Assembly (NCBI GenBank): GCA_017394205.1
Contig: JAFOPS010000036.1
Location: 1-45,295, forward strand
From: Clostridia bacterium
GTDB taxonomy: Bacteria; Bacillota; Clostridia; Oscillospirales; Butyricicoccaceae
Direction of reading: 5' to 3'
Length of the DNA stretch: 45,295 bases
The position numbers and the translations under genes are program-made. Position 1 is the stretch's first letter, and the number at the start of each line of letters is the position of its first letter. This document shows, one piece after another, positions 1 to 45,295 of this stretch. Under the pieces are notes generated by a model. It had not been told where the DNA came from and made no database searches. It saw only the letters and a program-made list of their open reading frames with translations.

Positions 1-157
1 AATTTGGCACCGGCCTGCGGGCCGGAGTTCGCCGCATTTTTTGCGAAAAAACGCGGCGGGTCGTGGTGTTTTTGACCATTTTCACACAGAAAACGGCCAA
101 AAACGATGGGTAAGCAAAATCGCCGAAACGGCGATTTTGACTTTTTTGACAAGCTGA
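1..157 (+). repeat. Multi-hairpin dispersed repeat, copy A
   Basis: This segment matches, in inverted orientation, the segment at 15262-15416. A 39-nt block (79-117) is identical to 15297-15335. Four hairpins follow one another: a GC-rich one near 10-25, a T/A-rich one near 31-57, one near 71-106 with loop ACACA, and an 11-bp one at 115-139 with an AAA loop. It lies immediately beyond the terminator hairpin of the C39-like gene, on the gene's downstream side. It starts at the window edge and so may be longer. It codes for nothing recognisable. A repeat family or an extended RNA 3' structure are both possible. Confidence 0.75.
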
Positions 158-183
158 AAGGCCGCGGCAGACGCCGCGGCCTT
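158..183 (-). terminator. GC-rich hairpin downstream of the C39-like gene
   Basis: An 11-bp perfect inverted repeat (AAGGCCGCGGC and its complement) with a four-base loop lies 12 bases past the stop codon of the C39-like gene. The T-run on the minus side is weak (TTTCAG), so termination may be inefficient or may rely on the repeat that follows. Confidence 0.6.
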
Positions 184-194
184 GTATTTTTCGC

Positions 195-743
195 TTATTT
201 TTTCCGGAACAGACAGTAGCTGGGGTAGCGGTTGTCGCAGTCCTTTGCCAGAACGGCAATATCCACATAGGCAAGATTCCCCTCTACCTGCACCTTGCCC
301 TTCCGTCCCTCTTCCTCATATTTGCCGGGGTACATGCTGGGGTCCATGGCGCAGACCCGGCGGCCCTTTGCCGACACCAGGGTGATGAAATGTCCGCCGT
401 GGGTGAACACGCCGGTCCAGCCCTCCCGGTCGCCGCCGGAATTGGCGATGGCCATGCCTTCGCCGTTTTGCAGAAACTGCAGCATCCTGCCGTGATCGCA
501 GGTCAGTTCGTAGGTCAGGCCGAACCGCTCGCACACCGCGGGGGCCAGCAGCGAGATCTCAGTGCCCGTCTCGTCGTGGGCGCCGGCCTCGTTCGCCATT
601 CTCACCGCTTCCTCCGGGGTAAAGGTCCGGCCCGTCATGTTCTCCACCACCATGCAGGCGGCGCACAGGCCGCAGCCGCTGGAGGCCACCGTTCCGTCGC
701 CGTAGGGGATATGCGGATACTCCGTCTGGTTATAATACTTCAT
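195..743 (-). CDS. C39-like peptidase domain protein (Peptidase_C39_2 type)
   Basis: A 182-residue protein made almost entirely of one papain-like C39 fold. The catalytic cysteine is probably in the GCGLCAACMV segment near residue 25. The histidine is probably in GGHFITLV near residue 120, followed by a DPSMYPG segment. Such domains cleave double-glycine leaders or other peptides, but stand-alone members often have unknown substrates. There is no signal peptide, membrane segment or ABC exporter partner, so it is probably cytoplasmic. The start was set at the ATG preceded by AAAGGAGG; the open frame continues further upstream but overlaps the previous gene. It lies 13 bases after the alpha/beta hydrolase gene and is probably co-transcribed with it. 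Family assignment is fairly firm, function is not. Confidence 0.8.
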   Translation of the reverse strand: MKYYNQTEYPHIPYGDGTVASSGCGLCAACMVVENMTGRTFTPEEAVRMANEAGAHDETGTEISLLAPAVCERFGLTYELTCDHGRMLQFLQNGEGMAIANSGGDREGWTGVFTHGGHFITLVSAKGRRVCAMDPSMYPGKYEEEGRKGKVQVEGNLAYVDIAVLAKDCDNRYPSYCLFRKK

Positions 744-756
744 AAAAACCTCCTTT

Positions 757-1698
757 TCACGCCTGCCGGGGCATTTTTTCGAAAAGCCAATGCAATACGT
801 CGTCCCAAACCTCGGCCTTGAACACCTCGTTGAGCACCTCGTGCCGTCCGCCCTCGTAGAGCTTGATGCGCACATCGGTGCAGCCGGCGTCCAAAAAGCC
901 CTGATACGAGCGCTCCACGCCCTTGCCCTCTTCGCCCACCGGATCCATGGAACCGGAGATAAAGAGGATGGGGGTATTCTTGTCCATTTTCTTCTGATTG
1001 TCCGGATCGGACATGAACAAAATGCCGTCCATCATATCGCCGTAAAGGCTCACCGTCGGCAAAAACTGCGTGCCCCGGTCGGCGCAGTAGGCGTCTACCA
1101 CGGCGGGATCCGAGCTGATCCAGTCGTTCTCCGTGCGGTGGGGCTTGAAGTTCCTGTTGTAGGAGCCGAAGGCCATCTGCCTGACGAAGGCGCTGCGGTG
1201 ATGCGCGCCCCGCAGCTTTTGCAGCGTGCGGCACAGCGCCCGTCCCATCTTCACGGTGCCCGCCGCCTGCTGCCCGGTGCCGGAGATGATCGCGCCGGCC
1301 AGCTTCCCGGGATAGCGGATCAGGTAGCTTCTGGCCAAAAACGAGCCCATGCTGTGTCCCAGCAGAAAGCAGGGCAGGCCGGGATGCTCCGCCGCCGCGG
1401 TGGCCCGCAGCACCTCCATGTCGGTGACCACCGTCTGCCAGCCGTTCTTTTCCGCGAAAAAGCCCTCGTTTTCGGGATCCTGCCAGCTTTTTCCGTGGCC
1501 CAGATGATCGTTTGCCACTACGAAAAACCCGTTTTCCGCCAAAAAGGCGGCAAATGCGTCGTAGCGGCCCGCGTATTCGCAAATGCCGTGGGCGATCTGA
1601 AGAATGGCGCGGGGCTCTCCCCCGCCCTGCCAGGTCAGCGCGTGGAGACGGGTCTTGCCGTCGGACGAGGGAAAAAAGATCTCATTTCTCTGCACCAT
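757..1698 (-). CDS. Alpha/beta hydrolase (monoacylglycerol lipase / S33 type)
   Basis: A 313-residue serine hydrolase of the lysophospholipase/monoacylglycerol lipase group. The nucleophile elbow GHSMG places the serine at residue 116. A likely acid lies in GSMDPVGE and the histidine in GGRHEVLNE near the C-terminus. The N-terminal HGICEYAGRYD segment matches the oxyanion-hole region (HGxxE) typical of this group. No signal peptide is visible, so it probably acts in the cytoplasm on monoacylglycerols or similar esters. The start codon has AAGGAG eight bases upstream. It is divergent from glpK across 100 bp. A link between acylglycerol hydrolysis and glycerol kinase is attractive but is only an inference from position. 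Confidence 0.85.
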   Translation of the reverse strand: MVQRNEIFFPSSDGKTRLHALTWQGGGEPRAILQIAHGICEYAGRYDAFAAFLAENGFFVVANDHLGHGKSWQDPENEGFFAEKNGWQTVVTDMEVLRATAAAEHPGLPCFLLGHSMGSFLARSYLIRYPGKLAGAIISGTGQQAAGTVKMGRALCRTLQKLRGAHHRSAFVRQMAFGSYNRNFKPHRTENDWISSDPAVVDAYCADRGTQFLPTVSLYGDMMDGILFMSDPDNQKKMDKNTPILFISGSMDPVGEEGKGVERSYQGFLDAGCTDVRIKLYEGGRHEVLNEVFKAEVWDDVLHWLFEKMPRQA

Positions 1699-1727
1699 AC
1701 CGTCTTCTCCTTTTCCGCAAACTGTGT

Positions 1728-1733
1728 TATAAT
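1728..1733 (+). promoter_or_regulatory. Likely -10 box for glpK
   Basis: A perfect TATAAT lies 66 bases before the glpK start in the divergent intergenic region. No good -35 box is visible at 17 bases (TTCTCC), so activity may depend on an activator or be weak. Confidence 0.45.
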
Positions 1734-1798
1734 CCAGTTATCTATGATCCCATTGTAAAACGAAATTTTCAATCCGTCAACGACCGGAGGAGAAAACT

Positions 1799-3295
1799 AT
1801 GTCTATGCATGTCATCGCTCTGGATCAGGGCACCACCAGCTCCCGCGCCATCGTCTTTTCCAAAGAGGGGGAGATCGTCAGCCGCGGGCAATATCCCCTT
1901 CCCCAGCACTATCCCGCTCCCGGATGGGTGGAGCATGACCCCATGGAGATCCTCCGGACCCAGCTGATGGCGCTGGCCGAGGCCTATGAGCGGTCGGAGC
2001 TCTCTCCCGCGCAGATCGCCGCCATCGGCGTCACCAACCAGCGGGAGACCACCGTGGTCTGGGAAAAGGACACCGGCATGCCCATCATGAACGCCATCGT
2101 CTGGCAATGCCGCCGCACGGCGGAGGAATGCGAGCGTCTGGTGCAGAGCGGCATCGGCGACTATGTCCGCGAAACCACGGGTCTTTTGATCGACGCATAT
2201 TTTTCCGGCACCAAGATCGCCTGGATCCTGGACCACGTCCCCGGCGCCCGGGCCCGGGCCGAGCGGGGCGAGCTGCTGTGCGGCACGGTGGACAGCTGGC
2301 TCATCTGGACCCTCACCGGCGAGCATGTTTCGGATTATTCCAACTGCTCCCGCACCATGCTTTTTGACATCGACCGGCTGTGCTGGGACGAGGAGCTGTG
2401 CCGGGCGCTGCGGGTGCCCATGCAGATGCTGCCCCGCCCCGTGCCCAACAGCGGCGTTTACGGTTATGTGAAGCCCGGCGTGCGGGGCGTCGAGGCCCTT
2501 CAGGGCATCCCCGTGGCGGGGGCCGCCGGCGATCAGCAGGCCGCCCTGTTCGGGCAGGGCTGCTTTTCTGCGGGACAGGCCAAAAACACCTACGGCACCG
2601 GCTGCTTCACGCTGATGAACACCGGCTCCCGCTCGCTGCGCTCGCAAAGCGGCCTGCTCACCTCGGTGGGCTGGCAGCTCAACGGCGAGACCACCTATGC
2701 GCTGGAGGGCAGCGTTTTCAACGCGGGCTCCACCATCCAGTGGCTGCGGGACGAGTTGGGTCTCATCGGCAGCGCTCACGAGACCGATCTTCTGGCGGAA
2801 TCGGTGCCCGACAACGGCGGAGCCTATCTGGTGTCGGCCTTTACCGGGCTGGGCGCGCCCCATTGGGATATGTATGCCCGGGGGGCCATTCTGGGTCTGA
2901 CCCGCGGCGTTACCCGCGCCCACATCGCCCGCGCGGCGCTGGAGGGCATCGCCTACCAGGTGGCCGATCTGGTGTCCACCATGGAGCAGGATCTGGGCCA
3001 TCCGCTGGAAAGCCTGTGGGTGGACGGCGGCGCCTCGGTGAGCGATTTTATGATGCAGTTCCAGGCCGACCTGCTGCGCTGCTCCATCTATCGCCCCCGC
3101 ATGGTGGAAACCACCGCCGCCGGCGCCGCGTATCTGGCGGGTCTGGCGACGGGCGTATGGAGCGGCACCGATGAAATTCTGAAAAACCGCGCGCTGGAGC
3201 GGGTCTTTGCACCGGAAATGCCTCAGGACGACGCCCGCCGTCTGCTGGATCAGTGGCACAAGGCGGTGCGCCGCACCCTGCGCTGGGCCGAATGA
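1799..3295 (+). CDS. glpK: Glycerol kinase
   Basis: A 498-residue FGGY-family kinase that phosphorylates glycerol with ATP to sn-glycerol 3-phosphate in the cytoplasm. The N-terminal phosphate-binding segment DQGTTSSRAIVF and the TNQRETTVVW segment are diagnostic of GlpK. The second half has YGTGCF, the GLGAPHWDMYARG segment and GGASVSDFMMQFQADLL, as in the family. Length is normal. GGAGGAG precedes the ATG. No glycerol facilitator or glycerol-3-phosphate dehydrogenase is adjacent, so it appears as a stand-alone gene. A near-canonical promoter for the next gene follows directly. Confidence 0.96.
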   Translation: MSMHVIALDQGTTSSRAIVFSKEGEIVSRGQYPLPQHYPAPGWVEHDPMEILRTQLMALAEAYERSELSPAQIAAIGVTNQRETTVVWEKDTGMPIMNAIVWQCRRTAEECERLVQSGIGDYVRETTGLLIDAYFSGTKIAWILDHVPGARARAERGELLCGTVDSWLIWTLTGEHVSDYSNCSRTMLFDIDRLCWDEELCRALRVPMQMLPRPVPNSGVYGYVKPGVRGVEALQGIPVAGAAGDQQAALFGQGCFSAGQAKNTYGTGCFTLMNTGSRSLRSQSGLLTSVGWQLNGETTYALEGSVFNAGSTIQWLRDELGLIGSAHETDLLAESVPDNGGAYLVSAFTGLGAPHWDMYARGAILGLTRGVTRAHIARAALEGIAYQVADLVSTMEQDLGHPLESLWVDGGASVSDFMMQFQADLLRCSIYRPRMVETTAAGAAYLAGLATGVWSGTDEILKNRALERVFAPEMPQDDARRLLDQWHKAVRRTLRWAE

Positions 3296-3302
3296 CCGTC
3301 GG

Positions 3303-3331
3303 TTGACAAGGCGGCCGGGAGCGCCTATACT
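3303..3331 (+). promoter_or_regulatory. Sigma-A promoter of the flippase gene
   Basis: TTGACA and TATACT are separated by exactly 17 bases, 35 bases before the start codon of the flippase gene. Confidence 0.8.
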
Positions 3332-3365
3332 GAAACTCGAATAACCTCTGACAGGGGGACCGTCC

Positions 3366-5006
3366 ATGAAGCAGCGCCAATCCACCTTTATGACCAGCGT
3401 GGCTGCGATCTTCAGCTCGCAGCTTCTCATCAAGCTGATCGGTTTTCTTTATAATATCGTTCTGATGAACATCCCCGGCTTCGGGGATCTGGGCAACGGC
3501 TACCGCACGGCAGGCTATCAGATCTATACCGTTCTGCTGGCGATCTCGTCGGTGGGCATCCCCAACGCCATCTCCAAGCTGATCTCCGAGCGGCTGGCGC
3601 TCAAGGACGAGGAGGGCGCGGAGCACGTGTTCCGCACGGCGCTGCGGCTGTTCGCCGTCATCGGCGCCGCCGCCTCGCTGCTGCTCTTCGTCGGCGCGGA
3701 GTTCCTGGCCACCAAGGTCATCCGCATCTCGGGGGTGGAGCTGACGCTGCGGGCGCTGTCGCCCTCGATCTTCTTCGTGTGCGTCAGTTCGGTGATGCGG
3801 GGCTATTTTCTGGGCCACCGCAACGTCCATCCCAGCAATCGCTCGCAGATCCTGGAGCAGATCTTCAAGGCCACCCTCACCGTCCTCTTCGTCTGGCTGC
3901 TCACCGAGACCTCGGCCTTGATCATGGCGGTGGGCGCCAACGGCGCCACCTCGGTGTCCACGGCGGTGAGCTTCCTCTATCTGGCGGTCACGCTGATCCT
4001 TTACCGCCGCCGCAATCCCGCGACGCCGGCGTCGCGGCCGGAGAGCGGAGAGCGCCGCGGCCTGATCCGCAAGATCCTGTCGCTCTCCATCCCCATCTCT
4101 CTCAGCTCCATCATCACCTCCGTGGCCCGGGTCATCGACACGGCCACCATCTCCCGGGGCATTTCCAAGGCCTTTGCCTCCGGCATCCCCGGGCAGGAGG
4201 GCATCCCCACGCAGGAGGCGCTGGAAAAATACGCCGCTCTGCTTTCGGGACGGTTTTTCAAGGCGGACAACATCACCAACATCGTGCTGGCCCTCAACAT
4301 CGCCTTTGCCACCGTTCTGGTGCCCACCATCGCCGCGGCGCTGGCCGTGGGCGACAAAAAGACCGCCTCCCGCCGGATCTCCTCCTCGTTCCTTTTGTCC
4401 ATCCTCATCGTCCTGCCCTGCTCCATGGGGCTGATCCTGCTGGCGGAGCCCTTCTTCAAGCTGGTCTATCCCGCCGCCTCCCAGGGAGCCGACCTGATGC
4501 AGTGGGCGGCGGTGGCCCTCATCTTCACCGCGCTGGACCAGACCATCTGCGGCAGTCTGCAGGGGCTGGGGCGGGTCTATGTTCCCGCCGTGGGCCTGCT
4601 GTGCGGCGCGGCGGTGAAATACGTCCTCAACCGCATCCTCATCCCCATCCCCACCGTGGGCATCTACGGCGCCGCCGTTTCGTCGGTGGCCTGCCACCTC
4701 ACGGCCTTTATCATCTGCTTCGCGGCTCTGCGGCGATCTATCCCCATGAAGCTCAATTTCAGCCGCTATGTGATCAAGCCCGTGCTGTGCACGGCGGTGA
4801 TGTCGCTGGTGACCTGGGGAAGCTACCGGCTGTGCATGCTGGTGCTCCATTCCAATCTGGTGTCGCTGGCGGCGTCCGTCCTGCTTTCGGTGGCCGTATA
4901 CGTTGTCTGCGTCTTTACGCTGCACATCCTCTCGCCCTCGCAGATCCGGGAGCTCCCCGCCGGCGATGCAATCCTGCTTTGGCTCGGCGGTTCTGCGCGG
5001 GGATAA
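3366..5006 (+). CDS. MOP-superfamily flippase, SpoVB/MurJ-like (polysaccharide biosynthesis type)
   Basis: A 546-residue integral membrane protein with about fourteen hydrophobic helices and an N-terminal segment (SVAAIFSSQLLIKLIGFLYN) typical of the SpoVB/PST group of the MOP exporters. Members flip lipid-linked oligosaccharides; in Firmicutes several paralogues act as lipid II flippases or in spore cortex formation. A charged stretch near residues 210-235 and a cytoplasmic loop near residues 275-300 break the helices into two bundles, as in the family. It has its own strong promoter and the Shine-Dalgarno sequence AGGGGG. Which lipid-linked substrate it carries cannot be read from the sequence. 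Confidence 0.88.
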   Translation: MKQRQSTFMTSVAAIFSSQLLIKLIGFLYNIVLMNIPGFGDLGNGYRTAGYQIYTVLLAISSVGIPNAISKLISERLALKDEEGAEHVFRTALRLFAVIGAAASLLLFVGAEFLATKVIRISGVELTLRALSPSIFFVCVSSVMRGYFLGHRNVHPSNRSQILEQIFKATLTVLFVWLLTETSALIMAVGANGATSVSTAVSFLYLAVTLILYRRRNPATPASRPESGERRGLIRKILSLSIPISLSSIITSVARVIDTATISRGISKAFASGIPGQEGIPTQEALEKYAALLSGRFFKADNITNIVLALNIAFATVLVPTIAAALAVGDKKTASRRISSSFLLSILIVLPCSMGLILLAEPFFKLVYPAASQGADLMQWAAVALIFTALDQTICGSLQGLGRVYVPAVGLLCGAAVKYVLNRILIPIPTVGIYGAAVSSVACHLTAFIICFAALRRSIPMKLNFSRYVIKPVLCTAVMSLVTWGSYRLCMLVLHSNLVSLAASVLLSVAVYVVCVFTLHILSPSQIRELPAGDAILLWLGGSARG

Positions 5007-5192
5007 CAGAGGGTTTGCTTTTTCCGCTGCGGGCGGACTTTTTGGGACGGCTTTCTTTTGATTTTCCAAGCAATTCCGTTGCTTTTTCGTTGAAACCGCA
5101 AACAAAGCTCCGCCGCTTTCGGTAGTTTTTGCATGGAAATGTAGAATTTTTTTCAATGGCGTAAAATCCTGCTAAAAATCAAAGCCGTTCTC
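5007..5192. other. Non-coding gap with nothing recognised
   Basis: This 186-base stretch between the flippase stop and the regulator promoter has no supported gene, no strong hairpin with a T-run and no clear repeat. It is T-rich and lower in GC than its surroundings. Confidence 0.5.
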
Positions 5193-5221
5193 TTGCATTA
5201 TCTTTCAAAATTTAGTATAAT
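5193..5221 (+). promoter_or_regulatory. Sigma-A promoter of the small HTH regulator
   Basis: TTGCAT and TATAAT are separated by 17 bases, 55 bases upstream of the regulator's ATG. Confidence 0.8.
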
Positions 5222-5275
5222 TTTGGTCGTCAGAAATCAAAAAATGATCCCAGTTGCGAAAAAGGAGAGTTGCTT

Positions 5276-5632
5276 ATGGTCACATTATCTGCCGAAGAAA
5301 AGCGCGAGATGTGCAGTATTCTTGCCTCTCAGCTTCCCAAGATCCGCGAGCTGCTGGGCGCCACACAGGAAACGTTCGGAGAATTGTGCGGTCTGTCCCG
5401 CATCACGATCTCCCGCATCGAAAACGGTTCCGCCAGGATGAACTGGTCCCATCTTACCTCGGTCATGTTCGTCTGCGCCGTCAATCGCCGCACGAAAGAG
5501 TATTTTTACGCCAACAATCTGCTGGGCGTGCGCTTCCTGCAGTTCATGCAGCAGAAGGACGCCAACATCCCCCCCGAGACCAACATCGTCATCGATCTGA
5601 ACATGCTGCGGTCTTATGCGGAAGGAAAATGA
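5276..5632 (+). CDS. Small helix-turn-helix (Xre-like) transcriptional regulator
   Basis: A 118-residue protein. Residues from about 18 to 75 form an Xre/Cro-type helix-turn-helix: LPKIRELLGATQETFGE, then the recognition-helix region CGLSRITISRIENGSARM. The C-terminal part (about residues 60-118) is a short domain without a recognised family. The ATG is eight bases from GGAG; a TTG two codons earlier is possible but less well spaced. It is a single-gene unit with its own promoter and a strong terminator. The target is unknown. Confidence 0.8.
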   Translation: MVTLSAEEKREMCSILASQLPKIRELLGATQETFGELCGLSRITISRIENGSARMNWSHLTSVMFVCAVNRRTKEYFYANNLLGVRFLQFMQQKDANIPPETNIVIDLNMLRSYAEGK

Positions 5633-5643
5633 TCCTCCGCTGA

Positions 5644-5681
5644 AAGCCCTCTGAAAGATTCTTTCAGAGGGCTTTTGTTTT
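5644..5681 (+). terminator. Rho-independent terminator of the HTH regulator
   Basis: A 12-bp hairpin (AGCCCTCTGAAA paired with TTTCAGAGGGCT) is followed by TTTTGTTTTT, directly after the regulator stop codon. Confidence 0.9.
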
Positions 5682-5684
5682 TGC

Positions 5685-5713
5685 GTGACAAACGGCGAAA
5701 GCCGTGGTATTCT
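5685..5713 (+). promoter_or_regulatory. Promoter of the hydrolase-nagZ-phosphatase operon
   Basis: GTGACA and TATTCT are spaced by 17 bases, 50 bases before the start of the serine hydrolase gene. A small inverted repeat (ACGGC GAAA GCCGT) lies in the spacer. Confidence 0.65.
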
Positions 5714-5762
5714 GATAGCAGGATAAAGCCGCAGGCAGCGGCTGTGCCGAGAGGAGGCTTTT

Positions 5763-7199
5763 ATGGACGCTATGAACGAAAAACTGCTGACCGCCGCGCT
5801 GGACAAGGCGCTGGGCCGCATCACCGAAGAGACCGGCCTGGTGGGCGGCGTGGTGAACGTGATCCGACAGGGCAGGACGGTCTATACCTATCATTACGGC
5901 TGGGCCGACCGGGAAAACCGCATCCCCACCGATCAGGACACGCTCTTTGATGTGGCCTCCACCTCCAAGGCGTGGACGGTGATGCTGGCCGCCCAATGCG
6001 TGGACGAGGGGCTGATCGGCTGGGACGAACCCATCCAAAAGGCGATCCCGGAATTTGCCATGGTGGATGAATATGCCGGCAGGCACCTGTCGATCCGGGA
6101 CATGGCCTCGCACCGCAGCGGTCTGCCCGGGCACGATTTTATGAGGGAAAAGATCTGCGGCGACCGGGAAAACCTGATGCGCAAGCTGGCCCTGCTGGAG
6201 CCCAACGCCGGCTTCCGCGAGCGATATCAATACAACAACCACATGTTCATCCTGCTGGGCTATCTGACGGAGCGGCTCCGGGGGATGCGGTGGGAGGATC
6301 AGATCCTGCGGTATATCGCGGAGCCTTTGGGCGTCGATCCCATCCGCTTCCGGGGCTATCCCCAGGATATGACGGGGATCACCGCCGCCCTGCCCTATTG
6401 CAGCGACGGCTACCGGGCCGAGCGCTGCAATTACGCCACCAACAATTACAGCGCCCCCTGCGGCGGCATCCGCATCTCCATGAAAAATATGTCCAAATGG
6501 ATCGCCGCCATGAGCCGGGGCGGCGTTGCCGAGAGCGGGGCGCGGCTGTGCTCTCCGGAGCAGTATGCCCAGATCATCGCCCCGGTGATCTCAGCCCCCG
6601 AGGAGGACTGCGGCTGGCTGAAAAACAGCAGCTATGCCCAGGGCTGGGTCAACGCCGACTATCTGGGCACCAACGTGATCTTCCACTCCGGCGGGCTGAC
6701 GGGCTTTTTGACCCAGGTGGGGTTCCTGCCCGGAAAGGACTGCGGCTACGCCATGAGCTTCAACACCGGCTCCATGCCGGGCCATCGGGTGGCCCGGGCC
6801 ATCGTGCTGGATACCCTGATCCGCGGCCGTCCCGAAGACAGCTACGACGACATGATCGACGCCTGGCTGAGGGAGCGGGACGAAATGCGGGCCAAGCTGG
6901 CCAAAAACGCCGCCGGAACGCCCATCACCGTCCAAAGCCACCCCGATCTGGCGGGCACCTTCCGCCATCCCGCTTATGAAACCTTTGACATCGTCCCCGG
7001 AGAAGACGGCGTGCTGCGCTTTGAATACGGCGATTTCTCCGCCCGCCTTGTGGAAGAGGCCGACGGCCGCATCACCGGCTATACCGGCGTGCTGGACGGG
7101 CTGACGCCCGCCGCCATCGAGCTGCGCCGTCAGGGCGGCGATCTGCTGCTGGACGCCCCCGACTGCGGGCGGCTCCTGCTGTTCAAACGGGAGGTCTGA
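5763..7199 (+). CDS. Serine hydrolase, beta-lactamase (class C/PBP4*) family
   Basis: A 478-residue protein with the three motifs of penicillin-recognising serine hydrolases: STSK at residues 66-69, YNN at 157-159 and HSG at 308-310, the last replacing KTG as in esterase-like and D-aminopeptidase-like members. A C-terminal extra domain of about 90 residues follows (from about residue 385). No signal peptide is visible, so it may act inside the cell, unlike true beta-lactamases. It sits three bases before nagZ and heads an operon with a phosphatase. That fits turnover or recycling of peptidoglycan fragments, but this is an inference from context. Confidence 0.85.
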   Translation: MDAMNEKLLTAALDKALGRITEETGLVGGVVNVIRQGRTVYTYHYGWADRENRIPTDQDTLFDVASTSKAWTVMLAAQCVDEGLIGWDEPIQKAIPEFAMVDEYAGRHLSIRDMASHRSGLPGHDFMREKICGDRENLMRKLALLEPNAGFRERYQYNNHMFILLGYLTERLRGMRWEDQILRYIAEPLGVDPIRFRGYPQDMTGITAALPYCSDGYRAERCNYATNNYSAPCGGIRISMKNMSKWIAAMSRGGVAESGARLCSPEQYAQIIAPVISAPEEDCGWLKNSSYAQGWVNADYLGTNVIFHSGGLTGFLTQVGFLPGKDCGYAMSFNTGSMPGHRVARAIVLDTLIRGRPEDSYDDMIDAWLRERDEMRAKLAKNAAGTPITVQSHPDLAGTFRHPAYETFDIVPGEDGVLRFEYGDFSARLVEEADGRITGYTGVLDGLTPAAIELRRQGGDLLLDAPDCGRLLLFKREV

Positions 7200-7201
7200 A
7201 C

Positions 7202-8194
7202 ATGAACGAGCTTTTGCAAAGCATGAGCACGGCCCAAAAGGTGGGCCAGCTCTTTCTCATCCGCTGCCCTCAGGAAAACGAAGCCGCCGCGGTGGCCTGC
7301 TTTCAGCCGGCGGGGCTGGTGCTCTTCTCCGTGGATTTTGAAAACCGCACGGCGGAGGAGTGCCTCGCCCGGGTCAACGCCATGCAGGAGGCGTCGCTGA
7401 TCCCGCTGCTGGTTTCGGCCGACGAAGAGGGCGGCACGGTCTGCCGCGTCAGCCGTCAGCCGGCGCTGCGAACGGAAAAATTCCCCTCGCCCCGGGAGCT
7501 GTATTCCGCGGGCGGCTGGGAGGCTGTGGAAGCCGACGCCGAGGAAAAATGCGTTCTGCTGCGGCGGGTGGGCGTCAACGTCAACCTGGCGCCGGTGTGC
7601 GACCTGTCCGACGATCCGGCGCATTTCATCTATCAGCGGGCGGTGTCGGGCGACCCCGAGGTGGCCTCGTCCTTCGTCAAGCGGGTGGTGAAAATTTCGG
7701 AATCCCACGGGATCGGCACCGTGCTGAAGCATTTTCCCGGTTACGGCGGCAACGCCGACACCCACGTGGGCGCCTCGGTGGACAAGCGGCCCCTGTCCCA
7801 GTTCCGCGCCGCCGATCTCAAGCCCTTTGCCGCCGGCGTCGAGGCCGGCTCTCACGCCGTCATGATGTCCCACAATATCGTTTCCTGCCTGGACCGGCGG
7901 GATCCCGCCTCTCTTTCTCCCAGGCTCCACGCCTTTTTGCGGGCCGAGCTGAAGTTTGACGGCGTCATCGTCACCGACGATCTGCAGATGGACGCCGTCA
8001 GCCAGTATTGGGACGAGGGCGAGGCCGCCGTCCGCGCCGTTCTGGCGGGCAACGACCTGCTGTGCGCCAGCCGGTGGGAGACTCAGATCCCCGCCGTGAT
8101 CCGCGCCGCCGAAAACGGCCTGCTGCCCATGGCCCGGCTGGACGAGGCCGTGCTGCGGGTGCTGGGCTGGAAGAAAAAGCTGGGCTTGCTGTAA
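7202..8194 (+). CDS. nagZ: Beta-N-acetylhexosaminidase, glycoside hydrolase family 3
   Basis: A 330-residue single-domain GH3 protein, the normal size for NagZ. The signature KHFPGYGGNADTH (family form KHFPGHGxxxxDSH) supplies the catalytic His/Asp pair, and VTDDLQMDAV holds the aspartate nucleophile. NagZ enzymes release terminal beta-N-acetylglucosamine from muropeptides and related sugars. No leader peptide is seen, so a cytoplasmic recycling role is likely. The start lies two bases after the previous stop, so translation is probably coupled. Confidence 0.9.
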   Translation: MNELLQSMSTAQKVGQLFLIRCPQENEAAAVACFQPAGLVLFSVDFENRTAEECLARVNAMQEASLIPLLVSADEEGGTVCRVSRQPALRTEKFPSPRELYSAGGWEAVEADAEEKCVLLRRVGVNVNLAPVCDLSDDPAHFIYQRAVSGDPEVASSFVKRVVKISESHGIGTVLKHFPGYGGNADTHVGASVDKRPLSQFRAADLKPFAAGVEAGSHAVMMSHNIVSCLDRRDPASLSPRLHAFLRAELKFDGVIVTDDLQMDAVSQYWDEGEAAVRAVLAGNDLLCASRWETQIPAVIRAAENGLLPMARLDEAVLRVLGWKKKLGLL

Positions 8195-8206
8195 GGGGGT
8201 ACGCCC

Positions 8207-8773
8207 ATGACAGAGGTCTTTTTCGTTCGCCACGCTCAATCCGATCTCACCAACCACGACGAAGAAAGCCGGGCGCTTTCCCCCAAGGGGCTTGCCGACC
8301 GGCGGCTGGTCACCGCATTTTTCGCGGAACGGTCGCTCGACGCCGTCTTTTCCAGCCCCTACCGGCGGACGGTGGAAACGGTAGAGCCGTTGGCCCGGGA
8401 ACGGGGCCTTGCGATCCGTCTGGACAGCGACTTCCGGGAGCGGGACGCGGGCGGCTGGCTGGAGGATTTCGACGCCTTTGCCCGGGCCCAATGGGCGGAT
8501 TTTTCCTATCGTCTTCCCGGCGGGGAATCTCTGGCGGAGGCCCAGACGCGCAATCTTCGCGCCTTATCCCGCGTTTTGGCGGAATACCCCGGGGGCAGCG
8601 TGGTCATCGGCAGCCACGGGACGGCGCTGTGCACCGTGATCCATGCCTTCGACCCGTCCTTTGGATATCCCGATTTTGCCGCGATGCAGGGGCTGATGCC
8701 GTGGATCGTACAGTTTCGCTTTCACGGGGCTGCGTGTCGGCACATTCAGACCTTTGACTTGTTTGCCGAATGA
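8207..8773 (+). CDS. Histidine phosphatase (phosphoglycerate mutase-like)
   Basis: A 188-residue member of the histidine phosphatase superfamily. The phospho-acceptor motif is FVRHAQSD with histidine 9, a variant of RHG. The second histidine is in IGSHGTALC near residue 145. The glutamate of REREAG-type loops appears as FRERDAGGW. Such enzymes dephosphorylate sugars, nucleotides or phosphoglycerate; the substrate is not predictable. It is the last gene of the operon and ends before a bidirectional terminator. Confidence 0.87.
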   Translation: MTEVFFVRHAQSDLTNHDEESRALSPKGLADRRLVTAFFAERSLDAVFSSPYRRTVETVEPLARERGLAIRLDSDFRERDAGGWLEDFDAFARAQWADFSYRLPGGESLAEAQTRNLRALSRVLAEYPGGSVVIGSHGTALCTVIHAFDPSFGYPDFAAMQGLMPWIVQFRFHGAACRHIQTFDLFAE

Positions 8774-8785
8774 TTCATCGCAACG

Positions 8786-8825
8786 AAAAAGCGGAGTGAG
8801 CCTTGCTCACTCCGCTTTGTTTTTC
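8786..8825. terminator. Bidirectional terminator
   Basis: A hairpin of about 12 bp (AAAGCGGAGTGAGC paired with GCTCACTCCGCTTT) has A-rich sequence on the left and TTTGTTTTT on the right. It separates convergent genes: the phosphatase (+) and the radical SAM gene (-). Confidence 0.9.
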
Positions 8826-8828
8826 ACT

Positions 8829-9707
8829 TTATACTTTTTCGATCCAGCGCAGATCGTAGGGCTCGAAGACCACCTTGCGGTAAGCTTTCACGTCCAGCTT
8901 GGCCCCCGTCCAGTCGGAATGGATCTCGCCGTTCTGCTTGATGAGGATGTCGTAAAGGATATCGTAGGTCACGCCGTCGTCCCCGGTCTCCACGATGGTG
9001 CTGTAGGGCAGGGTCTTGTGATAGGTCATCTCCAGCCCCTGATAGTCGAAATGGAAGCCGCAGCGCATGCGGCAACCGTCCAGCCCGGTGTAGCGGGCCA
9101 CTGCGCACAGGTCGCGGAAGATCGGGTCGTGATCCCGGTCGTAGAGATTTTCCGGCGTGGTGTCGGTGTAGTCGAAGCGGAACTGGATGGTGCAGCCCAG
9201 CGCGCCGATGCGCTGGATATAAGGGACAAGCCGCTCTCTGGGATAATTGCGATAGAGCACGCAGTTGACCCGCACGGGAACCGGCATCCGGGCGATGAGG
9301 CTGTCGTCAGACTCCACCACGTATTTCACCAGATGGCGGGAGACGTTGATGCAGGTGATCTTGTCCCGGTTCTTTTCGGCAAAGGCCAGGATATCCTCTT
9401 CCGTCACCCCGTTGAGCAGGGGGAGCGTGGTGTTGATATAGACCTTGTGGGTCGTGGGGATATTGTCCAGCATCTGCTGCAGACTCCCGAGATTGGCAAA
9501 GGGCTCGCCGCCGGTAAAGACAAAATCGCAGTACGGCGTGATGGAATCCATCACGCGGATGCTGTGGCAGATGGCTTCGGCGCTGAAGCCCGTCATATCG
9601 GCGTATTCTTTTTTATTGACACAGAACGGGCAGTTGTTGCCGCAGTCGTAAGGGACGAAAACCGTCACCGTGGCGCCGCCCGCCCGGGTCTTGTAAGGGT
9701 TGCTCAT
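8829..9707 (-). CDS. Radical SAM protein
   Basis: A 292-residue radical SAM enzyme. The cluster motif is CGNNCPFC, with cysteines at residues 22, 26 and 29. It is followed by the GGEP segment (FTGGEPF) that binds the SAM amino group. Two further cysteines in the C-terminal half (GCRMRCGFHFDY) may bind a second metal site or shape the substrate pocket. There is no SPASM-type cysteine array. The chosen ATG follows GGTGG and a leader of about 60 bases. A TTG 18 codons upstream lies about 10-15 bases after the -10 box and has no good ribosome site. The reaction is unknown, and no precursor peptide gene was found beside it. Confidence 0.82.
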   Translation of the reverse strand: MSNPYKTRAGGATVTVFVPYDCGNNCPFCVNKKEYADMTGFSAEAICHSIRVMDSITPYCDFVFTGGEPFANLGSLQQMLDNIPTTHKVYINTTLPLLNGVTEEDILAFAEKNRDKITCINVSRHLVKYVVESDDSLIARMPVPVRVNCVLYRNYPRERLVPYIQRIGALGCTIQFRFDYTDTTPENLYDRDHDPIFRDLCAVARYTGLDGCRMRCGFHFDYQGLEMTYHKTLPYSTIVETGDDGVTYDILYDILIKQNGEIHSDWTGAKLDVKAYRKVVFEPYDLRWIEKV

Positions 9708-9749
9708 GTTGTCGTTTCCACCGATCTTCCTGAATTGTTGCCTGGAACG

Positions 9750-9804
9750 CAGGTTTTCCAACCTGTAACTAATTTATTTTACCGAACAACCGGGCAATTG
9801 TCAA
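9750..9804 (-). promoter_or_regulatory. Sigma-A promoter and leader hairpin of the radical SAM gene
   Basis: On the minus strand TTGACA (9799-9804) and TAAAAT (9776-9781) are 17 bases apart; the -35 box overlaps the histidine kinase stop codon. A hairpin CAGGTT-GGAA-AACCTG lies at 9750-9765 in the leader. The gene is therefore probably transcribed separately from the kinase. Confidence 0.75.
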
Positions 9805-10844
9805 GAGCCTTGGGGCGGCTCCGGCGGCAGGGTCACCGTAACGGTGCTGCCCGCTCCGGGAGCGCTCTGCACGGCGATCCGGCCGCCGCAGAGCTGCAGC
9901 ACCCGCCGCACCAGCGCAAGGCCAAGACCGCTGCCCTCCTGCTTGCGGGAGCTGTCACCCTGATAAAACTTGTCGAACATATGCCGCATTTCGCTCTCGT
10001 TCATGCCGGGGCCCTGATCGGTCACGGAAAAGACGGCCCCATTCCCCTCCGGCCTCAGCATCAGGGTCAGCGTCCCGCCGGGCGGACTGAACTTGACGGC
10101 GTTGCTCAGCAGATTGCTCCACACATGATAGAGCAGCCGCTCGCAGCCCGTATACCGCACCTCCTCCAGCTCCACGTCCAGCGCCAGCTCCTTTTCGGTC
10201 CAAAGAGGCTCCAGACTGAGCAGCGCCTGACGGATCTGCTCGTCCAGTCGGAATGCCGCCACCGGCATGGAAACGTCGTCCTGCTCCAGCTTGGAGAGCA
10301 GCAGAATGTTGCTCACCAGGGAAGAGAGCCGGTTGGAGCTGCTGAGGATCCGCCCGGCGTATTCCGCCCGCTCGGCCGCGGGGAGGCTTTCATCCTGCAG
10401 CAGCATGGCGTAGCCCTCGATGGCGGTAAGGGGCGTTTTGAACTCGTGGGAAACGTTTGCAATGAAGTCCTCCCGCAGGGTCTCGATGGTCCCCAGCTCC
10501 CGGGCCATGGTATTGAAGCTCTCGTAGGTGGTGCGGATCTCGTTGATGGAGCCGCTGTATTCCAGCGTCAGGTCGAAATTGCCCTTGGCGATCTGACGGG
10601 AAGCGTCGCTGAGGCGCGCCACGGGGGCGAAAATCACGCGGCTCATCACCATGGAAACAATGGCGCCGGCGGCGCTCACCGTCATGGCGGCATAGACCAG
10701 CACCATAGCGGTCTCGGGGCGGGTGACGCCCAGCAGATAAAGCAGCAGCACAGTGAGCGCCATCACGCCCGCCACGATCAGGGCGATGATGCACGCCCAG
10801 AAAAAGCTGTGGAGCCTGCTTTTGACCTTCGGCTTTTCAGCCAT
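9801..10844 (-). CDS. Sensor histidine kinase (HAMP, HisKA, HATPase)
   Basis: A 347-residue membrane kinase. Two transmembrane helices (about residues 14-38 and 46-70) are joined by only a short loop, so there is no real extracellular sensor. A HAMP domain follows (about 71-122), then HisKA with the phospho-acceptor histidine 133 in NVSHEFKTPLT, and the ATPase domain with N box NLLSNAVKF, DQGPGM and GSGLGLAL. It probably senses a membrane or intramembrane signal, or depends on a partner. It overlaps the response regulator gene by eight bases, which argues for coupled translation. Confidence 0.92.
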   Translation of the reverse strand: MAEKPKVKSRLHSFFWACIIALIVAGVMALTVLLLYLLGVTRPETAMVLVYAAMTVSAAGAIVSMVMSRVIFAPVARLSDASRQIAKGNFDLTLEYSGSINEIRTTYESFNTMARELGTIETLREDFIANVSHEFKTPLTAIEGYAMLLQDESLPAAERAEYAGRILSSSNRLSSLVSNILLLSKLEQDDVSMPVAAFRLDEQIRQALLSLEPLWTEKELALDVELEEVRYTGCERLLYHVWSNLLSNAVKFSPPGGTLTLMLRPEGNGAVFSVTDQGPGMNESEMRHMFDKFYQGDSSRKQEGSGLGLALVRRVLQLCGGRIAVQSAPGAGSTVTVTLPPEPPQGS

Positions 10845-11514
10845 TGCCCCTCACCACCTTGTAGCCCAGGCCGCGCACGGTGACGATCTCGAGATCGGGA
10901 TTGTCCCGCAGACGGTCCCGCAGACGGTTGATGTGCACGTCCAGCGTATGGATGTCGGTCTCGGAATCCAGCCCCCAGATATCGTCCATCAGCTGCTGGC
11001 GGGTAAAGGTCCGCCCGGGAAAGGACGCCAGCTTATACAGGAGCTGAAACTCCTTTTGCGGCAGCACCTCCCGCTCGTTCCCCCGCTCCAGAGAGAAGGA
11101 ATCGTATTCCAGCACGGTGCTTCCCAGCGTCTGCCGCCGCTCCGAGATCATCTTGGCCCGGCGAAGAAGCGCGTTGATCCGCAAAACCATCTCGTTGACG
11201 TTTACCGGCTTGACCATATAGTCGTCGGTGCCCGAAAGAAAGCCCTGCTGCATATCCTCAAAGCGGTCCTTGGCGGTGATCATCAGCACGGGGACGGTAT
11301 TTCCCGCCTCCCGAAGCTGCTGCACCAGCTCGTAGCCGTCCAGCCCGGGCATCATCACGTCGGAAACGATCAGATCCACATATTCGTTTTCCATGATCCG
11401 AAGGGCCTCCTCGCCGTCGGCGGCGCCTACCGGCTGAAACCCGCTCCGGGAAAGCACCCGGCAGAACATCTGCCGCAGCTCGCCGTCGTCCTCGGCTACC
11501 AGGATCCGAAACAT
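10837..11514 (-). CDS. Response regulator, OmpR/PhoB family
   Basis: A 225-residue regulator: receiver domain (1-about 115) with the acidic pair at residues 9-10, phospho-acceptor aspartate 52 in SDVMMPG and the lysine in MITAKDRF. It is followed by a winged-helix DNA-binding domain (about 130-225) ending in VRGLGYKVV. The start was chosen at the ATG preceded by AAGGAG with eight-base spacing; upstream in-frame codons have no ribosome site. It is co-transcribed with the kinase and divergent from the DegV gene, whose promoter region carries a long inverted repeat. Confidence 0.93.
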   Translation of the reverse strand: MFRILVAEDDGELRQMFCRVLSRSGFQPVGAADGEEALRIMENEYVDLIVSDVMMPGLDGYELVQQLREAGNTVPVLMITAKDRFEDMQQGFLSGTDDYMVKPVNVNEMVLRINALLRRAKMISERRQTLGSTVLEYDSFSLERGNEREVLPQKEFQLLYKLASFPGRTFTRQQLMDDIWGLDSETDIHTLDVHINRLRDRLRDNPDLEIVTVRGLGYKVVRGNG

Positions 11515-11612
11515 CCGCTCCACTCCTTCCGAAAGAAGATCCGCCCGCAGGCGGCCCATGCAACGATGATATCATGTTTTTCCCCGCCATGCAAGCGTCC
11601 GGTGGGGATGGA

Positions 11613-11656
11613 AACTTCAACTTTTGTTGAGGCCGAATTGATGCAAAGTTGAAGTT
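11613..11656. promoter_or_regulatory. Long inverted repeat (candidate operator) between the response regulator and DegV genes
   Basis: AACTTCAACTTT (11613-11624) and its perfect complement AAAGTTGAAGTT (11645-11656) are separated by 20 bases. The right arm lies just before the TATAAT box of the DegV gene, overlapping where the -35 region would be. The arms could be two half-sites of a regulator or a stem in a transcript reading toward DegV. Confidence 0.6.
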
Positions 11657-11669
11657 CCTCCCATATAAT
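11638..11669 (+). promoter_or_regulatory. Candidate promoter of the DegV gene
   Basis: A perfect TATAAT lies at 11664-11669. The best -35 candidate TTGATG is 20 bases away and ATGCAA is at 17 bases. This weak -35 region overlaps the inverted repeat, which suggests regulation. Confidence 0.55.
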
Positions 11670-11700
11670 AACAAAAACATATTCTCGGAGAGGTATCGCT

Positions 11701-12552
11701 ATGAGTCTGCAAACCATCCGCATCAGCGCCGACAGCACCTGTGATCTGTCCCCCGAGCTGGTAGCGCAGTACGATATCGCCGTCACGCCGCTTCAGGTGG
11801 TCGTGGACGGCAAGCCCTATCTGGACGGGATCGAGATCGACCCCGACCGGCTGTTTGCTCTGGTGGAAAAGACCGGCCGGATCGGCTCCACCACCGCCGT
11901 CAATTTCGATGAATATCTGGCCTTTTTCCGCGCCCAGCGGGAGAGCGCCGACGCCGAGATCCACTTTACCATCAGCAGCGAGATGTCCTCCTGCTTCCAG
12001 AACGCCTGCGCCGCCGCGGCCGAGGTGGGAAACGTTTACGTCATCGATTCCCGCAACCTCTCTACCGGCATCGGCCAACTGGTTCTGAACGCCGCCGAGA
12101 TGGCGAAGGAGGGCCTCGCCGCCGAAGAGATCGTCCGCCGTCTGGAGGAAAAAAAGGCGAAGCTGGACGTGAGCTTCGTGCTGGACACGCTGGAATATCT
12201 CCGCCGGGGCGGCCGCTGCTCTACGGTGGCGGCGCTGGGCGCCAATCTGCTCAAGCTCAAGCCCTGCATCCAGGTGGCCGACGGCAAGATGGGCGTGGGC
12301 AAAAAGTACCGGGGCACGCTGGAAGGCGCTTTTCTCAGCTACGTTCACGACAAGCTGGCCCAGCCGGAGACGGTGGACCCGGGCCGGATCTTTATCACCC
12401 ATTCCGGCGTGGATCCCGCGCTGGTGGAAAAGGTCAGGGCCGCCGTGCTGGAGTGCGTCCCTTTCCGGGAGGTCCTGATCACCCGCGCCGGCTGCACCAT
12501 CTCCAATCATTGCGGCCCCAACTGCCTGGGAATTCTGTTTTACCGGAAATGA
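11701..12552 (+). CDS. DegV family protein (fatty-acid-binding, FakB-like)
   Basis: A 283-residue DegV protein. These proteins bind a fatty acid between two domains; FakB members present it to the kinase FakA for phosphorylation. The N-terminal SADSTCDLSPEL segment and the GRIGSTTAVN region are typical; the TISSEMSSCFQNA segment and the TRAGCTISNHCGPNCLG C-terminus also match the family. No FakA-like gene is adjacent. It starts after GGAGAGG and ends before a strong bidirectional terminator. Confidence 0.9.
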   Translation: MSLQTIRISADSTCDLSPELVAQYDIAVTPLQVVVDGKPYLDGIEIDPDRLFALVEKTGRIGSTTAVNFDEYLAFFRAQRESADAEIHFTISSEMSSCFQNACAAAAEVGNVYVIDSRNLSTGIGQLVLNAAEMAKEGLAAEEIVRRLEEKKAKLDVSFVLDTLEYLRRGGRCSTVAALGANLLKLKPCIQVADGKMGVGKKYRGTLEGAFLSYVHDKLAQPETVDPGRIFITHSGVDPALVEKVRAAVLECVPFREVLITRAGCTISNHCGPNCLGILFYRK

Positions 12553-12573
12553 TTGTTCTTTCCTTTTCTCCTG

Positions 12574-12613
12574 AAAAACGGCTTTGAGGAAGCTCCTCAA
12601 AGCCGCTTTTTTT
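12574..12613. terminator. Bidirectional terminator between DegV and iscU
   Basis: A 12-bp hairpin (CGGCTTTGAGGA paired with TCCTCAAAGCCG) is flanked by AAAAA on the left and CTTTTTTTG on the right. It serves the convergent DegV (+) and iscU (-) genes. Confidence 0.92.
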
Positions 12614-12618
12614 GTTTC

Positions 12619-13071
12619 TTATTCTTCCTCCCGGGCGCCGTGGTCATGCTCATGGGCGTCGTCACAGGCGGGAATCACGCCTACATACGGGGTGGGGTCG
12701 ATGCCCTGCCGCTGATAATAGTCCGCCAGCGCGGCGCGGATGGCCTCCTCCGCCAAAACGGAACAGTGCACCTTTACGGGGGGCAGCCCGTCCAGCGCCT
12801 CCATCACGGCCTTGTTGGTGAGGGTCAGGGCCTCCTGAACGGTCTTGCCCTTGACCATCTCGGTGGCCATGGACGAGGTGGCCACGGCTGCGCCGCAGCC
12901 AAAGGTCTGGAATTTGACGTCCACGATCACGTCGTTTTCGATCTTGAGCATCATCTTCATGATGTCGCCGCACTTCTGGTTGCCCACCATGCCAACGGCG
13001 TTGGCGTCAGGCAGCTCGCCCACGTTGCGGGGATGGGCGAAGTGGTCCATGACCTTTTTGGAATACTCCAT
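12619..13071 (-). CDS. iscU: Iron-sulfur cluster scaffold, IscU/NifU N-terminal type
   Basis: A 150-residue scaffold protein. The three cluster-ligand cysteines are present in NQKCGD, TFGCGAA and VHCSVLA. The aspartate after the first cysteine, important for cluster release, is also present. The C-terminus carries a short acidic/histidine tail (DDAHEHDHGAREEE) typical of Clostridia NifU-like proteins and possibly metal-binding. It receives sulfur from the cysteine desulfurase encoded 17 bases upstream. GGAGG precedes the start. Confidence 0.93.
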   Translation of the reverse strand: MEYSKKVMDHFAHPRNVGELPDANAVGMVGNQKCGDIMKMMLKIENDVIVDVKFQTFGCGAAVATSSMATEMVKGKTVQEALTLTNKAVMEALDGLPPVKVHCSVLAEEAIRAALADYYQRQGIDPTPYVGVIPACDDAHEHDHGAREEE

Positions 13072-13088
13072 GTTTCCGTTCCTCCTCT

Positions 13089-14255
13089 TTATGCCTTCCA
13101 GATGGGGCTCATGGCGCGAAGCACGTCTACCACGTCCTTCAGCCGCTCCAAAATATAATCCACATCTTCTTCGGTGTTCTGCTTCCCCAGCGTCAGCCGC
13201 AGCGAGCCGTGAGAGATCTCGTGGCTCAGACCGATGCCCAGCAGTACGTGGCTGGGATCCAGGCTGCCGGTGGAGCAGGCCGAGCCGGTGCTGGCGCAGA
13301 TGCCGTTCATATCCAGCCGCAGCACCAGGCTTTCGCCCTCGATGGCGTTGATGCAGAAGGAGCAAGTCCCGGGCAGCCGGTCGGTGGGATGGCCGGTGAG
13401 GATGGTCTGAGGCATGCGCAGCACCCCGTCGATGAGCTTGCGGGACAGGCCCCGGAGATAGGTCATCTCCTGCTCCAGATTTTCCCGCTTGATGCGGGCG
13501 GCCTCGCCCAGGCCCACGATGGAGGCGATGTTCTCCGTGCCCGATCGGCGGTTTTTCTCCTGCCCGCCGCCGGTGATCTGGGGCTCCACCAGGATCCCCT
13601 TGCGGATATACAAAGCGCCCACGCCCTTGGGGGCGTTGATTTTATGACCCGAGATCGAAAGCATGTCGATGTTCATGGCCTTGACGTCCACGGGCACATG
13701 GCCGTAAGCCTGCACCGCGTCGGTATGGAACACGACGCCCTTTTCCCGGCACAGCGCGCCGATGGCGGCGATGTCGTTCACCGTGCCGATCTCGTTGTTG
13801 GCAAACATGATGCTCACCAGCGCCGTGTCGGGCCGGATGGCGGCCTCCAGATCGGCAAGACGCACCTTGCCGTCGCGGTCGACGGGCAGATAGGTGACGT
13901 CAAAGCCCTCCTTCTCCAGCGCCTGCGCCGTATACAAAACGGCGTGATGCTCGATGCAGGAGGTGATGAGATGCCGTTTCCCCTTTGCCTGACGGGAATG
14001 CAGATAGCCCCGCAGCGCCAGGTTGTCCGCCTCGCTGCCGCAGCCGGTGAAATAGATCTCGCCGGGCTCGGCGTTCATCAAAAGCGCCACCTGCCGGCGG
14101 GCCTCCTCCAGTGCAAGATGGCTGCTCTGCCCCAGAGCGTAAAGGGTGCTGGCGTTGCCGTATTCCGTGGTGAGAAAGGGCATCATCTTTTCCAGCACGC
14201 GGGGGTCGATGGGCGTCGTCGCCGCGTTGTCCGCATATACAAAGCGGTCTTCCAT
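13089..14255 (-). CDS. iscS: Cysteine desulfurase, NifS/IscS family
   Basis: A 388-residue PLP enzyme that removes sulfur from cysteine for Fe-S cluster and thio-cofactor synthesis. The PLP lysine is in SISGHKINAPKG. The catalytic persulfide cysteine is in ASTGSACSTGSL, on a short loop. The N-terminus VYADNAATTPIDP is diagnostic. It is paired with iscU in a two-gene operon, as in many Clostridia that lack full isc or suf operons. No IscR-like repressor is adjacent. Confidence 0.95.
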   Translation of the reverse strand: MEDRFVYADNAATTPIDPRVLEKMMPFLTTEYGNASTLYALGQSSHLALEEARRQVALLMNAEPGEIYFTGCGSEADNLALRGYLHSRQAKGKRHLITSCIEHHAVLYTAQALEKEGFDVTYLPVDRDGKVRLADLEAAIRPDTALVSIMFANNEIGTVNDIAAIGALCREKGVVFHTDAVQAYGHVPVDVKAMNIDMLSISGHKINAPKGVGALYIRKGILVEPQITGGGQEKNRRSGTENIASIVGLGEAARIKRENLEQEMTYLRGLSRKLIDGVLRMPQTILTGHPTDRLPGTCSFCINAIEGESLVLRLDMNGICASTGSACSTGSLDPSHVLLGIGLSHEISHGSLRLTLGKQNTEEDVDYILERLKDVVDVLRAMSPIWKA

Positions 14256-14330
14256 ATCGTTCTCCTTTCGGCGGCGCAGCCGTTTTCCGGGCTTGCCGCT
14301 GTTGTCGGAATAAAAATCCTTTTTCCCTCT

Positions 14331-14358
14331 TTACTCCGTTTTTCTTATCTGCTATAAT
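14331..14358 (+). promoter_or_regulatory. Candidate promoter of the hxlR-rnhA pair
   Basis: TATAAT at 14353-14358 has TTACTC 16 bases upstream. It lies about 70 bases before the HxlR start in the region divergent from iscS. Confidence 0.55.
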
Positions 14359-14425
14359 CATAACAGAAACCTTTCTCCCGCGCAAGAACGCAGTTTTTTC
14401 GCACCAAGTAAGGAGCGGCTGACTT

Positions 14426-14782
14426 ATGAACGAGACCCTGAACCTTTGCGGCGCCGTGGGGCGCTGCCCTATGAATTACGCCATGTCCCTTATCGGCGGC
14501 AAGTGGAAAATGCAGATCCTCTGCTCCCTCAATTCCGGCGGCACCATGCGCTACAACGCGCTGAAAAGGCGGGTCGCCGGCATTTCCAACACTGTTTTGG
14601 CCGCCGCGCTGCGGGAACTGGAGGCCGACGGGCTGGTGCGGCGGGAAGAATATCTGGAGGTGCCCATCCGGGTGGAATATACCGTCACCGAGGCGGGACG
14701 CGAGGTGGTCCCCATTCTGGAGCAGCTCACCGCGTGGGCCCAAAAGCGGATGCGGCAGGAGGCAGCGCATGAAGCAGGTTGA
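14426..14782 (+). CDS. HxlR-family winged-helix regulator
   Basis: A 118-residue DNA-binding protein of the HxlR group, which respond to redox stress, aldehydes or quinones. The family hallmarks are an N-terminal cysteine-proline ([21 protein letters not shown]), the winged helix ([19 protein letters not shown]) and [11 protein letters not shown]. Cysteine 14 is the usual redox-active position; cysteine 8 and cysteine 33 are also near it. Its 3' end overlaps the rnhA start by 14 bases, so the two are co-translated. Confidence 0.9.
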
Positions 14783-15218
14783 GATCTATACCGACGGGAG
14801 CTGCAGCGGCAATCCCGGCCCCGGCGGCTGGGGAGCGATCCTGCGCTACGGCGAAAGGGAAAAGGAGCTTTCGGGCGGCGCGCCCGACACCACCAACAAC
14901 CGGATGGAGCTGACGGCGGTGATCGAAGCCCTTTCGGCGCTCAGGCAGCCCTGCGCCGTCGATCTGTATACCGACAGCCGATATATCGCCTCGGCCATCC
15001 GCGAGGGGTGGCTGGAAAGCTGGAAGGCCCGCGGCTGGAAAAAGGCCGACAAATCCCCCGTCCTCAACCGGGAGCTGTGGGAGGCGCTGGACGGGCTTCT
15101 GTCCACGCACGCCGTCAACTTTCATTGGGTCAAGGGGCACGCCGACAACGCCTATAACAATCGCTGCGACGCGCTGGCCACCGCCCAGACGGCCCGGTAT
15201 AAAGCGGCGCAGGAATAA
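14769..15218 (+). CDS. rnhA: Ribonuclease HI
   Basis: A 149-residue RNase HI, which degrades RNA in RNA-DNA hybrids. The catalytic residues are visible: aspartate in [17 protein letters not shown], glutamate in NNRMELTA, aspartate in YTDSRYI, and the C-terminal histidine/aspartate pair in WVKGHADN and NNRCDALA. It has the basic handle-like region [22 protein letters not shown] lies six bases from the ATG inside the hxlR gene. It is followed by a terminator hairpin and the dispersed repeat copy B. Confidence 0.96.
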
Positions 15219-15232
15219 CCGCAAGCAGCAAA

Positions 15233-15257
15233 ACAGCGAAGCCTGCGGCTTCGCTGT
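15233..15257 (+). terminator. Hairpin downstream of rnhA
   Basis: ACAGCGAAGCC and GGCTTCGCTGT form an 11-bp stem 14 bases past the stop codon. The T-run is weak (CATCTTTT). A near-copy of this hairpin with a proper T-run lies at 15452-15480 on the other side of the dispersed repeat. Confidence 0.65.
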
Positions 15258-15261
15258 CATC

Positions 15262-15416
15262 TTTTCAAGAAAGTCAACATCGTCGTTTCGGCGATGTTGC
15301 TTACCCATCGTTTTTGGCCGTTTTCTGTGTGAAAACGGTCAAAAACACCGCGATCCGCCGTCATTTTTCGCAAAAAATGCGGCGAAACCGGCCCGCAGGC
15401 CGGCGCCAAAATGGCG
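15262..15416 (-). repeat. Multi-hairpin dispersed repeat, copy B
   Basis: Inverted copy of the repeat at 1-157, with about 85 % identity by eye and one gap. The 39-nt block 15297-15335 is identical to 79-117. The hairpin at 15275-15299 matches 115-139, with one base pair changed on both sides (A-T to C-G) and one new mismatch. A further palindrome (GCCATTTTGGC-like) lies at 15405-15416. As in copy A, the element begins right after a gene's terminator hairpin and points away from it. Confidence 0.78.
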
Positions 15417-15451
15417 AAAAAGCCCAGCAAAGCGGGTTTTTCGACAGTCTA

Positions 15452-15480
15452 ACAGCGAAGCGCAGGCTTCGCTGTTTTTT
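15452..15480 (+). terminator. Second AACAGCGAAGC-type terminator
   Basis: CAGCGAAGC and GCTTCGCTG pair around a GCAG-like loop and are followed by TTTTTT. It is nearly the same hairpin as at 15233-15257. The repeat thus appears flanked by a duplicated terminator stem. Confidence 0.75.
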
Positions 15481-15485
15481 CTTGC

Positions 15486-16631
15486 TCAAAAGAATCTCCA
15501 CCGGCTCAGCAGATATCCCGGGATCACCACAAGGAGGAAAAAGGCCCAGCTCACCAGCGTAAAGACCTTGATGAAGCGCCCGCCCTGCCCCGGATATTCC
15601 CGCACATAGATGCGGTAGTTGATCACCGAGGCCAGCGACCCGATGAGCGAGCAGAGGCCCGCCGTGTCGGCGCCGTAGATCAGCCCGGCAAAGTTCTGGG
15701 AAAAGGGATAGAGCACGATGGAGGCCGGCACGTTGGAGATGATCTGGCTCAGGCCGATGGCCCACCAGTATTCCCGCCCCGCCACGGCCCGCCGCAGCAG
15801 CCCGGCGATGTTTTCGTTGGCCGCCACCGACGAGGAAAAGAGGAAAAAGCAGAAAAAGGTGACCAGCAGGACATAGTCTACGCGCCGAAACAGCCCCGCG
15901 TCCAGCAGGGCGATGCCGATCACCACCGCCGCGCAGACAAAGGGCCACAGCGCCGTCCGGGAAACGATGGTGATCAGGATCAGGGCGAACAGCGCCAGAT
16001 AGCCGATCCGGCGGACACGGCCCTCCTTTGTCCAGCGCCCCGCCGCCGCGTCGGCGTTGATCTCGATGGTCTCCCGCGGGTCTTTGCGGTACAAAAACAG
16101 CACAAAGCACACCAAAAGCACCGCCGACATGGCGCACAGCGGCAGCATATGGAGCATAAAATGCCCCGCGCTCACCCCCGCTTTTCCGAACAAAAACAGG
16201 TTTTGCGGGCTGCCGAAGGGGGTGAGGAGCGAGCCGCGGACGGCGGCGATGTTTTCCATGGAGATGACGGGGAGGATATCCCGTTCTTTTCCGCCCTCAC
16301 GGAACAAAAGGATCGTCAGCGGCACGAAAACGATGAGCGACACGTCGTTGGTGACGAACATGGAGGTAAAAAACACCCCGAACACCAAAAAGAGCGACAG
16401 CGCGGGCATCCGCCCCAGCCGGGCGCTCAGCCGGATCAGCGGGCGAAAGACGTTTTCCTTTTTGAAGCCCTCCAGCACGCAGAGCATCATGAACAGCGTG
16501 GCCAGCGTGTGCCAGTCGATGTCCGCCAGGCGGGAGAGTTGAAAGGGCGTGATGAAAAGCGACGCGGCTGCCGCCAGCAGCGCCGCCGTGAGCATCAGTT
16601 CTTTTTTCAGAAAACCGAATATCTTTTTCAT
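15486..16631 (-). CDS. SLC13/ArsB-NhaD type anion permease
   Basis: A 381-residue integral membrane protein with about ten to eleven hydrophobic helices. The segments GSPQNLFLFGKAGVS and SNVPASIVLYPFSQNF are the paired helix-breaking motifs (GxPxN and SNVPxT-like) of the ion transporter superfamily that includes CitM, ArsB and SLC13 carriers. Likely substrates are a carboxylate, arsenite or another anion; the sequence does not decide. It follows the aspS region on the same strand but is separated by the duplicated aspS end and a plus-facing hairpin. Confidence 0.8.
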   Translation of the reverse strand: MKKIFGFLKKELMLTAALLAAAASLFITPFQLSRLADIDWHTLATLFMMLCVLEGFKKENVFRPLIRLSARLGRMPALSLFLVFGVFFTSMFVTNDVSLIVFVPLTILLFREGGKERDILPVISMENIAAVRGSLLTPFGSPQNLFLFGKAGVSAGHFMLHMLPLCAMSAVLLVCFVLFLYRKDPRETIEINADAAAGRWTKEGRVRRIGYLALFALILITIVSRTALWPFVCAAVVIGIALLDAGLFRRVDYVLLVTFFCFFLFSSSVAANENIAGLLRRAVAGREYWWAIGLSQIISNVPASIVLYPFSQNFAGLIYGADTAGLCSLIGSLASVINYRIYVREYPGQGGRFIKVFTLVSWAFFLLVVIPGYLLSRWRFF

Positions 16632-16668
16632 GGAGCTTCCCCGTTTCCGCCGTTTCCGGCCAAGGGTC

Positions 16669-16706
16669 GGCCCGCCGGTCGTTTTTGCCCGGCGGGCCGT
16701 TTTTTC
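16669..16706 (+). terminator. Terminator-like hairpin facing the plus strand
   Basis: GGCCCGCCGG pairs with CCGGCGGGCC around a T-rich loop and is followed by GTTTTTT on the plus strand. Both neighbouring genes run on the minus strand, so it has no obvious sense gene to terminate. It may block antisense transcription. Confidence 0.6.
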
Positions 16707-16722
16707 TGTATTGTAAAAACAG

Positions 16723-16755
16723 GCTTATTCGCCCAGATCGATCTTGATATGCAGC
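16723..16755. repeat. 33-bp direct repeat, outer copy of the aspS 3' end
   Basis: Identical to 16877-16909, which encodes the last nine codons and stop of aspS (LHIKIDLGE). This copy lies outside the gene, 154 bases further downstream in the direction of transcription. Confidence 0.93.
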
Positions 16756-16876
16756 CCGCCCCGCAAAATCCGCGATTTTGCGGGGGCCCCGTTTGATTTG
16801 ATACGCTTCGGTCGGGCTTCGTCGCCCTCCCTGCGCGCACGCCGGCACTCGCCGGCGGGGGACGAGCTGCCTGCTC
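16756..16876. repeat. 121-bp palindromic segment between duplicated aspS ends
   Basis: This stretch contains a perfect hairpin with arms of about 12 bp (CCCGCAAAATC paired with GATTTTGCGGG, near 16760-16785). A second GC-rich hairpin (GCCGGCACTCGCCGGC) lies near 16842-16857. It has no plausible gene. The flanking 33-bp direct repeats suggest insertion of a small element with a long target duplication, or a tandem duplication with later change. Confidence 0.6.
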
Positions 16877-16909
16877 GCTTATTCGCCCAGATCGATCTTG
16901 ATATGCAGC
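16877..16909. repeat. 33-bp direct repeat, copy inside aspS
   Basis: Second copy of the 33-bp direct repeat; it holds the true 3' end of aspS. Confidence 0.93.
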
Positions 16910-18639
16910 TCGTCAAGCTGCTTCTGAGTGACCTCGGAGGGCGCGCCCATCATCACGTCCTGGGCGTTCTTGTTCATGGGGAAGGGGATGACCTCGCGGA
17001 TAAAATCCTCGCCCGCCAGCAGCATGACGATGCGGTCGATGCCCGGAGCGATGCCCGCATGGGGCGGCGCGCCGTAGCAGAAGGCGTTGTACATGGCGGG
17101 GAATTTGGCCTTCACGTCCTCTTCTCCCAGGCCCACCATCTCGAAGGCCTTGATCATGATGTCCGGATCGTGGTTCCGCACAGCGCCGGAGGAAAGCTCG
17201 ATGCCGTTGCACACCAGGTCGTACTGGTCGGCGGTGATGGTCAGCGGGTCCACCTCGCCCTTTTCGGCCTTCAGCAGGATGTCCATCCCGCCAGCGGGCA
17301 TGGAGAAGGGATTGTGGCAGAACTCCAGTTGGCCGCTCTCTTCCCCGATCTCGTACATGGGGAAGTCCACGATCCAGCAGAACTCATACCGCTCCTTGTC
17401 CATATGGCCCGGGCAATTGGCGCCGAAGGTCTTAATCATCACGCCGGACATCTTGGTGGCCAGCTCGCCCGCCGCCAGCACCACCAGCGTGTTGGGCTTC
17501 AGGGGCAGCAGCGCCGCGGCTTTCTCCGCGTCCACGAACTTTGCCACGCCGCCGGCAAGGGCGCCGGCCTCGTCGCACTTGAACCAATAGCCCTTGGTGC
17601 CGCTCTGGACCTCGCAGTCGGTGAGCAGCTTTTCGATCTGCTTGCGGGTGAGGGTGCAGTCGGAGACGGCCACGGCCTTGACGGTCTTGCCCCGGAAGGG
17701 CTCGAACTCGGTGTTTTCAAACAGGGCGGTGACGTTTTTCGCCGTCAGGTCGATGCGCAGGTCGGGCTTGTCGGTGCCGTAAACCTCCATCGACTCCAGA
17801 TAGGGGATGCGCTTAAAGGGAGGCTGGGAGGCGATGTTGTAAGTGCCGTATTTGGCAAAAACCGGAGGCATCACGTCCTCGATGACGGCGAACACGTCCT
17901 CCTGGCTGGCAAAGGCCATCTCCATATCCAGCTGATAAAACTCGCCGGGCGAGCGGTCGCCGCGGGCGTCCTCATCGCGGAAGCAGGGGGCGATCTGGAA
18001 ATAGCGGTCGAAGCCCGAGGTCATCAAAAGCTGCTTGAACTGCTGGGGCGCCTGGGGCAGGGCGTAAAACTTGCCCGGATGCTTGCGGGCGGGCACCAGA
18101 TAGTCCCGCGCGCCCTCGGGAGAGGACGCCGTCAAAATCGGCGTGGTGATCTCCAGGAAATCGTGCTCCAGCATGGCCTTGCGGATGGCGGCGATGACGT
18201 TGCAGCGCAGGATGATGTTGTTCTTCACCGCGGGGTTGCGCAGATCCAGATAGCGGTATTTCAGCCGGGCGGTCTCGTCGGCCTCGCGGCTGCGGTTGAT
18301 CTCAAAGGGCAGCTCGTTGTAGCGGCAGCGGCCCAGGACCTTGATCTCGGAGGGGACGACCTCGATATCGCCGGTGGCCTGCTTGGGGTTTTTGCTGGAG
18401 CGCTCCCGCACCACGCCGGTGACCTGGATGGTGGTCTCCTTATTGAGGCTCTTGATGACGCTCAAAATGGCGGGATCCTCGGCCACGACCTGGGTGGTGC
18501 CGTAAAAGTCCCGCAAAACCACGAAGGCCAGATTGCCGCCCACCTCGCGGACGTTTTCCATAAAGCCCGCCAGGGTGACGGTCTGACCCACGTGCTCCAT
18601 GCGAAGCTGGCCGCAGGTATGGGTTCTCGATTGCATCAT
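16879..18639 (-). CDS. aspS: Aspartate--tRNA ligase
   Basis: A 586-residue class II synthetase of the bacterial type. The N-terminal OB-fold binds the anticodon (about residues 1-110). RYLDLRN begins the catalytic core. Motif 2 is FRDEDARGDRSPGEFYQLDMEM and the bacterial GAD insertion lies in the middle. Motif 3 is GIAPGIDRIVMLLAG near the C-terminus. Two ATGs stand in tandem; AAGGAG fits the first. It is the last gene of an operon that begins with hisS and has an unrelated protease gene in the middle. Its 3' end is duplicated downstream. Confidence 0.97.
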   Translation of the reverse strand: MMQSRTHTCGQLRMEHVGQTVTLAGFMENVREVGGNLAFVVLRDFYGTTQVVAEDPAILSVIKSLNKETTIQVTGVVRERSSKNPKQATGDIEVVPSEIKVLGRCRYNELPFEINRSREADETARLKYRYLDLRNPAVKNNIILRCNVIAAIRKAMLEHDFLEITTPILTASSPEGARDYLVPARKHPGKFYALPQAPQQFKQLLMTSGFDRYFQIAPCFRDEDARGDRSPGEFYQLDMEMAFASQEDVFAVIEDVMPPVFAKYGTYNIASQPPFKRIPYLESMEVYGTDKPDLRIDLTAKNVTALFENTEFEPFRGKTVKAVAVSDCTLTRKQIEKLLTDCEVQSGTKGYWFKCDEAGALAGGVAKFVDAEKAAALLPLKPNTLVVLAAGELATKMSGVMIKTFGANCPGHMDKERYEFCWIVDFPMYEIGEESGQLEFCHNPFSMPAGGMDILLKAEKGEVDPLTITADQYDLVCNGIELSSGAVRNHDPDIMIKAFEMVGLGEEDVKAKFPAMYNAFCYGAPPHAGIAPGIDRIVMLLAGEDFIREVIPFPMNKNAQDVMMGAPSEVTQKQLDELHIKIDLGE

Positions 18640-18744
18640 AGTGATGAACTCCTTTTATCTTAAAAAATTATTGCGTCCAAATAGACTCTTTCCTCTGCTC
18701 GGCAAGCCGAAATCAGCCTGGGCGTATCATCTCAAGCAGCTCGG

Positions 18745-19536
18745 CTATACCAGCAAATTTGAAGTTTCAGCCTTTGGTTTTTGATCTTTCCGAAAGAGCA
18801 GCAAAAAGGATACCAAAAACATGATCGCGAGCATGATTTCAAACACAGAATTAACGGCAACAAACAGCAGCGACTGATTCCATTCTACATAGTCTGCCAA
18901 GTTCGCAAATATGTCATATACAAAGTGCAGCAGCATCGGGAGCATCATATTTCCGGAATTCAAGTAGATCACCGCAAAAGCAAAGCCTACCGCACCCGTA
19001 TGCAAAAACCCAGAGGTGCTCCATCCCGTAATCACATGAATCAAGCCAAAAGCCACAAAACTGATCAAGGCATAGGCCAGCTTTCGTCCCACTGACGGTT
19101 TCCCATAAAAATATCCTTCCAGAATCAGCAATCGATAGTTCAGCTCTTCATAAAAACCGGTTGTTATCTGCTGTAACAGCACCTTACTGACCAGCAATCC
19201 TGCAGAAAGGCCGACAATTGTGTTGAAGCCCGCAGCGTAATCAAATAAATAGTAAACAAAAAAGATTAAAAAGCCAGCCGCCGAAACCAAAGCCACCTTG
19301 GTATTATGAAACCCAAGCGCCTGTTTCGGCGTTTTTCCATAAATCTTTCTTACAAAAAACAGGATCGCCATGCCAAACACGGCCCGCAATATGCTGCTGA
19401 ATAAATACCAATGCGTCGGATTGCTAATAATCCTTGTATGCTCATGGACAAATATAGATATTCCCAAAAACGCTGCCGCAAAGAGAATGGCCGCAAAAAT
19501 ACCAACATATCGTTGATCTGTCAATGCTTTTTTCAA
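18745..19536 (-). CDS. CPBP family intramembrane metalloprotease (CAAX/Abi type)
   Basis: A 263-residue membrane protein with about seven to eight helices. The CPBP motifs are visible: EELNYRLLI (EExxxR), FGLIHVITGW (FxxxH) and LLHFVYDIF (HxxxD). The family cleaves membrane or prenylated proteins and includes bacteriocin self-immunity proteins. GC content and codon use are clearly lower than in all surrounding genes, which points to horizontal acquisition. It starts at TTG with a strong AGGAGG six bases upstream, 20 bases after hisS, and ends 105 bases before aspS with no terminator, so it rides in the synthetase operon. The target is unknown. Confidence 0.88.
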   Translation of the reverse strand: MKKALTDQRYVGIFAAILFAAAFLGISIFVHEHTRIISNPTHWYLFSSILRAVFGMAILFFVRKIYGKTPKQALGFHNTKVALVSAAGFLIFFVYYLFDYAAGFNTIVGLSAGLLVSKVLLQQITTGFYEELNYRLLILEGYFYGKPSVGRKLAYALISFVAFGLIHVITGWSTSGFLHTGAVGFAFAVIYLNSGNMMLPMLLHFVYDIFANLADYVEWNQSLLFVAVNSVFEIMLAIMFLVSFLLLFRKDQKPKAETSNLLV

Positions 19537-19556
19537 AATTATCCTCCTGCCCTTCC

Positions 19557-20915
19557 CTATTTCTCACAGATCACCGTGCCGGCGTTTTTCTCCGCAAGGC
19601 CGGCCCGCAGCAGGGGGATGAGCTCGGCCAGCGGCAGGGTCTGCTGGACGCCGGCGGTCATATCCTTGCAGGTCACCGTGCCCGCGGCGATCTCATCCTC
19701 GCCCAAAAAGATCACATAGGGGATGCCCAGCTTGTCGGCATAACCGATCTTGGCCTTGAATTTCTTTTTCTCGGCATAGAGTTGGGTACGGATGCCCGCC
19801 TCCCGCAGAGCGGTGGCGGTGGCGGCGGCCTCGTCCAGCCGGTCGGTCATGGGGATCACCAGCACGTCGGCGGGGGCGGTGACGCCCTCGTCAGACAGCA
19901 TCCCCTGCTCCTCCAGAATAAAGAACAGGCGGGAAACGCCGATGGAGATGCCCACGCCGGGCAGCTGCCGGTCGGTGTAATATTCCGCCAGATTGTCGTA
20001 GCGGCCGCCGGAGCAGATCGAGCCGATCTCGGGGTGGTCGGGCAGGAGGGTCTCGTAGACCGTCCCGGTGTAATAATCCAGCCCGCGGGCGATGGTCAGA
20101 TCCACCGAAAAATGATCCTCCGGCACGCCGAAGGCGCCCAGATAGCGGGTGACGGTGTGCAGCTCCTCCAGACCAAGGTCAAACAGCTCGTTTTGTCCGC
20201 GATACTGCTCCAGCTCCTCCAGCACCCTGGCGTTGCTGCCCCGGATGCCGATGAACGCCAGCACGGCGTCGGCCTGGGCGGGGGCCACCGCGAAATCGTC
20301 CACCAAAATCTCGCGGACTTTTTCCGGCCCGATCTTTTCCAGCTTGTCCACGGTGCGCATCACGTCGCCGGCCTTTTCCGTCAGGCCCTGCATGGCGTAA
20401 AAACCATTGAGGATCTTGCGGTTGTTCACATGGATGACGAACTTTTTCAGCCCCAGCGCGGTAAAGGTGCGGTAGATGACGGCGGGGATCTCGGCCTCGT
20501 TCACCACATCCAGCGCGCCGTCGCCGATCACGTCGATGTCCGCCTGATAAAACTCCCGGAAGCGGCCCCGCTGGGCCCGCTCGCCGCGATAGACCTTTCC
20601 GATCTGAAAGCGGCGGAAGGGGAAGCTGAGGACGCCGTAATTCATGGCCACATATTTGGCCAGCGGCACCGTCAGGTCAAAGCGCAGGGCCAGATCGCTG
20701 TCGCCCTTTTCAAAGCGGTAGATCTGCTTTTCGGTCTCGCCGCCGCCCTTTGCCAGAAGGACCTCCGCCGCCTCGATGATAGGGGTGTCCAGCGGTGTGA
20801 AGCCATAGAGGGCATAGGTCTCCCGCAAAACCTGCATAAAGCGCTCCATCTGCACCTGCCGCGCGGGCAGCAGCTCCATGAAGCCCGAAAGGGTGCGGGG
20901 TCTGATCTTTTCCAT
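19557..20915 (-). CDS. hisS: Histidine--tRNA ligase
   Basis: A 452-residue class II synthetase. Motif 1 and the N-terminal RPRTLSGFMELLPARQVQ start match HisRS. Motif 2 appears as YRGERAQRGRFREFYQADID. The histidine-A segments (LDYYTGTVYE and CSGGRYDNL) are clear, and motif 3 is GVGISIGVSRLFFIL. The C-terminal anticodon-binding domain follows (about 355-450). It is the first gene of the hisS-CPBP-aspS operon, behind a T-box leader. Confidence 0.96.
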   Translation of the reverse strand: MEKIRPRTLSGFMELLPARQVQMERFMQVLRETYALYGFTPLDTPIIEAAEVLLAKGGGETEKQIYRFEKGDSDLALRFDLTVPLAKYVAMNYGVLSFPFRRFQIGKVYRGERAQRGRFREFYQADIDVIGDGALDVVNEAEIPAVIYRTFTALGLKKFVIHVNNRKILNGFYAMQGLTEKAGDVMRTVDKLEKIGPEKVREILVDDFAVAPAQADAVLAFIGIRGSNARVLEELEQYRGQNELFDLGLEELHTVTRYLGAFGVPEDHFSVDLTIARGLDYYTGTVYETLLPDHPEIGSICSGGRYDNLAEYYTDRQLPGVGISIGVSRLFFILEEQGMLSDEGVTAPADVLVIPMTDRLDEAAATATALREAGIRTQLYAEKKKFKAKIGYADKLGIPYVIFLGEDEIAAGTVTCKDMTAGVQQTLPLAELIPLLRAGLAEKNAGTVICEK

Positions 20916-21000
20916 ACTTTCGATTCCTTTCCGTTATATTTTCAATGATTTATTCCGAAAATAATACAATCAGTATTCATATTTCGCCGCTCTGCGGCAA

Positions 21001-21243
21001 TAAAAACGCTCCCGTCCCTGTATGGGACGAGAGCGAAACTTGCTTCGTGGTGCCACCCATGTTCGACGCCGGAGCGTCCTTTTTCGTCCCATTGCGGCGG
21101 GACGGGGCCGCGATTTCGGCTTGCGCCTTATACGCCCGCTCCGAAGCTGTCTTCCCCGGGGCCAGCTGCCGGACGCTTCCAGTCAAGGCGCCCTTCCCTG
21201 TAGACACGGTTTTCCGGGTACTCCTGCTTCTTCCTCGCAGAAT
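21001..21243 (-). promoter_or_regulatory. T-box riboswitch of the hisS-aspS operon, specifier GAC (Asp)
   Basis: On the minus strand the leader contains the T-box sequence GGGTGGCACCACG (21046-21058). It is followed by a terminator hairpin (stem CGCTCTCGTCCC with GGGACGGGAGCG) and TTTTTA ending near 21001. Stem I can be read near the 5' end: GAAGC pairs with GCTTC and CCCGG with CCGGG. They enclose a specifier loop with AGTA on one side and GAAGACA on the other. The codon in specifier position is GAC (21149-21151), followed by a purine. This predicts a response to uncharged tRNA-Asp although hisS is the first gene. Confidence 0.88.
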
Positions 21244-21249
21244 ACTGTT

Positions 21250-21278
21250 ATTATGGCATCAAGCGGCCCAAATGTCAA
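21250..21278 (-). promoter_or_regulatory. Sigma-A promoter of the hisS operon
   Basis: On the minus strand TTGACA (21273-21278) and CATAAT (21250-21255) are separated by 17 bases, just before the T-box leader and 15 bases after the mgsA stop. Confidence 0.82.
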
Positions 21279-21292
21279 GGCCCTTCCGCCGC

Positions 21293-21700
21293 TTAAAAGG
21301 TGGCGGCGGGATTGATCTCGCGCCAGGCCAGGTCGCCCCGTGCCAGGCCCTGGATCAACATCTCGGCGGTGGCCACGTTGGTGGCCACGGGGATGCAGTT
21401 CTGGTCGCAGGAGCGGAGCAGGTCGTTGATCTGCGCGTCGTTCTGATATTTTTCCAGCGGGTCGCGGAAGAACAGCACCATATCGATCTCGTTATAGGAA
21501 ACGCGGGCTGCGATCTGCTGCTCGCCGCCGGTGGAGCCGGGCAGCAGACAGTCGATCTTGAGACCCGTGGCATCCATGATCATTTTTCCGGTGGTGGCGG
21601 TGGCGCAAAGCTCGTGCTTGGCCAGAAGCCCGCAATAAGCGATACAGAACTGCACCATGAGTTCTTTTTTCCTGTTTTGCGCGATGATGGCGATATTCAT
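21293..21700 (-). CDS. mgsA: Methylglyoxal synthase
   Basis: A 135-residue MgsA, which converts dihydroxyacetone phosphate to methylglyoxal in the cytoplasm. The start MNIAIIAQNRKKELM, the phosphate loop ATATTGKMI and the signature GSTGGEQQIAA match, followed by FFRDPLEKY with the catalytic aspartate and CIPVATNVATAEMLI. The length is a little short but complete. GGGGAGGG lies eight bases before the ATG. It follows minD, an arrangement seen in many Clostridia after the mre-min cluster. Confidence 0.94.
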   Translation of the reverse strand: MNIAIIAQNRKKELMVQFCIAYCGLLAKHELCATATTGKMIMDATGLKIDCLLPGSTGGEQQIAARVSYNEIDMVLFFRDPLEKYQNDAQINDLLRSCDQNCIPVATNVATAEMLIQGLARGDLAWREINPAATF

Positions 21701-21747
21701 ATGGCAGGCCCTCCCCATTTTCTGTCTTTCAGTCGCTGCAAGCGCGG

Positions 21748-22518
21748 TCACGCTTCTCCCCAATGTCCGGGCACCTGATCCAGCAGGCGCACCCGCTGCC
21801 CTCGCAGGCGCTTGGCGATGTTCATATAGGCCTGCGCCGCAGGTCCGTAATGCTCCAGCGCCAGGATCGAGCCGCTGTTGCCGCAGGCGATCACATCCTC
21901 GTCCTCGGGCACCACGCCCAAAAGCGAAAGCCCCGCGGAGTCCATGGCCCGGTCGATGTTGGCGGCGCTGCCCGCCCGGATCATCCCGGGACGGAGCCGG
22001 TTGACCACGATGGAGCAGGTCTCCTGTCCCACCCGTTCCAGCACGCCGGCAGTGCTCTGCGCCCCCCGCAGCGCGGTATAGTCCGAGGTGGACACTACCA
22101 CGGCCCGGTCGGCCGCCGCAGCAAAGGACAGCACGTCGCGCCCCAGTCCGGCGGCGCAATCGATGAGCGTAAAGGTGAAATGCGCCCGCACCCGCGCCAC
22201 GAGCTCCGCGATCTGCTCCGGGGGGAAGCTCTCGGCAACGCCCGGCTCGCCGGGGGCCGTGAGCACCCGCAGATTGCCCGCCACGGGGTGAGGCGCCGCG
22301 GCCTCCTTCAGCGTGGCGTCGCCGCGGATCACGTCGCCGTAGGAAAACAGCAGGCGGTCGGTCATCCCCAGCACCAGATCCAGGCTGCGGAGGCCGCTGT
22401 CGGCGTCGATGACCAGGACCTTCTCTCCCAGCGCGCACAGAGATACCGCTACGTTGGCGCAGAACGAGGTCTTTCCCGTCCCTCCCTTGCCGGAGGCGAC
22501 TGCGATCACGTTGCCCAT
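21748..22518 (-). CDS. minD: MinD-like ATPase
   Basis: A 256-residue ParA/MinD ATPase. The deviant Walker A is SGKGGTGKTS with the signature lysine. DADSGLRSLDLVLG contains the A' region, and LIDCAAGL replaces the usual Walker B core DxPAG. MinD positions the division septum together with MinC and, where present, MinE or DivIVA-linked partners. None of these genes is adjacent. The C-terminus (MNIAKRLRGQRVRLLDQVPG) has a basic/hydrophobic patch that could be a membrane-targeting helix but is not a textbook one. The start was set at the ATG after AAGGACGG. Confidence 0.86.
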   Translation of the reverse strand: MGNVIAVASGKGGTGKTSFCANVAVSLCALGEKVLVIDADSGLRSLDLVLGMTDRLLFSYGDVIRGDATLKEAAAPHPVAGNLRVLTAPGEPGVAESFPPEQIAELVARVRAHFTFTLIDCAAGLGRDVLSFAAAADRAVVVSTSDYTALRGAQSTAGVLERVGQETCSIVVNRLRPGMIRAGSAANIDRAMDSAGLSLLGVVPEDEDVIACGNSGSILALEHYGPAAQAYMNIAKRLRGQRVRLLDQVPGHWGEA

Positions 22519-22583
22519 GGCTTGTCCGTCCTTTCCGCCGCCGCAGCAATCAACTATCACTTTAAATCGCTGCTTATTTTACA

Positions 22584-22612
22584 AGTATAACGGCTTTGTT
22601 CTCTTTGCACAA
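22584..22612 (-). promoter_or_regulatory. Candidate promoter of minD-mgsA
   Basis: On the minus strand TTGTGC and TATACT are separated by 17 bases, 66 bases before minD. It would allow minD and mgsA to be made independently of the mre-pbp genes. Confidence 0.6.
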
Positions 22613-22654
22613 GTAAAATCGGAAATTGTTAAGAAATTGTAATATTCTGACCCG

Positions 22655-24880
22655 TTATTCTCCGTTTCCGGTCTCCGGGGTCTGCTCTCCGCCCTCTTCC
22701 GGCGCCGGAGAGCCTTCCGTCGGTTCGGGAAGAGGCTCTCCCGTCGGTTCGGGAGCGGGCCCGGCGGGCTGCGTCGGCGCCGCGGTGGGTCTCGGGGGAT
22801 TTGCCGCCGCCTGGCGGGCCGCCTCTTCCGCGGCCTGACGCGCCTCGCGCAGGCCCAGGCCGAAGTATTCGTCGTAAACGGCGATGGCCACGGGAGCCAG
22901 GCTGCCGCCGGTAGAGGCGTATTCCCCCACCACGCACACGGCGATCTGGGGATCGTCATAGGGGGCGAAGGAAACGAAAACGCCGGTGGCGCTGTGATTG
23001 GTCATCTGGGCCGAGCCGGTCTTGCCGCCCACCATGATGGGAAAATCGGCAAAATAGCTGCTGGCCGTGCCGTTTTCGGTGACCACGCCCCGCATGCCCT
23101 TTTTGATGGCCTCCAGGGTCGAATCGGAAATGGCGACGGTGTTGAGGATCTCCGGCTCCTGCTCCATCACCACGGCGCCGTCGTTATGCTCCGCCACCCG
23201 CTTGAGCAGATGGGGACGATAGCGGGTGCCGCCGTTGACGATGGTGGCCACATAATTGGCCAGCTGCACCGGAGAAAACTGATTGTCGCCCTGTCCGATG
23301 GCCGCCATCAGGGTGTCGGCGGGGAACCAGGTGGCGCCGCCGTTGGCCTCGCGGGCCTCAGGCCCCGCCAGGATGCCCGCCCGTTCGCCGGGCAGCTCGA
23401 TGCCGGTCTTCTGTCCCAGGCCCAGCTGGCGGGCATAATTGTCCAGCGTGTCGATGCCCAGAAGATATCCCATCTCATAAAAGAAATAGTTGCAGGAAAA
23501 CTTCAGCGCGTCGCTGACGTTGATGCTGCCGTGGGTGCCGCCGTACTGCCGATAGATCCAGCAGCGGGGCTTGTAATCCTCGTAGCGGTCGTAAATGCCC
23601 TTGTCCACGATCTTGGTGCGGGGGGTGATGACCCCCTCCTCCAGCGCCGCCAGTGCGGTGCACATCTTATAGGTGGAGCCCGGCGAATAGGCCGACTGCA
23701 CGGCCCGGTTCAAAAAGGGCTTCAGGGGGTCGTCGCGGTTTTCGGCAAACTCGGTGCTGAAGCGCTCCAGAGAAAAGCTGGGATAGCTGGCCATGGCAAG
23801 GATCTCGCCGGTGTTCACGTCGATGACCACCGCCGCACCGCCCTCGACGTCGGCCCCGTCCCCCGTCTTCGAGCGCTGGCCCTTTGCCTGGATCTCCCGG
23901 ATGGTCTCGGCAAGGGCGTCCTCGGTGCGCTTTTGCAGCTCCAGATCCAGCGTCAGCAGACAGTCGCGGCCGGGGCTGGTCTCCTCCAGCATATATTCCG
24001 TCACCACCTGTCCGGTGGTGCGGTCCACCTCCACGGCGCGGGTCCCGTTGACGCCCCGCAGCCAGCTTTCCAGCGCCCGTTCCATCCCGTCCTTGCCGAT
24101 GGTGTCGTTCATGCGGTAGCCGTCGTCCTTGCGCTCGGCGTATTCCTCCGGCGAGATGGCAGCCACCCGGCCCAGAATGTGGGACGCATAGTCGGAAAAA
24201 TACTCCCGGCTGTCGGAAACCCGGATCTCCACGCCCGGCATGGCGTTGCCGTATTCGGCAATGCGGGCCACGGTGGCGGTGGTGACGCCGGAAGCAAGGA
24301 TCAGCGGGGTATTATAAGCGGAAAACTGCCGGTCGTCCAGAAAATACCGGATGCCCACCAGCGCCCGCCGCTGGGCCAGAGTCAGATTGCCGTCTACGCC
24401 GTAATGCTGGCACATCAGGTTGAACAGCCGGCCCGGATCGAGCTCCGCCGGCGAGCCCCAGCCCTGCTGGGTGACAAAATCGGCAAACCGCTTGCCCGCG
24501 CCGCTCTCCAGCGTGGTATAGGTATATTTCGTGGGCCATTCCATCGTCAGCGGCAGCACGTCCTCCCAGGGCACGCCGGCCTCGGTAAGGATGTGGTAAA
24601 GCCGCAGGATCACGTCGTTCTGCTCCTCCGCGTCCCACAGATAATAATCCGCCTGGACGGAATAGCTCAGGGCGTTGCCCGCCAGAACGACGCCGTTGCG
24701 GTCCATGATCTCGCCCCGGGAGGCCTGCTCTTCATATTTCCGCACCGCGTTGGAAACCGTGCGGACGGTGGGGTCGCTGCCGCGGATGAGCTGGAGCTGG
24801 ATCAGACGGTAGACCGCGACGCCCATGATCAGCACCGCGGCCAGCAGCAGGGCGATGATCCGTGTGATACGGGTTTTCAT
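22655..24880 (-). CDS. mrdA: Penicillin-binding protein 2 (elongation transpeptidase)
   Basis: A 741-residue class B PBP that cross-links peptidoglycan in lateral wall growth. One N-terminal membrane anchor (residues 5-27) and the dimerisation domain (RGEIMDRNGVVLA) precede the transpeptidase domain. That domain has SXXK as STYK in YSPGSTYKMC, SXN as SCN in FSCNYFF, and KTG in VGGKTGSAQ. The last 60 residues are a low-complexity Pro/Glu/Gly/Ala tail containing short EPTGEPLPEPTEG repeats. The start overlaps the mreD stop (ATGA). Confidence 0.93.
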   Translation of the reverse strand: MKTRITRIIALLLAAVLIMGVAVYRLIQLQLIRGSDPTVRTVSNAVRKYEEQASRGEIMDRNGVVLAGNALSYSVQADYYLWDAEEQNDVILRLYHILTEAGVPWEDVLPLTMEWPTKYTYTTLESGAGKRFADFVTQQGWGSPAELDPGRLFNLMCQHYGVDGNLTLAQRRALVGIRYFLDDRQFSAYNTPLILASGVTTATVARIAEYGNAMPGVEIRVSDSREYFSDYASHILGRVAAISPEEYAERKDDGYRMNDTIGKDGMERALESWLRGVNGTRAVEVDRTTGQVVTEYMLEETSPGRDCLLTLDLELQKRTEDALAETIREIQAKGQRSKTGDGADVEGGAAVVIDVNTGEILAMASYPSFSLERFSTEFAENRDDPLKPFLNRAVQSAYSPGSTYKMCTALAALEEGVITPRTKIVDKGIYDRYEDYKPRCWIYRQYGGTHGSINVSDALKFSCNYFFYEMGYLLGIDTLDNYARQLGLGQKTGIELPGERAGILAGPEAREANGGATWFPADTLMAAIGQGDNQFSPVQLANYVATIVNGGTRYRPHLLKRVAEHNDGAVVMEQEPEILNTVAISDSTLEAIKKGMRGVVTENGTASSYFADFPIMVGGKTGSAQMTNHSATGVFVSFAPYDDPQIAVCVVGEYASTGGSLAPVAIAVYDEYFGLGLREARQAAEEAARQAAANPPRPTAAPTQPAGPAPEPTGEPLPEPTEGSPAPEEGGEQTPETGNGE

Positions 24881-25401
24881 AGGGTCTCCTCCGTAAAGCG
24901 CCGGTGGAGCCGGCGGACGATCAGCCAGACCAGCGCCCCCGCAGGCAGCGCCAGGATCAGCTCTCCGGCAAACTGCCGCAGCGCCCATCCGGGCCCGGCG
25001 CGATAGACCAGAAGATAATAGAACAGATAGCGCAGCGCCGCCTGCATCGTCATGCAGATCAGCCCGCCGCTGAGGGCGGAGAGGATCACCGGCCGCAGAT
25101 ATTCCGCCCCGAACAGGCCGAACAGGATGCCGAACAGCGAAAGCAGCAGCGCCGAAAGCCCCTCGGGCATGGTGCTGTTCACCGCCAAAAGCATCCCCGC
25201 GGCAAAGCCGAAGCCGCCGCCGGCATAAGGGCCGTCCAGCAGGGCCACCGACGCCACGAAAAAGGGCATCATGTTCCAGGCGCCGCCCCACAGGCGAAGA
25301 TCCGTCCCCCGGGAAGACTGCAGCAGAAAAAGCCCTACCATCAGCAGGGCGTAGCTCCCGTATTTCACCAGCGCATAGCGCTCGGAACGAAGCCGGAACA
25401 T
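24877..25401 (-). CDS. mreD: Rod shape-determining protein MreD
   Basis: A 174-residue membrane protein with five or six helices, matching MreD in size and place between mreC and PBP2. Sequence conservation in MreD is low, so the call rests mainly on gene order and hydrophobicity. It starts one base after mreC and overlaps PBP2 by four bases. Confidence 0.85.
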   Translation of the reverse strand: MFRLRSERYALVKYGSYALLMVGLFLLQSSRGTDLRLWGGAWNMMPFFVASVALLDGPYAGGGFGFAAGMLLAVNSTMPEGLSALLLSLFGILFGLFGAEYLRPVILSALSGGLICMTMQAALRYLFYYLLVYRAGPGWALRQFAGELILALPAGALVWLIVRRLHRRFTEETL

Positions 25402-25402
25402 C

Positions 25403-26230
25403 TCAATCCTCCACGTTGAACTCCTTGATGACGAACACGGTGCTCAGCTCGTCGGCCTTCACCGCAGGCTCCACCACGGCATAGCTGCTGATGCCGTGGC
25501 TCTCCGGCCGGAAATCCGTCACCCGACCGATCAGCAGATCGGGGGGATAGGTCCCGCCGTTGGTAAAGATCATATCGCCTTCCTTCAGGTCGGCGTCGTT
25601 TTCCAGATAAGGGACCTTGAGCAGGCCGTCGGCGGCCAGCTCGAAGTTGCCCTGCACCGCCACCACCTCGCGGGTGCGGGAGACCAGGGCCGAGGCGGTG
25701 AAGTTGGTGTTGATCAGCGTGGTCACCGTGCAGTAGCTCAGGCCCACCTCGGAAACAAAGCCCACCAGCCCGCCGCCGGTGATCACGGGGTCGCCCTCTT
25801 CGATGCCGGAAAGGCTGCCCCGGCTGAGGGTCAGCGCGCTCTGAAAGCCGCTGCCTGCAGAGGCCACCACCGTGCACAGCTCCAGCTCAAAATCGGTCCG
25901 CTTTGCGCGGATGCCCGCCGCCTCCCGCAGGGCGCTGTTCTGACTGATGGCCGAATGGTATTCGTTTTCCATGCGCTGATACGCGCTCAATTGCTCCTTC
26001 AGCTCTTCATTTTCCTTTTCCAGCGCGTTGTATCGGTAAAAATAGCCGAACAGGCCCGAGGCCTTGTCGGTGACCTTTGCCACGCCGTTCTGCAGCGGGG
26101 TCACCACCGCGCCAACCAGATCGGTGACGAAGGAGCCGCGCCCCGTGACCGCCGACCAGAGCATCAGGCCCAGGCAGACCGCCACGATCACTGCGGCAAA
26201 CCAAAACAGCTTGGAACGAAACAGCTTCAC
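25403..26230 (-). CDS. mreC: Rod shape-determining protein MreC
   Basis: A 275-residue protein with one N-terminal membrane helix (about 8-28), a coiled coil (about 65-110, YNALEKENEELKEQLSAYQR) and the extracytoplasmic beta-domain with TLSRGSLSGIEEGDPVI and TNGGTYPPDLLIGRV. MreC links the cytoplasmic and periplasm-side parts of the elongasome and contacts PBP2. It starts at GTG overlapping the maf stop (GTGA). No mreB gene lies upstream, so the MreB partner must be encoded elsewhere. Confidence 0.93.
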   Translation of the reverse strand: MKLFRSKLFWFAAVIVAVCLGLMLWSAVTGRGSFVTDLVGAVVTPLQNGVAKVTDKASGLFGYFYRYNALEKENEELKEQLSAYQRMENEYHSAISQNSALREAAGIRAKRTDFELELCTVVASAGSGFQSALTLSRGSLSGIEEGDPVITGGGLVGFVSEVGLSYCTVTTLINTNFTASALVSRTREVVAVQGNFELAADGLLKVPYLENDADLKEGDMIFTNGGTYPPDLLIGRVTDFRPESHGISSYAVVEPAVKADELSTVFVIKEFNVED

Positions 26231-26811
26231 GTCCGGTCTCCCCCCTTCAGCGGCACGCCCATCTCCCGCAGCAGCCGCTCCAGCGGCGCGACGGGCAGAC
26301 CCACCACGTTGAAATAGTCCCCATGGATCTCCTTGACCAAAAAGGCCCCCCGCCCCTGAATGGCATAGGCGCCCGCCTTGTCCATGGGCTCGCCGGTTGC
26401 CACGTAATCCGCGATCTCCCCGTCGGTCAACTCATAAAACAGCACCCGGGTCCGGCAGGTAAAGGACCGGAGCTCGTCCCGAAAGGCCACGGCCACCCCG
26501 GTGCACACGGTGTTTTCCCGCCCCGACAGCCGCCGCAGCATGGAAACCGCCTCTTCGGCGGTCCCGGGCTTTTCCAGGATCGCCCCGTCCAGAAACACCA
26601 CCGTATCGGCGGCGATGAGGGCGTCGTCCCGCGCAAGCGGGGCGGCCTTCAAGGCGGCGCGGGCCTTGCGCAGGGCAAGCTGCCGCACGTGCTCCTCGGG
26701 GTCGGGGCACGAAAGCGCCTCGTCGCAGCCCGTGGGCCGGACGATGAAATCATCGGTGATATGCCCCAGAAGCTCACGCCGCCGGGGGGATTGTGACGCC
26801 AAAATCAGCAT
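26227..26811 (-). CDS. maf: Maf-like nucleoside triphosphate pyrophosphatase
   Basis: A 194-residue Maf protein. The N-terminus ILASQSPRRRELL is diagnostic; DALIAADTVVFLDG and GRENTVCTGVA follow as in the family. Maf proteins hydrolyse dTTP/UTP or modified nucleotides and, when overproduced, inhibit septation. The placement before mreCD is the classic order. GGAGAA precedes the start. Confidence 0.93.
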   Translation of the reverse strand: MLILASQSPRRRELLGHITDDFIVRPTGCDEALSCPDPEEHVRQLALRKARAALKAAPLARDDALIAADTVVFLDGAILEKPGTAEEAVSMLRRLSGRENTVCTGVAVAFRDELRSFTCRTRVLFYELTDGEIADYVATGEPMDKAGAYAIQGRGAFLVKEIHGDYFNVVGLPVAPLERLLREMGVPLKGGDRT

Positions 26812-26853
26812 AATCGTTCTTCTCCAGGAAAATATGCCGCTCTGCGGCGGCTT

Positions 26854-27309
26854 TTATACCCGCGTGCTGCCGAATCCGCCCGTGCCCCGGGCGGTCTCGT
26901 CCAGGGATCCGGTCTCCTTCACGGCAAAAAACGCCGCGGGCACCAGCATGAGCTGGGCGATGCGGTCGCCGCTGCGGACGGTGAAATCCTCGTTTGACAG
27001 GTTGACCAGCGCCGCCTTCACCTCGCCCCGGTAATCCGAATCGATCAGGCCCACGCCGTTTGCCAGCGTGACGCCCCGTTTCGCGGCGAGGCCGCTGCGG
27101 GCAAGAAGCAGCGCGGCCCACCCCTTGGGCACCGCCATGGTCAGCCCGGTGGGCACCAGCGCCCGCCCGCCTGCGGGGATCACCAGCTCGCCCTCGGGCA
27201 AAAAGGCCTCGATATCCCTTGCGGCGGCGCCTTCGGTCTGATAAGCGGGAAGGTTCGGCCGCTGTCCGGCCCGCTCCAGCGGGCAGATCAAAAGCTCCAG
27301 TTCGTTCAT
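26854..27309 (-). CDS. dut: dUTP diphosphatase
   Basis: A 151-residue trimeric-type dUTPase that hydrolyses dUTP to dUMP. Motifs are AAARDIEAF (motif 1), LLARSGLAAKRG (motif 2), GLIDSDYRGEVKAAL (motif 3, uracil pocket), RIAQLMLVPA (motif 4) and RGTGGFGSTR (motif 5, P-loop-like tail). All five are intact. The start overlaps the U32 peptidase stop by four bases (ATGA). Confidence 0.95.
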   Translation of the reverse strand: MNELELLICPLERAGQRPNLPAYQTEGAAARDIEAFLPEGELVIPAGGRALVPTGLTMAVPKGWAALLLARSGLAAKRGVTLANGVGLIDSDYRGEVKAALVNLSNEDFTVRSGDRIAQLMLVPAAFFAVKETGSLDETARGTGGFGSTRV

Positions 27310-29417
27310 TGCACACCTCGGTAATACAGGCCGCGGGTGGCGCGCTCGGGCATGGCGCCCTCGCCCTCCCGGTAGGCATTTATGACGGCCTCGATCTCCT
27401 TGCTGTTTTCGGTGGTAAAGCTCAGACGCAGCCACCGCAGCCCCAGCTCCCGCAGCTCCGCGGTCTTGTCGGCCAGCCAGAGCTTTTCGGCATTGTAAAC
27501 GGTGGAACGGCAGCCGGTCTCCCGCCGGATGGGGAAGGAGCGGCCGGTCTTGTCGATGATGGCGTTGTTCCGGCCGCAGGAGCGCCCATCCCGGGCGCAG
27601 CCGTCGCCGTGGCGCTTGGTGACGCAATTCTCCGTGATCATCAGAGGCAGGCGGCCGTAGGCGATGATCTGTCCGTCCATGCCCAGATTCAGGTCGCGGA
27701 TCTGCGCCAGATTCATTTCAAAAGAAAGCGTGCAGGAGCTCAGCCCCAATTGGCGCAGCTCCTTGGCCGACTGAGAGTTCATCACGTTGAGCCCGAAATC
27801 CCCGTGCAGAGTAAAGCCCAGCTTCTGCACCACGGGGATCTGGCCCAGATTGGTGACTGCCAGATCCGCGACCCCGGCGGCCCGGATCTCCCTGAGCTGC
27901 CTGAGCACCCGATCCCATTCGCTGTCAAAAATGATGCGGTCCATCACGGCGGCAAAGCGGATGCCCTGCCCCGCCAGCGTTTCGATCAGAGGCAGACGGG
28001 CCGCGATCTCGGGCAGGGGAAGCCAGATCATCTCGGCTCCCGCCCGCAAAATGGTCCCCGTGAGCTGATCGGCGGACAGGAAGGAAAAGATCCATCCCGG
28101 CGCATCCTCCCGGCGCAGGCGGCGCATCCCGGGCTGCCATTCGCCCACGGCACGCTTGGGCGGCTGCCGCCGGGCGACAGCCAGCCCCTCGAGACATTGA
28201 CGGCGCATGGCGTTGACGGCCGCCGCCGAAGCCCGCAGGCCCTCGTCCAGCGTGATCTCCGGCTCGTCGGGCAGAAACACGGTGCCGCCGGTCTTCATCA
28301 GCGCAGAGCGGATCTCCTCGGCCGTGGTAGCCCGCCGGATGGCAGGCTCAGCGGGCGTGCCCCGGCATTCATAGAAAAACCCGTCCCGATCCTCGGCCAC
28401 CAGACGCATCTCCTGCCCCGCTTTCGCCGTAAAGCGCATCTTCACGGGGACGGTGGGCGTCTCGGGCTCGGGAAGATAGAGCTCCTGCGCCTGTTTATAA
28501 AGAGCGCGGGCTTCCCGGCCGTTGTCCTCCGAGCGGGTGCCGAACATGGCGCTGCCCTTTTTCCCGGTAAAATAACCGTCGGTGAAGCCGTCCCTGGAAA
28601 AGACGGCCTGCAGCTGCGCCATCTCCTCCGCCGACGGCGCGCGGCCCTCGGTGATCGCCCGCTTGTACACGTGGGTGACCAGGGCGGTATATTCCGGCCG
28701 CTTCATGCGGCCCTCGATCTTCAGCGTATGGACGCCGGCCTCCTCCAGCTCTCTGAGATGCTGCGCCAGCGAAAGATCCTTCAGGCTCAGGGGATGGCCG
28801 GGGCTCTCGCCGAAAAAACTGTAGGCCATACGGCAGGGCTGGGCGCACAGCCCCCGGTTGCCCGACCGTCCGCCGATGGCGGCCGACAGATAGCATTGGC
28901 CCGAATAGCACATGCACAGCGCCCCGTGGACGAAGACCTCGATCTCGATGGGACTGTGCTTGCAGATAAAGGCGATCTCCCGCAAAGGAAGCTCCCGGGA
29001 CAGCACCACCCGGGAAAAGCCCAGCTTGTGCGCCGCCAGCACGCCGCCGATGTTATGGACGGTCATCTGGGTAGAGGCGTGGATAGGCATTTCGGGCGCC
29101 AGCGCGCGGATCATCCGGGCCATGCCCAGATCCTGCACGATGAGGGCGTCGGCCCCCAGCTCATTGAGGCGCAGGATCAACTCCCGGGCGCGCAAAAGCT
29201 CCCGGTCGGTGACCAGGGTGTTGACCGTCACATAGGTCTTGACGCCCCGCAGGCGGCAATAGCGCATGGCGTCGATCAGATCCTCGCCGCTGAGATTTTT
29301 GGCGTTGCGGCGGGCGTTGAAGTCATCCGTCCCGAAATATACGGCGTCTGCGCCGCCGCGCACGGCGGCGATTATCCCCTCCGGCGACCCGGCGGGGCTC
29401 ATCAGCTCCATCGGCAT
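27306..29417 (-). CDS. U32 family peptidase with DUF3656-type C-terminus
   Basis: A 703-residue protein of the two-domain U32 type. The N-terminal barrel begins MELMSPAGSPEGIIAAVRGGADAVYFG. The signature with conserved cysteines is CMCYSGQCYLSAAIGGRSGNRG, and CAQPCR lies just after it. Related proteins (RlhA, TrhP) take part in RNA hydroxylation, while others were described as collagenases, so the 'peptidase' label is historical. A long C-terminal region (about 370-703) includes a second half-barrel-like segment with CVTKRHGDGC and GRSCGRN. It lies 12 bases after zapA. Confidence 0.88.
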   Translation of the reverse strand: MPMELMSPAGSPEGIIAAVRGGADAVYFGTDDFNARRNAKNLSGEDLIDAMRYCRLRGVKTYVTVNTLVTDRELLRARELILRLNELGADALIVQDLGMARMIRALAPEMPIHASTQMTVHNIGGVLAAHKLGFSRVVLSRELPLREIAFICKHSPIEIEVFVHGALCMCYSGQCYLSAAIGGRSGNRGLCAQPCRMAYSFFGESPGHPLSLKDLSLAQHLRELEEAGVHTLKIEGRMKRPEYTALVTHVYKRAITEGRAPSAEEMAQLQAVFSRDGFTDGYFTGKKGSAMFGTRSEDNGREARALYKQAQELYLPEPETPTVPVKMRFTAKAGQEMRLVAEDRDGFFYECRGTPAEPAIRRATTAEEIRSALMKTGGTVFLPDEPEITLDEGLRASAAAVNAMRRQCLEGLAVARRQPPKRAVGEWQPGMRRLRREDAPGWIFSFLSADQLTGTILRAGAEMIWLPLPEIAARLPLIETLAGQGIRFAAVMDRIIFDSEWDRVLRQLREIRAAGVADLAVTNLGQIPVVQKLGFTLHGDFGLNVMNSQSAKELRQLGLSSCTLSFEMNLAQIRDLNLGMDGQIIAYGRLPLMITENCVTKRHGDGCARDGRSCGRNNAIIDKTGRSFPIRRETGCRSTVYNAEKLWLADKTAELRELGLRWLRLSFTTENSKEIEAVINAYREGEGAMPERATRGLYYRGVQ

Positions 29418-29429
29418 AGGCGATCCCGT

Positions 29430-29732
29430 TTATTTTCTTCCCAGTTCCCGCTTCAGACGGGCCACCTCGGTGCGCAGGCGGGAGCATTCCTCGGCATAGT
29501 CCTTGATCTGCATCCGCAGACCGTCGGTGGACGCCTCGGCCTTGTAATACCGGTCGGCGATGTTCATGGCGGCCAGCACGGAAGAGGTCAGCGTGGAAAA
29601 GGGCGTGGAGGCCTTGACCTCGCGAATGCTCTGGTCCACCAGCGCGGCGCTCTTGCGGATATGCTCCTCGCTGTCCTCCGAGACCACGGTGTAATCAAAT
29701 CCGTCGATGGTGACGACTACTCGGTTCAGCAT
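29430..29732 (-). CDS. zapA: Cell division protein ZapA
   Basis: A 100-residue protein with the ZapA fold: an N-terminal beta-rich part (NRVVVTIDGFDYTV) and a C-terminal coiled coil (about 55-100, ending in RLRTEVARLKRELGRK). ZapA bundles FtsZ filaments at the division ring. It heads the long minus-strand operon with the U32 peptidase, dut and the mre genes, and GGGGAGG lies before its ATG. Confidence 0.88.
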   Translation of the reverse strand: MLNRVVVTIDGFDYTVVSEDSEEHIRKSAALVDQSIREVKASTPFSTLTSSVLAAMNIADRYYKAEASTDGLRMQIKDYAEECSRLRTEVARLKRELGRK

Positions 29733-29890
29733 AATAGATCCTCCCCACGTTCTCTTTATAAAACATAGTTATTTATTTTATTATACACGCAGAATCCGCC
29801 AAAGAAAAGCGGAAAATCTCAAGAATTCCGAAAGATTTTGAAATAACTTCTTAATTTTTCTCCCCGCCGGCGCTGTCGGTGCCGCCGCGG

Positions 29891-29919
29891 TTGTAAATCC
29901 GCCTCCGCTGTGATAAAAT
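29891..29919 (+). promoter_or_regulatory. Sigma-A promoter of the CYTH-DUF3810-YgjP operon
   Basis: TTGTAA and TAAAAT are separated by 17 bases, 33 bases before the CYTH gene start. Confidence 0.7.
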
Positions 29920-29952
29920 ACAGAAAACCGACGAACGGAAAGGGACGCTCTC

Positions 29953-30558
29953 ATGGAGATCGAGATCAAGCTTCAGGCCGACACCCGTCTGGCCGCCGAG
30001 GCTGCTTTTTTTGACGAGGATACCCTCCCCTCTTTGGGCGGGACGCGGCATATCATCATGAACACCGCCTATTACGACGACCCGGAGGGCAGCTTTGCCG
30101 CCCGGCGGCAGACCCTGCGCCTGCGCCGGGAAGACGGGAAGGGCGTCGTCACCTTCAAGACCGCTCTTGTCGGCCTGCGCCGTCTGGAGCTGGAAGCGGA
30201 CGCCGACAGCATCGAAGCAGGCGCCGCCGCGCTCCTGCTGATGGACGCGCTCCCCGCAGACGCCCGGGAGAGCCTTGAAAAAGGGCGCTTCGTCCCGGTG
30301 TGCGGCGCGGCCTTTTCCCGGGACACGCGCCGCTGCCGCTTTGAAAGCGCGGAGCTCGACCTGTGTCTTGACAGGGGGATCCTGTTTTGCGAAAATGCGA
30401 AAACGCCCCTGCTGGAGCTGGAGCTGGAGCTGGCCCGCGGAAGCGAAGAGGCCCTCTCCCGCGCGGCGGAAGCACTGATCGCCCGCTGGCCGCTCACGCC
30501 CCTTTCCCTTTCCAAGCAGCAGCGGGCCATGGCTTTGCGTGATAAGGAGAGACGATGA
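29953..30558 (+). CDS. CYTH domain protein (triphosphate tunnel family)
   Basis: A 201-residue protein beginning MEIEIKLQAD, the ExExK motif that names CYTH proteins. The tunnel is completed by alternating charged strands such as TLRLRREDGKGVVTFK, RRLELEAD and LLELELELARG. The family includes adenylate cyclase 2, thiamine triphosphatase and inorganic triphosphatase. The length and lack of a CHAD domain suggest a small-molecule triphosphatase, but the substrate is unknown. Its stop overlaps the next start (ATGA). Confidence 0.88.
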   Translation: MEIEIKLQADTRLAAEAAFFDEDTLPSLGGTRHIIMNTAYYDDPEGSFAARRQTLRLRREDGKGVVTFKTALVGLRRLELEADADSIEAGAAALLLMDALPADARESLEKGRFVPVCGAAFSRDTRRCRFESAELDLCLDRGILFCENAKTPLLELELELARGSEEALSRAAEALIARWPLTPLSLSKQQRAMALRDKERR

Positions 30559-31706
30559 ACAAGCTTTTTTCTCATAAAGACGGCTCCGCCGCCCGGGGCT
30601 ATCGCCCCTATCGCGGCGCGAAAAGCGGACCGGCGTGGTACGTCTGGCTGCTGCTGGGCGCGCTGCTGCTGGCACTGTCGGCGTTCTTCTGGTTCGGGAG
30701 CCGCAGCTTTCCCGCGCTGGGCGCCGGGATGCGCCGCGGGGCGCTGGCCGTTTCGGCCTTTCTCTCCCGGCTCACCGGCCTCGTCCCCATTCCTCTCAGC
30801 GAATGGCTGCTGGGCGGGGTGACCCTCGGCCCGCTGATCTGGCTGATCGTCACGCTGCTCCGGCGCAGATGGGCCGTCCTGGGGCGCGGGCTCTGCTTTC
30901 TGATCTTTTTGGGATCGCTGATCCTGTTTCTCTTCGTTTCCCTGTTTCTGGTGCAGCATTCCGCAGCGCCGCTGGCCAGTCGTCTGGGCTTTTCGGTGGA
31001 CAAGCACACCGCCGATCAGCTGGCGGACTACGTGGCCTATACCGTTGAGCAGACCAACGCCCTGGCGGACAAGGTGCCGCGAACCGCGGCGGGCGACTGC
31101 GATTTCGGCTCGTTCCGCGCGCTTTCGGCGCTGGTGCAGGAGGAATATGACCGCCTGGCGTCCGAAAACCCCGTGTTCGCCGTCCCCCGGCCGGGACAGG
31201 GCAAGCGCAGTCTGCTGGGCGGACGGATCATGTCGCTGATCGATCTGGCGGGCTATTATTTCCCCTATACCGGCGAGCAGATCGTTTCCACCGACGTGGT
31301 GCCCAGCCACATTCCCTTTGACGTGGCCCACGAGGGTGCCCACGCCCGGGGCATCGCCCCCGAGGACGAATGCAACTTTGCCGCCTGGCTGGTGCTCAAG
31401 GACAGCGAGGACGTGCGTCTGCGCTATTCTGCCTGGCTCAACGCCTATATTTACGCCAACAACGCCCTTTTTGCCGTGGATCGGGAGCGGGCGACGGCGC
31501 TTTATTCCTCACTTTCCGGCGAGGCGCGGCACGATCTTTCGGTGCTCAACGAGAGCCTGCGCCGGTTTGAAGGGAAGCTCAACGATCTGGGCTCTGCGGT
31601 GAACGACGCCTATATCAAGGCCACGGGGCAGCCCGAGGGCGTGCGCAGCTACGGCAAGGTCGTGGATCTGCTTTTGGCGTGGCACGACCGGGAGGCGGCG
31701 CAATGA
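30555..31706 (+). CDS. DUF3810 membrane protein with HExxH motif
   Basis: A 383-residue protein with an N-terminal helix at about 30-52 and further helices at about 80-102 and 112-136. A soluble C-terminal part follows, with the zinc-peptidase motif HEGAH in FDVAHEGAHARGIAPEDECNFAAWL; the glutamate/asparagine after it could supply the third ligand. DUF3810 proteins are common in Firmicutes and have no assigned substrate. It sits between a CYTH protein and a second HExxH protein, with four-base overlaps on both sides, so the three form one tight operon. Confidence 0.82.
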   Translation: MNKLFSHKDGSAARGYRPYRGAKSGPAWYVWLLLGALLLALSAFFWFGSRSFPALGAGMRRGALAVSAFLSRLTGLVPIPLSEWLLGGVTLGPLIWLIVTLLRRRWAVLGRGLCFLIFLGSLILFLFVSLFLVQHSAAPLASRLGFSVDKHTADQLADYVAYTVEQTNALADKVPRTAAGDCDFGSFRALSALVQEEYDRLASENPVFAVPRPGQGKRSLLGGRIMSLIDLAGYYFPYTGEQIVSTDVVPSHIPFDVAHEGAHARGIAPEDECNFAAWLVLKDSEDVRLRYSAWLNAYIYANNALFAVDRERATALYSSLSGEARHDLSVLNESLRRFEGKLNDLGSAVNDAYIKATGQPEGVRSYGKVVDLLLAWHDREAAQ

Positions 31707-32242
31707 GCGGCGACGGCTCCGCCCTCCCCTTTGCCTGGGAGCTGGTGAGGTCCCGCCGCAAGACGCTGTGCATCGAGATCACCCGGGACGCCCGGGTCCT
31801 GGTGCGGGCACCGCTGCGGCAAAGCGAGCGCGCGATCCTGCTCTTTCTGCGGCAGAGGCAGGGCTGGGTCCTCACCCATCTGGCCCGCAGACAGGCATCT
31901 CTGGCCGCCCGCCCCGAGCCCACAGCCGAGGAAGAGGCCGCGCTCCGCGCCCGGGCAAGGGCCGAGCTCCCGCCGCTGGTGGCCCTCTGGGCCGGGAAGA
32001 TGGGCGTTTCTTATACGGGCGTCACCGTCACGGGAGCCCGCACCCGATTTGGAAGCTGCAGCCCCAAAAACCGCCTGTGCTTTTCGTTCCGGCTGATGCG
32101 CTATCCGCCCGAGGCCGTCGAATACGTAGTGGTCCATGAGCTGGCCCATATTCTGGTGAAAAATCACTCCCCCGCCTTTTACGCGCAGGTGGAAAAGGTT
32201 CTCCCCGACTGGCGGGAGCGTCAGGCGCTGCTGCGGGGATGA
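31703..32242 (+). CDS. YgjP-like (DUF45/WLM) metallopeptidase domain protein
   Basis: A 179-residue soluble protein. The zinc site is VVVHELAHILVKNHSPAFY: HExxH plus a third histidine nine residues later, typical of the YgjP/SprT-like minigluzincins. The TRFGSCSPKNRLCFSFRL segment is a family hallmark (RWGSCSxxGxIxxNxRL in relatives). The start was set at the ATG that overlaps the previous stop. Function is not established. Confidence 0.85.
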   Translation: MSGDGSALPFAWELVRSRRKTLCIEITRDARVLVRAPLRQSERAILLFLRQRQGWVLTHLARRQASLAARPEPTAEEEAALRARARAELPPLVALWAGKMGVSYTGVTVTGARTRFGSCSPKNRLCFSFRLMRYPPEAVEYVVVHELAHILVKNHSPAFYAQVEKVLPDWRERQALLRG

Positions 32243-32268
32243 CCCGGCAGGTTTTCTCTCATTCACCC

Positions 32269-32297
32269 TTGAAATTTCAGATGGCGTAAGCTATTAT
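32269..32297 (+). promoter_or_regulatory. Sigma-A promoter of the LysR gene
   Basis: TTGAAA and TATTAT are separated by 17 bases, 35 bases before the LysR start. Confidence 0.75.
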
Positions 32298-32332
32298 TTT
32301 GATATCCGATCCCGCGCTGAAAAGGAGTTTTT

Positions 32333-33265
32333 ATGACCATCGATCAGATCGAGAGCTTCGTTGCCGTGGCCTCTTCCGGCTCCATCAGCCAAGCGGCGGC
32401 CCGTCTGTTCCGCTCTCAGCCCAATCTGTCCTATTCGCTCAAGCAGCTTGAGGCCGAGCTGGGCTATCCGCTGCTGGTCCGCACCAATCAAGGCGTCACG
32501 CTGACCTCGGGCGGGCGGGAATTCCTCTCTTACGCTCAGGACGCGCTGCGGGCCTTTCACCAGCTCCGCAATTTTTCCATCGTCCGCACGGCGGAAAACG
32601 AATCCACCCTGCGGGTGGCGGCCATGCCCTTCTGCGGCGTGTCCGAGGCGGTGGAGATGCTGCTGGCCGAGCTGGACCAGCCCCCCACGCAGATCCTGCT
32701 CAACCCCTGTATGCGCGACGGCATGATCGCCGGGCTCAACAGCCGCCAATATGACGTGGGCTACGCCTACGCCTATTCCGGCGCGGTGCAGTCGTTCATG
32801 ACCCAGCTGGACGTGAACGGGCTGGAGGCGCAGCCGCTGTGCAAATGCCGCCCCTGTGCCCTGATCGGGCCGGGCAGCCCGTGGTTTTCTTCGCCCCCGG
32901 AAAAGCTTTCGGTCCAGCAGCTCAACAGCGTGCGGCGCGTCTTTTTCACCAAATCGGGGGCGCAATCCTTTTCCAGCACACAGTTCCGCGATCTCACGGG
33001 CGGCGCGGGCACCGTTCTCGCCGGCGACCAGCAGGACATCCGCATGATCCTTTCCGCCATCCCCTCCTTCAGTCTGGCCCCCTGCAGCGAGGCCCTGCTG
33101 GAACAGGGCGGCACCGTGATGGAGGGGCTGAAATGCGTTCCCATTGAGGGGCGGGACCAGACCGGCGAATACTATGCCGTTTACCGCAAGGAGCTCCCCT
33201 CCGCCGGGCTGAGCCGCCGCCTCACCGAGCTGCTGCTGGAGCGGCTGACGGGAGCTACCGCCTGA
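32333..33265 (+). CDS. LysR-type transcriptional regulator
   Basis: A 310-residue LTTR. The N-terminal winged helix is classic (TIDQIESFVAVASSGSISQA, then FRSQPNLSYSLKQLEAELGYPLLVR). The effector domain (about 90-300) is of ordinary length. LTTRs usually control a divergent or nearby gene; here the upstream gene runs in the same direction and the downstream gene is ymdB-like, so the target is unclear. AAGGAG precedes the ATG. Confidence 0.92.
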   Translation: MTIDQIESFVAVASSGSISQAAARLFRSQPNLSYSLKQLEAELGYPLLVRTNQGVTLTSGGREFLSYAQDALRAFHQLRNFSIVRTAENESTLRVAAMPFCGVSEAVEMLLAELDQPPTQILLNPCMRDGMIAGLNSRQYDVGYAYAYSGAVQSFMTQLDVNGLEAQPLCKCRPCALIGPGSPWFSSPPEKLSVQQLNSVRRVFFTKSGAQSFSSTQFRDLTGGAGTVLAGDQQDIRMILSAIPSFSLAPCSEALLEQGGTVMEGLKCVPIEGRDQTGEYYAVYRKELPSAGLSRRLTELLLERLTGATA

Positions 33266-33272
33266 GCTTCGG

Positions 33273-33295
33273 CAAAATACGAGCGATTTTGCCCC
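33273..33295. promoter_or_regulatory. Inverted repeat after the LysR gene
   Basis: GGCAAAAT and ATTTTGCC surround seven bases shortly after the LysR stop and before a TATACT box near 33305. There is no T-run, so it could be a weak terminator or a regulator site. Confidence 0.4.
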
Positions 33296-33350
33296 GCTTC
33301 CCCGCTATACTGTCATTCGGGCCGCGGCCCGCGATCCAAAAGGAGGAGTT

Positions 33351-34121
33351 ATGATCGTTCTTGCCATCGGCGACGTGGTGGGCGACCCCGGCGTCGAGAT
33401 CCTTTCCCGCCGCCTGCGCCAGCTTAAAAAGCACACCGGCGCCGACCTTACCGTGGTCAACGGCGAAAACGCCGCCGGCGGGCGCGGCATCACCCCCGCG
33501 CTGGCCGAGGAGATCTTTGACGCGGGCGCCGACGTGATCACCCTGGGCAACCATACCTTTGCCAACCGCCAGATCTGCGATTATCTGGACGAGCGGCGGC
33601 ACATCCTTCGCCCCCTCAATTATCCGCCCCAGCAGCCCGGCACGGGCTATACCCTCATCGAGTGCGGCGGGAAGCAGGTGTGCGTATTCCTCATGCAGGG
33701 CCGGGTGGGCATGGACTACAACGTGTCCTCTCCCTTCGCCGCCGCCGACCGTCTGCTGGCGGAGGTCAAGGCCGACCTGTATCTGGCCGAGATCCATGCC
33801 GAGGCCACCTCGGAAAAGCAGGCCATGGCTTATCATCTCAACGGACGCTGCGCCGCCCTTTGGGGCACGCACACCCACGTCCCCACCGCCGACGCCCGCG
33901 TCCTTTCGGGGGGCACCGGATACGTCACCGATCTGGGCATGACCGGCGGAGCGGATTCGGTGATCGGCGTGTGCTGGGAGCAGAGCCTCAGCATGTTCCG
34001 GGGCGAGCTCACCGGGCGCTTCCGCCCCTCCGACCGGGATCTTCGGATCCAGGGAGCCGTCTTTGACATCGACGGCGGCGGCCGCTGCCGCAGCGCGGCG
34101 CGGGCCGAGATCGCCGATTGA
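33351..34121 (+). CDS. ymdB: Metallophosphoesterase, YmdB family (TIGR00282)
   Basis: A 256-residue calcineurin-like phosphodiesterase. The metal-binding residues are in AIGDVVGDPG, NGENAAGG, LGNHTFAN, EIHAEATSEKQAM and WGTHTHVPTADARVL, followed by TDLGMTG. YmdB in Bacillus is a 2',3'-cyclic nucleotide phosphodiesterase that influences biofilm and motility decisions. The length and motifs fit fully. GGAGGAG precedes the start. The PgeF gene follows in 38 bases. Confidence 0.93.
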   Translation: MIVLAIGDVVGDPGVEILSRRLRQLKKHTGADLTVVNGENAAGGRGITPALAEEIFDAGADVITLGNHTFANRQICDYLDERRHILRPLNYPPQQPGTGYTLIECGGKQVCVFLMQGRVGMDYNVSSPFAAADRLLAEVKADLYLAEIHAEATSEKQAMAYHLNGRCAALWGTHTHVPTADARVLSGGTGYVTDLGMTGGADSVIGVCWEQSLSMFRGELTGRFRPSDRDLRIQGAVFDIDGGGRCRSAARAEIAD

Positions 34122-34159
34122 ATATCCATCCGTGTGTAACAAAAAAGGAGTCTTGTCAC

Positions 34160-34972
34160 ATGTCTGAACTTCGCAGGCAGCAAAGCGGCGACCTGATCTG
34201 GTTCGCCTCGCCGCAGCTTTCGGTCTATCCCCGGCTGAAGCACGCCTATTTTACCCGCAGGGGCGGCGTGTCCTCCGGCATTTACGAGAGCCTCAACTTC
34301 CGCTTTACCGGCACCGACAGCCGGGACAATCTTTTGCAGAATTACGACATCGCCGCCCATCTGGTGGGGGGCGACGCGAATCACGTCATCCGCACCACCC
34401 AGAAGCACACCGACACCATCCTCACGGTGTCGCAGCCTGTCACCGCCTTTACCAACGCCGGCGACGAGGGCGTGGACGCGCTGATCACCAACGTCCCCGG
34501 CGCGGTGCTCACGGGCTTTTACGCCGATTGCCAGCTTGTGATGCTCTATGACCACCGGCATCGGGCCGCGGGCATCGTCCACGCCGGCTGGCGGGGCATC
34601 GCCAAAGAGATCGTCCGCAAGACCATTGAAAAAATGCACGACGTCTACGGCTGCGACCCCCGGGAGATGATCGCCGTGGTGGGGCCCTCCATCTGCCGCT
34701 CCTGCTTCGTCACCGACGACGACGTGCCCGAGGCCATGCGGGAGGCCTTCGGCGGCATGGTTCAGGAATACATGTACCGGCAGGGCGACAAATGGTGCGT
34801 CGATCTGAAAAACATCACCTACGCCATGCTCCTGCGGGCCGATATCCCCGCCATCAACATCGACATTTCCAACTACTGCCCCTGCTGCGGCGACAAGACC
34901 CTCTGGTGGTCGCACCGCCGGATGGGCGAGGATCGCGGCGTTCACGCCGGGATGATCTGTCTGACAGAATAA
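34160..34972 (+). CDS. pgeF: Peptidoglycan editing factor PgeF / YlmD (polyphenol oxidase-like)
   Basis: A 270-residue protein of the YfiH/YlmD family, once called multicopper polyphenol oxidase. Key segments are FTRRGGVSSGIYESLNF, TQKHTD, ADCQLVMLYD, GIVHAGWRGIAKEI, GPSICRSCF and HRRMGEDRGVHAGMI. YfiH proteins remove wrongly incorporated L-Ser-containing precursors or act as purine nucleoside enzymes. AAGGAG fixes the start. A strong terminator follows about 90 bases later. Confidence 0.92.
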   Translation: MSELRRQQSGDLIWFASPQLSVYPRLKHAYFTRRGGVSSGIYESLNFRFTGTDSRDNLLQNYDIAAHLVGGDANHVIRTTQKHTDTILTVSQPVTAFTNAGDEGVDALITNVPGAVLTGFYADCQLVMLYDHRHRAAGIVHAGWRGIAKEIVRKTIEKMHDVYGCDPREMIAVVGPSICRSCFVTDDDVPEAMREAFGGMVQEYMYRQGDKWCVDLKNITYAMLLRADIPAINIDISNYCPCCGDKTLWWSHRRMGEDRGVHAGMICLTE

Positions 34973-35063
34973 GATTCAAAGGCCGCGCACGATGCGCAAA
35001 AGGTGCGGACGGCGAAGCGGCGCCCCCGCAAAGGAGCTGTTATCACCGGCTGAACAGGATAGA

Positions 35064-35098
35064 AAAACAGGCGTGACCGCTTCGGTCACGCCTGTTTT
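35064..35098. terminator. Bidirectional terminator after pgeF
   Basis: A 15-bp perfect stem (AAAACAGGCGTGACC paired with GGTCACGCCTGTTTT) lies between convergent genes. The stem itself supplies the A- and T-rich ends. Confidence 0.88.
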
Positions 35099-35212
35099 GC
35101 CTGTTCCGGATCTCAGGGTAAGGCCCGATTCTCGTCAGCCTCGTGGGCAGAGGGCGTCTCCGCCTCCTCCGTCCTCGCTTCGGCCGAGGGCGGCATCGTG
35201 AAAGCCCACTCG

Positions 35213-36367
35213 TCAGCGATCCTCCGGAGTTTTTCCCACCCGCATCACCAGCGTATGGGGCGGAAGGGCGGAGGTGATCTCCACCGTGTCGTCCTCGGCA
35301 AAGCAGATCTCCTGCCGGAAAGCCAGAAACGCCTCCACCGTCCCCAAAACGGAATAGCCCGTCTCCCCGCTGCGATAGTGCATGGGGACGACGCATCGCG
35401 CGTCAAGCTGCCGGGCGACCTCGTCGGCCTGCTGGGCGTCGATGGTGTAGTGCCCGCCCACGGGGATCAACAGGGCGTCCACCGGCCGCAAGGCGGCCGC
35501 CTGCTCCTCCGAGAGCAAATGCCCCAGATCGCCCATATGGGCGACGCGCACGCCGCCGTATTCCAGCACATGGATGCGGTTAGCGCCCCGCAAAGCGCCC
35601 TGCCGGTCGTCGTGGAACACGTCCAGTGTTTCCAGAGCAAAGGGGCTTTCGCCCTCCCACGGAAGGATCGTCACGCCCTCGGCCCAGCCGTGGTCGTGAT
35701 GCCCGTGGCTGCAGAGCACCTGATGGGCCGAAAGCCGCAGAGGCGGCAGGCCGGGGACCGCGCCGTCCTCATAGGGGTCCAGCACCACGCGGAAGCCCTC
35801 GGCCTCCACGGTAAAGCAGGAATGTCCGTGCCAGGTCAATCGGATCGCTTTCACAGGCCGCGCCTCCCTTTCGGCGGCTGCCCGCCATTCGTTCTTCGTC
35901 ATTTCATAATAACGGAAGGTGTCGTCCTCCCCGGTAAAGCGAAAGCCCACCTTTTCCAGCACATGGCGGCTGCGGGCGTTTTTGTGGATCGTGTCGGCAT
36001 AGACGGTTTCCATCCCCAGAGGGCCGAAGGCCAGCGCCAGCGCCAGCTTCTCGGCCCGGGTGCCGATCCCCCGGTTTTTCGCCTGGTCGTTTTGCAGATG
36101 GATGGAAAGCTCGCAGGTCTTTTGCGGCTCGTCGATGTGCTTGAGGATCAGCTCGCCCACGGGGCTCTCCCCTTCGAAAATCAGAAAATCCCGCCGGTCG
36201 CCGGCGCTTTTGTGGGCCAGATAGGCGCGCTCCACCGCTGCGGGATCGTAGCGATAGGGAGAAAAACGGCTCATGTCGGCAAAAAGATCGGGATCTGCCT
36301 CAAATGCCTGAAAATACTCCAGAAGGCGGGGCAGCGTGGCCTCCGCCAGCGTAATCGCCTGATTCAT
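35213..36367 (-). CDS. Fusion of GNAT acetyltransferase and metallo-beta-lactamase-fold hydrolase
   Basis: A 384-residue two-domain protein. Residues 1 to about 163 form a GNAT domain with the acetyl-CoA loop QAKNRGIGTRAEKLALALAF and the C-terminal NARSRHVLEKVGF. Residues from about 174 form an MBL-fold domain of the UPF0173 type: TWHGHSCFTVEAEG, the metal site SHGHHDHG (HxHxDH), HMGDLGH and a final histidine in VPMHYRS. Both active sites look intact. The start follows AAGGAG with five-base spacing. A terminator separates it from recR, so it has its own unit. The substrate is unknown. Confidence 0.87.
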   Translation of the reverse strand: MNQAITLAEATLPRLLEYFQAFEADPDLFADMSRFSPYRYDPAAVERAYLAHKSAGDRRDFLIFEGESPVGELILKHIDEPQKTCELSIHLQNDQAKNRGIGTRAEKLALALAFGPLGMETVYADTIHKNARSRHVLEKVGFRFTGEDDTFRYYEMTKNEWRAAAEREARPVKAIRLTWHGHSCFTVEAEGFRVVLDPYEDGAVPGLPPLRLSAHQVLCSHGHHDHGWAEGVTILPWEGESPFALETLDVFHDDRQGALRGANRIHVLEYGGVRVAHMGDLGHLLSEEQAAALRPVDALLIPVGGHYTIDAQQADEVARQLDARCVVPMHYRSGETGYSVLGTVEAFLAFRQEICFAEDDTVEITSALPPHTLVMRVGKTPEDR

Positions 36368-36386
36368 ATGCGCTCCTTTCTCCGGC

Positions 36387-36410
36387 GAAAAAAGCTCCCT
36401 CGCGGGAGCC
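36387..36410 (-). terminator. Terminator of the dnaX-ybaB-recR operon
   Basis: On the minus strand GCTCCC and GGGAGC form a stem around GCGA, followed by TTTTTTC, just after the recR stop codon. Confidence 0.88.
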
Positions 36411-36417
36411 TTTTTCA

Positions 36418-37017
36418 TCAAATTTCTCTTCTTCCTTCCAGGGCGCGGGTCAGCGTGACCTCGTCGGAAAACTCCAGATGTCCGCCTACGGGCACGCCGT
36501 AGGCCAGGCGGGTCACCTTGACGCCGAAGGGCTTGAGCAGGCGGGTGAGATACAGGGCCGTGGTCTCGCCCTCGGTGTCGGGATTGGTGGCCATAATGAC
36601 CTCGCGGATCTCGTTGTCGGTGACTCGCTGGAGCAGCTCCTTGATGCGAAGCTGCTCGGGTCCCACGTCGTTCAGAGGCGAGATCACTCCGTGGAGCACG
36701 TGGTAAAGCCCGTGATATTCCCGCGTCCGCTCGATGGCGATGAGATCCTTGGGGTCGGTGACCACGCAGATGGTGGAGGCGTCCCGCCGGGGGTCGGCGC
36801 AGATGGGGCAGACCTCTCCCTCCGTCAGATTCTGACAGATGCGGCAGGTGTGGATCGAGCCCCGGGCGTCCAAAATCGCCTGGGCAAACTCTTCGGCGCC
36901 CCCCTCGGGCAAGCTGAGCACGTGAAAGGCCAGCCGCTGGGCGCTTTTATGCCCGATGCCAGGCAGGCGCTGAAACTGCTCGATCAGCTTTTCCAGCGGC
37001 GCGGCGTAATACTGCAT
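36418..37017 (-). CDS. recR: Recombination protein RecR
   Basis: A 199-residue RecR. It has the N-terminal helix-hairpin-helix (LPGIGHKSAQRLAFH), the zinc finger CRICQNLTEGEVCPIC, then the Toprim domain with VVTDPKDLIAIE and ATNPDTEGE, and the C-terminal Walker-B-like region. With RecO it loads RecA at single-strand gaps. It is the last gene of the dnaX-ybaB-recR operon, a common bacterial order. Confidence 0.96.
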   Translation of the reverse strand: MQYYAAPLEKLIEQFQRLPGIGHKSAQRLAFHVLSLPEGGAEEFAQAILDARGSIHTCRICQNLTEGEVCPICADPRRDASTICVVTDPKDLIAIERTREYHGLYHVLHGVISPLNDVGPEQLRIKELLQRVTDNEIREVIMATNPDTEGETTALYLTRLLKPFGVKVTRLAYGVPVGGHLEFSDEVTLTRALEGRREI

Positions 37018-37056
37018 ACCATCCCCCCTACTTCCGTTTTCACAAGACGTTCCGGC

Positions 37057-37386
37057 TTAAAAGCCCAGATTCATGCCACCGGTGAGCTTCTGCATCTCCC
37101 GGCCGGTGGTCTCCTCGCACTGACGCAGCGCGTCGTTGACGGCGGTCATCACCAGATCGGTGAGCATCTCCACGTCGTCGGGATCCACAGCCTCGGGCTT
37201 GATGGCAAGGGCGGTGATCTGCTTGTTCACCACGGTGGCCGTCACCGCGCCGCCGCCGGCCGAGGCGGTATACTCCATCTTCTCCAGCTCCTCCTGCTTT
37301 TTGAGCATCTCGGCCTGGAGCTTCTGCGCCTGCTTCATCATGGCCTGCATATTCATGCCGCCGGGGATCATTTTTCCGGGTTTCAT
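37057..37386 (-). CDS. ybaB: Nucleoid-associated protein, YbaB/EbfC family
   Basis: A 109-residue DNA-binding protein. The N-terminal helix contains [21 protein letters not shown], and the strand region has [19 protein letters not shown] and an ATG at 37386 define the start. It is encoded between dnaX and recR, the usual place for this gene. Confidence 0.93.
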
Positions 37387-37416
37387 AACGATTTCTCCTT
37401 TATCAAATCTCAAAGA

Positions 37417-39036
37417 TCATTCTTTCACTTCCACGCCCAGCTTCCGGGCGTTTTCCAGGATCTTCTGCAGCGGGTCGTCCGCCGGACGCGGCGGCTCGTT
37501 TTTCGGCTCTTCCGCGGGGATCGTGCGGGGCGGCGCAGAGGCGTCGTCCAGCGCCTTCAGCCGGATATCGCCGCAGCCGCATTGCCGCGCCGCCTCCAGC
37601 AAAACCGACACCACGGCGGGCTTCTCCATAAAGACCATGCTGATCTTCTGGCAGGCGATCTCCAGCACGTCGCCGTCCTTCCGCATTTCCGACATATTGA
37701 GATAGGTGCGGACGCCGGAATTGACCTTGGGCGACACCACCGCCATCACCTGCGAGCGCAGATCGGCGTCGCCGCCCGAAACGGGGGCCGCCGTGCGGCG
37801 GGGCTTTGCCTCTGCGGGGGCAGCGGCCGGCGTCGCCGCCGGCGCGGGAGCCTTCTGCTCCGCCGCGGGAGCTTCTTCTTTTGAAACAGGCTGCGGAGCG
37901 GAGACCGGAGCCGCCGTGCCCGTCCCCGCGGGGAGCGGCTGGCCCGAGCGGTGCCGCAGACACATCTTCAGCAGGCACATCTCCCCGTCGGTGCGCTTGA
38001 TTGCAACACGGGTCAGACGGGTCAAAAGATCGCTGACACATTCGGTGAAGTATTCCAGCAGGGCGGCGTCGGCCTCCTCTGCAAGCTGCCGCAGAAGCGG
38101 CCCGTTTGCCGCCGAGGACGACATGAGATATTCCTCCCGCCCCGTGGCCTTCAGCAGATAAAGATCCCGCAGGAGGCTCAGAAGCTGGTCAAAGAGCGAA
38201 ACGATGTCCCGCCCCTCCAGATAACAGCCGGTAAACAGCTCCAGCGCCCGGGCGCTGTCGCCCGCGTAAACGGCGCGGTAGAGCTCCAGCACGGTCTGGG
38301 CCGAGGGGACGCCCAGCGCCGCGGTGACCCGTTCCAGATCGATTTTCCCGTCGGCGGAGGCGCTGCGGTCCAGCAGCGAGATGGCGTCGCGCATACTGCC
38401 GTCGCCTAGGCGGGCCAGCAGCGAGGCCGCGTCGTTCGTCAGCTCAAAGCCCTCTTCCCGGGCGATCTGAAACAGCCGCGCCGCCAGGATCTCCGGCGGG
38501 ATGCGGCGGAAATCATATCGCTGACAGCGGGACAAAACGGTGGCCGGGACCTTGTGGATCTCGGTGGTGGCCAGAATAAAGAGCACGTGCTCCGGCGGCT
38601 CCTCCAGCGTTTTGAGCAGCGCGTTGAAGGCGCCGGGCGAGAGCATATGCACCTCGTCGATGATATAGACCCGCTTTTTCAGCGCGGCGGGCGAAAAGGC
38701 CGCCTCGTCGCGGATCTCGCGGATATTGTCTACGCCGTTGTTGGAGGCGGCGTCGATCTCGCTGACGTCCAGCGCCGCGTCCTCCAGGATCGAGCGGCAG
38801 GCCGCGCAGGTGTTGCAGGGGTTGCCGTTTACCGGATGCTCGCAGCACACCGCCCGGGCCAGGATCTTGGCGCAGGTGGTCTTGCCCGTGCCCCGGGTGC
38901 CGGTAAACAGATAGGCATGACTGGTGCGGCCGTTCTGCACCTGATTGCGCAGAGCGGCGACGATATGGTCCTGTCCGAAGACGTCGTCAAACACCAGCGG
39001 ACGCCATTTGCGGTAAAGTGCCAGATGCTCCGCCAC
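37417..39036 (-). CDS. dnaX: DNA polymerase III subunits gamma/tau
   Basis: A 539-residue clamp-loader ATPase. Walker A is GTRGTGKTT, the zinc module lies in CCEHPVNGNPCNTCAAC, Walker B/DEXX is IDEVHML, and sensor 1 and the SRC motif (VLSRCQRYDF) follow. An Ala/Pro-rich linker (about 380-425) leads to the tau-type C-terminal domain. The GTG start is favoured because GGGAGG lies eight bases before it; an ATG seven codons upstream would place that site inside the gene. No slippery A-run for a gamma frameshift is evident. Confidence 0.94.
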   Translation of the reverse strand: MAEHLALYRKWRPLVFDDVFGQDHIVAALRNQVQNGRTSHAYLFTGTRGTGKTTCAKILARAVCCEHPVNGNPCNTCAACRSILEDAALDVSEIDAASNNGVDNIREIRDEAAFSPAALKKRVYIIDEVHMLSPGAFNALLKTLEEPPEHVLFILATTEIHKVPATVLSRCQRYDFRRIPPEILAARLFQIAREEGFELTNDAASLLARLGDGSMRDAISLLDRSASADGKIDLERVTAALGVPSAQTVLELYRAVYAGDSARALELFTGCYLEGRDIVSLFDQLLSLLRDLYLLKATGREEYLMSSSAANGPLLRQLAEEADAALLEYFTECVSDLLTRLTRVAIKRTDGEMCLLKMCLRHRSGQPLPAGTGTAAPVSAPQPVSKEEAPAAEQKAPAPAATPAAAPAEAKPRRTAAPVSGGDADLRSQVMAVVSPKVNSGVRTYLNMSEMRKDGDVLEIACQKISMVFMEKPAVVSVLLEAARQCGCGDIRLKALDDASAPPRTIPAEEPKNEPPRPADDPLQKILENARKLGVEVKE

Positions 39037-39094
39037 AGGCGCTCCCTCCCTTCTCATATGAAACGGGCGGCGACCCCTTCGCGCCTCGGCTTTT

Positions 39095-39243
39095 CTCCAT
39101 GATCAGCCCCACGGCAGCGCAGACCGGTTGGCCGCGGCACACGCGACATGCCGCTTAATGCTGCTCGGTTCCCCGCCTGACATGGTTCACAGCCACGCGC
39201 TGCGCGGGACCGGCCTGAACATGCCATGGAGCTGATCACAGAG
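39095..39243 (-). ncRNA. ffs: Signal recognition particle RNA
   Basis: The minus strand holds the conserved SRP helix 8: ACCATGTCAGG, a GGAA tetraloop (GGGGAACC, about 39171-39178), then GAGCAGCATTAAGC. The 5' segment TGATCAGCTCC pairs with the 3' segment GGGGCTGATCA, giving the core limits used here. A further possible helix (AAACGGCGGC near 39280 with GCCGCCCGTTT near 39065) suggests a longer RNA of about 220 nt with an Alu-like part. Position just upstream of dnaX is typical for Firmicutes. The exact ends are uncertain. Confidence 0.9.
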
Positions 39244-39305
39244 AAAAACGTCTGCTGCGCGCCGCAGGATCGGCCGCCGTTTTCTTTGACGTTCTTAACA
39301 AAAAT

Positions 39306-39334
39306 ATTATATACGAATCCGTTGGGTTTTTCAA
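39306..39334 (-). promoter_or_regulatory. Strong promoter of the SRP RNA gene
   Basis: On the minus strand TTGAAA (39329-39334) and TATAAT (39306-39311) are separated by exactly 17 bases. It overlaps the 3' end of the D-glutamate cyclase-like gene. Confidence 0.82.
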
Positions 39335-40968
39335 TCCATCAGATCAATATTTTTCACGTCCGCAAGGAACATATGCCCCGGCGCGTGGGTGATGGCAAAG
39401 GGCGGGCACACGTTCATCACCACCGACTGGGGCGTGACGCCGCAGGGCCAGAACACGGGGATCTCCCCCTCCCGCACCGTCACCGCCTCGCCAAAGTCGG
39501 GGCGGGACAGGTCGCGGATGCCGATGGCCCGGGGGTCGCCCATGTGGATGGGCGCGCCGTGGACCCGGGGCATCCGGGCGGTGATCTCCCGGGCCTTTTC
39601 CGCCGTTTCAGGCGTCATGGGCCGCATGCTCACCACCATTTTCCCCGAAAAGGCCCCGTAGGGAACACAATCGATATTCGTCCGGTACATGGGGACGTTT
39701 TTCCCCTCCTCGATGTGACGGACGGGCACGCCGGCCTTCAAAAGCGCATCCTCAAAGGAAAAGCTGCACCCGATCAAAAAGGCCACCAGGTCGTCGTTCC
39801 ACCATTGCTCCACATCCAGCGGCTCGTCGGTGAGCACGCCGTCGCGCCACACCCGATACTTGGGAAAATCCCGGGCGATGTCCGCGTCGGCGGCGATGGT
39901 TTTCAGCTTTCGGCTGCCCTTTTCGCTCTCCTCCAGAACGGGGCAGGAAAAGGGATTCCGCCGGGCAAACTCCCGAAAATCGGCGGCCAGCGCCGAGGGC
40001 AGGACGATGAGATTGCACTGGGCATATCCGGCGCACATCCCCGCCGTGGGGCGCACCAGCGCGTCCCGCCGGAAAATGCGGCGGGCGGTCTGCGGCTCCA
40101 TGGCGGAAAAATCCGGGATCGCCAGCGCCTGATGCAGCGCCCGGAGGACGGCAAAGTTCTCTTCCTTGCTGAGATGGTCCACCGTCAGCTCGGCCTGCCC
40201 GGTGATCCCGTCTACGCAGCCCTGAGCCACGATGGTGCGCAGGAGCTTTTCCTCCTGCTTTTCCGTGGGGAGCAGATCCCGGCCGGTGACGGCGCTCAAA
40301 ACGGCGCAGATCCCCCAGCCCCACCAGTTGGAAACGCCCGCCGTCAGCGTAAAATCGGCCGGCGCCTCGGCGCAGATCTCCCGGCCGTTGTCCACACGGC
40401 TCTCCACGATGCTCCGCAGGGCGCCCATGCCCAGCTCGTTGCCGCCGTCGCCGATGCCCACGGTGGTCACCCCCTGGGCATAAAGCAGCAGATCGGTGTC
40501 GGACAACAGCTCGTCGATGATCTCGCCGCGGGCATTGTGATAGTGGCCGTCGGCCGCCTTGCCGGGGCGCTCGATAGCGATGATGTGGGTGGGCCTGTGA
40601 TGCTTGAAGAGCTGATAGCAATAGGCCGCCGCGCCCCGCTTGGGGACGCAGTAAACGTCAGTATCGGGGGCCGCGATCTCGCAGGCCGCCAAAATGGCGG
40701 CACAGGATGCCTCGTCGGTGACGATGGCCGCTTTTTTCCCCACGGCAGCCAGTCCGCGGGCGATGTTCACCGCGCCCACGGGGCCGTCCGTCTCGCCCGT
40801 ACCGCCCGCCCGCTGCACCGGAAAGCCGGAAAGGATGAACACCTCTCCCGCCTTCAGCAGACTGCGGCCCAGCTCCGCCAGATCGGGCCGGGGCAGGTTG
40901 CGCGTCAGGCCGCGATGGCCGGGATCGGCCTCCAGCACGCTCCAGATCCGCTCATATACCGTTTGCAT
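39331..40968 (-). CDS. Two-domain D-glutamate cyclase-like protein (DUF4392 then DUF1445)
   Basis: A 545-residue protein with two recognised halves. Residues 1 to about 290 resemble DUF4392, with SGFPVQRAGGTGETDGP, AIERPGKAADGHYHNARG and TTVGIGDGGNELGMG. Residues from about 300 resemble DUF1445 (UPF0317 hydro-lyase/D-Glu cyclase), with ALVRPTAGMCAGYAQCNLIV, FLIGCSFSFEDALLKAG, PVRHIEEGKNVPMYRTNI and a final APGHMFLADV. As I recall the mammalian D-glutamate cyclase (DGLUCY), it has these domains in the opposite order. The ATG follows GGAGGT with seven-base spacing. It probably acts on D-glutamate/5-oxo-D-proline or a related acid. Confidence 0.82.
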   Translation of the reverse strand: MQTVYERIWSVLEADPGHRGLTRNLPRPDLAELGRSLLKAGEVFILSGFPVQRAGGTGETDGPVGAVNIARGLAAVGKKAAIVTDEASCAAILAACEIAAPDTDVYCVPKRGAAAYCYQLFKHHRPTHIIAIERPGKAADGHYHNARGEIIDELLSDTDLLLYAQGVTTVGIGDGGNELGMGALRSIVESRVDNGREICAEAPADFTLTAGVSNWWGWGICAVLSAVTGRDLLPTEKQEEKLLRTIVAQGCVDGITGQAELTVDHLSKEENFAVLRALHQALAIPDFSAMEPQTARRIFRRDALVRPTAGMCAGYAQCNLIVLPSALAADFREFARRNPFSCPVLEESEKGSRKLKTIAADADIARDFPKYRVWRDGVLTDEPLDVEQWWNDDLVAFLIGCSFSFEDALLKAGVPVRHIEEGKNVPMYRTNIDCVPYGAFSGKMVVSMRPMTPETAEKAREITARMPRVHGAPIHMGDPRAIGIRDLSRPDFGEAVTVREGEIPVFWPCGVTPQSVVMNVCPPFAITHAPGHMFLADVKNIDLMD

Positions 40969-41080
40969 AGGCTTTACCTCCGCCACCGTTCTGGGACAAG
41001 TATAGCACAGACTTCCGAAAAAAGGAAGCCGCAATCGCTGTTGATTTTCCGCGCGGCGGGATTTTCCCTCCTTTTTTCCC

Positions 41081-41109
41081 TTGACATCCCGCGGAAGTTA
41101 TTGTAAAGT
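41081..41109 (+). promoter_or_regulatory. Strong promoter of the tRNA-Ser locus
   Basis: TTGACA and TAAAGT are separated by 17 bases, about 60 bases before the degenerate tRNA-Ser copy. It may also drive the intact tRNA downstream. Confidence 0.8.
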
Positions 41110-41169
41110 AATTACGCTGCCGTTTTGCGGCGGCGCGAAAAGGGCTATTTGCCCTTCTTCGCCGAATAC

Positions 41170-41225
41170 GGAGGGTTACTCAAGTGGTCGAAGAGGTCGC
41201 ACTCGAAATCGAAGGTTCATTTTGG
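41170..41225 (+). pseudogene. Degenerate tRNA-Ser (CGA) copy
   Basis: The 5' half looks like a tRNA-Ser: acceptor strand GGAGGGT, D-arm CTCAAGTGGTCGAAGAG and an anticodon loop CTCGAAA. After the loop the 3' anticodon strand, the variable arm and most of the T-arm are missing; only GAAGGTTC remains before unrelated sequence. It cannot fold into a tRNA. It follows a strong promoter and precedes an intact tRNA-Ser with the same anticodon, so it is probably the scar of the original attachment gene. Confidence 0.7.
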
Positions 41226-41292
41226 TACGTCCCTCTCAGAAAACCCTTGTTTTTCAAGGACTTCCGGGCTCTGCCCGCAACTGAATATCGTC

Positions 41293-41316
41293 GTTTTCTC
41301 TCCTCCGTTTCTCTCC
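41293..41316 (+). repeat. TTCTCTCC direct repeats, left set
   Basis: GTTTTCTCTCC and a second TTTCTCTCC follow within 24 bases. The same pair recurs at 41536-41557 after the intact tRNA, suggesting integrase arm-type sites or remnants of two successive integrations. Confidence 0.6.
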
Positions 41317-41360
41317 TTTTTCCGAGGCACGTTTTGGAGGTTCGGAGGCCGAAAATACCT

Positions 41361-41449
41361 GGAGAGTTATCGAAGTGGTCATAACGAGCCTGACTCGAAA
41401 TCAGGTGTACCTCACGGTACCGTGGGTTCGAATCCCACACTCTCCGCCA
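41361..41449 (+). tRNA. tRNA-Ser (anticodon CGA), CCA encoded
   Basis: A complete 89-base serine tRNA including CCA. The acceptor stem is GGAGAGT with ACTCTCC; the anticodon stem is CCTGA with TCAGG around CTCGAAA (anticodon CGA). A long variable arm and the T-arm GTGGG-TTCGAAT-CCCAC are present. It marks the left boundary of the integrated element whose integrase gene is 200 bases away. Confidence 0.97.
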
Positions 41450-41535
41450 AAAAAGCCAGTTCTCATGCGGGTTTCCGCGTTTTGAGGGCTGGCTTTTTCT
41501 GTTGCACTTTTAGAAGCAGTCCCATAAAACGGACG

Positions 41536-41557
41536 GTTTTCTCTCCACTTCTCTCCT
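41536..41557 (+). repeat. TTCTCTCC direct repeats, right set
   Basis: GTTTTCTCTCC (41536-41546) and TTCTCTCC (41549-41556) repeat the left set. Thirty bases further, 41586-41599 is a perfect 14-base inverted copy of the tRNA T-arm (41421-41434). Confidence 0.6.
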
Positions 41558-41654
41558 GAAATTGGGGGTATTTGGAGGGAATTCTGATTCGAACCCACGA
41601 AATCGGAAAAATTCTATGTATGCGGCGCTCCGGAACACGGAAACGCCGCTTTTT

Positions 41655-42824
41655 TTAGTTGATGGCACTCAGTGCGCCTTTCAGCCCGTTCACCATTGCA
41701 TCGGCAGAGGACAGTTTGGAGTTGTAGTCCAGATGTGCATAGACATTGGCTGTGGTCGAGAAGTCGCTGTGGCCAAGCCACTCCTGGATCTGCTTCATCG
41801 GCACTCCATTGGCAAGCAGCAGCGATGCGCAGCTATGCCGGAGGTCGTGGAAACGGATTCTGCGAAGGCCGTTCTTCTCAAGAAGCTTCGGAAACGCCGA
41901 GGTCAGATAGTGCGGAGAGATCAGAGTACCCATTTCGTCAACACAGATATAATCTGTATAACGCTTGTCGTAGCATTTTCCGCACACGCGGCGATATTCC
42001 TTCTGCTCCTCCTGCAGCTTCAAAAGCTTCTCCTTAAACACAGGCACGAGAGGCAGCGTCCGCATGCTGGACTTGGTTTTCGTGGTATCCTGAGCAAGCT
42101 GAACGTGTTTTCCGTCGATGGTGCAGGTAGTAACGGTATGGCGGATCGTGATGGTGTTGTTATCAAAATCAATGGCGCTCCACTTCAAGCCAAGAGCTTC
42201 ACTTCTGCGAAGTCCATAAAATGCGCCGAGGAAAACCGGGATTTCCAGCTTCGTCCCCTTGGCGGCTTCAAAGAGTTCCTGGACTTCTTTACTGTCATAG
42301 AAGCTGCCAACGAAATGGTCTTTCTTCGGGCGCTCGATCTTGTCAGCAGGGTTGGAATCAATCAGCTCGATCTTAACAGCATATTTCAGGGCCTTATGGA
42401 TGTTCGCGTGATAGTGGATAACTGAGTTGGCCTTGACCCGCTTCAGTTGCTCCATATAGAAAGCCTGAATATCGGTTGCCTTCAGGTCTCTGAGCATAAT
42501 TCCACGCTGCTTGAAATACGGAACAACTACGCCTTTAACCATATTCGAATAAGAGGAATAGGTTGTCACCGCGATGGTCGGCCTTACAATCTCAAGCCAT
42601 CGAAGCATGAAATCGGAAAAGAGCATGTCGTCCGAGGGAGTGAGAACTTCTGGTACTTCGAAGCTGTTTCGGAGTTCCATCAGCATCTTCTCGGCCTTTT
42701 TCTTGTTCCCTTTCACGGGGAGTCCGGTGGAAGTCCATTTTGTCTTGCGCTTCCCGTTTTGATCGTGGTAACTGATAACCATATAATAGATTCCGCTTTT
42801 TTCTTGCAGATGTCCTGCTACCAT
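41655..42824 (-). CDS. int: Tyrosine recombinase / integrase
   Basis: A 389-residue phage-type integrase. The N-terminal Arm-binding domain lies at about 1-60 and the core-binding (SAM-like) domain at about 66-160. The catalytic domain (about 175-375) has R206 in YGLRRSEALGL, lysine in KTKSSMRTLPL, H326 and R329 in FHDLRHSCAS, H352 in LGHSD and the nucleophile Y362 in VYAHLD. A zinc-like pair CGKC is at 281-284. The start follows AAGGAGG with nine-base spacing. It would integrate the element at the adjacent tRNA-Ser. Confidence 0.95.
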   Translation of the reverse strand: MVAGHLQEKSGIYYMVISYHDQNGKRKTKWTSTGLPVKGNKKKAEKMLMELRNSFEVPEVLTPSDDMLFSDFMLRWLEIVRPTIAVTTYSSYSNMVKGVVVPYFKQRGIMLRDLKATDIQAFYMEQLKRVKANSVIHYHANIHKALKYAVKIELIDSNPADKIERPKKDHFVGSFYDSKEVQELFEAAKGTKLEIPVFLGAFYGLRRSEALGLKWSAIDFDNNTITIRHTVTTCTIDGKHVQLAQDTTKTKSSMRTLPLVPVFKEKLLKLQEEQKEYRRVCGKCYDKRYTDYICVDEMGTLISPHYLTSAFPKLLEKNGLRRIRFHDLRHSCASLLLANGVPMKQIQEWLGHSDFSTTANVYAHLDYNSKLSSADAMVNGLKGALSAIN

Positions 42825-42849
42825 TGAATCATACCTCCTTATGTAGCAA

Positions 42850-42907
42850 ATTGGACTTCTGCTGTTGACCATCTCCATTGTAGGGGATGGTTCTGCAAAA
42901 GTCCAAT
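42850..42907. promoter_or_regulatory. Two-part stem-loop between xis and int
   Basis: ATTGGACTT (42850-42858) pairs with AAGTCCAAT (42899-42907), and inside it ACCATCTCC pairs with GGGGATGGT with one mismatch. There is no T-run. On the minus strand it lies in the 93-base leader between the xis stop and the int ribosome site. It may control int expression or be an integrase/excisionase binding site. Confidence 0.65.
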
Positions 42908-42917
42908 GTGCGAAAAG

Positions 42918-43142
42918 CTAATTTGCGCTATCGCAGACGAACACCCTCATATAAGTCAGCAAATGTGCTTTCGGGATGCGATAGCTGCGGCCTATCTTCA
43001 TATGGCCGATTTTATTCTCCTTGATGATCCGATAGCCGGTCTTCGTGCTTATGCTTAAAGCATCGCACATTTCCTCAACGGAGAGAACATCGGGATAGTC
43101 CTTTAGAACAGATGCGTAGACTTCATTAAATGCCATTTTCAT
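42918..43142 (-). CDS. xis: Excisionase-type helix-turn-helix protein
   Basis: A 74-residue protein with an AlpA/excisionase-like HTH: VLSVEEMCDALSISTKTGYR followed by the wing KIGHMKIGRSYRIPKAHLL. Such proteins bend DNA and direct integrase to excise the element. It overlaps the mazF-like gene by 17 bases and precedes int, so the three are co-transcribed. The start could be the second ATG two codons later. Confidence 0.87.
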   Translation of the reverse strand: MKMAFNEVYASVLKDYPDVLSVEEMCDALSISTKTGYRIIKENKIGHMKIGRSYRIPKAHLLTYMRVFVCDSAN

Positions 43143-43707
43143 CAGCCCTCTGCAATCTTCGCTTCCTCTTATCCACCTTCTTGATCAGGTAATCATACCC
43201 TTGCCGCACCTGGCAGTAAGCACAATCGTCCTTCAAATCTCGAAGAGGATCAACGCGGCGGATGATATGGTCAGGAGAGTTATAAAACTGAGCTGCACAG
43301 GTCGGGCAAAGGCAGAGCGTCATCTCATCCGGGTGATCTTCCGTGCTTGGGTCATCCAGCGCAAGACTGATGCCGAGAGCACCGTCCACATAGTCCATGA
43401 TTTCATCATCCAGGGCTGCAATATAATTGGACAGCCTGGACTTGTCTATGGTACGCACCTGCTCCAAAAGCACCATGGAGTTTGCCGGCAGGCCAATATC
43501 CCTCGGCAAGCCGACATGCGTGGGCAGAGCGTTCTTTTTAAGCTTGCTGGTGATCGGTGCGATGATGACTGTAGGACTGTGCCTGTTTCCGATATTGTTC
43601 TGAATCACAAGCACAGGTCGCAAGCCGCCCTGCTCACTGCCCCGAACCGGATTCAGGTCAGCAAAAAATATGTCTCCTCTTCTGATCTCGTTCGGCTGTT
43701 TTGTCAT
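43126..43707 (-). CDS. MazF/PemK-family protein with C-terminal zinc ribbon
   Basis: A 193-residue protein. Residues 1 to about 115 are MazF-like: RRGDIFFADLNPVRGSEQGGLRPVLVIQN, then IIAPITSK and the ANSMVLLEQVRTIDKSRL segment. The residues equivalent to the catalytic arginine and threonine of MazF appear to be R30 and T53. The C-terminal part has CLCPTC (132-137) and CAYC (162-165), a likely zinc ribbon, then a basic tail. MazF proteins are mRNA endonucleases, but no antitoxin gene is adjacent. The start is the ATG after GAGGTG. Confidence 0.85.
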   Translation of the reverse strand: MTKQPNEIRRGDIFFADLNPVRGSEQGGLRPVLVIQNNIGNRHSPTVIIAPITSKLKKNALPTHVGLPRDIGLPANSMVLLEQVRTIDKSRLSNYIAALDDEIMDYVDGALGISLALDDPSTEDHPDEMTLCLCPTCAAQFYNSPDHIIRRVDPLRDLKDDCAYCQVRQGYDYLIKKVDKRKRRLQRADENGI

Positions 43708-43731
43708 GGGACACCTCTTTTTCAAGAATTG

Positions 43732-44194
43732 CCTTGAAGAATTGAATACTCATTCTCCCCGAATGGCGTGCTATGTACGCTCAGACGAAGACGATGTAAC
43801 ACGACCCATTCATCTTTCTCCTCGCCGTTGTCGAACAACGCCTGAGCATGTAAAGCACACCATTTGTCCTCGACACCCCGTGTGCGGGTGGATTGAACCA
43901 CCGGGAAGTCGCTAAGCGGCAGCTTGCTGGACTGCCTCACGGGAGTTTCACCCCAACTGTCGTTCGGACAGAGCCGCCCCCATTGCGTGATCCCGCTTAC
44001 GCGGGGCTGTGGCTGGACGGGAGTACCATTGTCATTCCGGCTGTCATCGCCATGCCAGGGGCAACCCGGCACTTGCAGCAGGTTATCTCGCTCACCTCTT
44101 TTCAGAGGGTCACGGCGTACCAGACTGTCGTGGCTCACGCTTTCGCGCATCGTCGGAACTGAAGTCTTAGCGAATGAGTATTCTTTTTTCAAGG
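43732..44194 (-). ncRNA. Candidate large structured RNA (or TIR-flanked element)
   Basis: The ends carry a 12-bp perfect inverted repeat (GAATACTCATTC at 43744-43755 and its complement at 44172-44183) with a matching CCTTGAA further out. On the minus strand further helices nest in order: CGCTAAGAC with GTCTGAGCG, GACGATG with CATCGTC, CACGAC with GTCGTG, CGCCGT with ACGGCG. Local hairpins include CGC-GAAA-GCG, CCTCT-GAAA-AGAGG, CCCGC-GTAA-GCGGG, CTGTC-CGAAC-GACAG and GGTGG-TTCAAT-CCACC (a T-loop-like hairpin). A 156-codon open frame (TTG start, no ribosome site) crosses it but looks unlike a protein. I recognise no known RNA class. Confidence 0.5.
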
Positions 44195-44240
44195 TAGGAG
44201 AGGAATTGTCCTCTCACCCTTCTATTGCGACATTTTTTGC

Positions 44241-44810
44241 TTAAAACGAAACCCCAGCGAGAAATTTTTTTGTAAAGCTTTCAAAAGAGCGCTTGTATTC
44301 TCTAACTCTCTGATGGGAAACCTGATATTTTGTAGCGATGAACCCTGTGCAGGATCGCTTTTCACCGTTCAGATAGAACTGAAGCATTTCCTCTGCCCAT
44401 GGTTTCCACCGCCTCAAAGCTAATCGGAGTTCAGTCAAAAGAATGGTATCAATTGCTGTTTCCTCAACACACACGCGGTCATCACCAACGCACTCATGAC
44501 GGGAGGTAACCTCTGCATCCTCGACCTCAGCGTCAAGTGAGAGAATTTCAAATTCAGGTACTAATTGCCCATTACGTTCTTTTGCTTTCTCTTGAGTTCT
44601 CCACGCGGTATACTCTTTTTTTGATACTTCAATTTGCATGACATCTAAGTCGTCGCCGTCCGGAATAATGTCCTTAATGAAATACCGCTTTTGTTCATCC
44701 AGCAGTTCATTACTTTTTTGAGTGATTGCATACCACTCCGCACCGGACACCTCGACAAGTTTTGATTTCTGATCCATGGGATTGCTTCTAACAAGGAAAG
44801 TCCTTTTCAT
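44241..44810 (-). CDS. Element-borne protein with C-terminal sigma-like HTH
   Basis: A 189-residue protein without a firm family. The N-terminal half is acidic and mixed (residues 1-110). The C-terminal third (about 120-175) reads like a sigma-70 region 4-type HTH: ILLTELRLALRRWKPWAEEM, then CTGFIATKYQVSHQRVREYK. Similar short sigma-like proteins are common in Clostridia integrative elements and probably regulate transfer or maintenance genes. The start is the ATG after AAGGA; both lie inside a strong hairpin (44808-44854). Confidence 0.68.
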   Translation of the reverse strand: MKRTFLVRSNPMDQKSKLVEVSGAEWYAITQKSNELLDEQKRYFIKDIIPDGDDLDVMQIEVSKKEYTAWRTQEKAKERNGQLVPEFEILSLDAEVEDAEVTSRHECVGDDRVCVEETAIDTILLTELRLALRRWKPWAEEMLQFYLNGEKRSCTGFIATKYQVSHQRVREYKRSFESFTKKFLAGVSF

Positions 44811-44854
44811 GTGATTCCTTTCCGCCTGGATGCGGAAGGCGAAGAAATCACATG
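44808..44854 (-). promoter_or_regulatory. Start-codon and Shine-Dalgarno sequestering hairpin
   Basis: On the minus strand CATGTGATTTCTT pairs with AAGGAATCACATG (12 canonical pairs plus one G-T), and TCCGC pairs with GCGGA above a five-base bulge, with loop ATCCAG. The right arm contains the AAGGA ribosome site and the ATG start of the sigma-like gene, so translation should be blocked when the stem forms. Confidence 0.8.
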
Positions 44855-44903
44855 ACAGAAAACGAAGCGGATCTGCCTGAAGTACACGCAGACCCGCTAT
44901 AGC

Positions 44904-45000
44904 GCCTGATTTGGGCACAGGGTATCATTGGGTACTTCCCACGGAACACCATTGGAAAAGTCCCGTGTCTATGTATCCTTCGCCCTATTGCAAATCAGGC
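44904..45000. promoter_or_regulatory. Nested inverted repeats in the leader of the sigma-like gene
   Basis: GCCTGATTTG (44904-44913) and CAAATCAGGC (44991-45000) are perfect 10-bp arms. CACGG and CCGTG pair inside them. This would fold the leader RNA upstream of the sequestering hairpin. Confidence 0.55.
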
Positions 45001-45079
45001 TAACGATATTGAATTCAACTCAGCCGGTGTTCCGGCCTCGTTGTGATTACATGTTAGCCCATGTGGAACGGAAACACTA

Positions 45080-45101
45080 TGCCACGACGTGGCACATTCA
45101 A
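45080..45101. repeat. Palindrome-containing repeat, copy 1
   Basis: TGCCACG and CGTGGCA form a perfect 7-bp palindrome around one base, followed by CATTCAA. The 22-base unit is repeated 125 bases away at 45205-45226. Confidence 0.7.
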
Positions 45102-45198
45102 AAATTTGAAAGTGAGGTTTTATGCGGGTTTCAGCCTTCATATATTCTTTGGATTTCGCTCTAAAAACCGCGGAAAGCCTTGAGATACCTATAAAATT

Positions 45199-45226
45199 TG
45201 AGTGTGCCACGAAATGGCACACTCAA
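45199..45226. repeat. Palindrome-containing repeat, copy 2
   Basis: GAGTGTGCCA and TGGCACACTC form a 10-bp palindrome around CGAAA. It shares the TGCCACGA and TGGCACA core with copy 1. These are candidate operator sites for an element-encoded regulator. Confidence 0.7.
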
Positions 45227-45239
45227 GAGAAATTTTTTC

Positions 45240-45274
45240 AAAAAAACAGAGGGAAACCTTTGCGGTTCCCTCTG
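45240..45274 (-). terminator. Terminator of a minus-strand gene beyond the window
   Basis: On the minus strand CAGAGGGAA and TTCCCTCTG (with further GG/CC pairs) form a hairpin followed by TTTTTTTG. It ends an upstream transcript coming from outside the window, so the sigma-like gene must start from a promoter between here and 44855. Confidence 0.9.
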
Positions 45275-45295
45275 CTACAGCAAAAAGCATGATTA

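Follow-up and report, generated by a model that had tools for sequence, protein, structure and literature searches.

What is the large RNA that lies between the regulator and recombination genes of this clostridial integrative element, and what might it do there? The window, by which we mean the whole stretch of 45,295 nt from a Butyricicoccaceae genome that was analysed here, carries a segment that a first-pass annotation had described as a large structured RNA on the minus strand (43732-44194). The RNA and its strand held up, while the 3′ end had been misplaced: the conserved part, ~340 nt long, extends from 44196 to 43855. We argue that this RNA is very probably a processive antiterminator of the canT type, known from Tn916, which would serve the integrative and conjugative element and whose core is the pemK RNA.

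The locus and its noncoding segment

On the minus strand, a gene in the sigma-like position is followed by the RNA, a PemK/MazF gene, an excisionase-like gene and a tyrosine integrase gene, with tRNA-Ser alongside (Table 1). The original placement of the segment in a tRNA-Ser element, between sigma-like and MazF/PemK genes, is thus borne out, if with a weak sigma match for the former. The element is visible up to the contig end at 45295, beyond which its other end, the promoter and a T1-like terminator would lie. No antitoxin gene evidently adjoins the PemK/MazF-like toxin gene, which is flanked by the RNA on one side and the excisionase gene on the other.

A 156-codon frame crosses the segment and had been judged to be noncoding. 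Its homologues agree with this, displaying frameshifting gaps, in-frame stops and mismatches over all codon positions, and the protein-coding reading was rejected on these grounds. The segment folds better than its dinucleotide shuffles (z -4.1, 0/100), and the opposite strand does so equally well (z -4.0). Because both strands score alike, the MFE z-score cannot reveal the strand of the RNA, and we discarded it as strand evidence.

A member of the pemK RNA family

The segment had been annotated without assignment to a known RNA class, and cmscan places it in a known family: the pemK RNA, RF02913, matches over the full model (1-61) at 44032-43937 on the minus strand, with 44.5 bits compared to a gathering score of 34.8. 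At E<=1 this is the only Rfam match of the window RNA, in agreement with the earlier statement that it is not GOLLD, ROOL or HEARO. With a score above the gathering cutoff and a pemK gene downstream, the window RNA is, judged by its sequence, a new member of an already catalogued Rfam family, even though two conserved bases of its core are not those of the consensus (ACAAUGGUAC vs AUAAUGAUAC). The motif was reportedly first described by Weinberg and others in 2017.

RF02913 was detected in about a third (121 of 391) of the genomes sampled from the window's class, whereas 14 control genomes had no hit. At least 118 stretches in a species-level genome collection contain an exact match to a 26-base core pattern, with titles that include Lachnospiraceae, Ruminococcus, Paenibacillus and Desulfosporosinus. 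A phage origin of the RNA was considered and rejected, since no phage sequence matched the window RNA by BLAST and, of 2.9 million viral contigs, just 2 contain the core pattern; plasmids likewise gave no BLAST match.

Architecture and covariation

Around 110 loci were read around the RF02913 core to define the larger RNA, and comparison of homologues shows that the 61-position Rfam model covers only the middle of the ~340-nt conserved RNA. From 5′ to 3′, the family order is boxA, strands of P1-P3, P4, core, P6, the 3′ strand of P1 and, often, a pseudoknot; the features of the window copy are compiled in Table 1. Family-wide, the internal loop of P3 reads CGCCATGACC ... GAGCGA, and the 3′ pseudoknot, which is of the H-type and was found in 29 loci, contains either the loop GGGGTGTCGAGGACAAAT or a GGGAAGTAGTGTCGAAT variant of it. 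The hairpins previously noted on the minus strand, with GAAA and GTAA loops as well as a T-loop-like sequence, are all present.

Table 1. Features of the RNA and of the surrounding genes in the window
Feature	Position	Strand	Remarks
boxA-like motif TACCTTGAAAAAAGAATA	44179..44196	-	RNA 5′ end; family consensus TTCTTTGAAAACTGAATA
P1 5′ strand CGCTAAG	44166..44172	-	covariation; pairing probability 0.89-0.96
P1 3′ strand CTTAGCG	43910..43916	-	covariation; pairs with 44172-44166
P2 5′ strand TTCCG	44154..44158	-	family covariation; low probability in single-sequence fold
P2 3′ strand CGGAA	44035..44039	-	just 5′ of core; covariation
P3 domain	44076..44127	-	strands 44127-44120 / 44082-44076; conserved motifs and covariation
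P3 conserved internal loop	TACGCCGTGACC 44119-44108 / TGAGCGA 44094-44088	-	conserved motifs
P3a hairpin	44108-44095	-	inside P3 domain
P4 hairpin	44052..44072	-	loop UUGC 44064-44061, predicted half of kissing loop
Conserved GGCGATGAC	44043..44051	-	directly after P4
pemK RNA core (RF02913)	43937..44032	-	first bases align with canT(S3) mutation site of Tn916
P6 hairpin	43918..43936	-	loop GCAA 43927-43924, predicted second half of kissing loop
3′ pseudoknot	43855..43908	-	CCC 43905-43903 with GGG in 43879-43876
Pseudoknot stem	43885-43880/43860-43855	-	stem probability 0.94-0.96
Pseudoknot conserved loop GGGGTGTCGAGGACAAAT	43879-43862	-	motif and stem present in 29 loci
Hairpin GGTGGTTCAATCCACC, tRNA T-arm-like	43887..43902	-	inserted in pseudoknot; absent from many homologues
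Linker, RNA to pemK gene	43726..43854	-	complementary to boxA/P1/P2/P3 5′ strands in this copy, not family-wide
Sigma-like-position gene	44241..44918	-	upstream of RNA; very weak sigma match (E 0.017)
PemK/MazF-like toxin gene	43126..43725	-	Pfam PF02452, E 1.5e-33; NCBIfam; likely start ATG at 43707
Excisionase-like HTH gene	42918..43142	-	PF12728; TIGR01764
Tyrosine integrase of element	41655..42878	-	PF00589, E 3e-26; adjoins tRNA-Ser
tRNA-Ser	41361-41449	+	beside integrase gene

A single-sequence fold of the window predicts P1, P4, P6 and the pseudoknot stem and misses P2, and a MAFFT/RNAalifold consensus of eight loci supports only P3a, P4, P6 and pseudoknot S1. As this consensus aligned the variable domains poorly, we resorted to permutation tests on anchored windows of dereplicated loci, in which the mean duplex energies of within-locus pairing are compared with those of between-locus pairing. 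All three nested helices pair far better within than between loci: P1 at -14.35 vs -8.56 (z -15.7), P2 at -13.27 vs -8.46 (z -13.7) and P3 at -9.64 vs -6.58 (z -9.3). Control windows ranged from z -1.9 to 0.7, apart from one at -4.2, which takes in parts of the P1 strands. Complementarity and covariation were also seen between the P4 and P6 loops (z 8.0; 0/20,000 permutations), with UUGC/GCAA (the pair of the window), UUAGC/GCUAA, UGGC/GCCA, UGGU/ACCA and others among the combinations observed. P1, P2, P3 and the loop-loop contact thus covary strongly, and the P4 and P6 loops are predicted to form a kissing loop.

Four loci (L004, L013 of genome G041, L046 and L089) harbour shortened RNAs devoid of the P3/P4 domain that have kept the boxA-like motif and the core, suggesting a minimal functional form.

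Pairing between the 5′ domain and the 3′ linker

The fold originally proposed was a different one, in which the two ends pair over 12 bases and further helices nest inside. The end pair exists (44183-44172/43755-43744, minus strand); it joins the end of boxA and the bases that follow to the linker near pemK and is compatible with P1. The sequences of the four nested helices (CGCTAAGAC/GTCTGAGCG, GACGATG/CATCGTC, CACGAC/GTCGTG and CGCCGT/ACGGCG) are likewise present. They pair the 5′ domain with the linker at 43828-43778, however, are not a feature of the family, and compete with P1-P3, the helices that are conserved and covary. When the complementarity between the 5′ 100 nt of the RNA and its 3′ linker was scored against shuffles for 53 loci, this copy stood out, in line with the view that its helices exceed chance (z -3.1, 0/100), while the family did not (median z -0.26), and the end-to-end fold was consequently rejected as a family feature.

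Could the linker of this copy, by base-pairing to boxA and to the 5′ halves of P1-P3, serve as an off-switch for the antiterminator? The score of the window would fit, and five further loci (L055, L069, L049, L062 and L098) also show significant linker pairing, at different sites, meaning that such a switch possibly arose more than once. We nevertheless deem it improbable given the family median, the variation of the paired regions between loci, and the fact that the linker is transcribed only after the RNA would have bound polymerase. The complementarity is copy-specific, and may be regulatory or may be due to chance.

A boxA-like motif at the 5′ end

A boxA motif precedes the core, mostly by 130-265 nt. 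It scores >14 in 80% of 110 loci, whereas shuffles reach this score in 1.5% of cases and control regions nearby in about 3%; as these loci also served to train the motif, the contrast is somewhat optimistic. The window's own boxA is imperfect (score 22.6 vs a best of 27.0). The consensus, TTCTTTGAAAACTGAATA, is similar to boxA sequences from Firmicute rRNA operons, and genome G294 contains a near-identical TACCTTGAGAACTGAATA between its 16S and 23S rRNA genes; the comparison rests on that genome because the motif pattern found no rRNA boxA copy in the window's own. The motif may recruit NusB-S10 (NusE).

Two further occurrences of such motifs deserve mention. The window's genome contains the 5′ part of the RNA once more (L012:1501-1615, corresponding to G000:C70:42940-43054, + strand), 85% identical over 118 nt and with a boxA, AACCTTGAAAACTGAATA, that is better; contig C70 stops just past this copy, short of where its core and downstream genes would be. 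In genome G315, a multi-copy sequence (about 15 sites; L281-L284) carries an rRNA-like boxA, CTCTTTGAAAACTGAACA, away from rRNA. It has no Rfam family match, and its near-identical copies look like an insertion sequence.

The pemK RNA and canT of Tn916

In Tn916, the region between orf8 and xis, canT, acts as a cis-acting, orientation-specific, processive antiterminator, which is most likely an RNA and is needed to express the conjugation genes after excision (PMC11658703, Wirachman and Grossman 2024). It overrides the terminators T1-T3, gatB, rrnB T1/T2 and lambda t0, is inactive in trans, and is active without any other Tn916 gene (PMC11658703). One of our RF02913 loci, L117, shares 99.9% identity with the Tn916-like element of pCF10, and in that element (L159) RF02913 matches at 4254-4354 with 55 bits, between sigma-like/HTH genes and xis.

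We mapped the published constructs onto this sequence using the coordinates in PMC11658703. The tested 452-nt canT fragment corresponds to L159 4097-4548, the inactivating 162-bp deletion to 4200-4361, taking out P4, the core and half of P6, and the inactivating S3 mutation (ATA->TGC) to 4254-4256. S3 therefore swaps the first three bases of the core, and this mutation abolishes terminator override with boxA untouched (PMC11658703). In a 400-bp canT fragment, S3 had little effect (PMC11658703), so the core may matter more in some contexts than in others. The first 4 nt of the 18-nt boxA motif are missing from the 452-nt fragment, implying that an intact boxA may be dispensable. 'orf5', refuted as a gene in PMC11658703, is an antisense frame over the canT RNA. 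The 3′ pseudoknot motif was not found in Tn916.

Together, the position of canT, the RF02913 match within it and the location of S3 in the core make it most likely that the window RNA is of the canT type. The window RNA, too, lies in sense orientation between regulator and recombination genes, and its homology to canT includes the S3 site. The pemK RNA family thus appears to be the same as Tn916 canT, and we infer by analogy that the window copy antiterminates as canT does. The family's entry in Rfam and the antitermination activity of one member, Tn916 canT, are already known; what appears to be new is the identity of pemK RNA and canT at the family level, along with boxA and the kissing loop. 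The authors of the canT study found structure predictions hard to interpret; their paper contains no mention of boxA, and its antiterminator sections mention neither Rfam nor pemK RNA (PMC11658703). In the library of papers that we searched, none joined pemK RNA or RF02913 with canT or antitermination, and none joined boxA and NusB with conjugative transposons.

An alternative that takes its cue from boxA, present in about 80% of the loci and followed by about 300 untranslated bases, is that an rRNA-type leader merely blocks Rho on a long untranslated RNA, the structured part having another job. This is highly unlikely considering that canT overrides intrinsic terminators and that a core mutation kills the override with boxA intact (PMC11658703).

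Gene neighbourhoods across the family

In most of the ~110 loci, the RNA sits between a gene for a sigma-like regulator and a recombination or maintenance gene of the integrative element. Of 63 dereplicated loci, 47 have an upstream gene that matches Sigma70_r4_2 (sigma-70 region 4), and in the loci read the downstream gene has the same orientation as the RNA. Among 85 dereplicated loci, the first downstream gene encodes a large serine recombinase (16), an HTH excisionase-like protein (15), PemK (14), a Tn916-type Xis (9), a SHOCT protein (7), ParA (5), an integrase or others, these Pfam counts being partly overlapping. Of 83 loci, 25 have hairpins resembling intrinsic terminators in the stretch that separates the RNA from the first gene, as opposed to 10.3 expected from shuffles.

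PemK and ToxN have a common fold. RF02913 is typed as Cis-reg in Rfam and PemK is directly next in the window, so one might suspect a cis-regulator of the toxin or a type III-style RNA antitoxin. We give this slightly less credence still than the Rho-blocking leader. A type III system would entail constant linkage to a nuclease of the ToxN/PemK fold, which holds for 14 of 85 loci; in the other 71, the next gene is a different one (serine recombinase, Xis, integrase, ParA, small protein or other), loci without PemK retain every structural element, and canT works without other Tn916 genes (PMC11658703). Since PemK comes next in so few loci, the name 'pemK RNA' is misleading.

A new large ornate RNA of the GOLLD/ROOL/HEARO type acting in trans, as size, structure and mobile-element location might suggest, has a next to negligible probability in view of RF02913 as the sole Rfam match, the same-orientation gene downstream in the loci read and the inactivity of canT in trans (PMC11658703).

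A model for terminator read-through in the element

How might a canT-type antiterminator operate in this element? Transcription would start upstream, in or near the sigma-like gene, and the finished RNA would fold into P1-P3, the P4-P6 kissing loop, the core and the 3′ pseudoknot, its precise fold on the polymerase being one that we infer. The folded RNA would remain bound in cis to RNA polymerase, with boxA loading NusB-S10, such that downstream terminators would be ignored. The modified polymerase would then read pemK, xis and int and, after excision of the element to a circle, cross the joined ends into the transfer genes. Tentatively, one may go further and envisage a widespread class of mobile-element antiterminators that couples a host rRNA-type boxA to a kissing-loop RNA, with the rRNA transcription machinery terminator-proofing the whole excised circle and some 3′ linkers, that of the window copy among them, perhaps shutting the RNA off.

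If true, RF02913, known only as a 'cis-regulator near pemK', gains a mechanism, and a single experiment in Tn916 extends to a family carried by 121 of the 391 class genomes sampled. Antitermination could then explain how long operons are expressed through terminators after excision in many integrative elements. The covariation model—P1-P3, kissing loop, pseudoknot and boxA—supplies point mutations that are directly testable.

Relation to known antiterminators

The put RNA of phage HK022, likened here by its description, and the EAR RNA of the B. subtilis eps operon are also cis-acting structured RNA antiterminators; the window RNA differs in that it has no second Rfam match at E<=1. conAn2 of pLS20 is similar in that it is an RNA for processive antitermination where a Gram-positive conjugation operon begins, yet conAn also uses a protein, ConAn1. 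Homology to conAn2 was rejected, as the pLS20 region (1900-4700) has no RF02913 match at E<=10 and no boxA. With the antitermination of rRNA operons, the window RNA shares the boxA sequence, an rRNA-like copy of which forms its 5′ end, but in mobile elements this boxA comes together with a large conserved RNA. The closest relative is canT of Tn916: the gene that follows is xis there rather than pemK, while position, orientation, boxA, P1/P2/P4/P6, the predicted kissing loop and the RF02913 core are common to both.
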